Assembly: GCF_963678975.1 (NCBI RefSeq) | Contig: NC_089276.1 | Location: 32,318,368-32,382,367 of the forward strand | Source: Dysidea avara | Lineage: Eukaryota; Porifera; Demospongiae; Dictyoceratida; Dysideidae | DNA: 64,000 nt | Reading direction: 5' to 3' | Shown: piece by piece, positions 1 to 64,000 of the stretch | Layout: each line of letters begins with the position of its first letter | Position numbering within the stretch: the stretch's first letter is position 1 | Position numbers and translations under genes: made by a program | Notes under the pieces: model-generated | The model's database searches: none | The model's input: the letters and a program-made list of their open reading frames with translations, nothing else | What the model was told of the DNA's origin: nothing

Positions 1-9
1 AATTTTCTA

Positions 10-356
<347 letters not shown>

Positions 357-1032
357 ACGCTTTCAGTCAAGCGTAGCAGAAAAGTGGCTACAGCTACAGC
401 CCTAATTTTTCGCAGAAATGTTTCTAGTTCGCTTTAAAAAAACCTTGGTATATTGATAAGCATACAATGCTTGAGCTATTGTCTTACCCTTTATCCTTCT
501 TTACCATGGCCATCAGTCAAGGTTCTACCGCTGAGTGTTAATAGACTACAGTACGGCTTCCATACCAGTGTATATTGCATCAAACTATTCAAATACACGT
601 GGTCGCTGGTTGCACCAAGAACATACACATACGTGATTCGTTATTGATATCAATGAGAGAGCAACTCACGACGAACTATATAGCAATGAGTAAGTCAATA
701 AATATAGTTTATTTAGTAACAATGTCAAACCGAGTCGGGTCATCCAGGTCCTGCTTTACAGATTATTCGGGTCTGACCCCACGTACTAAATTAAATGTGG
801 AGGTGTTAGCTACTACACGTCATAGCGTAGCTCTGCTTCTTTCGTGAGCCACGCTCACTTACGTAAATTACAGTCTGTAGACATGTGGTAGCCCTGCCCA
901 TTCATCAGTCCGTAGGTATGCATGAATCCACATCCATTATTGTCTGCAGGCTTATGTAGAGCCATGCCCAATGATCAGTTGCTATTGTATGAGTCATAAT
1001 CCAGTATAATAGTGCTGTGAGTAACTCAGCAG
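357..1032. other. Non-coding stretch with an old repeat fragment
   Basis: No convincing gene is visible. Positions about 725-855 (gtcgggtcatccagg ... tcgtgagccacgctca) match, in reverse complement, the right part of the inverted-repeat element at 34084-34591. The small open frames here overlap that repeat and look accidental. Confidence 0.5.
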
Positions 1033-1515
1033 ATATTTAGTGGTCATGAGCTTGCAAAAAAAACATCACAAACAAGTATAAGAAAAAAATTGGAATTTTA
1101 AATTAGATTAGGGACAGTGTAAAATGCTGCAATAAAAAGTACTGAAACAAGCTGGATCGGAGTAGTACATTATGTCCAAATACTGTAAAACAATAAGAAG
1201 GGGATATCCCCTTCTTATTGTTTTACAGTATTTGGACATTACGTACTACTGTGATCCAGCTTTTGTTTCAGTACTTTTTATTGCAGCATTTTACACTGTC
1301 CCTAATCTAATTTAAAATTCCAATTTTTTTTTTTATACTTGTTTGTGATGTTTTTTTTGCAAGCTCATGACCACTAAATATCCCCTTCTTATTGTTTTAC
1401 AGTATTTGGACATAATGTACTACTCCGATCCAGCTTGTTTCAGTACTTTTTATTGCAGCATTTTACACTGTCCCTAATCTAATTTAAAATTCCAATTTTT
1501 TTCTTATACTTGTAG
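1033..1515. mobile_element. Palindromic MITE with a third, tandem arm
   Basis: Two arms of about 173 bp form a near-perfect palindrome centred on ggggatatcccc at 1200-1211. The left arm begins atatttagtggtcatgag (1033) and the right arm ends with its complement at 1381. A further copy of the right arm, about 135 bp, follows directly to 1515. No coding capacity. A related copy with the same core (ataaaaagtactgaaacaag) lies at 52728-52975. Confidence 0.85.
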
Positions 1516-1966
1516 CAATAAGGGATGTGGTAGTGGTGAATAGATTGTTAAGAGGTGTAGTCTCCACACTTGATTGTTATTCTTGAACCTATCATCATGT
1601 TATAGTATAATATCTACCAAGTGTTCAGTACCTCTTACAGTAGTGTAAACACTTTACTGTGGTGTCTAAATACGCTGCTCACGGAAAATGTTGATAAAGA
1701 AAATTAACACCTTAATATGGTTTAATTTCATGTAGAAGATGACAACCAAAACTCGAATTTTCATTTGCCAGCCTGCCTGACTTACCACAGTTACAAGGCT
1801 GAAGGCCAAACAAAGCAGCGCACAGCCACTGTTTTATGCTGCAATAACAAATTCACCAGTGTTATATGCCTTTTGGGGTTTTGACAAGTGTGTGTCGTGT
1901 GTGCCTTGTGTTTCCTTTTATTTAAAATAAAATTCTATATCCAGCTGCCTGTAAGTGTTTTCTTAT
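1516..1966. other. Unannotated intergenic sequence
   Basis: No gene or strong structure seen. Around 1770-1800 a short run (gcctgcctgacttaccac) resembles the microsatellite-seed part of the R repeat family. Confidence 0.4.
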
Positions 1967-2025
1967 TAAACCAGGCGTGCGCCCACAGCCAGCCAAAGGC
2001 TGGCTTTGGGCGCATGCCTAGTTTA
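1967..2025. repeat. Short palindromic hairpin element
   Basis: TAAACCAGGCGTGCGCCCA is followed by an inner hairpin (cagccagcc-aaa-ggctggct) and then by the inverted outer arm ending at TAGTTTA. The inner hairpin resembles the one in the tails of the satellite-bearing elements (for example near 13732). Confidence 0.7.
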
Positions 2026-2046
2026 CTGAAGTTGTTTTCGTAAAAG

Positions 2047-2741
2047 CATAGATACTAGGATACATAATGGATTGGAAATACAATACATTTTATGGTTATG
2101 GGCTCAGTACAGTCACGTGATGACATTTACGGGGCACAGCATCATTTCAATAGGCACAATACATTTTCGTTGAGTTCGCCAAGAGTTTTCTCAAAAACAG
2201 GTATCTTGTTCACTTCATTCATATTTTATTTGGACCCTCGCAGGTGTGAACTTTTCTTTTGTGTAGCATGTATCGCTAGACTCATTTTTACAAAGCCAGG
2301 ATAACCCCCACAGCAACTACTGTCGTGTAGCTATTCTTTCGCTTAGCTTACAGAAAATAACTGCTGTACAGAGCTAAAAATAATTATCTGCACTCATTAC
2401 GATGTGGCGAAAACATTCAGCACTTCTAGAACTTTGTATGTAATATGCCCTATGCACTAAAACCCTCACACTAGTTTTCGTCCTTTTGAACACAAATTTC
2501 GCATTCTTTCCTTCACACCTTCGGTTGTACGAAATAACCAACCTTCAGTCACAAACCAATAAATAGCTGAATCCTTCAGCAATAATTTAACATTTTATAA
2601 AACCTGTAATAGTAGTCTCAGTGTTAAGAACAACTGCAGTTTGTACACTTGGTAATGTTGCCATAAATCACATGACTGTACCGAGCCCTTAACCATAAAA
2701 TGTATTGCGTTTCCAATCCATAGTGTATTCTAGTGTCTATG
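2047..2741. mobile_element. Non-autonomous DNA transposon, ~75-80 bp TIRs
   Basis: The left end CATAGATACTAGGATACA and following bases to about 2120 match the reverse complement of 2655-2741 with few mismatches. The element is flanked by identical 7 bp direct repeats GTAAAAG at 2040-2046 and 2742-2748. About 690 bp long, with no transposase; the small frame at 2092-2304 lies mostly inside the TIR and is not a gene. Confidence 0.8.
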
Positions 2742-2748
2742 GTAAAAG

Positions 2749-2876
<128 letters not shown>

Positions 2877-3298
2877 TGTTGTTTGTCCGTACACACCCAC
2901 GTGAGCAAAAACGTTAAAAATGGTAAAAAGCAGCCAGCATGTAAGAATTAAAAGCTAAATTAAGTCTGTATTAAACTTCCACACGCATAAACTTTGTTCT
3001 GAGGTGGTTACTTCCTCGGCAGTCTGAAATACGATTATGATGACTCTTCATATATTTCTTGAACAGTCTTCTGTTTCAGTTTTATAGATGTTTAACAACT
3101 TTAAAACAACATTGAAGGCCTCTTAAGCTACCAGAGGTAGCATATCCTTCGAGTTCAATGGGGGGCGTCACCCATACTTATGCGACCAAAAATGAAGGGC
3201 AGCCTTGAGGCTTTCTCTATACAATTCACATGAGAAAACACAATAGATACACTATAAAACAGTTGAGAAGACACTTCCATGTGTAATTTTCAGTTTAA

Positions 3299-3412
3299 AG
3301 GTCAACTGAAATGGAAACTTCATGTATGATTTTGTATTGTTTGTATCAAGCAATGCACAAAACACCATTTTAATAATTCAATTATGCTGATATTATGAGA
3401 TATTAACCCACA
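3299..3412 (+). repeat. Left terminal inverted repeat of Kolobok element
   Basis: Matches the reverse complement of 7143-7268 over its whole length with a few mismatches. It lacks an 11 bp piece (around 7227) present in the right TIR. Confidence 0.9.
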
Positions 3413-3488
3413 AATTCTTAATACATCACGTATAATTATTTTCGTGATGTCACTGAAAGAACGGAAGCGCGTCTTTGTATGTGTTAGA

Positions 3489-4244
3489 ATGGCGGAAAGT
3501 GATAGCTGCAGCGACTCTTTGGTTGATGATAGTGATTCTGACGATTCCCAATTGACATCTTTGTCTTCTGTGGCTGGTGAAGAACTGTTGTTGACTGGAC
3601 CGTCAGAAGTGATGCCGTATCGCTTTGAACCAGTGTACGAGAGCAGGCTCGAAGAAAGAGAGGAATCTTTCAGTCTACTGGCGGTCGAAAGAGAGGACAC
3701 AGAGGCTGATCGCATAGGAAATATTGATTGGTAAGCTACATACACTAAGTTGCGTAAATAATACAAACTGTATATGGTGCACGGTTGCATTATATAGCTA
3801 TATAGCGAAATGACATAAGCTAGCTACCCATGGCTATGTAGCTATAGCCTATGGCATAACTTTGTTGGCTAAGCCTCATTGCCCATTACTGTTCTATAAT
3901 TTAGTTGATCCACATTGCTATCTAGGTGCAGATGTGGCCATTGCATAGTAATGGCTACACAAAGAGAATCAATATGCTGTAAGGAGATTGAACAAATTAA
4001 TAGTCTTTTGGAAGGTGATGGCTTAGCTGTTCGTCCAGTGTGTATTTCAGAACATGCAGATTTTTCTAATGTGTGTCTGTGTAGAGCAGTCCTAATGGTA
4101 ACACTGCATAGCCATCGATACCATTATGGGAGTGCTGATGAACCAGCTGATGAAAACAGGTGCTTATGGTCTTTCAATCTGCCAGTGTTGTATGATGTGT
4201 GCATATTTTCAGAAAATTTCAATACTTGGCGTACCGACAGATGA
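3489..4244 (+). CDS. P2X7-receptor C-terminal (ballast) domain-like protein, transposon-borne
   Basis: Two exons are inferred. Exon 1 runs from ATG 3489 (an in-frame ATG lies at 3447) to 3730 before GTAAGC; exon 2 starts at 3926 after TATCTAG. The junction restores a Trp codon and gives a continuous NIDW-CRCGHC motif. The N-terminus is rich in Ser, Asp and Glu; then come PYRFEPVYESR, the CxCGxC knuckle, an ESICCKE block and CISEHADF..VCL. This order matches the cysteine-rich cytosolic ballast domain of P2X7 and its standalone invertebrate relatives (probably a zinc-binding module). No membrane segments, so it is not a receptor. Exon 2 stops at 4242-4244. The family's later Ala-Tyr-rich block seems to continue in another frame (about 4160-4240), so the C-terminus may be frameshifted. 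Its role in transposition is unknown. Confidence 0.65.
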
Positions 4245-4408
4245 CTTGGTGGGGATGGCACTATTTGGGCAGGCACAGGCGTGTAGTACTTCCCTCCTAT
4301 GTAATATCAAGGATAAGACAGGAATTTCCATCAAATGAATATAAAGGTCATCAGCATCCACCAAATACACCTTAAGTAATTTTCATGTATCAACACATAC
4401 ATTTATTA

Positions 4409-7004
4409 TTAATTATTATAATGTGAAAATTGTGGTATTGTATCTTTATCTGGATGTTTATATTGACTAGCTAATTTTGGTGGTCCCTTTGGTACTGTAG
4501 GTCTTTCCTCTGGGTGTGTAATGTAGTGTGTAGCCTTACTGATTAGTTCCTCAGCATAGTCCAGTAAATGCATATGATAAATAATATTGTTACTGTCCTT
4601 GTTACTTACGATATGTTGGTGGTACTGGAACAATTTTAGGAGTACATTCTCCTTGCTTGGCCTTTGGAAAGCATAGTCTCATCCTCTCCATTCCGGACTT
4701 CGTTACTGCCTGTTTCCTCCCATAATTTTCATTAAAATGCATTAGGGCAATTAATAACCTGCATTGTATTTATTTAATCATTTGTATATTATAGTAATTA
4801 TCACCTTACCTGCAGTACATTCCTTCATAAGAAAAGGCTAGTAACTTAGGAGCAAAATGGTTTACTACACTATGGTAGCTCTCCAAGCTGCTTGTCTGAT
4901 GGTGTGGTGACAGCTTCTTGACATCTGCTATGAGTCACTCATTGCAAATGACATCACAGACCTTTTCATAGACTTTGCCACCTTATTAAATTATAACTAC
5001 TAGGTTCCATTCATAATATACCTGGCTGGAGCCACTTTTTACGTCGATCTCCTAGGTCTTGAGTGTGGTAGCAATTCTCATGCTGATCACATAGATGTTC
5101 CATCAGTGATTTCCACCGAATAGCCATCTCCTTCCCATCACCACCCGGTGTTTTCACCGCACACCAGTACATGTGGTTGGTAATGCTTTTAATCCACTCA
5201 CCCACCACTTCACAATCTTTGTATTTAGCTATCTTTAGTAGCTTCTTTACACCTAGGAGCAAAAATTATAGAGTCAAACATGTACCCAAAATGACAAACC
5301 TTTTGCAACATGCCAAACATCAAAATGATGGTCAATATCTGGATAGCTTTAGCTCACAAATTTTGTAACCTGCTTGTGACGGTCAGTAATCAGTGCACCT
5401 ATATTTATTGGTTTCTCCATTAAAAATTGCAGAGCATTTTTCAATCCTTCCTTTTCCATGTGATTGCTAGATGCTACCAAATTGCTCTGCACAGTTAATA
5501 ACATTATGAATAAAGAAACATTAGTTGTGGCAAACCTGAACAAGCTCTAGGTGGATAACTTTGTTGGAGGATAGGTCAATTATTCCGTATGACCCATATT
5601 TGGCAGAATGCCCAGGACTATCAGCATGTCCATCACCACCGATAGTGAGTGGATTGCCACTAGCTCTACACTGTGCTAGCAATTCCGCCTGTTTTGTATC
5701 CCAAACTGATATGACTGCTGGCTCTAAGTACTCCTTCTGATGAATGTATGTAGTATGCTCTATCTGTAATGCATGCAATGTTCATGTGAGATAGCACCCT
5801 GAGGACTTTTGTAGCTGTTTCTCCACTATATAAAATAGCTGCAGATAGTAGAATATTTCCTGCAGGGGTATCTTTGATACGTGGTTGACTTGCCCACACT
5901 CTTTGATATCCACAATGATGGCATACTTGCTTTACAGTAATATAGGTGCCCTTTGGCTTGGTTATGACTCCAGGACATGAGCTGTGACACAGTGTACAGT
6001 GTGTAAATAGTTGTATGAGTGCTGATCTAAATATTATGTATTTGATTTCATCCCTTGTTGATCCTGGATCAGCTTCAGTAGATGGCTGCAGGTTGTCATC
6101 ACTGTATTAACACAAATTAGTGATGATTAATTGTTTATAGGTGTGGATGAATCAGTACTCACTCTGTTGTGGCTTCGTCTTGAGAAATTTGAAACGAGTC
6201 ATCAATATCACCATCTTCAGGCTCACTTGATTCAGTGGTAGTATCTGCATGAAACATGAGTGTAAGAGGGGGTGCTGCCAATAGATCACACTGGGTTTCA
6301 ACTGATTTTGTGCCAGGAGTAGTCATTGGGTCTATTCATTGGATACAGAGTATAGTAGCTATTTCCATACTGTAGTTTGTTTTGATGCTAACCTTTGTCA
6401 TCTGCTCCTGACTGTATTTCTGTAGGTTTTCCTGACCGTATTTCCATAGGAATCATACCTGTTGAAGTAGATGCCAACAACAGAGGGCTGCCTACGTCTT
6501 CAACTGGGGAACTTCTCCTTGGATCATCCGCACTTGATTGCATGGTTGAGCTGGTGTCTTGTAACTCTTCAACAATCTGTATTAATAATGTTTTAATACA
6601 TATAATTATTAGCTATGTTGTTTTTTCAAACATACTGCTTTTTGCTTTCTTCGTTCTGAAGCTGGTCTACGAGATTGTGTTGACACTTGGCAGCTGTTGC
6701 TGCTGCTACCACTGCGAATAGGCTTGGGGAAAACAGTTGGAATGGAGTCTGGCTTGAGGCACGGCTTCTTGGCTGGAACGCCCATTTCTTCACGATAAAG
6801 TCGCCCTTCTGTGTTAAAGCATTCGGGTTTGAAATGCTTCGAGCAAATTAAGGAAGCAGTTGTTGGTCCTTTCCAATCCTTACGCTGTTGATGCACAGCC
6901 CTTACCCACTTTGAGCGAACAGCTGCATCACTAGGAAATCCGCGTAAGCTGTAGCCCATACCTCCTTCAGTGTGACAACCAGCAACTACACAACATCTTG
7001 GCAT
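4409..7004 (-). pseudogene. Kolobok THAP-domain transposase, multi-exon, decayed
   Basis: About nine exons with GT/AG borders can be followed: 7004-6636 (THAP), 6576-6459 and 6244-6163 (acidic, Ser-rich linkers), 6101-5536, 5486-5300, 5252-5022, about 4980-4810, 4758-4610 and about 4550-4409. Exon 4 has a CxxC...CxxC zinc motif, then SQPRIKDTPAGN and GDGHADSPGHSAKYG, which likely carries the first catalytic Asp. Exon 5 ends DHHFDVWHVAK; exon 7 has [15 protein letters not shown], which likely carries the catalytic Glu. This order is typical of Kolobok-type cut-and-paste transposases. Lesions: a one-base frameshift near 5770, an in-frame TAA at 5349-5351 and a TGA at 4935-4937. No intact protein is expected. 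Exon borders are by eye, and the last exon is the least certain. Confidence 0.8.
6636..7004 (-). other. THAP DNA-binding domain exon
   Basis: First coding exon of the transposase, intact. The start MPRCCVVAGC places the first two zinc ligands at Cys5 and Cys10; CSKHF gives Cys54 and His57, completing the C2CH finger. Trp33, the FPSD block and a DSIPTVF box (AVPTIF-like, near residue 90) are the usual THAP landmarks. THAP domains bind DNA and are known in P-element and Kolobok transposases, where they contact the transposon ends. The donor GTATGT follows at 6635. Confidence 0.88.
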
Positions 7005-7142
7005 AGCGTATTCGCTTCTAATATTGTCAGGCGTTAAAGTGAACTTGAATTTAAACTAGATTTTGATAGTTATAGCTATGCCGTTTTATGCAATACGCAT
7101 ACCGTAACTCTTCTTGTGACGATTTATAAAATTACCAAACTT

Positions 7143-7268
7143 TATGGGTTAATATCTCGCAATATCAGCATAATTGAATTATTAAAATGGTGTTTTTGTG
7201 CATTGCTTGATACAAACAATACATCCATACAATAAAATCATACATGAATTTTCCATTTCAGTTGACCT
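7143..7268 (-). repeat. Right terminal inverted repeat of Kolobok element
   Basis: Complement of the left TIR, ending cagttgacct before TTAA. It carries an 11 bp insertion relative to the left copy. Confidence 0.9.
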
Positions 7269-7272
7269 TTAA

Positions 7273-7747
7273 AGTGGTTTGTTTTAGTTCCGCTTCCTTA
7301 GCAGTGCATAGCAACATAATTACCAAATTACAAAGTAATTAATGAATTATGAAATGCAGTAAATTCACAGTATTTACAATTCTAGCTGAATTATAGCATG
7401 AATATAAACCAAATTATATACATGGCTGATTAATTACCGAATGGGATAGTATTAATTGCATGGACACTTGGTTTTTAGAAGTAGCACAGCATCAACTTGT
7501 TTATTATGCTGTATTTGATGTTAGATAGACTAGTATTAATTCATAAATGTGATGTCTTTGTGTAACAATGATTTTTACAGGCAGCATTATAGACAGTGCA
7601 AGTCACCATAAGGACTATCCCTACTTAAACAGTACTATTGTACTGAGCCCTCAAAATTTGCCTGAATTTCTTCATTTTATTTACTGACAGAAACTGTAAA
7701 AACTTTATCAAATTTTCTTGAAATTTAAATTGTTACACTTAAAGGGT
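7273..7747. other. Unannotated AT-rich intergenic sequence
   Basis: No gene, hairpin or recognised repeat seen between the Kolobok element and the start of the R repeat. Confidence 0.4.
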
Positions 7748-9392
7748 CCAAAGATGAATTGTGATACTACATCACATCTTATTCTATATGACAGTGAGGT
7801 AACATACTACAATTAAAATGAAAAATGTACATACTAAACAAACATTTGATTAAAACCTTCTAAACTTGTTACAGTAGTTGGTCACTGAAATGGTTGTAAT
7901 ACACATGAGGATAAAATCAATGAGAATACACTAACATACACCGGGTGTATTGTTAAACACCAGTAAGTAAGACAATGAACCTATCAACAAATACTGTAGA
8001 GAATCGAGAAGTTGCCCGTCTGCCTGCCTGATTCCTTCAGACAAGTGTAACCCGATAACAACTAAAGCTACGGGCTGGTGATTTTTTCACTGTTCAACAT
8101 CGCTTCAGCCTAGTAGGTGCCTTTTAGCATACCACAGTACGTACAAGCATGCACAGGGATTTACCTTTGTCCTCTTTTGTGTCCCATTATTTTTTGCTGA
8201 TAGCCAAAGGTGTCAATTTGTGGTAGCACAAGCTACATTAATTTGTAACGTATTTTCCATGGAGGCTGACAGAGGTGCTTCTGCTACTGTTCTTCAATTG
8301 TAGCACTATGTAATGTGCTGAGCATAGCTGAAAGTCAGCCACATCACTTTCCAGTTGGTAAGTGATAGTTGGGGTGTGTGTACAGATGAAAACATAAACT
8401 CAGGTGCCATTCCTTCTTAGTATTAGGGCTGAGCGATACTGCCATTTTAGTATCACGATCAATACTAAAGCCACTATTCACAGTACCGAATAGTTCACGA
8501 TACTTACAAATAAGTCAATTACAGCTAGTGCAATATAGTGTATTACTCAGTATTCCTGCAGGAAGTCTTTAAAGGTAGCATCAAACTAGCCACTATTATC
8601 CTTGTTTACAGTAACACAGTAACAGTTACTGTAACACATGCTTTGAGGTTATATTATGGTGTTCACACGTCTCTGCAAGGGTAACCAGTATGACTTACAA
8701 GGATTCTTAACCTAGTAATGCATAACAAATGGATTTTTAATGACAATAATGTACAGGCATGATATCACGATAGTTAATAATAACAAAATATCACAATATC
8801 GATACTTTCAAAATATTGCGATGTATCACTAAAACGATAATATCTCTCAGCCTTACTTAGTATATGATACAGTAGACATGGATTCACCAGTCATAATAAT
8901 GTTACAAAAAAGCAAAGAAGTGTAAGAAATCTTAAGTTAGATTAGGATCATAGAAAAAGGTAGGCAAACAAGGGAGGTCACCTACACCTTTAGGTATACT
9001 AGTGGACATTTAATCTCTAATTCAATCTATAGCCTCTTTAAATTATAATACTAGTTAATCAAATATTCAAATTCAAAGCTCCTTCATTTTACTGCAAGCA
9101 TGCAAAAAACATTGAGTACAGATTATCCACAAGTTCCTTCACCTGACAACACTTGGACTAGAGGTTTTACCAGTTACATGTAATGGAGTTTTAAAATGTC
9201 TAAAATGTGTGGACCAGCAAAGACAAAACTTTTTGTGTATCATTGATCACACTAAACACTCACTAGTGTGGGACTAGTTTAAATTAAACGTTGTATTGTG
9301 TATTCAAGGCTCATTGGAGCCTGCCAAAAATTATGCAACAAATCATATGGATAGTATCCCAGTAGTGTTAGTCAAGTTTCACTCACTATTTA
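7748..9392. repeat. Interspersed repeat family R, copy 1 (left part)
   Basis: Nearly identical to 61048-62690. The rest of the unit lies at 14098-14290, beyond the inserted satellite element. It contains a nested hAT-like MITE (8424-8855) and a short TGCC seed at 8022. Its last third (from ttcacctgacaacacttgg) also recurs near 24028, 53743 and 62437. No open frame of note, so it is probably a non-autonomous element or several nested ones. Confidence 0.85.
8424..8855. mobile_element. hAT-like MITE, 8 bp TSD CTTAGTAT
   Basis: The ends TAGGGCTGAGCGATA and its imperfect complement (ctctcagccttA) bound 432 bp. They are flanked by identical CTTAGTAT at 8416-8423 and 8856-8863. An 8 bp duplication is typical of hAT elements. 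A same-length copy sits in R copy 2 (61728-62159). Confidence 0.85.
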
Positions 9393-9484
9393 TCAAGACA
9401 CATGGTAGTGTGTCGTGCGGCCCAAGAAGCCGGCGCGCCACACCCGTGAGTATATTGACAGGAAGAACGAAAACGTCATTTTCA

Positions 9485-10150
9485 CATCTTTGTATCTCGG
9501 TGATCACTTATCTGATTGGAACCAAATTTGCTACACAGTTGCCCGCCAGCCAAGGGAGTCTACATTCCAAATTTGAAGGAAATAGCTCCAGCCATTTCCG
9601 AGATACGAGCTGCCAAAGTTTCGTTTTTTTTTCTTCGTTTTTTTTTTCTTCTTCGTCTTTTCGCACACTTGCAAAAATTGCTATAACAAGCAAACGCGTA
9701 CTCCGATCGCCTTGAAATTTGGTACACAGAAAGGGAGTCACAAGGCGAATCCTAGCATCAAATTTGGTACAAATCCGATGAATGGTTCAGGAGTTATGAC
9801 CGATTATTCGCGTAAAACAAGATCGATTTGTTGTCACGCCTACAGGGTAAACCGCTTCATGGAATGAGTTGAAAATTGCTATGTAGAAGGAGTAACCATC
9901 GTAGGAGTGCCATTTGGTGGTTTGAAAGGAATCGAGATAAAGACCACGGAGATATGACACAAAACCCAACCTGTGTCACAATTACGCGATCGATTTTTAT
10001 GAATAAAAAAGTATTAGTTTTCACGCCTACTAGGCAAACCGCTTAGAGCAATGAGCTGAAAATTGGTGCATAGCTGGAATAATCTTCATAGAAAGTCCTT
10101 GCAGTAGTACAGAAGAATCGGATTACAAACCACTGAGTTATGATTCGAAA
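9485..10150 (+). repeat. Four degenerate ~170 bp repeats in element body
   Basis: Four units begin near 9490, 9670, 9837 and 10020. Each has a shared middle of the form tgaaatttggtacacag (aaccaaatttgctacacag, tgaaaattgctatgtag, tgaaaattggtgcatag) and ends with gagatacga, gagttatga or gagatatga. They are strongly diverged, so this duplication is older than the spread of the element. The same units recur in the other copies. Confidence 0.6.
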
Positions 10151-10257
10151 GCCAACTGCGTGTAGCAAATGCGAGATCGAGATACTCTAATAGAACAGTC
10201 ACCCTAATAGAGCATTCGGCTAGTTTATTTACTCCATTATAGAATTTTATTGCATCA

Positions 10258-13200
10258 CAAGTTATTCTGTAGGGAGTTCAGCTGCAAACAGTTAATCTTA
10301 TAGACAGTTCAGCAAGAAGACAATCACCATGTGGAGAGTTAAGCAAATATATCACTATAGAGATTCAGAACATTACAAGTCACACTGAAGAAAGTTCAGC
10401 TATAAACAAGTCATGCACTGTGTAGAGAATTCAGCTACAATTAAGTCACTCTCTAGAGAATTCAGCTACACAGAATTCAGCTACACACAAGTCACCGTGG
10501 AGAGAGTTCAGCTACAAACAAATTACCCTTTAGAGTGATCAGCTACAAACAAAACACTTTGCAGGGTGTTCAGCTGCAACAAATCAACCTTTAGAGCGAT
10601 CAGCAATGAACAAATCAACACAAATCTACCTGTAGAGAGATAAGCTAGAAACAAATTACCCTGTAGAGAGTTCAGCTACAAAAAATCACCCTGTAGAGAC
10701 ATCAGCTAGAAACTAGACACAATGTAAGGAGTTCAGCTACAAGCAAATCACCCTGTAGAGAGTTCAGCTACAAACAAACCAACCTGTAGAGCGATCAGCT
10801 AGAAACAAATTACCCTGAAGAGAGGTCAGCTACAAAAAATCACCTTGTAGAGAAATCAACTACAAACAAAACACTTTGCAGAGAGTTCAGCTACAAACAA
10901 ATCAACCTTTAGAGCGATCAGCAACAAACAAATCAACCTGTAGAGAGATAAGCTAGAAACAAATCACCCTGTAGAGAGTTCAGCTAAAACAAATCAATCT
11001 GCAGAGAGATCAGCTATGTACAAATCACCTTACAGATAGTTCAGCTACAAACAAATTACCTTGTAGAGAGATCGGCTACAAACAAATCACCCTGCAGAGA
11101 GAACAGCTACACACATATCAACTTGTATAGAGATCAGCTACAAACAAATCACCCTGTAGAGAAATCAGCTACAAACTAGACACAAAGTAAGGAGTTCAGC
11201 TACAAGCAAGTTACACTGTAGAGAGTTCATCTACAAGCAAATCAATCTGCAGAGCAATCAGCTAGAAACAAATCACCCTGAAAAGAGGTCAGCTACAAAA
11301 AATCATCCTGTAGAGAGATCAGCTAGAAACAAATCACCCTGAAGAGAGGTCAGCTACAAAAAAATCACCCTGTAGAGAGATCAGCTAGAAACAAATCACC
11401 CTGAAGAGAGGTCAGCTACAAACAAAACACTTTGCAGAGAATTCAGCTACAAACAAATCAGCTTGTAGAGAGATCAGTTACACACAAATCAACCTGTAGA
11501 GAGATAAGCTAGAAACAAATCACCCTGTACAGAATTCAGCTACAAGCAAAACACCCTGCAGAGAGTTCAGCAACAAAGAAACCACCATGTAGAGAGTTCA
11601 GCTGCAAACAAATCACCTTATAGAGAGTTCAGCTACAAACAAATCACCCTGTAGAGAGATCAGCTAGAAACTAGACACAATGTAAGGAGTTCAGCTACAA
11701 GCAAATCACTCTTTAGTGAGTTCAGCTACAAACAAATCAACCTGCAGTGAGATCACCTACAAAAAAGCACCTTGTACAGAGTTCAGCTACAAACAAATTA
11801 CCCTGTAGAGAGATCGGCTACAAACAAATCAACCTGTAGAAAGATCAGCTACACACAAATCAACTTGTAGAGAGATCAGCTACAAGTAAATCACCCTGTA
11901 GAGAGTTCAGCTAAAACAAATCAACCTGCAGAGAGATCAGCTACAAATAAATCACTTTATAGACAGTTCAGCTACAAACAAATTACCTTGTAGAGAGATC
12001 GGCTGCAAATTAATCAACCTGCAGAGAGGTTAGCTACACACAAATCAACTTGTAGAGAGATCAGCTACAAACAAATCACCCTGTAGAGAGATCAGCTAGA
12101 AACTACACACAATGTAAGGAGTTCAGCTACAAGTAAATCACCCTGTAGAGAGTTCAGCTAAAACAAATCAACCTGCAGAGAGATCAGCTACAAATAAATC
12201 ACTTTATAGACAGTTCAGCTACAAACAAATTACCTTGTAGAGAGATCGGCTGCAAATTAATCAACCTGCAGAGAGATCAGCTACACGCAAATCAACTTGT
12301 AGAGAGATCAGCTACAAACAAATCACCCTGTAGAGAGATCAGCTAGAAACTAGATACAATGCAAGGAGTTCAGCTACAAGCAAAATCACCCTTTAGTGAG
12401 TTCAGCTACAAACAAATCAACCTGCAGTGAGATCACCCACAAAAACGCACTTGTACAGAGTTCAGTTACAAACAAATTACCCTGTAGAGAGATCAGGTAG
12501 AAGAATTCACCTTGTAGAGAGTTCAGCAACAAAGAAACCACCATGTAGAGAGTTCAGCTGGAAACAAATCACCCAGTAGAAAGATCAGCTAGAAGAAGTT
12601 ACCTTGTAGAGAGTTCAGTTACAAAGAAACCATCATATAGAGAGTTCAGCTACAAAGAAATTACCCCGTAGAGAGTTCAGCTAGAAGAAGTCACCTTGTA
12701 AAGAGTTCAGCTACAAAGAAACCATCATGTACAGAATTCAGCTACAAAGAAACCACCTGTACAGAATTCAACTACAAACAAATCACCCTGTATAGAGATC
12801 AGCTAGAAGAAGTTACCTTGTAGATAGTTCAGCTACAACAATTCACCCTGTAGAAAGATCAGCTAGAAGAAGTCACCTTGTAGAGTGTTCAGTTACAAAG
12901 AAACCATCATGTAGAGAGTTCAGCTGCAAACAAATCACTCTGTAGAGAGTTCAGCTACAAAGAAACCGCCATGTAGAGAGTTCAGCCTCATACAAACCAC
13001 CTTGTAGAGAATTCAACTACAACAAATCACCCTGTAGAGAATAAGTTACCTTGTAGAGAGTTCAGCTATAAAGAAACCATCAAGTAGGGAGTTCAGCTAC
13101 AAAGAAACCACCATGTAGAGAGTTTAGCTGCAAACAAATCACCTGTGGAGAGTTCAGCTAGAAACAAATCACCCCGTAGAGAGATCAGCTGGACGAAGTC

Positions 13201-13570
13201 AGCTTGTAGAGAGTTCAGCTACAAAGAAACCATCATGTAGACAGTTCAGCTGCAAACAAAGCACCCTGCAGAGAGTTCAGCTACAAAACAATCACCCTGT
13301 AGAGAGTTCAGCTAGACGAAGTCACCTTATAGAGAGTTCAGCTACAAAGAAACCATCATGTAGAGAGTTCGGCTACAAAGACACCACCATGTAGAGAGTT
13401 TAGCTGCAAACAAATCACCTGTAGAGAGTTCAGCTAGAAACAAAATACCCTGTAGAGAGACCAGCTAGAAGAGGTTACCTTGTAGAGAGTTCAGCTACAA
13501 AGAAACCATCCTGTATATAGTTCAGCTACATTTCAAGTCACCCAGTAGAGAGATCAGCTGCAAAAAAATA
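10258..13570 (+). repeat. 30-31 bp satellite array, copy A
   Basis: Over 100 monomers of the type gtagagagttcagctacaaa plus caaatcaccct. Two sub-types alternate (gagagttcag and gagagatcag), and blocks of several monomers recur, giving higher-order repeats. The open frames here are translations of the repeat. Confidence 0.95.
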
Positions 13571-13772
13571 TCCTGTGGGGCATAATGGGCATGTAGTAAA
13601 TATATATATATAATTTGTATAATTACTAATAAAATCAAAAATAATTGAAGCACTAAAATTCTTCTTTAAGTTCTTTTCTTCTTCCTGTAGTGAAGAAAAA
13701 AACACATGGGTTAAAAAAGCCCCAAAGCCAGCCATAGGCCGGCTTTGCAGTATACAAATACAAAAAGAAGTG

Positions 13773-14100
13773 ATATCTAATCAAAAACAGCCAAGCTGTA
13801 AAAAATGGTGCGGCCCCCAAAAAGGCCATGGTGAAAAAAGATGTGAAATCCAAGGTGGCGGCCAAGAAATGGCTGTGATGGTAGGTTAATGGTTACATTT
13901 TAATAACGACAATTCAGGTGAATTTTGTGCCGCTTGGTCTTGGCACCAAATTCACCTGAATTGTTGTTATTAAAATGTAACCATTAACCTACCATCACAG
14001 CCATTTCTTGGCCGCCACCTTGGATTTCACATCTTTTTTCACCATGGCCTTTTTGGGGGCCGCACCTTTTTTTACATCTTGGCTGTTTTTGATTAGATAT
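13773..14100. repeat. ~330 bp terminal palindrome, copy A
   Basis: Arms of about 150 bp start atatctaatcaaaaacagcc and close with the complement ggctgtttttgattagatat around a short centre (tgccgcttggtcttggca). Matching palindromes occur at 39613, 54606 and 60408, and a half copy at 45309. Confidence 0.92.
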
Positions 14101-14562
14101 AGTAATACATGTACAAACTGATTGTGGGTTTTCGTTTTATCACACTAATAGTTGTCCTAATAACTCAGTTATTCACTATTTGGTAAGTTACACATACCAA
14201 CAGAAGACACATTACCAAATGATAGAAAGTGATATGTGAGCAACACAAAAGTTTCCTATTCAAAAAGAGACTACAACAAAAGTATCTTAGTACTAAGAGA
14301 CTTGTGGTTAACCACACTAAATTAATTAGTTATTACTACATACTGTACACAACAGATTATTATTATTAACCACTGAAAATTGTCAACAAAACAACAGCAC
14401 AACCAATGTAGCTAGCTAGTGTTCTTCATCACACTATACTGGTGAGTTTAACTGCTGAGCTATTGGCATCTTTATTCCTAGAAAACTAAGTGGCCAGTTG
14501 CTATAGTTTTGACTTTGTTTGCACTTCTTCTAATTTCATTCAAGTAGTAAATGCAGGGTGAA
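14098..14562. repeat. End of R repeat copy 1 and unannotated sequence
   Basis: 14098-14290 continues the R repeat after the insertion and matches 62690-62877. The sequence from 14291 to the BEL/Pao target site shows no gene. Confidence 0.7.
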
Positions 14563-14567
14563 ACAAT

Positions 14568-14856
14568 TGGAATAAAGATAAAAAATAAACTTAGTTGTTG
14601 TGAAACAGTCAACATTGAAAGTGTAGATGTAAAGGTTGAATCTGGCAAGTTCTACAACTTTCTTCAGAATTGTGTATAAATAGATAGTGTAGCATGTACA
14701 TTTTCCTGGTGTTATTGTACTCTTGGTGTGCTGTTGTTATTTTGCTGTTGCTGCTGTATTTTTTACTGCTGTTGATTAAAGAGATTCTTAATCAGATAGA
14801 CTGTGTATAGTTGCTCTGGAAATAGATTTGGGCTCAGTATCGTGGTCTTTACACCA
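14568..14856 (+). repeat. 5' LTR
   Basis: Begins TGGAATAAAG and ends TTTACACCA. Same length as the 3' LTR, with about four mismatches in 289 bp. A TATA-like tataaataga and a run of TGCTGTTG repeats lie inside. Confidence 0.95.
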
Positions 14857-14862
14857 ATTTCT

Positions 14863-14880
14863 TGGTAGCAGAGGATGGTT
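14863..14880 (+). promoter_or_regulatory. tRNA primer-binding site
   Basis: TGGTAGCAGAG lies six bases after the 5' LTR. These 11 bases are complementary to the 3' end of animal initiator tRNA-Met, a common LTR-element primer; the bases after them fit less well. Confidence 0.6.
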
Positions 14881-14895
14881 CAAGGTTAAAAGCTG

Positions 14896-15831
14896 ATGAC
14901 TATGGAGACTAATAGTGAGATACTAGAGTTGGAGAAAGGTTTAGAACAGCAGCAAGGTAATGAACAACTTGAAGATAGCATATTAGATTTAAGACAAGAA
15001 AAAGCTAAAGTAAAGACCCTATTTACTAAGGCAAGGCGTAGAACACTAGTTTTGATACAAGAAAAAGATGTGACTGTAGAAGTTATTAAGGATGCTTGTA
15101 AAGATTTAGATGAGGCTTTGGCGAATGTTATGGACACAATGACTAGGTTAGCAGATGCTTTTAGAGAAAACAGAGATCATAAAAATGGTGATAAGCTCAG
15201 CCAAGAAATAGAAAAGGTTGAGTTAGAGTATAGTAATGCACAAGATCGTGTGCAAGACACCTTGGATTAACTGAATAAAGTAGCTAACCTCAAAAAGTTT
15301 GTTAGGAGATTAGAAGAAAATAGTTTCAAACAGTCAGAGACAATAGCTGATTATAAGACTACAGCCTCAAAGGAGGTATCAAAGTCAGAGGATTTAATAG
15401 CACACCAGCAGTCTGAACATGTAAAAGATAATATAAAACACCAGCCGCGAGTTGTAAGAGAAGGCAGCATAGTAAAAAGTAAGATTCTCACCGTGTCACT
15501 TCACTCGGTAGTGAATCATCAGATTACAGTACCAGAAAGAGGGACATATTATCCATTGGATGAAGGGACAAGCCAGAATATGGCTGATTCTGCACTGATT
15601 GGACAAGACCTGTGGAAACAGCTCAAGAGGGTTAGTATTCCTGTTTTCTCCGGTGATAAAAGAACATACTCAAATTGGAAAGCTGCCTTTTTGGCCTGTG
15701 TGGATCAGGCACCAGCCACCCCAGAATACAAACTCCTTCAATTACGACAGTGTTTGGCTGGAGAAGCTTTAAAGACAATTGAAAGTTTGGGACACAGTGC
15801 TGCAGCATACCAAGCAGCAAAAGAACAATAG
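14896..15831 (+). pseudogene. BEL/Pao gag, N-terminal part
   Basis: Starts ATG 14896. The first ~125 residues are charged and Leu/Glu/Lys-rich, consistent with a coiled coil. A TAA at 15268-15270 interrupts the frame, which then stays open to 15829-15831. The second part (from about 15590) has the IPVFSGDKRTYSNWKAAF and LRQCLAGEAL motifs of the DUF1759 gag domain, which forms the particle shell. A frameshift lies near 15820, after which gag continues in the next frame. Confidence 0.85.
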
Positions 15832-16970
15832 AGCGAAAGTTTGGGGATCAGAGAAGACAAATAGCCATATACTTGGAGGAAATTGACAGTTTTAAGCCGG
15901 TTTGACCTGAAAATTACAAAGATATTGAAAAGTTTGCAGATCTATCGGATGTTGCTATTGTAAATTTGAAGGAAACACATTATCCTGAAGAGTTAAGGGA
16001 TGGTATGTTGTATATCAAATTACAAAAGAAATTACCAACTCAAATGCTGGCTGCTTGCCATCGTTGGGTGTTTGAAAACTACAAGATTGAAAATGTTGAG
16101 GTGTTGCATGAATGGATAGTTCAGGAGGCAGAATTCCAGATGAGGGCTATAGAAACAGTCCAAGGTTTGTCTACTGGAAGGCACGGAAAGCCAGAGACTA
16201 GATCTCATGGTTTTAGAGAACCTCATCAGACCTTTTTTGGGAGGTCAAATGCCAAGCTGGAGTCTGGTGAATCCCGAGGTCAGAGGTCATGTAGAGTTTG
16301 TAATAAACAACATGGAACGTGGACATGTGATGAGTTCAAACAGCTGAATATCCAGAAAAGGTGGGAATGTGCAAAAAGATTAAGACTATGTTTCCGTTGT
16401 CTGGGCGAGGGTCACCTGGGCCAATACTGTACACGTACCAGAGTTTGTGGCTTGAATGGTTGCAAAGAGCTTCACCACCAACTGTTACATAGAAATCCAG
16501 TTACCTTACCTGATAACGTTGAGGAATCACAGAGAATAGCAACAAACAAAAGATCAACAGTTAAGGTTGATCAGCCACTTACTACTGACGCATCAAAGTG
16601 TACCCAAGAAGAGAGGGTCCCAGTGACAAGAGTGGATTCCCCCAGGGAGGGGGACCAAGTGACATCAACTCAAAATACCACCATGGTTTCTGGAATCTCG
16701 AGTAATATTGCCTTAAGGACAATACCTGTATTTGTGAGGAATGGGCATAGAAAGTTGATGGTTAATGCTCTCTTGGATGATGCTAGTACTAAGACTTACC
16801 TGAATACGGATGTAGCATCAGAGTTGGGATTGAAAGGTAAGCTTCAGAGAATAAATGTAAATGTATTGAATAGCCAGGTTGAAACTTTTGAGACTTCACC
16901 AGTTGAGCTTTTGATAGAAAGTTTAGATGGAAATACTACTTTGAAAGTGACTGCACTTACATACAGGTAG
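15832..16970 (+). pseudogene. BEL/Pao gag end, zinc knuckles and aspartic protease
   Basis: Same frame as 15966-16970, with a TGA at 15903-15905. Two cysteine-rich clusters (CRVCNKQHGTWTC and CFRCLGEGHLGQYC, about 16295-16430) are CCHC-like RNA-binding knuckles. From about 16720 comes a DUF1758-type retropepsin with ALLDDASTKTYL, where the active-site Asp is followed by AST rather than the more common SGS/TGS; this variant is known in BEL elements. The frame ends at TAG 16968-16970, where a frameshift moves the protease end into the next frame, and a second shift follows near 17120. Confidence 0.85.
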
Positions 16971-17125
16971 AGTTACCGGGAACATGAAAGTTATTGATTG
17001 GGTCGAGTGTGCAGGAAGATGGCCACATTTAAGAAATATAGAGTTTCAAAAATTAGGACCTCGACCGATAGTTGATGTGTTAATAGGGCTGGATTGTTCT
17101 GATTTACATTTTTCTTTCAGGGGTG

Positions 17126-18469
17126 TACCCTGTACATGGTGAACCAGGTCAGCCTGTGGCTAGACTTACACCACTTGGGTGGACTTGCATTGGACCTGTC
17201 TATGATGAGGGACAGGCTTGTATGACTAATTTTGCTAGAACTTAATTTACCACAGGGGACACTGATGTCAGCAAGATTGAAGCTGTATTACAGAAATTTT
17301 GGGAAGTCGACAGTTGTAGTGGAGAAGTGAGTTTCTTATCTCCTCAAGATAAACTGGTGTTAGAAAAGACAAAAAAATCAATTCAATTTGTTGATAGTCA
17401 TTATAGAATCTCCATACCATGGAAGGGAGATTCAGTGTATCTACCTGACAACTATTCTGTGGCGGTGAATCATTTGAAGAACCTTGAGAAACGACTGGCA
17501 AAGAATCCTGAGGTGGCCAGGTCCTACCAAAAGACCATTAAACAACATTTGGAGAAAGGTTACATCAGGCAAGTTAATCCTTCGGAGAAGTCCCACAGAC
17601 AGTGGTACTTACCACACTTTACGATAGTTAAGAAGTCAAGGTTGACAACTAAAACCCGCATTGTATTTGATGCTTCTGCTCAATGTGATGGAGTGTCTTT
17701 GAATGATGCTATACACCAAGGGCCAAAGTTACAGCAGGAATTATGTCAAGTTCTGCTACGTTTTAGAAAGCTCCCAGTAGCTTTGATATGTGATATAGCT
17801 GAAATGTATTTACAGATCAAGCTTTATCCACAGGATCGGCCTAGTCACAGGTTCCTGTGGAGAAATTTAAGTTTGGAGGAAGACATAAAGGAGTATGAGT
17901 TTGATCGGTTAGTATTTGGTTTAAATTGTTCTCCGTTTTTGGCACAATTGGTGACACAACATCATGCTAAGATTTATCAAGAAAGATACCCTATGGCTTC
18001 TGAAACTATATTAAAGTCAACCTATATGGATGATAGTATGACTTCAGTTGTGAGTGAAGATCAGGGAGTCCAACTTTATCAAGAGCTATCCGACCTTTGG
18101 GCAGGGGCAGGAATGCATGCCCACAAATGGCTATCAAATTCTGATGTGGTTCTTAGTCAGATTCCAGTACAGGATAGAATTTATGAGATTGACCTAAACA
18201 GTGACCCCTTACCTTCATCAGTCAAGACACTTGGAGTAATGTGGCTAGCTATGGAGGATGTGTTTATGTTTAATTCAAAAATGATGGAACAAAGGTTTGA
18301 GTTAACAAAGAGAAATTTTTTGAAGAAAATTGCAACCTTGTTCGACCCATTGGGCTTTTTGTCCCCTTTTGTAATACGAGCAAAAATGTTAATGCAAGAA
18401 GTGTGGGTACAAGGTGTAGATTGGGATGAAGAGTTACCACTGGATACATCTACACGAGTGACAACATAG
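17126..18469 (+). pseudogene. BEL/Pao reverse transcriptase
   Basis: One frame from about 17126, interrupted by TAA at 17243-17245, then open to TAG at 18467-18469. RT landmarks: TKTRIVFDASA, ICDIAEMYLQI with the motif A Asp, FGLNCSPFLA, and YMDDS (about 18024-18038) with the catalytic Asp pair. It ends in the connection to the Pao-type peptidase A17/RNase H region. The catalytic residues are kept although the frame is broken. Confidence 0.92.
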
Positions 18470-19897
18470 TTCAGAGAATTATCAAGTTTACCAAGTGTTA
18501 GAATTCCAAGGTGTTTACAGTTGAGGAAGGAGGTGAGCTCAATTGCAGTGCATGTGTTTGTGGATGCTTCACTGGAGGCTTATGGTGCAGTAGTTTATGT
18601 AAGAGTCAAATATCAGGATGGAAGTTTATCAGTACGTTTAGTTTCATCCAAGACCAAGGTGGCTCCACTTCAGTCAGTGAGTGTACCGCGTTTAGAGCTC
18701 ATGGGAGCTGTGTTAGGGAGCAGGTTAGCGACATCAATTTCAGATGCTTTAGATATGGAGAAACAATCCTATACTTTCTGGACTGATAGTGCAAATGTTC
18801 TATGGTGGATTAGGGGATACAGTAGAACATTTAAGTCATTTGTTGCAAACAGAGTGGGAGAAATACACTCATCCTCTTCTCCTGATCAGTGGCGATATGT
18901 TCCAACAAAGTTAAACCCAGCAGATTATTTTACACGTGGAGTTAAACTTATGGAGTTAGTAGAGTTGAGGATGTGGTGGGAAGGTCCAGAATATTTCAAA
19001 GAAGATGAATCCCAATGGCCAAGGAATGTTGTTGACAAGAGACCTGCATCAGCTGTAGAAGAAGTTAAACAGAAATATACAGTGAAAGAACCATCAGAAG
19101 AAAAATCAGCCTTTATGACTACCACAACAAAGATAATTTGGCGATTACAACCAGAATGTTTCTCCAACTGGAATAAATTAACTAGATTACAAGCCTGGGT
19201 TATGAGATTTACAACAAATTGTCGTTCTCACCAGCATGAAAGATTGTTAGACAAAGGGATAAATTTGGAGGAAATAAGGGATGCAGAAAAACTAATTTTG
19301 AAGACAACACAGAAAGAATGTTTTAAAGAAGAGTATACAACCATAGTCGAAAGAAAGAAATTACCTAAAAATAGTAAATTACTCAGTTTATGTCCACGAC
19401 TGGATGATGATGGGGTGATGAGATCAGAGGGCCGACTCAAGTATGGTGAATTCCTTCCATATGATGTAAGGTATCCTATTATCCTGCCCAGGAAAAGTTG
19501 GATAACCAAACTTATTGTGAAGCATCACCATGAGCTGGGGAACCATAGTGTGGGTACTAACCAGATATTGTCCACTTTATCATCCAAATATTGGATTGTG
19601 GCTGCCAGGGAAGCAATCATTGAGTGGGAGAGAGAGTGTGCCATGCGTAAGAGGAAGAAAGCAAAGAGGACAGAGCAAATAATGGCACCTTTACCATTGA
19701 ATAGGCTGACAACATCCTTGAGGGCTTTTGCAAGAGTGGGAGTAGATTTTGCTGGGCCATTTATCACGGTACAGGGTCGAGGAAAGCGAAGACAGAAACG
19801 CTACTTATGTCTTTTCACCTGTCTCTCATGCAGAGCTGTTCACTTGGAAATTGCTTATGGATTGGATGTTGATTCTTTTCTAACTGCTTTCAGCTGA
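18470..19897 (+). pseudogene. BEL/Pao RNase H and integrase N-terminus
   Basis: Same frame as the RT. FVDASLEAYGAVVY begins the RNase H; VPRLELMGA and FWTDSANVLWWI carry the following acidic residues. The integrase zinc domain (HHHELGNH...ECAMRK, about 19523-19650) has lost its second cysteine, with Arg where CxxC is expected. VGVDFAGPF (19738) gives the first catalytic Asp. A TGA at 19895-19897 interrupts the core. Confidence 0.9.
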
Positions 19898-20626
19898 ATG
19901 ATTAATAGGAGAGGACTACCAGAGGAAATAATATCAGATAATGGCACTAACTTTGTGGCAGCAGATAAAGAACTCAAGAAGATGACATGTCAAATAGTAA
20001 ACGATTCGAAGTTCACTTCTGCAATGATTAAAAGAAAGATAAAGTGGTCTTTTAATCCTCCCCAAGCCCCACACTTTAGAGGAGTCTTCAAAACGATGAT
20101 TAAAGCAGCAAAGAGGGCAATCACGGCTATTCTAAGTAACTCAGACATTACTGATGAGGAATTGATGACGGCTTTTACTGAAGCGGAGGCCTTGATTAAA
20201 TGAAGACCTTTGACTTATCAATCTGCTAATCCACATGACGATGTACCCCTTACACCGAATCATTTGTTACATGGTCAAATGAGGGGAACTTTCGCTCCTG
20301 AAAGTACAAAATACCATCCACTGAGACGATGGAGAAGAATACAAGAACTTAGTAGACATTTTTGGCAACGATGGTTTCATGAATGGATACCAGGTCTGAG
20401 TCCGCGGAAGAAGTGGTTCGAGTTGCGGAACAATTTGAAAGTGGGTGATGTAGTTTTAATGATGACAACTGATAGTCCACGAGCTCACTGGCCTTTGGCA
20501 AGAGTTCTTGAAGTATATTCGGGCCAAGATGGGAATGTTCGCTCAGTTAAAGTTCAAGTAGCAGATAAGACCTTTGTTAGACCAATAGTTAAGCTTTGTC
20601 CACTAGAACTGGAATCAGCTAAATAA
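19898..20626 (+). pseudogene. BEL/Pao integrase core and C-terminal tail
   Basis: Continues the same frame. EIISDNGTNF gives the second catalytic Asp. The segment where the catalytic Glu is expected reads GVFKTMIKAAK, so Lys (20090-20092) replaces it. TGA at 20201-20203, then a DUF5641-like tail: LLHGQMRG, FWQRWFHEW, VGDVVLMM, WPLARVLEVYSG. The end at 20626 fits the family. Confidence 0.88.
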
Positions 20627-20735
20627 GAATATTTTGTACAGACAATTGAGAGATAATATACCTTCACCAAAAGATTACTTAAAGAGAACGATTTACTACT
20701 GATATTACACTAACTCCTATATCATCATGTAGAAC

Positions 20736-20750
20736 ATGAGGAGGGGGAAA
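20736..20750 (+). promoter_or_regulatory. Polypurine tract
   Basis: gaggagggggaaa lies directly before the TGG that opens the 3' LTR, the expected plus-strand primer site. Confidence 0.85.
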
Positions 20751-21039
20751 TGGAATAAAGATAAAAAATAAACTTAGTTGTTGTGAAACAGTCAACATTG
20801 AAAGTGTAGATGTTAAGGTTGAATCTGGCAAGTTCTACAACTTTCTTCAGAATTGTGTATAAATAGATAGTGTAGCATGTACATTTTGCTGGTGTTATTG
20901 TACTCTTGGTGTGCTGTTGTTATTTTGCTGTTGCTGCTGTATTTTTTACTGCTGTTGATTAAAGAGATTCTTAATCAGATAGACTGTGTATAGTTTGTCT
21001 GGAAATAGATTTGGGCTCAGTATCGTGGTCTTTACACCA
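20751..21039 (+). repeat. 3' LTR
   Basis: 289 bp, about four mismatches to the 5' LTR (near tgttaagg, ttttgctgg and tagtttgtc). Followed by ACAAT. Confidence 0.95.
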
Positions 21040-21044
21040 ACAAT

Positions 21045-21744
21045 CGAGTCGCTGAGTTTTGTTTGTGGTTGTTCTTGACTTGTACAAACTGATTGTGGGT
21101 TTTAGTTTTATTCTAATAATTGTCCTAATAGCTCAGTTATTCACTATTTGGAAAGTTACAACTACACATACAACAGTAGACACTTAGTAAATGTAATAGC
21201 TACATTGTCATCCATATACACTTTAGTACATTTTTACCATTGTACAACAGTCACCTTAAACTATCTATTTAGGACATACATTTAGGGACACAAAACTCCA
21301 ATAGAGTAACAACTTTTATGTTGCAACATTACACTAAAACACATAATCACAACTTCTGTGGAGCAAGAAGTAAAGCAAATTCAATGGTAGGGCTCCTTCA
21401 GAAGGATACAACTCAACTTCTGGTGATTCATTCTGCATGAAAGTTACACAGTACATAGAATAGGAGTTGGGAAGGATAATGAAAAATGTTACATATTTGG
21501 GTTGGTTTTACCTACATAGGTTACAAGCATAAAACATCTGTTTTTGGGTGCTACTCAAGAAGGCGATTCTCACCAAACAACACTTCAGTAAGAAAGAATG
21601 AACAATAATGAGATACAACATGTTGATTTGTTGATATAAACTCTTCTATTGTACTTTTCAAAGTGTCTAATTCGTTGTGTCCACACAATTTTGTCAATTA
21701 TCAGCTGTAACTCACCCACAATGGATCAAATTAACCTCCATTAC
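21045..21744. other. Unannotated intergenic sequence with R fragment
   Basis: About 21080-21165 matches the tacaaactgattgtgggtttt segment of the R repeat. The rest shows no gene. Confidence 0.5.
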
Positions 21745-21751
21745 TTAAATA

Positions 21752-22407
21752 CCCTTAAACCCGCAGCCGTTTTACAAAACGCAAGCACTGTAAACGCATA
21801 ATCCAGAAAACTGGATTATACACATGCCTTTTAAAAAACTAATATAGAACAAGAGCTGTTAAAGCTGTCTAAAAACTACAAACACCATGTTACTCACCAT
21901 TAAATTTTGCTTTAAATGAGTCTGTCCTTCGTCACATCCTTTCACCCCAGAATTTCACTCTGAGACCTTTAAAGTATAAAAGAACTATCTCTTCATCTTC
22001 TTCCTTCGCATATCGATACACCAAACGCCATAACTTGGCTGTACTTCATCGTAGAAACATTTTCTTGGTGTCATCTTGGTCATCATGTGATGGCAATTTC
22101 GTCGATATACAATGGTCACGTGATTGATCAAATGGCTGGCAAGAACACTAATGATATGGATGTGAAACTAAACAAACTGATTCATCACTTCGTAGCGCAT
22201 GAGTTCCTTGCTGTTTGTTAATAGTTTGTATACTGTTACAAAGGGTAGACCTTCCCTAGTTAGAAAATCTCTATTTCTAAGAGAGTGGATAAACGCTTTG
22301 CAAGATATGCCTGTTTTAAAACCATGTATGTAAAATGGCTAAAATATTGTGCGTTTTTCATTCGTGTTTTATGAAATCCAGTTTTCTGGATTATGTGGGT
22401 TTAAGGG
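21752..22407. mobile_element. Short-TIR non-autonomous DNA transposon
   Basis: Ends CCCTTAAACCC and GGGTTTAAGGG are complementary, flanked by TTAAATA at 21745-21751 and 22408-22414. A second inverted motif (ataatccagaaaactggatt) lies inside both ends. CCC next to TTAA recalls piggyBac, but the repeat is 7 bp here, so the superfamily is open. No transposase. Confidence 0.65.
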
Positions 22408-22773
22408 TTAAATATCTCTTATACTATTTTCTTCTTTGCTCCTGACAACATGGTCACATTTGCACAGACAAACCTGAGGAGAAGTGAACTTGTGCTCCAA
22501 TAGTATGTGTACAATTTCTGCCCCACAGAAGTGATTATGTAACTACTGTGATGTCAGGTATTACCACTCTATACTCCGCCTTATTTTCTGATATACTCCA
22601 TGCCTCTGGGCACAATGTAACAAATACACGACATCATAAAAGTAAGAAAAAAATTTTTAACCACAAAGACTATTACTATATACCATCTATATATTCTGCA
22701 GACTGGAGTAATGGATTGAGCTAATAACAATAAACTAGTCATACTCTAGACACTATCATACATCACATGATCT

Positions 22774-23264
22774 CAGTGTTGGGACAATTGCTTTTTAAAA
22801 GTAACTCATTACATATTACTATTTCTTACAACTAAAACTATTTAGTTACATAATACCGATACAATAAAGTAACTGTTTAACAATATTACATATTATAATA
22901 CTTTGTGTCCATCACCTTAAGCTGTCACATGTGCAACTACCACCTTATCATGTGACATGATTGCATTGTCGGACAATGTGTAAATTTTGGCTATAATTGT
23001 ACTCAAGGTGGGCTTTGTTACTTCATTGTGGCTAGGCGTTGCTCAGTGGATTAGTAACTAGCTTAGTAACTTCGTTACTTGTAGTAATGAAATTATTTAA
23101 TATTAAATTCATTACAGTAACTTCACTACTTAGGTAATGCCATTTTATTTGTAAGTAAAGTAACTTGAGTTATATTACTAGCATATTTCATCATTACTTA
23201 GTTACCACAAAAGTAATCATTAGTACGTAACTCGTTACATAAGTAACGCATTACCCTAACACTG
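22774..23264. mobile_element. hAT-like MITE, TIR CAGTGTTGGG
   Basis: The left end CAGTGTTGGG...agtaactcattac and right end gtaacgcattaccctaACACTG are inverted. Flanks catgatct (22766-22773) and catgatcc (23265-23272) give an 8 bp duplication with one mismatch. The interior is rich in gtaac/gttac repeats. CAGTGTTGGG ends are common in hAT elements. Confidence 0.82.
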
Positions 23265-23619
23265 CATGATCCATAGAGACAAAAGGAAACTAGACTATAA
23301 CACTACAACTTGAACCATTCAGTACATGGTGAGGTGTCTGATATACAGAGTTGAGATTTAACATGACACAATTAGTAATGAGCTACATGAGATTTGCTTA
23401 CTACACAAACACACACTATACACTACATACTACACTACACACACGTACACATACACACCATATTATAATACACTACTCACTTTGGTCTTGGTCGTCTATT
23501 TGAGCATAGTAATCCACAAAGACTAAACTGAACCTTCTTGTACATGTCACATTGTAGGCAGTCTAAAATGATAGAGTACACACAAGAGTTGTTATGTAAT
23601 GAAACTGGTTCATACACAC

Positions 23620-24568
23620 CATTAACAATACATCATTTACTAGAGGATGAGTAGGTAGTGGATAGGATGGATGATGGCATCAATATATCCTTCTTTCAAA
23701 TATGCATCCAAACATTAGAATAACTATACTAGTGTACCACTAATAATAGAAGGTTTTCACAAGTAGTTGGTAGTTCACACAATGGTGACCATTAATACAG
23801 CTCCATACTGGATCATTAGTAGGACTACAAGATTTATGTGGAAGAGAAGTGTACAATGGAACTACTACAACTTCCATAGATTATGTTTTATAATAATTCC
23901 CATTAGTAGTCATCACCATCACAATCAGCCTATTATACTAGTTATTATACTTTTTGTTTCCCATTGTATAAGTTAAAACACTATACTCAGCTACTATGCA
24001 CACTGATAATGTCTGGAAAACAATCCTTCACCTGACAACACTTGGACTAGAGGTTTTACCAGTTACATGTGATGGAGTAAAATATATTAGGAAAATGTCT
24101 AAAATGTGTGGACCTAACTTCTTGTGTATCATTGATCACACAAAACACTCACTAGTGTGGGACTAGTCTAAATTAAACATTGTATTGTGTATTCAAGGCT
24201 CATTGGAGCCTACCAAAAATTCTGTATATACTACCTCCTTATCAAATTTTGTTCATTGCTAGTCTAGCTTCACTCACCCTGTATATAGTAATACATGTAC
24301 AAACTGATTGTGGGTTTTAGTTTTATTACTAATAGTTGTTCTAATAACTCAGTTATTCACAAGATACAACTACTGTCAAGGTGTTTTATCCCAATGCATC
24401 CAGTAATCAAACCTCTTCCCTGTCAGCTGTGTATTGAAAGCATGAAACAAGTACGAAATGGTTAAATTCCCTAATAATTTGACAGTAATTAAACAATTTT
24501 GCTTGCTGCAGTTACATGTAAGCTAATTATTTTATTTTGCTTGAGGTTAGAAAAAAATATGTACAACT
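23620..24568. repeat. Interspersed repeat S, copy 1, with R fragment
   Basis: Matches 52133-52370 and 53640-54300. Positions 24028-24360 also match the R repeat (cctgacaacacttggactag; tacaaactgattgtgggttt). No coding frame that looks real. Confidence 0.75.
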
Positions 24569-25395
24569 AGGGTTCTCAGTTTCGATTAATTTATTACTCA
24601 ATTCATCATCAATTCTTAAATCAATTAATCTAGATGTAGTGAACATCATCCATATACATAGCATCAGCTATACTTATTAAATACAGTACACAGCATAGTG
24701 GTGGTAGTCTATACCACCCAGAATAACATTATAGTGGTAAAAGGAGGAATGTCAGCAGTTGATAGGTAGCTACAATTAGTAGTTTAGCTGGTTACATTAG
24801 CAATCGTTGTCAGCACTTACAGGCTGGTGGAATATGGTGTGTTTAAGAGCTTAGGATCTGTCATGGATTTTGTTAATAAATGGTGAGCCAACACTGATAA
24901 GGATTGTTTTGTACCGATATCCTACTGCATGATGTATATTCTAATAATTTTTAACAATGAAGTGATGTACACATAATATCTGGTTACCTATGGTGGTGTG
25001 GCCGTTATTACACAAACCAAACAATTAGGCACCACAAATATTTTAATTCATGCTCCCTTGTCCGGATTACTCTGTGCTTTGATCAGTAATCAAGATGGCT
25101 GCTATACACAGATTATTTATTTTTCCTGTGATGCAGTTCTTTATTCTTAAAGCATAACAGCTACTGTTTTCAGAAGATCTGGGTAACAATATTTTAACAG
25201 TAGTAGTACTTGCGAGTGTGGTTGTGTGGCTTCTCATAACTTAGTGCTTTATAGGTTCTTTTTGTTGTAGTGAGCAAAGAGGCTTTTCATTTAGAATTTT
25301 TATTGATGACGTGTATACCTACATGATTAATCGATAACAAAATAAAAATCGATCATTGATTAATTGATATTATCAATTAATCATGAGAGCTCTAT
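24569..25395. mobile_element. hAT-like non-autonomous transposon with proven empty site
   Basis: Ends AGGGTTCTCA...cgattaat and ...gattaa..TGAGAGCTCT are inverted. Flanks gtacaact (24561-24568) and ttacaact (25396-25403) match in 7 of 8 positions. The paralogous S copy at 54289-54310 reads atgtacaactggtgttcttg without the insert. 827 bp, no transposase. Confidence 0.82.
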
Positions 25396-25507
25396 TTACA
25401 ACTGGTGCTGTTCTCTGATATATATATATATTGCTATACTCTCCCTGTGGTGGTAGCTTGGGTTTCCATTGTGCAATCCAGACTTAACATGCTGATTGGT
25501 GTGGAAA

Positions 25508-25563
25508 CACCCCGGGGCAGTGTGCACTCGGCATACTTGAGCAGTGCACACCCCCGGGGTGCT
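25508..25563. repeat. GC-rich hairpin
   Basis: caccccggggcagtgtgcac is followed 15 bases later by its complement gtgcacacccccggggtg. It stands out in an AT-rich background. Function unknown. Confidence 0.6.
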
Positions 25564-25605
25564 TACCATGTATTTAGTATGTGTGCATAAAAAATAGACA
25601 CGACT

Positions 25606-25863
25606 ATATGTGACCGGATTAGCGAAGAGGTACCTTTTTCACACATTTGACATACCAGCAAACAAAACGATGTAACACTTGACTCCTTATACAGATTAAC
25701 TTGCTCATAGTCTCAAAATGTAGCCAGATACTGTAGCCATATTCATTGAAAATTTCAAACAATTATATGCCATGATCAAAAATTTGTGAAGTGTTAAAGT
25801 ACAAAAAATGGGTCACATTTTGTGTGTGAAAAAGGTACCTTTTCGCAAATCCGGTCACATATA
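25606..25863. mobile_element. MITE family G (atatGTGACCGGATT ends), copy 1
   Basis: atatgtgaccggattagcgaa on the left and its complement (ttcgcaaatccggtcacata) on the right bound ~258 bp. TA/AT flanks suggest a TA target, as in Tc1/mariner-like MITEs. Other copies: 33041, 45621 and 45872. Confidence 0.82.
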
Positions 25864-26763
25864 ATGTTTTCCTAGCTATACACACCACCCTTCCACCGCA
25901 CCTAGCTCTATTGCCTACTTTTTCCTAGTTCTAACCACAATAACATTTTCCACAAAGCCATAACATGTATGCAACAACACCAAACAAACAAACACTCATG
26001 CAAATATCTACCACATAACATTGCACCATTGCCATAAATATACATAACAGCACAAAACACAAATAACATTCATACAGATATCTATACACAAGTACTTTGG
26101 GGAAAGGGCAACTGAGGAAATTGTTGGAGTAGGGTGTAATAACTTTTGCACAAGCCACACAGACAAGCATTGTGGATATGGCATAACTGGATTTACAGTT
26201 GACCACGAAGCAAATATGTGTTCCAATTAGTACAATATTGCAACAACGCATCATATATGCATAGCAACACAACGTGATAGCAGCAACCAATGAATAATCA
26301 TATAAGTTAAATTTAGCGTAATTGGTTTGGTTTGGCCATGCACAGATAATTAGCACTTCATCCACCTGCACTTGGTCCTCAGTTGCCGTTTAACTATATA
26401 TGTGTACTAAGTTCAATATCAGTAATTGGATGCACAACAACCAAGTAAGCAATGTAACCAAGTTATGCATACAAAGGTTTTTTTTTTTTAAATTATTTTA
26501 TATATATATACATACATTATGTGGACAACTGTACAAGCGCATACAACAACATATGCACTGGCACATATACTTAATGCATGGTTTAGGGTGGGAGGGAGAG
26601 AAAAAAGTTTTTCTGTCTGCCAACACGCCATGCATTATGGCATGATCTCGTGATCTCAAACCTGTCAAACCAGTTTATTACAATGAATCATTATGATGTC
26701 ATTACGTTTCATGTATCCTACAAGATTGGTTCAACTTTTACCTGAAACAAGTGTTGATTTCAG
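25864..26763. other. Unannotated sequence
   Basis: No gene identified. The 146-codon minus-strand frame at 25931-26371 is Cys/Tyr-rich without a recognisable domain and is probably chance. Confidence 0.4.
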
Positions 26764-26909
26764 TTTGTGGTGCTAGCACTGCTAATATACAATGCCTCTC
26801 TAACGGACCTTACAGTCAACTCAAGGATTCTGTGTTGCTGGATTTAATTACTTTACTCGAAAAGGCTAGTTTATCACCAAAGGATACTGGCTTCATTTAC
26901 TATGGTATG
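26764..26909 (+). CDS. Possible single coding exon, unknown protein
   Basis: An open stretch lies between a good acceptor (gttgatttcag, 26753-26763) and a GTATGT donor at 26910. The inferred residues (QLKDSVLLDLITLLEKASL, KDTGFIYYG) look helical and not repeat-derived. I recognise no family. No neighbouring exon could be linked, so it may be a gene fragment or chance. Confidence 0.22.
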
Positions 26910-27332
26910 GTATGTAGATTTGCACTGTATCCATTCTACGCCCACACCAAGGCATGTTAACTTCAATTTATTGCATTGCAATAAATTACATAATTAGGCA
27001 AATGCAAACAATTTTATGTAGGAAGTGGTTACTAAAACAAAAGTTTTTTTCTTTATTTTTTTTTTTTTTTTGCAGATAACACACAATAACTGGCAGTTAC
27101 ATGAGTATCAAGCAACTAGTTGGGGTTGGTATGCCCTGAGTATTTGACTTTAGGGCACGCCTCTAATAGTTTCCCCGAACACTCAACTTCAGGGCATGCG
27201 ACAAGTACGTAGTATAAGCATTAGGTTAGGATTAGGGTTCAGCTTTGGTTTCTTTAGGTTGCTTTCTTACTACACAGCTTACTTTTGAGGATTACATTTA
27301 TAACATAGAAAAGTAGGGAAGGTGGGTAACTA

Positions 27333-27401
27333 GCAGCGGTAGCACAGTGGTTAGCAACTGGCCAAGTACACCTGTAGTCCAGGGTTTGAGCCCCAGATAA
27401 G
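27333..27401 (+). ncRNA. tRNA-like sequence, probably a SINE head or tRNA pseudogene
   Basis: Contains an A-box-like TAGCACAGTGGTTAG and, about 35 bases on, a B-box-like GGTTTGAGCCC (one base from GGTTCGANNCC), followed by a T-rich run (ttttttttcg) that could end Pol III transcription. The 5' and 3' ends do not pair into an acceptor stem, so it is not a working tRNA. Confidence 0.5.
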
Positions 27402-28385
27402 TTTCTTTTTTTTCGTTTAGTAACCCTGTTTTATCTAAGTTTTACTGTTGGTTCAAAAACCAGTATGGCTCATTGAACTGACTTTCGGTTCAGTATCCAC
27501 TGCCTTTATGTATACTCCTACATATGAAGCCTTAAATGGATACTTCTATTACTCCACATTTTAATGGCTTGTGAGAAAGCTGGTTCCTTGGTTATACCGT
27601 GTACTATATAACTGCTTCATTTGTAAAGACTGTGATAGGTTTTCCAGCAACAAACACTAGAATCATGTGTTTTATATGGCTTCTCATAGCGTAGTGCTTG
27701 TTGTAGAGTGAACAATAAGCCACTGGCATTAAACAGCCATATGGGTAACATAGAAAACCGATATATAATCTGTTTATGTACAAACCATTGCTACTGTATT
27801 AATATCGGTAGCAATGTCAGTCCTCCTACTGTTCTGTATATTGGTCATATTGGTGGCCGATATTATAGCCAATCCGATAATCGGCACACTTCTAATACAA
27901 ACCACCAATGATAATGGCAAAGAGAATTTAGAAGTTTATTAAGCTCAAGGTTAGATAACAATTTGTTGAATACAGGTCTGTAAATTGGTCATGGACATGC
28001 AGAAGGATTCAGTTAGCATGGCTATATAGATTTTAGTGCAAAAAATGGATGAATTTTGCTGTACACTTATGAAAAAATGAGATGAATAATATAAAGATGA
28101 ACAATTTGGTCAAAATTTTCAATTTTGAATGTCCCCAAACTTCACCCAGCTCTTACACCATTTCTCTAAGTTTGGTGATTGATATAAATCTTCTGAGTGT
28201 TGTTACTGTACGTGGCCAAGTCTGCTTTCTAAAGTAGTTTTTAAGTGACTGCTCTAATAGGGATTTCCAAAAATTCCAAGGCAATCCCTATTATGAATCA
28301 CTACTGTGGTCATTATAAAACAAGAGAGAAAGGAAACAAAAACAATGCATTTACTAAACCTTAGATTATGTCCTAGATCAAAATA
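27402..28385. other. Unannotated sequence
   Basis: No gene recognised. Short frames lack domain signatures. Confidence 0.35.
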
Positions 28386-28480
28386 CACAGTAGTCTGTCG
28401 TGCAGCCAAGAAAGCCGGTGCATTACATCGTGTCTATATTGACAGGAAGAACTACATTGACAAGAAGAAAGAGAACATGA
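28386..28480 (+). repeat. Old fragment of the satellite element's 5' end
   Basis: gtagtctgtcgtgcagccaa, then a segment ending tattgacaggaagaac, follows the first ~80 bp of copies A and E with several changes. It is a truncated, diverged relative. Confidence 0.6.
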
Positions 28481-28564
28481 TTTTTGCACATACATACATA
28501 GTTTGAATAATATATATGTTTAAAAGTATAATTTAAGAAATTGAATTTGTCATTTTGGCAAACA

Positions 28565-29040
28565 CAGCATTACAAATCAAGAACTATTCGAAGCTACCAC
28601 CAAATTGACACTTTATGCCATCAGCAAAGATGAATGGTACACAAAGGAGGACATTGGTAAGCCCATGAAGAATGCATTGTACATATTGCGGTATGTCAAA
28701 AGGCACCTCTCGGGCCGAAGCGACGTAGAACAGTGAAAAAATCAAACCCATAGCCTTAGCCGTTATCAAAAGAAATGTTCTGTAAAGGATTTGCTTGCCT
28801 TGGTGGGTACCGTTAAACTGCCACGGTGCCAAGGTACAATGACATTTGAGTAGTGGGTTAATAAGGCATCTAAGGCAAATCGAATCATCTCCCTTCGCAG
28901 AACCAGAAATATGGGGGATGGCAATGATAGTAATAGCCTTCTGCAGCGATTTACAATAAGGATTGCTTCGCCCTTCATGGATAAACTCAAGCCCACTGAC
29001 CAGCTCACAATGTCTATTTACTGCACACACTATAATCACA
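28565..29040. repeat. Dispersed repeat, related to 53121-53410
   Basis: Shared blocks: aatggtacacaaaggaggac, ccatgaagaatgcattg, gcacctctcgggccgaag and ccttagccgttatc have counterparts at 53260-53405. The reverse-strand frames here (151 and 80 codons) carry no domain, and the repeat explains them. Confidence 0.6.
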
Positions 29041-29612
29041 TGATCATATTACACAACACATTACATCATACACTATTGATATTCTAACACTATGATTATG
29101 TTTAAGTCAATCCGTAACATTCATAATATACAGAGGGAGGGAGAGTATCAAAGTCTGTATTACCTGGTCAAAACACATTGTGTTCAAAGATTGCATCATA
29201 TCCTGAATACTTCAGTACACTTCAGTATAATTCCATACAAATTCGTTACCTGGCTTTGCCTACTAAAGTGCGTTGATAGGTGATGATTTATTATAGGAAA
29301 GCATTCTTAGTGCTTTGCTTTAATAGAATTTACACCCTTTCAGTAGCGATTTAATAAGTTTTGGTGCTAATAGTAATTGCACAATCTTTGAATGCAGTGT
29401 GTTTTGACCACATAATACAACATTGGACAATCTCTCTCCTCTCTTTATTATGAGCCCTTTCCATTATCAAGTTATGCTTGTCTGAAGGCATCAGTCAGTC
29501 AATTAGTTACTCAGTCAGTGTATGATGTACCACTCTGCGTGGGCAGTTCAAAGGAACCACCAGTGCCATAATTTATATATTGCACTCTTGCTGACCGCAG
29601 CGAGTGTATTAT
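29041..29612. other. Unannotated sequence
   Basis: No gene seen. The segment near 29480-29530 (tctgaaggcatcagtcagtc) resembles 53410-53450. Confidence 0.4.
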
Positions 29613-31815
29613 AACTGCTGATCTCTCTACAGGGAGATCTGTTTGTAGCTGAACTCTCTACATGATGGTTTCTTTGTAACTGAACTCTCTACAAGGTGAC
29701 TCCTTCTAGCTGATCTCTCTACAGGGAGATTTGTTTGTAGCTGAACTCTCTACAGGTGATTTGTTTGCAGCTGAACTCTCTACATGATGGTTTCTTTGTA
29801 ACTGAACTCTCTACAAGGAAACTGATGTCTCTAGAAGGTCACTAGTTTGTAGCTAAACTCTCTATATGGTGGTTTCTTTGTAACTGAACTCTCTACAAGA
29901 TGCCTTCTTCTAGGTGATCTTTCTACAGGGTGATTTGTTTGTAGCTGAACTCTCTACAAGGAAACTTCTTCTAGCTGATCTCTCTACAGGGAGACTTGTT
30001 TGTAGCTGAATTCTCTACAGGTGATTTGTTTGCAGCTGAACTCTCTACATGATGGTTTCTTTGTAGCAGAACTCTCCACAAGGTAACTTCAGCTGATCTT
30101 TCTAGAGGGTGATTTGTTTGTAGCTGAACTCTCTACAAGGAAACTTCTTCTAGCTGATCTCTCTACAGGGAGACTTGTTTGTAGCTGAATTCTCTACAGG
30201 TGATTTGTTTGCAGATGAACTCTCTACATGATGATTTCTTTGTAACTGAACTCTCCACAAGGTAACTTCAGCTGATCTTTCTTCAGGGTGATTTGTTTGT
30301 AGCTGAACTCTCTACAAGGAAACTTCTTCTAGCTGATCTCTCTACAGGGAGACTTGTTTGTAGCTGAATTCTCTACAGGTGATTTGTTTGCAGCTGAACT
30401 CTCTACATGATGGTTTCTTTGTAGCAGAACTCTCTACAAGGTAACTGATGTCTCTACAAGGTCACTAGTTTGTAGCTGAACTCTCTTTACGGTGGTTTCT
30501 TTGTAACTGAACTCTCTACAAGGTGACTTCTTCTAGCTGATCTTTCTAGAGGGTGATTTGTTTGTAGCTGAACTCTTTACAAGGAAACTTCTTCTAGCTG
30601 ATCTCCCTACAGAGTGATTTGTTTGCAGCTGAACTCTCTACATGATGGTTTCTTTGTAGCTGAACTCTCTACAAGGTAATTTCTTCTAGCTGATCTTTCT
30701 ACGGGGTGATTTGTTTGTAGCTGAACTCTCTACAAGGAAACTTCGTCTAGCTGATCTCTCTACAAGGAGATTTGTTTGTAGCTGAACTCTCTACATGTGA
30801 TTTGTTTGCAGCTGAACTCTCTACATGATAGTTTCTCTGTAGCTGAACTCTCTATAAGGTAACTTCTTTTAGCTGATGTCTCTACAAGGTCACTAGTTTG
30901 TAGCTGAACTTTCTACATGATGGTTTCTTTGTAACTGAATTCTCTGCAAGGTGACTTCTTCTAGCTGATCTCTCTACAGGGTGATTTGTTTGTAGCTGAA
31001 CTTTCTACAGGTGATTTGTTTGCAGCTGAACTCTCTACATGATGGTTTCTTTGTAACTGAACTCTCCACAAGGTAACTTCTTCTAGCTGATCTTTCTACA
31101 GGGTGATTTGTTTGTAGCTGAACTCTCTACAAGGAAACTTTTTCTAGCTGATCTCTCTACAGGGAGATTTGTTTGTAACTGAACTCTCTACAGGTGATTT
31201 GTTTGCAGCTGAACTCTCTACATGATTGTTTCTTTGTAACCGAACTCTCCACAAAATAACTTCTTCTAGCTGATCTTTCTACAGGGTGATTTGTTTGTAG
31301 CTGAACTCTCCACAAGGTAACTTCTTCTAGCTGATCTCTCTACAGGGAGATTTGTTTGTAGTTGAACTCTCTACAGGTGATTTGTTTGCAGCTGAACTCT
31401 CTACATGATGGTTCTTTGTAGCTGAACTCTGTACAAGGTAATTTATTTTAGCTGATGTCTCTATAAGGTCACTAGTTTGTAGCTGAACTCTCTACATGAT
31501 GGTTTCTTTGTAACTGAACTCTCTACAAGGTGACTCCTTCTAGCTGATTTTTCTGCAGGGTGATTTGTTTGTAGCTGAATTCTCTACAAGGAAACTTCTT
31601 CTAGCTGATCTCTCTACAGGAAGATTTGTTTGTAGCTGAACTCTCTACAGGTATTTTGTTTGCAGCTGAACTCTCTACATGATGGTTTCTTTGTAGCTGA
31701 TCTCTCTACAGGGTGATTTGTTTGTAGCTGATCTCTCTACAGGGTGACTTGTTTCTAGCTGATCTCTATACAGGTTACTTGTTTCTAGCTGATCTCTTCA
31801 GGGTGACTGCTCTAT
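29613..31815 (-). repeat. 30-31 bp satellite array, copy B
   Basis: About 72 monomers of gtagctgaactctctacaag type, with spacer variants (gtgatttgttt, gaaacttcttcta, atggtttcttt) in recurring order. Confidence 0.94.
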
Positions 31816-32634
31816 TAGGATGACTGCTCTATTAGAGTATCTCGATCTCGCACTTGCTGCACCAAGTTGGATTTCGTGTTATAACTCCGTGGCTTTAAGT
31901 CTGATTCTTCTACACCATTGAAGAGCCTTTCTAAGATGATTACTCCTTCTATACAGTGATTTTCAAAGTATTCGCCCTAGCGGTTTATCTGGTAGGCGTG
32001 GCAAGTAGTCGTTTTTATTAGCTAATCTCGATTGCGTAATTGTTAAACACTGTTGGTTTTTTCGCTGTATCTTCCTGGTTTTTAGCTCGATTTCTTTCAA
32101 ACCACAAAAGGTTTGAGGTTCAATAGTTAACCTATTCACCCACCGATTCTCAGCTTCTTCCCATACGCGGTTTACCCTGTAGGCGTGACAACATATTGGT
32201 GTTATTTTTTGTGAATAATCGATCATAACTCTTTTCCTGTTTATCGTATCCTAGCCAAAGTTGGTACAGAGATGCGCCTTTATACCCCCTTCTGTGTGCC
32301 AAATGTCAAGGCAATCGGATATAGCGTTCGCGTTTTATAGCAGTTTTTGTAAGTGTGCGAAAAAAGGAAGAAAAATAAGAAAAAAACAACAAATAAACTA
32401 AGCCAATTTTTTGAAGTCGTATATCTCGGGAACGCTTGAAGCGATTTCGCTCAAATTTGAAATGTGGAGTGCAGTAGGTGGAGGGAGTGTCCACAGCAAA
32501 AATCGTCTTGTTTCATCAAGGCAGCACAGAGCTACGGAGGTGCGAAAATTGCGTTTTCTTTCTTCCTGTCAATATACTCACGGGTGTTACGCACCAGCTT
32601 CTTGGGCCGCACGACACACTACCGTGTGTCTTGA
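29613..32634 (-). mobile_element. Satellite-bearing Helitron-like element, copy B (3'-truncated)
   Basis: Reverse orientation. The 5' end lies at 32634 (...gtgtgtcttga followed by T, so A|TC on the minus strand). The body 31815-32634 matches the bodies of A, C, D and E, and the satellite fills 29613-31815. The tail and palindrome are missing: the satellite stops against unrelated sequence. Confidence 0.8.
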
Positions 32635-32635
32635 T

Positions 32636-33040
32636 TTATATACACTATAATGCCTTATTGTGGAATTTATCTATTGCAATTTTATTGGCTAGAGTATGTA
32701 GTGCAGTTGCTTAGCAATGGTTGCTATGGCCTAAACTTTTATTACCTTAGAAATGTTCTCCATGGCAATGGTTGTTAAGGTTACTATGTTGGTGGTTGCC
32801 TAGCAATTCTCTTTGTGAAATTTACCCATTTTCACTGCAATACATCCCAAATTTCACTCCTACTCATGCTATTACTAGTACTAATAAACTCAAACCTATT
32901 TTGCAGGCCCGATCTCATTTAAGAGTTTATCTCTAGGAAGGCACATTACCAGAAGAATTGAACAGTAATATGTGATCCACCACATTGTAATTTTGACACT
33001 TTTTATGCTGAACTTGTTAATTGTATTAGGCCATAGATAA
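32636..33040. other. Unannotated sequence
   Basis: No gene seen. A few gcaatggttgc/ttgcctagcaat repeats near 32700-32810 are low-grade. Confidence 0.35.
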
Positions 33041-33269
33041 TATGTGACCGGATTTGTTAAAAGGGGCACATCCAATTCCATGTACTTGAAAGACCATAAC
33101 TTAAGTTGTAAAAACATACAAAGCTGAAACTTTCTTTTAACCTATGTTGGTACTTATGACCAACCAAATTCCAATTCAATAACTTATACCAATCTGAAGT
33201 CATGAGTCACCAAAGTTAGTAAATTAGATGTGTGTGGAAGACCCCTTTTCGCAAATCTGGTCACATATA
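33041..33269. mobile_element. MITE family G, copy 2
   Basis: tatgtgaccggatttgttaa on the left; cttttcgcaaatctggtcacata on the right. ~229 bp, more diverged than copy 3. Confidence 0.8.
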
Positions 33270-33451
33270 TAATTATTATCTATAATTAGGCTATGTTTTT
33301 GAAATCAATATCATTTAAATTTAATTGCTAAGGAATGACAACTAGCTGTTAAGTGTTTGTGACAGAGACAGGCGACTAGGAGCAAATCTAAGACTTGACA
33401 ACTGGATAACAGTACCTGAGATGGTTAGAACGTTGTACTCGCACTACTGCA

Positions 33452-35110
33452 GGTTACCAAGTTACCAGGTTATCAGTGATATAGGCAAAAACAAAGTTTT
33501 TTGGTTCTATAGTACTGCACGTTACCAAGTTACCAGTGATATAGGCAAAACAATTTTTTTTTTTGGTTCTATAGTACTACAGGTTACCAAGTTACCAGGT
33601 TACCAGTGATATGGCCAAAAACAGTTTTTTGGTTCTTTAGTAATGCAAGTTACCAGGGTAGCAGTGATACAGGTAAAAACAACATTTTTGGCTCTATGGC
33701 ACTGCAGGTTACCAAGTTACTAGTGATATAGGCAAAACAAAGCTTTTTAGTTCTATAGTACTACAGGTTACCAAGTTATCAGGTTACCAGTGATATGGCC
33801 AAAAACAGTTTTTTGATTCTATAGAAATGCAGGTTACCGATTTACCAGGTTTCCAGTGATATAGGCAACAACACAGTTTTTGGTTGTATAATACTGGAAG
33901 TTACCAAGTTACCAGGTTACCAGTGATATAAGACAAAAACAAAGTTCTTTGGCTCTATAGTATTACAGGTTACCAAGTTACCAGGTTACCAGTGATATAG
34001 GCAAAAACAAAGTGTTGGTTCTATAGTACTGCGATATAGGCAAAAACAAAGTTTTTTTTGGTTCTATAGTATTGCAAGTCAACGTTGAAACCGGGTCACT
34101 ACTGCTGACCTGGATGACCCACTGACCCGGATACTGACCAGGATTTGACCCGGATGTGACCCGGATTAATTAAAGCCGAGACGTGTTTCGGCTAGTCTCA
34201 AGCGAGCGAACGAGTCTACATTTTGAGCGTTCGATTTGTGTTGAGTAAATATTGCAACTTCAGCCTAGCTGTAGGTTGAAGACCAAAAAAAAAAAAAAAA
34301 AGTTCTTCACCTACTGACAATAGCTACCCCTCACCATAGATACCCTCAATTTCGTGCTACATACTACACTTACTAACAAATGAGCGTGGCTGAGCATATG
34401 TTGGTATTGCGATAAGTGGGTGTGGCTCACGAAAGAGCTATGCGATAGCGTTTATAAGTTTCCACGTCGTCAAACGAACAATTTCGTTTCTCACGTGATC
34501 CAATCCGGGTCAGACCCGGATAAATTGTAAACCGGGTCAGACCCGGATGATCCGGAGAAAATGTGACCCGGATGACCCGACCCGGTTTCAATGCTGCTGC
34601 AAGTTACCAGGTTACCATTGATATAGGCAAAAACAAAGTGTTTTGGTTCTATAGTACTGTAGGTTACCAAGTTACCAGGTTATTAGTTATATGGAAGTAA
34701 ACAGTTCTTTTTTGATTCTATAGTACTGCAGGTTACCAAGTTACCAGTGATATAGGTACAAACAAAGTATTTTGGTTCTATAGTACTGCAAGTTACCAGT
34801 GATATAGGTAAAAACAAAGTTTTTTGGCTCTATAGTATTCCAAATTACCAAGTTTAAAGTGATACAGGCAAAAACAAAGATTTTTGGTTCTATAGTACTG
34901 CAAGTTACCAAGTTACAAGCAATAATAAATTATAGACACAAAACAAAGTTGTTTGGTTTATACATGTAGAACTGCAGGTACCAAGTTACCAGGTTACTAG
35001 TGATTAGGCAAAAACAAAGTTTTTTGGCACTATAGTACTAAAGTGTTTTGTTTCTATAGTACTGCAGGTTACCAAGTACCAGTAATATAGCTGAAAACAA
35101 TGATTTATGG
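33452..35110 (+). repeat. ~68 bp minisatellite, split by an insertion
   Basis: The unit is ggttaccaagttaccaggtt followed by accagtgatataggcaaaaa and acaaagttttttggttctatagtactgca. Some units lack one gttaccaa block. Roughly 17-20 units lie at 33452-34083 and 34592-35110, with 34084-34591 being foreign sequence. Confidence 0.9.
34084..34591. mobile_element. Element with TTGAAACCGGGTCA inverted ends inside the minisatellite
   Basis: Left gttgaaaccgggtca and right tgacccgacccggtttcaa are inverted. The flanks share tgcaagt (left gtattgcaagt, right gctgcaagt), a possible 7-8 bp duplication of the minisatellite. The interior has repeated gacccggat motifs and an A18 run. A diverged reverse fragment lies at 725-855. 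Confidence 0.65.
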
Positions 35111-35728
35111 TCCTATAATAGTACTGCAAGTTACCTAGTATCCAGTAACGTAAAGAAAAAAAACTAATGTGCTTTGACTACTTAACCTGCTGTAAAGCTA
35201 TGTAAATTCTTGGTCTTCAAAGACTTTCTAGGTTTACCAAGAAATATAGTGAAGTGTACTAGTGCTTTGCTTTATTAACTATTTAAATCTGCAAATAGCT
35301 ATCAATTAAGTTTTGGTTCATTGTAGCAGGAAAATCATGCAGTCATACAGCAGCTACATTGGTTACCATGTTACTTTAGTTACCGGCAACTTCCCTAAAA
35401 AAGGACCTATATAATTCCACATGTCATGCCATATCTACTAGATCACCCCCTTGAAATTCTATTACTTCATCCTGTTAGTCAAGACTAAATTCCAGACAAC
35501 TGAAAGTTCCTGTCGACCCTGTTTGTTCAAACAACTACGCGGACCACAGGTCATATGTTTGAGCGCTACTGTCACTACGATCAAAGGTAAGCTATGCACA
35601 CTACTACGGGCATATGAGCTTCCAATTTTGGCACAGTATGTACAGTACATTAATAAGCTGTACAGGAACTTAAAAGCTAGCTCACAAGTTACACTGTAAC
35701 TAGCTGTGCTACAACAAAATACTAACAA
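35111..35728. other. Unannotated sequence
   Basis: No gene seen. Scattered ggttacca motifs near 35350 may be remnants of the minisatellite. Confidence 0.35.
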
Positions 35729-35992
35729 ACTAGTATTTTTTTAAATTATTAATTTAAAAATAAAGTAGGAACCTATGCAATAAAAAGTTGTGAAACAAGA
35801 AATGAATGATGGTATTACAGCATAGCTCAGTGGGAAAGTCCCTACTTTGGCATTGAGCAAAATGTGCCAAAGTAGGGACTTTCCCACTGAGCTATGCTGT
35901 AATAGTTACCATCATGCATCTCTCGTTTCACTACTTTCTATTGCATAGATCCCTACTTCATTTTTGCATTAACAATTTAAAAAAATACTAGT
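35729..35992. mobile_element. Long-hairpin MITE
   Basis: A 264 bp inverted repeat from actagtattttttt to aaaaaaatactagt. The innermost arms (gcatagctcagtgggaaagt...) are perfect complements over more than 40 bp. The arm contains TAGCTCAGTGG, which matches a tRNA A-box, but no B-box follows. Confidence 0.82.
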
Positions 35993-36370
35993 ATTAATTT
36001 TAACGCAATAAAAGGAATGAAAATGTGATATATTATATGAAGACTGACTTAGATTATAATCGCATCTGATGTCCTTTAATCATTAAATTTTATTCTATGC
36101 ATGTATATAGATACTGTAATGTAGTGAATGATTACCATATTAGTATATGACATTCATCAGTCATGTACACATTACAGGAATGTGTAGGCTGATTGGTATA
36201 TGATATTATATTCATAGATGTGGGGTAGCCTCATTAAAATAACACAAGTAGTATGTTACCTAATAAGGATCAGTAAGGTTGCAGTTGATAATAATGGATT
36301 GGGATCCATATTTAGTAAATTCACATTACACAGCAATGATGATCACACCATAATAGGAATTGCAAAGTAT
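35993..36370. other. Upstream region of the fibrinogen-related gene
   Basis: AT-rich; no repeat element or other gene recognised. Confidence 0.4.
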
Positions 36371-36377
36371 TATAAAA
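36371..36377 (+). promoter_or_regulatory. Candidate TATA box
   Basis: TATAAAA lies 56-62 bases before the ATG of the fibrinogen-related gene. The spacing suits a short 5' leader. Inferred only. Confidence 0.4.
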
Positions 36378-36432
36378 AACATTGTTGTAATGTTGTATCA
36401 ACTGCTTACAGTTAACAGTTGATAAAGTTACA

Positions 36433-37209
36433 ATGATCATTACTACTGTTGTAACACTACTGCTGTTAGGAGTAGTGGTAGCGGATAATACTTGCAACTA
36501 TGGTCATGTGGTTCAAGGTGATTGTCCCATTGATAATTGCTGTAATCTGGGATATGGAAGATCTACCTTCAATTTTATACTCAACCAACCTGACATTTAC
36601 AAAATCAAGAACTTTTGTGGAAATCGTCTATCAGTTTATAAAGGATACTGTGATACTGTCACCAATGGAGGAGGATGGTTAGTCATACAAAGGAGAAAAG
36701 ATGGAAGCGTTGACTTTAACAGAGACTGGATAGATTATGAAGATGGATTTGGTAGACTAATTGGAGAATTTTGGTATGGCCTGCATTCCATCCATTGCCT
36801 TACTAATCAAGGACAATGGGAGCTACGTATTGACTACACATTTACTAATGGAACAAAAGGTTATCTATCATACAGTAACTTTAGAGTAGGACCAGCCAAG
36901 GAACAGTATCCATTAACCATAACAGGATATGATGGAGTTACAACTGATCCAACAATGCCATCTGGGGGACAACGGTCTATAAATAACATGAAATTTACAA
37001 CCCGTGATAGAGACAACGATAAAGGACGAGGTACTTTTAACTGTGCAATAAACTGGGTTGGAAGATCTGGTGGATGGTGGTACAACCATTGTGCCTATAT
37101 ACTTCCCAACCATCAGTACAACCACAGCAATACAATACTCCTCAATGGCCAGTGGCATCCTCTACCATTCATAGAAATCAAAATCAGACCAAAGAATTGC
37201 ATCATTTAA
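36433..37209 (+). CDS. Secreted fibrinogen-related (FReD) protein, intronless
   Basis: 258 residues in one exon. Residues 1-17 (MIITTVVTLLLLGVVVA) form a signal peptide, so the product is likely secreted. A short Cys-rich stretch (CNYGHVVQGDCPIDNCC) leads into a full fibrinogen C-terminal domain: GGGWLVIQRRKDGSVDFNR (residues ~76-94), GEFWYGL, GQWELRIDY, GYDG, the calcium-loop-like DRDND (~193-197), NCA and SGGWWYNHC. FReD proteins act as lectin-like recognition or adhesion molecules (ficolin, tachylectin and invertebrate FREP families). There is no collagen or immunoglobulin region, so it is a minimal FReD. Chosen start: the first ATG, directly before the hydrophobic run. Genes of this type often have introns, so a retrocopy is possible, although the frame is fully open. 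No close gene neighbour. Confidence 0.92.
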   Translation: MIITTVVTLLLLGVVVADNTCNYGHVVQGDCPIDNCCNLGYGRSTFNFILNQPDIYKIKNFCGNRLSVYKGYCDTVTNGGGWLVIQRRKDGSVDFNRDWIDYEDGFGRLIGEFWYGLHSIHCLTNQGQWELRIDYTFTNGTKGYLSYSNFRVGPAKEQYPLTITGYDGVTTDPTMPSGGQRSINNMKFTTRDRDNDKGRGTFNCAINWVGRSGGWWYNHCAYILPNHQYNHSNTILLNGQWHPLPFIEIKIRPKNCII

Positions 37210-39471
37210 CTTCACCAGTGATGATGTGTGTTATTTGACTGGGTCTTGTAGCTATTAGTACTGTAATCACATCATGTACATTATAACCTGGTAGTATATT
37301 TCAGTACAGTTGTACCATATTATTTTAATTTAGCATTATTAGTTTCATTGTCATTCAGCTGAATAAGCTTGTGGGAAAGGGAAACATTTATAATTCATTA
37401 TTTATAACTAAGCCTGCAAAAAATAGGGCATGAGGGTACATGATTTTTGCCTACCTTTTCAAATCTTCATCACTAATAGCTTTTTGTACCACTATGCTAT
37501 ATAATTTATGGCAATGCAATTTCAGCTCTTAGGAAGCATTTAGTTGGCATTATGATGCAATTTACAGAATGCAAATATTCTGTTCCAGTATTGAGGTATA
37601 AACTGTTATGTGACGAGGTGTACTTTGTGCCCACATGCCCTATTTTCATAGGCCCAGTCACATATTTCATCATTACAGTAATTTCTGAAATTCTCTTCAT
37701 TTATTCTTTTGGCAATTTTCATTATGCCACAGTCAGCCTTTGGACCCTTTTGTTAAATGCTCATAATGATCTACCATATTAAAGTTGTGAAAGTATGTGT
37801 GCTCTGATGGAATGGAAATGTATGATAGCAATGTCTATAATAATTATGTGACCCAATTTTGGAAAACCATCCTTTTTGGTACATTGGTCAATATTATTTT
37901 CTCTTTTGTAGCTAAAAAAGGCTTGCCAAGAAACTACAAGTATCTGTAACCCCATGTAAAACAGATAAGCTGTAGAAAAACACTCCATGAAATTAATGGG
38001 TAACTGAAGGAGCTGATATCTACAGCGACCAAGAATCAATAATGTTACTACAACTGACTATGATTACCAAAGAATACCTTGGCTGTAGAACAGGAAAATA
38101 AAAGTAACTGGCAACCAAAACAGCTGATATCTGAAGCGGCCAAGAATAAAAGTCAAGTTGATACAACTTACTACAATTATTAACTTGCAACATTGAATCT
38201 TAATTATTCAACTGTGTTCTATACATTCACCCTTACAGACCCAATGTTCAAGCCATGGGGGGTGTATGATGAATTCTGCCTTGTAGAGGTGTTGCAACTA
38301 AACACAAATCTGCTGATAGGTGGTGAGCATATAACATACATTCCTATAGTAGCTGTTATTTTTTTATTAGGACAAGGGCCAGTGGAAATTACTGGTCATG
38401 CCAAGCGATAATGGCTACAGTCAGAGTTACCAAAGATGTGTGCAAAGCACTTATTTGCAAAGCATGCTTTTCTAGGTGATCTTGGGGAATGCCACCATCT
38501 TGAAATAGTAACTCTGAGATTGTATCTGGTATCTGGGAGTGTTTTCAGACAGAGATGTAAATATTGAGCTATATTGTTCAATGACTGTTCTATTAGAGTA
38601 TTTTATTGCCTGCTTGTTCTATTAGAGTATTTATTGCTCGACTGTTCTATTTGAGTATATCAATTATTCTGTACTTATCAATGAATAAAACCTGCTATGG
38701 CCACTGCCATAGTGTCCTGAAGATGACCTATCAACTTGGTTTGCCACTCGTAGAGCTAGATGCTTTGCTAAGGGTTATGAAAGAGATCACAAACATCATA
38801 CTATTATTTTATGTTACTACATACAAACACATGCTTACATCATATACAAGCACAAGACGCACACAAAATGTGCAAACACTATACACACATGTTCACAAAC
38901 ATACCTCACACATTGGTTGTACTCAAGTTAATATCACATCTCCCGTAAAATGCTCTTGTAGGTGAGATGGTAGTGCCCTTACTTGGTGCTAAAAAGTTCT
39001 TGTAGAAAAGAAAATTGTGTTGTAGATTCTGTTTAGTGCCGATTAATTACACATGTCACTCCATAATTAAGCCATGAGGATATCCAAGCAAGTGTCTTTT
39101 GTGTTGTGACCAATCATCCAGGTTAGATGCATGTGTGTTTAATTTAAGGTTAAGTTCAGTGCCTGCTTGTTCTTTTACAGGTCTCACTTAACCTTGTGTC
39201 GTCATGCAGACATCTGAATATTGTGCGAGCTGTGTGGAACAACCCCAACTCATAATTATACACAATCATTGGCAAACCACGAACCACATGCATATGTACA
39301 ATCAGGCAATCTGTTACAAAAGTTGAAAGCCACAACACAAGCTCATACAGGCAAACCAGAAACCACATTCCAGCAATTTGTTACAAACTTTGTTGCACCA
39401 TGGTATGTGCATAATGATCGATTAATGAAAGCCACAAGACAAGTTTCCATAGTGCATTAATGGAAATAAAT
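37210..39471. other. Long intergenic stretch with minor repeats
   Basis: No gene recognised. About 37999-38150 contains an imperfect direct duplication (agctgatatctacagcgacc / agctgatatctgaagcggcc). 38585-38660 has three copies of tgttctattagagtat, a motif that also closes the satellite arrays (for example 44229-44252), so it may be a relic of that element. Confidence 0.45.
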
Positions 39472-39612
39472 AAGTTCCACCTGACTGACAATTATCATGT
39501 GACCTATTTAGGGGATATCCCTTTTAAAGTCCCTGCTCAGTAATTCTTCAAGTGAAAAGAGGACACACTTGATACGTGATTTATATCATAGTTGATTATC
39601 TATGTTTATATT

Positions 39613-39942
39613 ATCTAATCCAAAACAGCCAAGCTGTAAAAAAAACAGTGCGGCCCTCAAAAAGGCTATGGTGAAAAAAGATGTGAAATCCAAGGTGGCG
39701 GCCAAGAAATTGCTGTGATGGTAGGGTAATGGTAAAAATTTTAATAACGACAATTCAGGTGAATTTTTGTGCCGCTTGGTCTTGGCAAAAAATTCACCTA
39801 AATTGCCGTTATTAAAATTTTTACCATTAACCTACCATCACAGCCATTTCTTGGCCGCCACCTTGGATTTCACATCTTTTTTCACCATAGCCTTTTTGAG
39901 GGCCGCACTGTTTTTTTACAGCTTGGCTGTTTTGGATTAGAT
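39613..39942. repeat. ~330 bp terminal palindrome, copy C
   Basis: atctaatccaaaacagccaa to its complement ggctgttttggattagat. It differs from A and E by ccaaaacag in place of caaaaacag, as does D. Confidence 0.92.
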
Positions 39943-40124
39943 TTCATTTCTTTTTGTATTTATATACCACAAAGCCGGCCTTTGGCCGGCTTTGGGGCTT
40001 TTTTAACCTGTCTTTTTTTTCTTTACCACAGGAAGAAGACAAGATGAAGCAGATGGACTTTAAATATTTCTGATTTTATCAGTAAATGTACAAATTATAT
40101 ATATAATACATAATTATATTAATT

Positions 40125-43100
40125 ACAGAACTCTCCATGGTGGTTTCTTTGTAACTGAACATTCTACAAGGTGACTTCTTCTTGCTGCTCTCTCTACAGG
40201 GTGAATTGTTTGTAGCTGAACAATCTACAAGGTAATTTCTTTTAGCTGATCTCTCTACAGGGTGATTTGTTTGTAGCTGAACTATCTACAAGGTAACTTC
40301 TTCTAGCTCATCTCTCTACAGGGTGATTTGTTTGTAGCTGAACTCTGTGCAGGTGATTTGTTTGCAGCTGAGCTCTTTACAGAATGGTTTCTTTGTAGCT
40401 GAACTCTCTTCAAGGTAACTTCTTCTAACTGATCTTTCTACAGGGGAATTTGTTTGTGGCTGAAATTTCTACAGGGTGATTTCTTTGAAGCTGAACGCTC
40501 TACATGGTGGTTTCTTTGTAACTGAACTCTCTACAAGGTAATTTCTTCTAGCTGATCTCTCTACAGGGTGATTTGCTTGTAGCTGAACTCTCTACAAGGA
40601 AACTTCTTCTAGCTGATCTCTCTACAGGGAGATTTGTTTGTAACTGAACTCTCTACAGGTGATTTCTTTGCAGCTGAACTCTCTACATGATGGTTTCTTT
40701 GTACCTGAACTCTCCACAAGGTAACTTCTTTTAGCTGATCTCTCTACAGGGAGATTTGTTTGTAGCTTAACTCTCTACAAGTGATTTGTTTGCAGCTGAT
40801 GAACTCTCTACATGATGGTTCTTTGTAGCTGAACTCTCTACAAGGTAACTTTTTCGAGCTGATCTCTCTACAGGGAGATTTATTTGTAGCTGAACTCTCT
40901 ACAGGTGGTTTGTTTGCAGCTGAACTGTCTATATGATGGCTTCTTTGTAACTGAACTCTCTACAAGGTGACTTCTTCTAGCTGATCTTTCTAGAGTGTGA
41001 TTTGTTTGTAGCTGAATTCTCTACAAGGAAACTTCTTCTAGTTGATCTCTCTACAGGGAGACTTGTTTGTAGCTGAACTCTCTACAGGTGATTTGTTTGT
41101 AGCTGAACTCTCTACATGATGGTTTCTTTGTAGCTGAACTCTCTACAAGGTAATTTCTTTTAGCTGATGTCTCTACAAGGTCACTAGTTTGTAGCTGAAC
41201 TCTCTACATGATGATTTCTTTGTAACTGAAATCTCTACAAGGTGACTCCTTCTAGCTGATCTTTCTAAAGGGTGATTTGTTTGTAGCTGAATTCTCTACA
41301 AGGAAACTTCTTCTAGCTGATCTCTCTACAGGGAGATTTGTTTGTAGCTGAACTCTCTACAGGTGATTTGTTTGCAGCTGAACTCTCTACAGGTGATTTG
41401 TTTGCAGCTGAACTCTCTACATGATGGTTTCTTTGTAGCTGAACTCTCTACAAGGTAATTTCTTTTAGCTGATGTCTCTACTAGGTCACTAGTTTGTAGC
41501 TGAACTATCTACATGATGATTTCTTTGTAACTGAAATCTCTACAAGGTGACTCCTTCTAGCTGATCCTTCTAAAGGGTGATTTGTTTGTAGCTGAATTCT
41601 CTACAAGGAAACGTCTTCTAGCTGATCTCTCTACAGGGAGATTTGTTTGTAGCTGAACTCTCTACAGGTGATTTGTTTGCAGCTGAACTCTCTACATGAT
41701 GGTTTCTTTGTAGCTGAACTCTCTACAAGGTAATTTCTTTTAGCTGCTGTCTCTACAAGGTCACTAGTTTGTAGCTGAACTCTCTACATGATGATTTCTT
41801 TGTAACTGAACTCTCTACAAGGTGACTCCTTCTAGCTGATCTTTCTAAAGGGTGATTTGTTTGTAGCTGAATTCTATACAAGGAAACTTCTTCTAGCTGA
41901 TCTCTCTACAGGGAGATTTGTTTGCAGCTGAAATCTCTACATGATGGTTTCTTTGTAGCTGAACTCTCTACAAGGTAATTTCTTTTAGCTGATGTCTCTA
42001 CAAGGTCACTAGTTTGTAGTTGAACTCTCTACATGATGATTTCTTTGTAACTGAACTCTCTACAAGGTGACTCCTTCTAGCTGATCTTTCTAGAGGGTGA
42101 TTTGTTTGTAGCTGAACGCTCTACAAGGAAACTTCTTCTAGCTGATCTCTCTACAGGGACATTTGTTTGTAGCTGAACTCTCTTCAGGTGATTTGTTTGC
42201 AGCTGAACTCTCTACATGATGGTTTCTTTGTAGCTGAACTCTCTACAAGGTAACTTCTTCTAGCTGATCTCTCTTCAGGGAGATTTGTTTGTAGCTGAAC
42301 TCTCTACAGGTGATTTGTTTGCAGCTGAACTCTCTACATGATGGTTTCTTTGTAACCGAACTCTCCACAAAATAACTTCTTCTAGCTGATCTTTCTACAG
42401 GGTGATTTGTTTGTAGCTGAACTCTCTACAAGGAAGCTTCTTCTAGCTGATCTCTCTACAGGGAGATTTGTTTGTAGCTGAACTCTCTACAGGTGTTTTG
42501 TTTGCAGCTGAACTTTCTACATGATGGTTTCTTTATAGCAGAACTCTCTACAAGGTAACTTCTTCTAGCTGATCTCTCTACAGGGAGATTTGTTTGTAAA
42601 TAAACTCTCTACAGGTGATTTGTTTACAGCTGAACTCTCTACATGATGGTTTCTTTGAAGCTGAACTCTCCACAAGGTAACTTCTTCTAGCTAATCTCTC
42701 TACAGGGAGATTTGTTTGTAGCTGAACTCTCTACAGGTGTTTTGTTTGCAGCTGAACTCTCTACATGATGGTTTCTTTGTAACCGAACTCTCCACAAAAT
42801 AACTTCTTCTAGCTGATCTTTCTACAGGGTGATTTGTTTGTAGCTGAACTCTCTACAAGGAAGCTTCTTCTAGCTGATCTCTCTACAGGGAGACTTGTTT
42901 GTAGCTGATCTCTCTACAGGGAGATTTGTTTGTAAATAAACTCTCTACAGGTGATTTGTTTACAGCTGAACTCTCTACATGATGGTTTCTTTGAAGCTGA
43001 ACTCTCCACAAGGTAACTTCTTCTAGCTAATCTCTCTACAGGGAGATTTGTTTGTAGCTGAACTCTCTACAGGTGTTTTGTTTGCAGCTGAACTCTCTAC

Positions 43101-44225
43101 ATGATGGTTTCTTTGTACCCGAACTCTCCACAAAATAACTTCTTTTAGCTGATCTTTCTACAGGGTGATTTGTTTGTAGCTGAACTCTCTACAAGGAAGC
43201 TTCTTCTAGCTGATCTCTCTACAGGGAGACTTGTTTGTAGCTGAACTCTCTACAGGTGATTTGTTTGCAGCTAAACTCTCTACATGATGGTTTCTTTGTA
43301 GCAGAACTCTCTACAAGGTAACTGATGTCTCTACAAGGTCACTAGTTTGTAGCTGAACTCTCTATATGGTGGTTTCTTTGTAACTGAACTCTCTACAAGG
43401 TGACTTCTTCTAGCTGATCTTTCTAGAGGGTGATTTGTTTGTAGCTGAATTCTCTACAAGGAAACTTCTTCTAGCTGATCTCTCTACAGGGAGATATGTT
43501 TGTAACTGAATACTCTACAGGTGATTTGTTTGCAGCTGATCTCTCTACATGATGGTTTCTTTGTAGCAGAACTCTCTACAAGGTAACTGATGTCTCTACA
43601 AGGTCACTAGTTTGTAGCTGAACTATCTACATGATGAATTCTTTGTAACTGAAATCTCTACAAGGTGACTCCTTCTAGCTGATCTTTCTAAAGGGTGAGT
43701 TGTTTGTAGCTGAATTCTCTACAAGGAAACTTCTTCTAGCTGATCTCTCTACAGGGAGATTTGTTTGTAGCTGAACTCTCTACAGGTGATTTGTTTGCAG
43801 CTGAACTCTCTACATGATGGTTTCTTTGTAGCTGAACTCTCTACAAGGTAATTTCTTTTAGCTGATGTCTCTACAGGCTATTTGTTTGTAGCTAAACTCT
43901 CTACATGATGGTTTCTTTGTAGCTGAACTCTCTATATACAAGGTAACTTCTTCTATTGATCTCTCTACAGGGCGATTTGTTTGTAGTTGAACTCTCTACA
44001 TGGTAGTTTCTTTGTAGCTGAACTCTACAAGGTGATTTCTTCTAGCTGAACTATCCCTTTCCATAGTTGCATGAACTCCCTATAAGGTAAATTTTTTTAG
44101 CTGATCTCTCTACAGGGTGAATTGTTTGTAGCTGATCTCTCTACATGGTGACTTGTTTCTAGCTGATCTCTATACAGGTTACTTGTTTCTAGCTGATCTC
44201 TTGAATTCTTTTCAGGGTGACTGCT
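40125..44225 (-). repeat. 30-31 bp satellite array, copy C, with higher-order repeats
   Basis: About 130 monomers. A marker monomer (taatttcttttagctgatgt) recurs near 41151, 41456, 41729 and 41966, so blocks of 8-10 monomers (237-305 bp) are themselves tandem repeats. Confidence 0.95.
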
Positions 44226-45308
44226 CTATTAGGATGACTGCTCTATTAGAGTATCTCGATCTCGCACTTGCTGCACTAAGTTGGATTTCATGTTATAACC
44301 CCGTGGCTTTAAGTCTGATTCTTCTACACCATTGAAGAGCCTTTCTAAGATGATTACTCCTTCTATACAGCGATTTTCAAAGCAATCGCCCTAGCGATTT
44401 ATCTGGTAGGCGTGGCAAGTAGTCATTTTTTATTACCTAAACTCGATTGCATAATTGTTACACACTGTTGGATTTTTCATTGTATCTTCCTGGTATTTAG
44501 CTCGATTTCTTTCAAACCACAAAAGGTTTGAGGTTCAATAGTTAACCTATTCACCCACCGATTCTCAGCTTCTTCCCATACGTGGTTTACCCTGTAGGCG
44601 TGACAACATATTGATGTTATTTTTCGTGAATAATCGATCATAACTCTTTTCCGGTTTATTGTATCCTAGCCAAAGTTGGTACAGAGATGCGCCTTGATAC
44701 CCCGCTTCTGTGTGCCAAATTTCAAGGCAATCGGATATAGCGTTCGCGTTTTATAGCAGTTTTTGTAAGTGTGTGAAAAGAGGAAGAAAAATAAGAAGAA
44801 GGAAGAAGAAAAAGAACAAAGAAACTAAGCCAATTTTTGAAGTCACATATCTCGGGAACACTTGAAGCGATTTCGCTCAAATTTGGAATGTGGAGTGCTG
44901 AAGTTGGAGGGAGTGTCCACAGCAAAAATCGTCTTGTTTCATCAAGGCAGTACAGAGCTATGGAGGTGCGCAAAATTGTGTTTTCTTTCTTCCTGTCAAT
45001 ATACTCACGGGTGTTGCGCGCCAGCTTCTTGGGCCGCACGACACACTACCGTGTGTCTTGATTATTGATGGCAGTCCATGTCTTGAGAGGGAAGTATAAT
45101 ATTATTAAACACTAAAATACATTAAAGTACGAGTACAGCATTGTAGAGCCATAACCAAGAACAAGTTCCACTCGACTGACAATGATCACGTGGCCTATTT
45201 ATGGGAAATCTTGGAATGTCCCTGTAACATCTCAAGTGCACACACGTGATACGTGGTTTACATTAATTATTTATGGCAGTAGAATACTACTAAGTATTTG
45301 TTATATAT

Positions 45309-45472
45309 ATCTAATCCAAAACAGCCAAGCTGTAAAAAAAGTGTGCAGCCCTCAGAAAGGCTAGGGGGAAAAAAGATGTGAAATCCAAGGTGGCGGCCAA
45401 GAAATGGCTGTGATGGTAGGTTAATGGTAAAAATTTTAATAACGACAATTCAGGTGAATTTTTGTGCCGCTT
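45309..45472. repeat. Half palindrome, copy D (one arm missing)
   Basis: The arm runs from atctaatccaaaacagcc to tttttgtgccgct and then jumps straight into the tail (ttcatttctttttatattt) that follows the complete palindrome in copy C. The second arm has been lost. Confidence 0.85.
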
Positions 45473-45620
45473 TCATTTCTTTTTATATTTGTATACCCCA
45501 AAGCCGGCCTATGGCCAGCTTTGGGACTTTTTTAACCTATGTTTTTTTCTTTACTACAGGAAGAAGAAAAGATGAAGTAGATGTACTTTAAATATTTTAT
45601 CAGTAAATGTACAAATTATA

Positions 45621-45867
45621 TATATGTGACCGGATTTGCGAAAAGGGGTCTTCCACACTCATCCAATTTACAAACTTTGGCAGTTCATAATGTCAGATAG
45701 GAAAATAGTATTGTCTTGAAATTTGGACAGTGATGAGTAACAACATAGGTTAATACACGAACAAAATTTCAGGTTAGTATCTTCTTTGAGCACAAAGGTA
45801 TGGTCATTCAAGTTCATAGAATTGGATGTGTGTGGAAGACCCTTTTTCGTAAATCCGGTCACATATA
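45621..45867. mobile_element. MITE family G, copy 3
   Basis: Ends tatatgtgaccggatttgcg and its complement cgtaaatccggtcacatata. ~247 bp, best-preserved copy. Confidence 0.87.
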
Positions 45868-45871
45868 ATAC

Positions 45872-45977
45872 ATATGTGACCGGATTTGCAAAAAGGGGCC
45901 TTCCACACATCCAATTTGCCAACTTTGACAATTGATAACTTCAGATTGGAAAGAGCTATTGCCTTGAAATTTGGGCA
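45872..45977. mobile_element. MITE family G, copy 4 (truncated)
   Basis: catatgtgaccggatttgca and about 100 bp match the left part of copy 3, then the sequence switches to satellite. Confidence 0.82.
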
Positions 45978-48225
45978 GTGGTGATTTCTTTGCAGCTGAA
46001 CTCTCTACATGATGGTTTCTTTGTAGCTGAACTCTCTACAAGGTAATTTCTTCTAGCTGATCTCTCTACAGAGAGATTTGTTTGTAGCTGAACTATCTAC
46101 AAGGTAACTTCTTCTAGCTGATCTCTCTACAGGGTGATTTGTTTGCAGCTGAGCTCTTTACGGTTTCTTTGTAGCTGAACTCTCTACAAAGTAACTGATC
46201 TTTCTACAGGGTGATTTGTTTGTAGCTGAACTATCTACAAGGTAATTTCTTCTAGCTGATCTCTCTACAGGGTGATTTGTTTGTAGCTGAATTCTGTACA
46301 GGTGATTTGTTTGCAGCTCAGCTCTTTACAGAATGGTTTCTTTGTAGCTGAACTCTCTACAAGGTAACTTTTCTAGCTGATGTCTCTACAAGGTGACTAG
46401 TTTGTAGCTGACCTCTCTACATGGTGGTTTCTTTTTGTAACTGAACTTTCTACAAGGTGACTTCTTCTAGCTGATCTTTCAATACGGTGATTTGTTTGTA
46501 GCTTCACTCTCTACAAGGTAACTTCTTCTAGCTGATCTCTCTACAGGGAGATTTGTTTGTAGCTGAACTCTCTACAGGTGATTTTTTTTGTAGCTGAATT
46601 CTGTACAGGTGATTTCTTTGCAGCTGAGCTCTTTACAGAATGGTTTCTTTGTAGCTGAACTCTCTAAAAGGTAACTTCTTCTAACTGATCTTTCTACAGG
46701 GTGATTTGTTCGTAGCTGAACTATCTACAAGGTAATATCTTCTAGCTGATCTCTCTACAGGGTGATTTGTTTGAAGCTGAATTCTGTACAGGTGATTTGT
46801 TTGCAGCTGAGCTCTTTACAGAACGGTTTCTTTGTAGCTGAACTCTCTACGAGGTAATTTCTTCTAGCTGATGTCTCTACAGGGAGATTTGTTTGTAGCT
46901 GAACTCTCTACAAGGTAACTTTTCTAGCTGATGTCTCTACAAGGTGGCTAGTTTGTAGCTGAACTCTCTACATGGTGGTTTCTTTGCAACTGAACTTTCT
47001 ACAAGGTGACTTCTTCTGGCTGATCTTTCAATAGGATGATTTGTTTGTAGCTTCACTCTCTACAAGGTAACTTCTTCTAGCTGATCTCTCTACAGGGAGA
47101 TTTGTTTGAAGCTGAACTTTCTAAATGATGGTTTCTTTGTAGCTGAACTCTCTACAAGGTAATTTCTTCTTGCTGATCTCTCTACAGGGAGATTTGTTTG
47201 CAGCTGAACTATCTACAAGGTAAATCTTTTAGCTGATCTCTCTATAGGGAGATTTGTTTGTAGCTGAACTCTCTACAGGTGATTTGTTTGAAGCTGAACT
47301 TTCTAAATGATGGTTTCTTTGTAGCTGAACTCTCTACAAGGTAATTTCTTCTAGCTGATCTCTCTACAGGGAGATTTGTTTGTAGCTGAACTCTCTACAG
47401 GTGATTTGTTTGAAGCTGAACTCTCTAAATGATGGTTTCTTTGTAGATGAACTCTCTACAAGTAAAGTTCTTCTAGCTGATCTCTCTACAGGGTGATTTG
47501 CTTGTAGCTGAACTATCTACAAGATAACTTCTTCTAGTTGATCTCTCTACATGGTGATTTGTTTGTAGCTGAATTCTGTATAGGTGATTTGTTTGCAGCT
47601 GAGCTCTTTAAAGAATGGTTTCTTTGTAGCTGAACTCTCTACAAGGTAACTTCTTCTAGCTGATGTCTCTACAAAGTCACTAGTTTGTAGCTGAGCTCTC
47701 TACATTGCGGTTTCTTTGTAACTGAACTCTCTACAAGGTGACCTCTTCTAGCTGATCTTTCTACAGGGTGATTTGTTTAAAGCTGAACTCTCTACAAGGT
47801 AACTTCTTCTAGCTGATCTCTCTACAGGGAGATTTCTTTGTAGCTGAACTCTCTACATGATGGTTTCTTTGTAGCTGAACTCTCTACAAGGTAGCTAATC
47901 TCTCTACAGGGAGATTTGTTTGTAGCTGAACTCTCTACATGATGGTTTCTTTGTAGCTGAACTCTCTGCAAGGCAACTTCTTCTATTGATCTCTTCACAG
48001 GGCGATTTGTTTGTAGCTGAACTCTCTACATGGTGGTTTCTTTGTAGCTGAACTCTACAAGGTGATTTTTTCTAGCTGAACTATCCCTTTCCATAGTTGC
48101 ATGAACTCCCTACAAGGTAACTTCTTCTAGCTGATCTCTCTACAGGGTGACTTGTGTGTAGCTGATCTCTATACAGGTTTCTTGTTTCTAGCTGATCTCT
48201 TGAATTCTCTTCAGGGTGACTGCTC
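45978..48225 (-). repeat. 30-31 bp satellite array, copy D
   Basis: About 73 monomers. Marker spacers differ from C (agctgagctctttacagaatgg recurs), so the arrays have evolved separately. Confidence 0.94.
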
Positions 48226-49056
48226 TATTAGGATGACTGCTCTATTAGAGTATCTCAATCTCGCACTTGCTGCACTAAGTTGGATTTCGTGTTATAACTC
48301 CGTGGCTTTAAGTCTGATTCTTCTACACCATTGAAGAGCCTTTCTAAGATGATTACTCCATCTGTAAAACGATTTTCAAAGCATTACCCCAAGCGGTTTA
48401 TCTGGTAGGCGTGGCAAGCAGTCATTTTTTTTTATTAGCTAATCTCGATTGCGTAATTGTTACACACTGTTGGTTTTTTCGTTGTATCTTCCTGTTTTTT
48501 AGCTCAATTTCTTTCAAACCACAAAAGGTTTGAGGTTCAATAGTTAACCTATTCACCCACCGATTTTCAGCTTCTTCCCATACGTGGTTTACCCTGTAGG
48601 CGTGACAACATATTGGTATTATTTTTCGTGATTAATCGCTCATAACTCTTTGCCTGTTTATCGTATTCCAGCCAAAGTTGGTACCGAGATGCGCCTTTAT
48701 ATCCCCCCGTCTGTGTGCCAAATTTCAAGGCAATTGGATATGGCGTTCGAGTTGTATAGCAGTTTTTGTAAGTGTGCGATAAGAAAAAGAAAAACAAGAA
48801 GAAAAAAACACGAAGAAACTGAGCCAATTTTTGAAGTCGCATATCTCGGGAACGCGCGAAGCGATTTCGCTCAAATTTGGAATGTGGAGTGCTGCAGTTG
48901 GAGGGCATGTCCACAGCAAAAATCGTCTTGTTTCAGCAAGGAAGCACAGAGCTACGGAGGTGCGAAAATTGCGTTTTCTTTCTTCCTGTCAATATACTCA
49001 CGGGTGTTACGAGCCGGCTCCTTGGGCCGCACGACACACTACCGTGTCTTGATACT

Positions 49057-49218
49057 AGATAAAGCACTGCCGCGAGTGCTATACGGGAAAATAGCACGAA
49101 AAGAGTGGGCGATAGACAAATATAGCACGAGGCGAAGCCGAGCGCTATATTTCGTCTCGAGACCACTCTTTGAGTGCTATATTTCCCGTATAGCACGAGC
49201 GAAAGGCAGTGCTTTATC
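49057..49218. mobile_element. Palindromic MITE
   Basis: agataaagcactgcc...gtgctatacgggaaa on the left and tttcccgtatagcac...ggcagtgctttatct on the right form 162 bp of inverted repeat. It sits between the end of element D (49052) and the LINE tail (49222). Confidence 0.85.
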
Positions 49219-49221
49219 TGG

Positions 49222-50804
49222 TATTATTATTATTATTATTTAATGGGCTTGTAGATGCCAAGGCAAGCTAACTTGCCAGGCTAGGCTGCAGGCCTTTGAA
49301 GGTGCCCATATCTAGATTGCTTCCAAAAATTATCCAAGCGCAGCTTGAAGGTTGCAACTGTTGGTGCTGAAATGATAAAGTCAGGTAAGGAGTTCCATAG
49401 ATTGACTATTCTGTTTGTAAAAAAGTTCTGCCTAACAAGTAATCTTGATCTTTCTTTAAAAAGCTTAAGAGAATGGTCCCTGGTGGTAGCAGTATTTAAA
49501 GTAAAAAATGTAGATGGGTCCAAGTCATAATGTCGTTTAAGTATCTTATATGTTTCAATCATATCACCCCTTTGACGTCTGCAATACAGAGAATAGAGAT
49601 CCAGAATTTCAAGACGGCTTTCATAAGTCAAGTGGGCTAATCCGCGAAGGTGTTTAGTTGCACGTCTCTGAACCTTTTCAAGGGTGTCGATGTCTCTGGC
49701 CAAGTACGGACTCCAAGATTGCACACAATATTCCAAATGCAGTCGAACATACATCTTATACAGAAATATAAACATATCAGTAGAGTCAATTCTAAAAGAT
49801 CGCCTAATAAGCCCAAGAACCTGTGTAGCCTTGACTGCAGCTTTTTGGCAGTGTAGAGATGGCTTGAGATCACTTGTGCACCACACTCCAAGGTCCTTCT
49901 CCTCGTTGACTAGTTCTAGGTCAGTAGATACATTTGTAGTGCCATCGTACATGGTGTATGATGCAGGAAGAGAGTTACCAATCTGCATTACTTTGCATTT
50001 GGCTGCGTTAAATCTAAGCAACCAAACACTTGACCATTGCATTAACTTGTTAATATCATGTTGTAGTTTAAGGCTGTCATGAAAAGATTTAATGACCGAG
50101 TATATCTTGGTGTCATCTGCAAACATCTTCAAATTACTCTCAATGAGGTCAGGCACAACGTTGACATACAGTATAAATAACAAGGGACCCAAGACTGAAC
50201 CTTGAGGTACTCCACTCTGAACATCAACCCAATCTGACTGAGACCCATTAACCACTACTCTCTGAAAACGATTTGTGAGAAAATTGGATAACCACAGGGA
50301 CAAGTTTCCACGCACACCGTATGCTTCAAGTTTAGAAATCAATCTACGATGTGGTACAGAGTCAAATGCCTTACTGTAATCCAAGTATACCACATCAACC
50401 CCATAACCCTGGTCCACCGCACTTGTCCAGTCTTCAAAGGTTTCCAACAAATTAGTTAAACATGACTTGTTGCACACAAAACCATGTTGCTGATGGTTAA
50501 GAATGTTATTTTCTAAAAGAAAGTCAAATAACTCCGTACAAATAATAGATTCTAAAATTTTAACCACAGTAGATGTCAGACTGATTGGTCTGTAGTTGGT
50601 AGCCTTAAACTTAGAACCTTTCTTATATACTGGTATTACGTGGGCTTTCTTCCATTCGCAAGGGAGATCTCCACTAGTCAAGGACTGATGGAATAGCATG
50701 GTTAAAGGAGTGCAAAGTGTATGGGCACAAGCCTTGAGGACATAAGAATGGATGCTATCTGGACCAGGAGCCTTATTATCTTTCAGAGTACTCAATTTCT
50801 CCAA
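49222..50804 (-). mobile_element. 5'-truncated non-LTR retrotransposon (CR1/Jockey group)
   Basis: Minus-strand LINE with an RT frame, a ~38 bp 3' UTR and an (AAT)n tail at 49222-49243. The upstream endonuclease is absent, so it is a truncated insertion. The exact clade cannot be set by eye. Confidence 0.88.
49281..50804 (-). CDS. LINE reverse transcriptase, open frame
   Basis: 507 uninterrupted codons. KDNKAPGPDSI opens the RT region; NYRPISLTS, VVYLDYSKAFDSV (motif A Asp), GVPQGSVLGPLLFILYVN and MFADDTK (catalytic Asp pair) follow. The C-terminal part, with LEYCVQSWSPY, LEKVQRRATK and WNSLPDFIISAPTVATFKLR, is typical of CR1, L2 and Jockey-like LINEs. In the element the enzyme makes cDNA at a nicked target. 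The Met is simply the first in the truncated frame; the native protein starts further upstream. The intact frame suggests a young insertion. Confidence 0.93.
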   Translation of the reverse strand: MEKLSTLKDNKAPGPDSIHSYVLKACAHTLCTPLTMLFHQSLTSGDLPCEWKKAHVIPVYKKGSKFKATNYRPISLTSTVVKILESIICTELFDFLLENNILNHQQHGFVCNKSCLTNLLETFEDWTSAVDQGYGVDVVYLDYSKAFDSVPHRRLISKLEAYGVRGNLSLWLSNFLTNRFQRVVVNGSQSDWVDVQSGVPQGSVLGPLLFILYVNVVPDLIESNLKMFADDTKIYSVIKSFHDSLKLQHDINKLMQWSSVWLLRFNAAKCKVMQIGNSLPASYTMYDGTTNVSTDLELVNEEKDLGVWCTSDLKPSLHCQKAAVKATQVLGLIRRSFRIDSTDMFIFLYKMYVRLHLEYCVQSWSPYLARDIDTLEKVQRRATKHLRGLAHLTYESRLEILDLYSLYCRRQRGDMIETYKILKRHYDLDPSTFFTLNTATTRDHSLKLFKERSRLLVRQNFFTNRIVNLWNSLPDFIISAPTVATFKLRLDNFWKQSRYGHLQRPAA

Positions 50805-50869
50805 TACAATAGACTCAGATATGTTAATACAATAGACTCAGATATGTTAATACAATAGACTCAGATATG
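50803..50869. repeat. Three tandem 23 bp repeats at the LINE 5' junction
   Basis: aatacaatagactcagatatg recurs three times. It begins inside the RT frame, so LINE sequence was duplicated at its truncated 5' end. Confidence 0.8.
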
Positions 50870-52017
50870 TATAGAGAACTGTCAACTTGAGGTACACACA
50901 AGACACATGAAACAATTAGAAACTCACGGAAAAGTGTTATCATCGGTAGAATAGGCATTGCGCCTATGTTTTGCCTGCATTGCACTGTGCTGCGCCTTCA
51001 TTAGTCGTTTTGTGAGACTAGTCCGTCTTCTCAATACGAAACTTTTTGATTGTGGTACTTTAATAAGCATATTTCCATGATATTCTTAGGACTCATCCGT
51101 TCATGTGAGCAAAACGTACTAAGAACGTTCACTACTGCTGACCACAAGCAACCATCATCGAAATCTTCAAGTGTGTCTATAAATTAAATCCAGTGGTTTT
51201 CCTCTAGCTGGTTGGGTTGACTGGTCAGCCAGCCACAGTCAGGCTATCAGCCTACACTGGCTTGGTTGATTGGTTGTACTGACCAAAATGAGTGATTACT
51301 CACTCAAAGTAGGCTATCAGCCTACAAAATAGACCTGGCAGTTCTATAACTACCTGATAGAGAACTGTGGTCTATTAAAGTGTTCTATAACTGCCCAATA
51401 TAGAACACTTGCGCCTGTATGGCAATTATAGAACACTTTTTTTTGCTTTGATACTCCCACGCAAAGTTCTTTATATATATATATATATAAACGTACTTAT
51501 ATACCTTACTAGTCTGGTGCCATCTGAGCCCAGTAGTCCACTTCAACAATAACTCAATAAAACTATTATATTCTAAATAATACTCACCTTTACGTTTGAC
51601 TGTGGTAACCAGTTTTTGTCTTGCCACCAGATTCGAGTTTTGCCAGTGTGAATAGTAAGAATTAGACTAGTATCGTTTAGTAGTTAGGTTTTGTTTACTT
51701 AAACCGTTTATTAGCTGCTTTTTTTTGCTCGAGAGAATCACTATGACGATTAGTCTGGCGTTTAGTCTATATGGCGATGGAGTGATTACGCTGGCATGCT
51801 GAGCACTACATGATGAGAGTTGAACAGGAAATGCAGGTTAGTTATATTACCCATAGCGTACTAGCTTTCAATATCTCAGGTGGTTGCAGTACTATAGAGG
51901 GAACGTCATCGCAACGTTCGGCTTGGTTACCCACAATCGATGCTAGAAACCTGGCCTTTATAAGTGTTACAGCTGTCTTGCAAGACTCTCCCACCTATTA
52001 GGTGAGTGGTACATAAC
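50870..52017. other. Unannotated sequence with small repeats
   Basis: aggctatcagcctaca occurs twice (51240-51256, 51310-51326), and tagaacact/agtgttcta repeats lie around 51340-51440. No gene recognised. Confidence 0.4.
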
Positions 52018-52132
52018 AGTTATACAACATGCACTCGTGCTCTGCCTGTATAAACGCACTTGCCTTTGAGCCTGATGGCCCTCAGACTTGTGCGTTTATA
52101 TCAGGCAGAGCACTCATGCCCGTTGTATAACT
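52018..52132. mobile_element. 115 bp palindromic MITE
   Basis: agttatacaac...gctctgcctgtataaacgcac and gtgcgtttatatcaggcagagc...gttgtataact are inverted with few mismatches. Confidence 0.82.
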
Positions 52133-52727
52133 ATATAATACATCATTTACTAGAGGATGAGTGTGTAGCGGGTAAGATGGATACTTATCCTTGTTTCAAA
52201 TATGTACCCAATAAATAGAATAACTGTATTAGTGTACCACTAATAATAGAAGGTGTTCACAAGTAGCTGGTATTCAAATGGTGACCATTAATACAGCTCC
52301 ATACTGGATCATTAGTAGAACTACAAGATTTATGTGGAAGGGAAGTGTACAATGGAACTACTATAGTCTGTTCGCGTTCATCAGGCCCTTGTTTCTTGTT
52401 AATAACTCTTGTTACAAGGGCCAGCTGCCCAAACATTTAGTAGCACTATGAAACCCTTTAAATTCCAGAACTGATACTTGAAAAGGCACTTTAATATGGA
52501 CAAGAACAAGTGAGTTATGAGGCTTTTAAAATATTCCATACATTTAGTATGGATGATTCAGGCACGCAAACATGAACATGTTCCAGGCTAAATAAGAAGC
52601 CAAGTTGCGGCAAGTTTTTCTCAAAAACACAATAAATTTTATGTGATGTACCAAAATTTATCCTTGTGTAGGAAGCATGGTTCCCACACATGTAGGGCTA
52701 TATTAAAAAAATTTTTGTAGGAAACCA

Positions 52728-52975
52728 TAGCACATCAATAAAAAGTACTGAAACAAGTTGGAGTAGTGCACGATATTAAATCACAGTAAAACATAAGAAG
52801 TGTTATATCCCTGCTGTGCTCAAGATACCATAACGGAAATGTGCAGTAGGACTTACGTGTTGTTTTACTGTGATTTAATATTGTGCACTACTCCAGCTTG
52901 TTTCAGTACATTTTATCACTGTGCTATGGTTCGTACTCTAGTTGAAAATTCCGATTTTTTGATGTACTTGTTCGT
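52728..52975. mobile_element. Inverted-repeat MITE related to 1033-1515
   Basis: ggaaaccatagcacatcaat...gtactgaaacaag...agtagtgcac, with its complement at 52880-52935. It shares the core and the outer tacttgt end with the element at 1033. Confidence 0.75.
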
Positions 52976-53120
52976 TAACTTTTTTTGGTAAAACAAAATT
53001 ATTATGACTAGTGAACCCACGCATACCTCATCAAAGAAAGAAATGATGCCACGCACCCTAGCTATTTATTATCATCTGAAAAGTAAAGTATCCATTACGT
53101 TTCATTGTCAGCTATGTTCA

Positions 53121-53410
53121 ACTCATTACACAGTATTACGAACAAAGAACTGTTTGAAAAGCACCTCTGCAATAGTATAGCCACTATGAAAAATACGGAT
53201 GATATCCATTGCAAAGGGAAGCCATCTCACGCTGCTGCCCTTTTGCTGTCAGCAAAAAAGAATGGGACACAAAGGAGGATACTTGGTCAGGTAAGTCCAT
53301 GAAGAATGCATTGAACGTACTGTGGTATGCCAAAAGGCATGTGTCTGGCTGAAGTGACGTCGAACAGTGAAATAATCAAGCCCGTAGCCTTAGCTGTTAT
53401 CGAGTTACAC
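53121..53410. repeat. Dispersed repeat, related to 28565-29040
   Basis: Contains cagcaaaaaagaatgggacacaaagg, whose reverse complement also occurs in the R repeats (8170-8200). The 65-codon frame here follows the repeat and has no domain. Confidence 0.55.
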
Positions 53411-54310
53411 TTGACTGAAGACATCAGTTACTTAGTCAGTCAGTCAGCAGAAAAATCCATTTAATAATTTTAAACATTTCAAATATAACAACTGGTTGAA
53501 AGCACTTTGGGTTGATCTGAAGGCTTGTTTGGAGTTTTACGTAACCAGTACTGTCTCATCATCATCAGAGATAAGTAAGGCTAGTTTTTGGGTCATGTTT
53601 TTCATGTACCATGCCCAAACATTTGTGGACTCTACTATACAGTGCTATCATACTGTATGATTATACTTTTTGTTTCCCATTATACAAGTTAAAACACTGT
53701 ATTCAGCTACTATACACACTGCTAATGTCTGGAAAACAATTCTTCACCTGACAACACTTGGACTAGAGGTTTTACCAGTTACATAAAATACAATAGGAAA
53801 TTGTCTAAAATGTGTGGACCAGCAAAGACATAACTTTTTGTGCATCATTGATCACACTATACACTCACTAGTGTGTGACTAGTTTGAATTAAACATTGTA
53901 TTGTGTATTTAAGGCTCATTAGAGCCTGCCAAAAATTCTGCATATGGGCAATTGATGGAAATTGGAATCTGCACTGAAGTTTCAACTGACTACTTATATA
54001 GTAATACATGTACAAACTGATTGTGGGTTTTAGTTTTACTACTAATAGTTGTCCTAATAACTCAAGTTATTCACTATTTGGAAAGTTACAACTACACACA
54101 CTGAAGTGTTACCATGCAGTGTCTCTGTGGAACCACTTTTACAGCCTTTGAGTGTGAAAGAACATAATTATTTTTTGGAGTCAACAGCAGAATCTCTCTT
54201 TTTGATTGTCAAGGTGCTTTATCCCAATACATCCAGTAATAGAAATAAAATAAATTTTGCTTGCACCTGGCCAAATGATTAAAAACAAATATGTACAACT
54301 GGTGTTCTTG

Positions 54311-54605
54311 TCCATGTAATTTTTAGAGATATATCCTTGATAGCTACAGCTCGTAAACTTAACTTGGTTGTTCTTATCATTAACAATTAATTTGATGTTA
54401 ACTGTTGCTAACTTGCTGGGTTTCTCATTACATGGTGGACAAGGAAGAACACTGCTACACGACTAATATTAGATGGTGTCAATATCATGTTTATAAGGCT
54501 ACTTCCTTCCTTAGCCCTTAGGCTACTTCCTTGTTCTTAGATGGAGCAATATGTCTGGAGAAATTGTAATATGGTCAGACACCTGTGCAATTTCAATAAA
54601 ATACA
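54311..54605. other. Unannotated sequence
   Basis: No gene seen. A tandem ggctacttcctt pair lies near 54500-54535. Confidence 0.4.
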
Positions 54606-55108
54606 ATCTAATCAAAAACAGCCAAGCTGTAAAAAAAGGTGCGGCCCCCAAAAAAGGCCATGGTGAAAAAAGATGTGAAATCCAAGGTGGCGGCCAAGAA
54701 ATGGCTGTGATGGTAGGTTAATGGTAAAAATTTTAATAACGACAATTCAGGTGAATTTGATGCCAAGACCAAGTGGCACAAAATTCACCTGAATTGTCGT
54801 TATTAAAATTTTTACCATTAACCTACCATCACAGCCATTTCTTGGCCGCCACCTTGGATTTCACATCTTTTTTCACCATGGCCTTTTTGGGGGCCGCACC
54901 TTTTTTTACAGCTTGGCTGTTTTTGATTAGATATCACTTCTTTTTGTATTTGTATACTGCAAAGCCAGCCTATGGCTGGCTTTGAGGCTTTTTAACCTAT
55001 GTGTTTTTTTATTTACCACAGGAAGAAGAAAAGAACTTATAGAAGATTTTTAATACCTCAATTATTTTTGATTTTATTAGAATTAGTAATTATACAAATT
55101 ATATACAT
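54606..55108 (-). repeat. Palindrome plus inverted tail, left of copy E
   Basis: A complete ~330 bp palindrome (54606-54934) is followed by the tail in reverse orientation (GC hairpin at 54960-54984, ending attatatacat). It abuts the 5' end of copy E at 55110, without satellite of its own. Confidence 0.85.
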
Positions 55109-55969
55109 ATCAAGACACACGATAGTGTGTCGTGCGACCCAAGAAGCCGGCGTGCCACACCGTGAGTATATTGACAGCAAGAAAGAAAATGTCATTTTCA
55201 CACTTTTGTATCTCGGTGATAGCTTATCTGATTGAAACCAAATTTGCTGCAGAGTTTCCCGCCAGCTAGGGGAGTCTACATTCCAAATTTGAAGGAAATC
55301 ACTCAAGCCATTTCCGAGATATGAGCGACCAAAGTTTCGTTTTTTTTTCTTCATTTTTTTCTTCTTCTTCGTCTTTTCGCACACTTGCAAAAATTGCTAT
55401 AAAACGCAAACATGTGCTCCGATCGCCTTGAAATTTGGCACACAAAAAGGGAGTCCAAAGGCGCATCCTAGCATCAAATGTGGCGCAAATCCGATGAATG
55501 GTTCAGGAGTTATGACTGATTATTCGCGTAAAACAAGATCGATTTGTTGTCACGCCTACAGGGTAAACCGCTTCATGGAATGAGCTGAAAATTGCTATGT
55601 AGATGGAGTAACCATCGTAGGAGTGCCTTTTGGTGGTTTGAAAGGAATCGAGATTAAGACCACGGAGATATGACACAAAACCCAACCTGTGTCACAATTA
55701 CGTGATCGATTTTTAGTAATAAAAAAGTATTAGTTTTTACGCCTACTAGGCAAACCGCTAAGAGCAATGAGCTGAAAATCGGTGTATAGCTGTAATAATC
55801 TTCATAGAAAGTCCTTGCAGTAGTATAGAAGAATTAGATTACAAACCACTGATTTATGATTCGAAAGCCAACTCTGTGTAGCAAATGCCAGATCGAGATA
55901 CTCTAATAGAACAGTCACCCTAATAGAGCATTCAGCTAATTTATTTACTCCATTATAGAATTCTATTAC

Positions 55970-58900
55970 ATTACAAGTTATTCTGTAGGGACTTCAGCTG
56001 CAAACAGTTAATCTTATAGACAGTTCAGCAAGAAGCAAGTCACCCTGTGGAGAATTATATCACTGTAGAGATTCAGAACATTACAAGTCACACTGAAGAG
56101 AGTTCAGCTATAAACAAGTCATGCACCCTGTAGAGAGTTCACCTACAATTAAATCACTCTCTAGAGAATTCAGCTACACACAAATCACTGTGCAGAGAGT
56201 TCAGCTACAAACAAATTATCCTGTAGAGAGATCAGCTACAAACAAAACACTTTGCAGAGAGTTCAGCTACAAACAAATCAATCTTTAGAGTGATCAGCAA
56301 CAAACAAATCAGCTTGTAGAGAGATCAGTTACACACAAATCAACCTGTAGAGAGATAAGCTAGAAACAAATCACCTTGTAGAGAGTTCAGCTAAAACAAA
56401 TCAACCTGCAGAAAGATCAGCTACAAACATATCACCTTATAGACAGTTCAGCTACAAACAAATTACCCTGTAGAGAGATCGACTACAAACAAATCAACTT
56501 GCAGAGAGATCAGCTACACACAGATCAACTTGTAGAGAGATCAGCTAGAAACAAATCACCTTGTAGAGAGTTCAGCTAAAACAAATCAACCTGCAGAAAG
56601 ATCAGCTACAAACATATCACCTTATAGACAGTTCAGCTACAAACAAATTACCCTGTAGAGAGATCGACTACAAACAAATCAACTTGCAGAGAGATCAGCT
56701 ACACACAGATCAACTTGTAGAGAGATCAGCTAGAAACAAATCACCTTGTAGAGAGTTCAGCTAAAACAAATCAACCTGCAGAAAGATCAGCTACAAACAT
56801 ATCACCTTATAGACAGTTCAGCTACAAACAAATTACCCTGTAGAGAGGTCAGCTACAAACAAATCAATGTGCAGAGAGATCAACTACAAACAAATCACCC
56901 TGTAGAGAGATCATCTAGGAACTAGACACAATGTAAGGAGTTCAGCTACAAGCAATACACCCTGTTGAGATTTCAGCTACAAACAAATCAACCTGTAGAG
57001 CGATCAGCTAGAAACAAATCACCCTGAAGAGAGGTCAGCTACAAAAAATCACCCTGTAGAGAGATCAGCTAGAAACAAATCACCCTGTAGAGAGTTCAGC
57101 TAAAACAAATCAACCTGCAGAGAGATCAGCTACAAACAAATCACCTTATAGACAGTTCAGCTACAAACAGATTACCCTGTAGAGAGATCAGCTAGAAACA
57201 AATCACCCTGTAGAGACTTCAGCTACAAATAAATCAACCTGCAGAGAGATCAGCTACAAACAAATCACCCTGTAGAGAGATCAGCTAGAGACTAGACACA
57301 ATGTAAGGAGTTCAGCTACAAGCAAATCACCCTTTAGAGAGTTCAGCTACAAACAAATCAACCTGCAGAGAGATCAAATCACCTTATAGAGAGTTCAGCT
57401 ACAAACAAATTGCCCTGTAGAGAGATCAGTTACAAACAAATCAACCTGCAGAGAGATCAGCTACACACAAATCAACTTGTAGAGAGATCAGCTACAAACA
57501 AATCACACTGTGGAGATCAGCTAGAAACTAGACACAATGTAAGGAGTTCAGCTACAAGAAAATCACCCTGTAGAGATTTCAGCTGCAAACAAATTACTCT
57601 GTATAGAGTTCAGCTAGAAAAAGTCACCTTGTAGAGAGTTCAGCTACAAAGAAACTGCCATGTAGAGAGTTCAGCCTCAAACAAATTACCGTGTAGAGAA
57701 TTCAACAACAAACAAATCGCCCTGTAGAGGGATCAGCTAGAAGAAGTTACCTTGTAGAGAGTTCAGCTACAAAGAAACCATCATGTAGAGAGTTCAGCTG
57801 CAAACAAATCACTCTGTATAGAGTTCAGCCAGAAAAAGTCACCTTGTAGAGAGTTCAGCTACAAAGAAACCGCCATGTAGAGAGTTCAGCCTCAAACAAA
57901 TTACCGTGTAGAGAATTCGACAACAAACAAATCGCCCTGTAGAGGGATCAGCTAGAAGAAGTTACCTTGTAGAGAGTTCAGCTACAAAGAAACCATCATG
58001 TAGAGAGTTCAGCTACAAAGAAAGCACCATGTAGAGAGTTTAGCTGCAAACAAATCACCTGTAGAGAGCTTGAAACAAATCATCCTGTAGAGAGATCAGT
58101 TAGAAGAGGTCACCTTGTAGAGAGTTTAGCTACAAAGACATCACCATAAAGAGAGTTCAGCTACAAACTAGTGACCTTGTAGAGACATCAGTTACCTTGT
58201 AGAGAGTTCTGCTACAAAGAAACCATCATGTGGAGAGTTCAGCTACAAAGAAATCACCCTGTAGAGAGTTCGGCTAGAAGACATCACCTTGTAGAGAGTT
58301 CAGCTACAAAGAAACCATCATGTAGAGAGTTTAGTTACAAAGAAACCACCATGGATGTAGAGAGTTTAGCTGCAAACAAATAACCTGTAGAGAGTTCAGC
58401 TAGAAACAAATCACCCTGTAGAGAAATCAGCTAGAAGAGGTCACCTTGTAGAGAGTTCAGCTACAAAGAAACCGTTATGTAAAGAGTTCAGCTACAAAGA
58501 AAGCACCATGTAGAGAGTTTAGCTACAAACAAATCACCTGTAGAGAGTTCAGCTAGAAGAAGTCACCTTGTAGAGAGTTCAGCTACAAAGAAACCGTCAT
58601 GTAGAGAGTTCAGCTACAAAGAAAGCACCATGTAAAGAGTTTAGCTGCAAACAAATCACCTGTAGAGAGTTCAGCTAGAAACAAATCACCCTGTAGAGAG
58701 ATCAGTTAGAAGAGGTCACCTTGTTGAGAGTTTAGCTACAAAGAAATCACCACCTAAAGAGTTCAGCTGCAAACAAATCACCTTGTAGAGGGATCAGCTA
58801 AAAGAAGTCACCTAGTAGAGAGTTCAGCTACAAAGAAACCATCATGTGGATAGTTCAGCTACAAAGAAATCACCCTGTAGAGAGATCAGCTACAAGAGGT

Positions 58901-60200
58901 CACCTTGTAGAGAGTTCAGCTAGAAGAAGTCACCTTGTAGAGAGTTCAGCTACAAAGAAACCGTCATGTACAGAGTTCAGCTACAAAGAAACCACCATGG
59001 ATGTAGAAAGTTTAGCTGCAAACCAATTACCTGTAGAGAGTTCAGCTAGAAACAAATCACCCTGTAGAGAGATCAGCTAGAAGAGGTCACATTGTAGAGA
59101 GTTCAGCTACAAAGAAACCATCAGGTGGATAGTTCAGCTACAAAGAAATCACCCTGTAGAGACTTCAGCTAGAAGAAATCACCTTGTAGAGAGTTCAGCT
59201 ACAAAGAAACCGTCATATAGAGAGTTCATCTACAAAGAAACCACCATGGATGTAGAAAGTTTAGCTGCAAACAAATTACCTGTAGAGAGTTCAGCTAGAA
59301 ACAAATCACCTTGTAGAGAAATCAGCTAGAAGAGGTCACCTTGTAGAGAGTTCAGCTACAAAGAAACCGTCATGTAGAGAGTTCAGCTACAAAGAAAGCA
59401 CCATGTAGAGAGTTTAGCTACAAACAAATCACCTGTAGAGAGTTCAGCTAGAAACAAATCACCCTGTAGAGAGATCAGCTAGAAGAGGTCACCTTGTAGA
59501 GAGTTCAGCTACAAAGAAACCATCAGGTGGAGAGTTCAGCTACAAAGAAATCACCCTGTAGAGAGTTCAGCTAGAAGAAGTCACCTTGTAGAGAGTTCAG
59601 CTACAAAGAAACCATCATGTAGAGAGTTCAGCTACAAAGAAACCACCATGGATGTAAAGAGTTTTAGCTGCAAACAAATCACCTGTAGAGAATTCAGCTA
59701 GAAGAAGTCACTTTGTAGAGAGTTCAGCTACAAAGAAACCATCGTGTAGAGAGTTCAGCTACAAAGAAAGCACCATGTAGAGAGTTTAGCTGCAAACAAA
59801 TCACCTGTAGAGAGTTCAGCTAGAAACAAATCACCCTGTAGAGAGATCAGCTAGAAGAGGTCACCTTGTAGAGAATTCAGCTACAAAGAAACCATCATGT
59901 GGAGAGTTCAGCTACAAACAAATCACCCTGTAGAGAGTTCAGCTAGAAGAAGTCACCTTGTAGAGAGTTCAGCTACAAAGAAACCATCATGTAGAGAGTT
60001 CAGCTACAAAGAAACCACCATGGATGTAGAAAGTTTAGCTGCAAACAAATTACCTGTAGAGAGTTCAGCTAGAAACAAATCACCCTGTAGTGAAATCAGC
60101 TAGAAGAATTTATCTTGTAGAGAGTTCAGCTACAAAGAAACCATCCTGTATATAGTTCAGCTATATTTTAAGTCACCCAGTAGAGAGATCAGCTGCTAAA
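55970..60200 (+). repeat. 30-31 bp satellite array, copy E
   Basis: About 135 monomers. Near 56390-56830 a block of about 190 bp is repeated almost exactly. Further on, a block with accaccatggatgtag recurs near 58348, 58992, 59241, 59646 and 60018. Confidence 0.95.
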
Positions 60201-60407
60201 AAATATACTGTGGGGAATAATGGGCAGGTAATAAATATATGTATATAATTTGTATAATTACTAATAAAATCAAAAATAATTGAAGTATTAAAAATCTTCT
60301 TTATATTCTTTTCTTCTTCCTGTGGTAAATATAAAAACACATGGGTTAAAAAAGCCCCAAAGCCAGCCATAGGCTGGCTTTGCAGTATACAAATACAAAA
60401 AGAAGTG

Positions 60408-60736
60408 ATATCTAATCAAAAACAGCCAAGCTGTAAAAAAAGGTGCGGCCCCCAAAAAGGCCATGGTGAAAAAGATGTGAAATCCAAGGTGGCGGCCAAG
60501 AAATGGCTGTGATGGTAGGTTAATGGTAAAAATTTTAATAACAACTATTCAGGTGAATTTTGTGCCACTTGGTCTTGGAATCAAATTCACCTGAATTGTC
60601 GTTATTAAAATTTTTACCATTAACCTACCATCACAGCCATTTCTTGGCCGCCACCTTGGATTTCACATCTTTTTTCACCATGGCCTTTTTGGGTGCCGCA
60701 CCTTTTTTTACAGCTTGGCTGTTTCTGATTAGATAT
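60408..60736. repeat. ~330 bp terminal palindrome, copy E
   Basis: atatctaatcaaaaacagcc to its complement, with the right arm slightly diverged (gtttctgattagatat). Confidence 0.92.
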
Positions 60737-61047
60737 TTATTACATGCCCATTATTCCCCACAGGATATTTTTTAGCAGCTGATCTCTCTACTGGGTGACT
60801 TAAAATATAGCTGAACTATATACAGGATGGTTTCTTTGTAGCTGAACTCTCTACAAGATAAATTCTTCTAGCTGATTTCTCTACAGGGTGATTTGTTTCT
60901 AGCTGAACTCTCTACAGGTTATTTGTTTGCAGCTAAACTCTCTACATCCATGGTGGTTTCTTTGTAGCTGAACTCTCTACATGATGGTTTCTTTGTAGCT
61001 GAACTCTCTACAGGGTGATTTCTTTGTAGCTGAACTCTCCACATGGT
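60737..61047 (-). repeat. Inverted satellite remnant after copy E
   Basis: ttattacatgcccattattc and onward is the reverse complement of 60150-60236, followed by about nine satellite monomers in reverse orientation. It stops exactly where R copy 2 begins. Confidence 0.88.
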
Positions 61048-62877
61048 CCAAAGATGAATTGTGATACTACATCACATCTTATTCTATATGACAGTGAGGT
61101 AACATACTACAATTAAAATGAAAAATGTACATACTAAACAAACATTTGATTAAAACATTCTAAACTTGTTACAGTAGTTGGTCACTGAAATGGTTGTAAT
61201 ACACGTGAGGATAAAATCAATGAATACACTAACATACACTGGGTGTATTGTGAAACAGTAGACAATGAACCTATTAACAAATACTGTAGAGGATCGAGAA
61301 GTCGCCCGTCTGCCTGCCTGCCTGATTCTTTCAGACAAGCATAACTCAATAACAACTAAAGCTACGGGCTGGTGATTTTTTCACTGTTCAATGTCACTTC
61401 AGCCCAAGTAGGTGCCTTTTAGCATACCACAGTATGTACAAGCATGCACAGGGATTTACCTTCGTCCTCCTTTGTGTCCCACTATTTTTTTGCTGATAGC
61501 CAAAGGTGTCAATTTGTGGTAGCACAAGCTACATTAATTTGTAATGTATTTTTCATGGAGACTGGATTAATTGCAGAGGTGCTTCTCCTACTGTTCTTCA
61601 TTTGTAGCACTATGCAATGTGCTGAGCATAGCTAAAAGTGAGCCACGTCACTTTCCAGTTGGTAATTGATAGTTGGGGTGTGTGTACAGATGAAAACATA
61701 AACTCAGGAGCCATTCCTTCTTAGTATTAGGGCTGAGCGATACTGCCATTTTAGTATCACGATCGATACTAAAGCCACTATTCATGATACTGAATAGTTC
61801 ACGATACTTACAAATAAGTCAATCACAGCTAGTGCTATATAGTGTATTACTCAGTATTCCTGCAGGAAGTCTTTAAAGGTAGCATCAAACTAGCCACTAT
61901 TATCCTTGTTTACAGTAACACAGTAACAGTTATTGTAACACATGCTTTGAGGTTATATTATGGTGTTCACATGTCTCTGCAAGCGTAACCAGTATGACTT
62001 ACAAGGATTCTTAACCTAGTACTGCATAACAAATGGAGTTTTAATGACAATAATGTACAGGCATGGTATCACGATAGTTAATAATAACAAAATATCGCAA
62101 TATCGATACTTTCAAAATATTGCGATATATCACCAAAATGATAATATCTCTCAGCCTTACTTAATATATGATACAGTAGACATGGATTCACCAGTCATAA
62201 TAATGTTACAAAAAAGCAAAGAAGTGTAAGAAATCTTAAGTTTGATTAGGGATCATAGAAAAAGGTAAGCAAACAAGGGAGGTCACCTACACCTTTAGGT
62301 ATACTAGTGGACATTTAATCCCTAATTCAGTTTATAATTCTGGTTAATTAAATATTCAAATTCAAAGCTCCTTCATTTTACTGCAAGCATGCAAAAAACA
62401 TTGAGTACAGATTATCCACTAGTAATTTCTAGTTCCTTCACCTGACAACACTTGGACTAGAGGTTTTACCAGTTACATGTAATGGAGTTTTAAAATGTCT
62501 AAAATACAGCTAAGACATAACTTTCTTTTTATCATTGATCACACAAAACACTCACTAGTGTGGGACTAGTTTGAATTAAACATTGTATTGTGTATTCAAG
62601 GCTCATTGGAGCCTGCCAAAAATTATACAACAAATCAAATGCACAGGGTTGCTCACCTGTTAGTCAAGTTTTACTCACTACTTATATAGTAATACATGTA
62701 CAAACTGATTATGGGTTTTAGTTTTACTACTAAGTTGTCCTAATAACTCAGTTATTCACTATTTGGTAAGTTAGAACTACACATACCAACAGAAGACACA
62801 TTACCAAATGATAGAAAGTGATATGTGAGCAACACAGAAGTTTCCTATTCAAAAAGAGACTACAACAAAAGTATCTT
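61048..62877. repeat. Interspersed repeat family R, copy 2 (uninterrupted)
   Basis: Matches 7748-9392 plus 14098-14290. It provides the empty site for element A at about 62690. It holds three TGCC units at 61308 where copy 1 has two. Confidence 0.87.
61728..62159. mobile_element. hAT-like MITE inside R copy 2
   Basis: Same 432 bp length and position as 8424-8855. Flanks CTTAGTAT (61720-61727) and CTTAATAT (62160-62167). It was inserted before R was copied. Confidence 0.85.
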
Positions 62878-63571
62878 CAGTGGCGTAGGAAGTACGGGTG
62901 CTGGAGCACCCCACAAATTTGTCTGCGTGCGCCGCAAAGTAATTAAATAGATCACGGGATTTTGACGGTCACAATGATGATTACCTTGACGATTACCTCG
63001 ACGATTCCAATGTTGCAGCTCACCACAACTCTCCATTGGCTAGCTGTTTAACACTAGTATTGTTTGTGATTCAGAAGAAGTATAGAAAACAATGGATTCA
63101 CAATCCAACACAATGTCACATGTCTCCCACGTGCAGAGATGAATAGGATTGGAGTACAAGATTCCAATTAACATATTCCAGTTATAAAGTTTACCGAAGT
63201 GACGAAGGTGAAGGTGATCACACAGCAATCACCGTTAGTAGCAGTAATAATGTGGATAATATGATGATAATTTTTTTTGAAAAATACACATGACAACAAA
63301 TGCTATAAATAGAATCATAGATTATATAGGGACCAGGATTGGCAACCAAGGTGATCGACACCAATCAACAGATTCACTCAGTGTTGCACTATAATAATTG
63401 GAAATCCGTTACACTATTTCGGATTCTTCTAGATGGCAGTGCTAGCAGTAGCGCATGAATCTCGTTATGTGTAGACTTTAACATGGCGCGCGCCCGATCA
63501 CATGAGCTGAGTGCCTTATGGTCAACCATGTTTTTCCGTGTAACAAAATATTACGATTGAGTGACCTTTAG
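62878..63571. other. Possible transposon end (CAGTGGCGTAGGAAG) and unannotated sequence
   Basis: The R repeat breaks at CAGTGGCGTAGGAAG, an end type often seen in hAT and related DNA transposons. No matching inverted end is visible before 64000, so the element would extend beyond the window. No gene recognised up to 63571. Confidence 0.35.
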
Positions 63572-63937
63572 TACCATGGCTAGGATCAGAGGATATAGCT
63601 ACCGTATTTATACCTGGTGATTGTTTTAAGTTGCCAGATAAAGTGCATATAGTCACTGAACTAGTGGATAGCTTCAATACTCACTTCAATGTGGAAGGTA
63701 TAAACTTGTCTATGTACACCAATAAGCTTGTGTATACATAGGGCTGAATGTCTGGTAACTCCATGAAAAGAAATTTCATCAGGTCTTAACACATGTACAT
63801 ATTAAGCAGATTGTTTCCAGTGTGTTTTTACCAGAAATTTTGCTCTGTTAAAGTATTGAGTGCACCTATCAGTGTCACACCCAATCTACCAAATTACTTC
63901 AGGTCAGACCGTGGTGAAGAATTGCAATAGTTTTTAG
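63572..63937 (+). CDS. Possible last two exons of an unknown gene
   Basis: Exon 63572-63697 (after tttag, before GTATAA) is open for 42 codons and includes SEDIATVFIPGDCFKLPDKV. The next acceptor (ttacttcag, 63894-63902) opens an exon that keeps the reading phase (GG|T) and ends at TAG 63935-63937. The protein-like composition and phase match are suggestive, but no family is recognised and no upstream exon was found. Confidence 0.27.
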
Positions 63938-64000
63938 ATCATTCTCCACCACTGGGAACAACTTCCTGTTACAAATCTCTATGATAAGCCTTGACTTTTG

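Follow-up and report, generated by a model that had tools for sequence, protein, structure and literature searches.

A gene with a P2X7 ballast-type domain, very probably the KolX accessory gene, in a TTAA-flanked Kolobok transposon of the sponge Dysidea avara

The window analysed here is a stretch of 64,000 nucleotides from the 550.8-Mb assembly of Dysidea avara (C5:32318368-32382367), and this assembly is also the genome that was scanned in the surveys below. Between positions 3299 and 7267 the window holds a TTAA-flanked Kolobok transposon with a THAP/DDE transposase on the minus strand and a convergent gene on the plus strand. This second gene is very probably KolX, an accessory gene, and the element a THAP-type (Kol0-like) member of the Kolobok DNA transposons in the sponge. 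The features of the element are the following:

3295 to 3298, no strand: left TTAA target site, read from the sequence (TTAA in 8 of 9 other fetched copies, ATGC in copy L018)
3299 to 7267, no strand: Kolobok element of 3969 bp with termini 5'-AG...CT-3' (nine full-length matches including the window copy)
3299 to 3414, plus strand: left terminal inverted repeat, partner 7141-7267 (element self-matches 1-116 and 3843-3969)
3489 to 3730, plus strand: KolX exon 1, with an acidic N-terminus and the PYRFEPVYESR motif
3731 to 3925, plus strand: intron 1, 195 nt, GTAAGC...CTATCTAG (GTAAGC and TCTAG in 8 of the 8 other copies retaining the region)
3926 to 4159, plus strand: KolX exon 2, with the zinc cysteine clusters CRCGHC, ICC and PVC
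4160 to 4212, plus strand: intron 2, 53 nt, GTGCTT...ATTTTCAG, of the GT..AG type
4213 to 4375, plus strand: KolX exon 3, AYRQ...VVLPSYVISRIRQEFPS, with the stop ending at 4375 and P2RX7_C positions 144-188 in frame
4840 to 5781, minus strand: remaining DDE core of the transposase, in pieces (GGDGHADSPG, TDRH, DVWH and LESYHS, read by eye)
5666 to 6106, minus strand: open frame with part of the transposase core (PF20700, Mutator, E=4.2e-4, 19.8 bits, under the cut-off of 26.5)
6609 to 7055, minus strand: open frame with the THAP domain of the transposase (PF05485, E=2.4e-14, 54.3 bits)
7141 to 7267, minus strand: right terminal inverted repeat, from the inverted-repeat arms and the element self-matches
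7268 to 7271, no strand: right TTAA target site, read from the sequence (TTAA in 9 of 9 other fetched copies)

The first letters of the element are AGGTCAACTG and its last letters CAGTTGACCT. The terminal inverted repeats are about 120 bp long and 95-100% identical across the outer 116-127 bp, with arms at 3291-3333/7234-7276 (95%), 3333-3362/7194-7223 (100%) and 3359-3414/7141-7196 (95%). The element shows the duplicated TTAA target site of Kolobok, and its AG...CT termini have the 5'-RR...YY-3' form that belongs to the definition of Kolobok and distinguishes it from piggyBac (PMC9587614). The first-pass annotation, which had proposed a TTAA-flanked Kolobok element with terminal inverted repeats, was thus right on this point, with TTAA on both sides, inverted repeats and a length of 3969 bp. 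To the left of the element the window contains (CTGC)n at 10-356 (87 perfect copies), (GT)n at 2748-2859 (56 copies, 96% matches) and, at 1040-1510, a near-palindrome around 1200 followed by a further partial copy, which looks by eye like a foldback element. To its right, 10472-13576 is a long tandem array. Its 31-bp unit, AGAGTTCAGCTACAAACAAATCACCCTGTAG, is repeated about 83 times in 10472-13040 with 76% matches, and it also has periods of a higher order (62 and 154); the strong excess of A over T in this array is seen again at 56-60 kb and mirrored at 30-32, 40-44 and 46-48 kb.

From its sequence, the best model of the KolX gene has three exons (3489-3730, 3926-4159 and 4213-4375), whose predicted splicing gives a protein of 212 aa. 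The same annotation had described a two-exon plus-strand frame; the frame and the three blocks quoted from it stand, whereas the number of exons is three and the end is at 4375 instead of 4244. Its 186-aa version reads through into intron 2 up to a wrong-frame stop at 4244 and reaches 22.4 bits against P2RX7_C, just below the Pfam cut-off of 23.5, with the rest of the domain left in a separate frame. That the gene really has two exons and stops at 4244, or is a decayed frame with a frameshift, would agree with the fact that the unspliced frame stops there and the domain goes on in another one, and with the differences of the NCBI models between sister copies, splicing here being predicted. We regard it as very improbable, however, since the 53-nt GT..AG intron brings back a single frame, 7 of the 8 other copies retaining the region preserve the splice sites of this intron (donor GT in 7, AT in L023; acceptor in all 8), the spliced gene scores 49.2 bits instead of 22.4, and the NCBI models P0001 and P0002 both have the exon 2-exon 3 join. 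On the strength of the intron, of the splice sites of the copies and of the NCBI models, the two-exon and frameshift models were dropped for the third exon. Model P0001 consists of three pieces, each a 100% match to copy L017, and it shares the splice joins of the three-exon model; its start is matched by an in-frame ATG at 3447, upstream of the exon 1 start at 3489. Model P0002, of a second copy, is without about 25 residues of exon 2 and retains the exon 2-exon 3 join.

The search of the spliced protein against the P2X7 C-terminal family, suggested as a check in the first-pass annotation, gave a significant result: the 212 aa match Pfam P2RX7_C with E=8e-13 and 49.2 bits (protein residues 55-202, profile positions 53-188), and the spliced protein of sister copy L018 reaches 58.5 bits. 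As a single protein against PDB, the window KolX matches residues 457-595 of the P2X7 chain 6u9v with E=1.2e-4. Pfam gives P2RX7_C alone in the 212 aa, the P2X channel domain with its two transmembrane helices being absent. Judged by these matches, the domain is homologous to the P2X7 ballast, and a ballast-homologous second protein, as in KolX-bearing elements, lies within the element. Among the seven conserved zinc cysteines the window copy has six (LPSC is changed to LPSY), and L017, L018 and L022 have all seven. Copy L020 is without a different one (PVC to PVR). The arginine matching rat R546 is a glutamine in the window copy, and L017 and L018 have both the cysteine and the arginine. Along the 6u9v alignment, the window copy keeps only R578 among the five guanine-nucleotide contacts listed for the rat receptor (PMC7016195), and not R546, H547, R574 or K583, while sister copies such as L018 keep both R546 and R578. 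In the AlphaFold model of P0001, residues 91-220 form 13 blocks of ten residues, of which 12 have a mean pLDDT above 70 and one has 66; the model is poor across the N-terminus (mean pLDDT 67).

The minus strand of the element carries a DDE transposase with a C/DxxH motif, read by eye and with a PF20700 match under the cut-off, together with the THAP domain that is a usual feature of Kolobok transposases (PMC6004289). The core frame at 5666-6106, used as a probe, finds 131 matches genome-wide, a count that includes the match of the window itself. Seven sister copies match residues 1-125 only of this 146-residue frame, and downstream of it there are further stops and a frame change relative to the sister copies. 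Since these interrupt the DDE core, the transposase of the window copy appears to be broken when it is read without intron models, and since KolX here is also without one zinc cysteine and the R546-matching arginine, the window copy as a whole looks dead.

A DNA search of the genome returned nine full-length matches including the window, the other eight being 95-97% identical to it; these eight and one internally deleted copy were fetched (L017-L025). The printed flanks (16-20 bp) of the copies are all different. The gene region is present in all eight other full-length copies. Of the 10 aligned rows, five have a KolX frame that is uninterrupted from the start codon to the stop (window, L017, L018, L020 and L022), four have a broken one (L019, L021, L023 and L024), and L025 is without exons 2 and 3. 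The same KolX gene is found in a second family (L026-L029, L034 and L035) with DNA about 67% identical to the window family. A frame restricted to a single copy had been named beforehand as an outcome that would speak against a transposon gene; here the gene region is in eight sisters, and another family carries the gene. Between the families, dN/dS is 0.112, 0.131 and 0.184 for the KolX domain (three pairs) and 0.116-0.129 for the transposase core (four pairs), with synonymous distances of at least 1.4, near saturation, in all but one pair. Near-identical copies give no signal of constraint, with few changes that are mostly nonsynonymous: L017 and L018 differ by 0 synonymous and 2 nonsynonymous changes in KolX and by 1 and 2 in the transposase, and L018 and L020 by 0 and 5 in the transposase, numbers too small for a test. 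This is as expected if copies decay after insertion. A related Kolobok family, L030-L033, has a transposase core about 60% identical, with THAP matches listed beside L030 and L031. By tblastn, no KolX match was found in L030-L033 (5.5-7 kb) or in L036.

Across the genome, the P2RX7_C profile gave 81 matches, which merge into 77 loci; this is a lower bound, because the exons of the window's own copy score too low singly and the copy is missing from the count. With the window transposase as a probe, 29 of the 77 ballast loci have a transposase match within 6 kb, 28 of them convergent. None of the 22 best-scoring P2RX7_C loci has a window-type transposase within 6 kb; a second, divergent transposase adjoins 17 of them, and five are without any transposase match. 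With both probes, 57 of the 77 loci are paired within 6 kb, 56 on opposite strands and 55 convergently, as compared with a mean of 0.58 and a maximum of 4 paired loci in 500 random placements (the contig end being taken as the largest coordinate seen). In the reverse direction, 56 of 160 merged transposase loci have a P2RX7_C match within 6 kb; among the best 24 matches of each probe, 6 of the window type and 21 of the second type have a ballast match within 6.5 kb. These transposase-side counts are undercounts, because the Pfam search misses split exons such as those of the window itself, and the low window-type pairing is partly due to this, the search having passed over copies in which KolX is known to be present. 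The presence of at least 77 ballast loci in one sponge genome contradicts, for a sponge, the published figure of one or few (<10) ballast genes per species in the survey across Metazoa by Rump et al. (2020), which draws no link to transposons in its treatment of these genes (PMC7016195).

The first-pass annotation had suggested a survey of other Kolobok elements for a convergent gene of this kind and had supposed that at least some ballast relatives are transposon accessory proteins. Such a gene is present in the other copies and in the second family and is usually convergent (55 of the 57 pairs), and the supposition gains support from the 57 of 77 loci that adjoin a transposase. The idea that the best ballast matches are host genes was dropped, given the divergent transposase beside 17 of 22 and one family flanked by TTAA in two copies. 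The 20 ballast loci that lack a transposase match within 6 kb may be remnants of elements or may have been domesticated. They also fit another history, in which the ballast was an old host gene taken up by Kolobok, with P2X7 and the transposons each drawing on the host family. Standalone ballast genes, reported across Metazoa and as linked with two markers in animals ranging from sponge to molluscs, arthropods and echinoderms (Rump et al., PMC7016195), point the same way. Against it, 57 of the 77 loci adjoin a transposase match, and although the trees described below are unrooted as to direction, we consider this history improbable.

The two transposase types go with two types of KolX, which we call KolX-A and KolX-B. 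In KolX-A, the window's kind, the domain is split by an intron and preceded by an acidic N-terminal stretch with a PYxFEP motif; proteins of fish, annelid and oyster have this motif as well, and those of ticks have an altered form of it. In KolX-B, the entire domain lies in one open frame, and in 18 of 21 places a Cys-rich exon of the pattern CxCKxxCxxxxCPC...CxCG...CxNK precedes it; the NCBI model P0014 (247 aa) joins this Cys-rich part to the ballast domain. On the criterion of a THAP match within 6 kb, with 150 of 586 THAP candidates scored, 16 of the best 24 matches of KolX-A transposases have one and none is listed for the best 24 of KolX-B transposases. The loci of the KolX-B lineage are:

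L037, positions 2829 to 7001, together with L039, positions 1 to 1125; and L038/L040
L001 to L008: related loci

Two copies of one KolX-B family are both bounded by TTAA, about 5.2 kb long and set in dissimilar fetched flanks, with 98.7% and 96.7% identity over two stretches; their termini are TTAA|AGGGGCAATGCG and GCATTACCCCT|TTAA. Because of these boundaries and dissimilar flanks, KolX-B is taken as a transposon gene, at least in one family. By eye, its transposase shows the motifs DGRCDSPG, TDASS, DVWH and LESFH; the pieces tested against Pfam gave no significant match, and the assignment as Kolobok or Kolobok-like rests on TTAA, the RR..YY ends and these motifs. From this sequence evidence KolX-B is a second type of KolX, described as such here. 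For its Cys-rich exon, Pfam and PDB searches gave nothing significant (CSRNP_N E=0.33, PBP1_TM E=0.22, a chance PDB match E=0.36), and DNA binding by it is therefore a guess; its pattern is reminiscent of CXC-type motifs (tesmin/EZH2/MSL2). Scans of viruses and prokaryotes with a KolX-B alignment gave 25 and 91 pattern matches respectively, none of them confirmed in either.

As to function, the most likely role for KolX would be that of a transposase helper, a proposal based on its co-occurrence with the transposase in two lineages, the similar between-family dN/dS of the two genes, their convergent placement and a possible trade of modules. More precisely, and with confidence evenly balanced, KolX may be a nuclear zinc protein that aids the transposase in excision or integration, for example by holding the complex of transposase and ends together or by contacting DNA. 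The zinc core would fold the domain, and a docking peptide would be provided by the acidic N-terminus and its PYxFEP motif. The DNA-side modules may have been swapped between types, with THAP on the transposase in A and the Cys-rich exon on KolX in B. The absence of KolX beside some related transposases speaks against a universal need for it. The lack of a KolX match at some related Kolobok loci (L030-L033 and L036) would also be in agreement with an action of KolX on the host and not on transposition, either preventing the silencing of the element or blunting a host response, as would its existence as a separate convergent gene instead of a transposase domain and the use of the domain in a host protein, P2X7. 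An anti-silencing role fits nearly as well as the helper role, and the two facts that favour the latter, the resemblance of dN/dS between KolX and transposase and the adjoining of the two genes in two divergent lineages, are compatible with it too; we nevertheless hold an action on the host to be rather unlikely and keep the transposase helper as the preferred role.

P2X7 would then have gained its ballast later, by exon capture from an element belonging broadly to this kind. The link between the vertebrate receptor domain and a mobile gene, already raised in the first-pass annotation, is strengthened at the level of homology: besides the single-protein match of 1.2e-4, P2X7 chains are matched with up to 86 bits (E=2.6e-23) when the profile is made from five sponge KolX-B proteins, and with up to 62 bits (6.8e-16) when it is made from nine of KolX-A (sponge, tick, annelid and fish). 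Three unrooted trees were built, in which P2X7 is represented by three rows on a long branch (with a long-branch warning in the first and second trees); these rows are PDB chains, presumably mammalian. The first tree had six sponge-type rows and one tick on the KolX-A side and, of 120 listed KolX-B-type matches, 40 on offer, from which rows with the WCxCxxC pattern were used; the third is the second minus the long fish rows P0193 and P0192 and plus four KolX-B rows. KolX-A stands apart from P2X7 in all three (support of 98/93, 94/97 and 99/94). KolX-B excludes P2X7 in the first (90/78) and third (85/66) and includes it, without support, in the second. A nesting of P2X7 within KolX-B was accordingly not borne out. 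In the third tree, AU tests speak against a grouping that unites P2X7 and the KolX-A of vertebrates (p=0.025; amphibian 0.0095; fish 0.033), these p values being somewhat optimistic because the groups were chosen after the earlier trees had been seen. The spacing from CC to the next cluster is 13-20 in 14 of 15 KolX-A rows (4 in the newt row, because a nearer cysteine was matched), 6 in all three P2X7 rows and 4 in 12 of 15 KolX-B rows (two of the others are without a pattern match and P0113 has 24).

A fair statement from these comparisons is that P2X7 would be no offshoot of the sampled THAP-type KolX and that KolX-B appears as its nearer match. In unrooted trees this nearness is suggestive only, and may point to another donor lineage. 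That the P2X7 ballast came not from a THAP-type (Kol0) Kolobok but from, or next to, the KolX-B lineage is possible, and we put it forward tentatively, as a minority expectation. KolX-B elements could have donated P2X7 exon 13 in one step, because in them a single exon encodes the entire ballast. P2X7 is the subject of much research as a drug target, and its ballast has no settled function; if KolX-B was the donor, the original role of the ballast could be tested in a concrete element with closely similar copies.

The link between transposon and ballast is already in print. Kojima & Bao (2022, PMC9587614) describe KolX of Kol0 Kolobok elements as having the P2X7 ballast fold, with similarity to human P2X7 476-595 and with Kol0 in vertebrates, annelids, cnidarians and sponges, and in their account P2X7 arose when a P2X4-like gene and KolX were fused. 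The window copy is a further example, in a further sponge family: like Kol0, it is a TTAA element in which a DDE transposase is accompanied by another protein, and it shows no substantive difference from what that paper describes. The main text of the paper is without the terms THAP and CXC, and its passages on KolX are without a second type with a Cys-rich exon. In the open-licence literature we found no other paper that ties the P2X7 ballast to transposons. With the P2X7 ballast itself, the zinc-coordinating cysteine domain (PF20478; PMC7016195), the window protein shares the WCxCxxC, CC...C and LPSC clusters and the AYR...IRxEFP tail; it differs in being without the P2X channel part and in the CC-to-C spacing of its type (13-20 in all but one of 15 THAP-type rows, whereas the three P2X7 rows all have 6). 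Rump et al. (PMC7016195) also mention two tick models with another domain before the ballast, printed in one case as 'TAHP'; if this means THAP, we infer that the tick model is the expected product of a Kolobok transposase and its neighbouring KolX. The tick protein P0145, with a ballast domain, bears the UniRef name 'Kolobok-2 xt'. Eight proteins of 166-247 aa (P0001, P0002, P0014, P0007, P0138, P0142, P0171 and P0172), with P2RX7_C alone as listed Pfam content, are named 'P2X purinoceptor 7' or '7-like' in databases, and the name 'P2X purinoceptor 7-like' for transposon proteins misleads annotation. Zebrafish nanor and the 'P2X purinoceptor 7-like' proteins of fish, ticks, oyster, annelid and frog share the ballast domain with the window KolX, and several of the latter proteins, nanor not being among those seen, share the PYxFEP-type N-terminal motif as well; nanor differs from the window KolX in that it is described as likely to be a domesticated KolX (PMC9587614).
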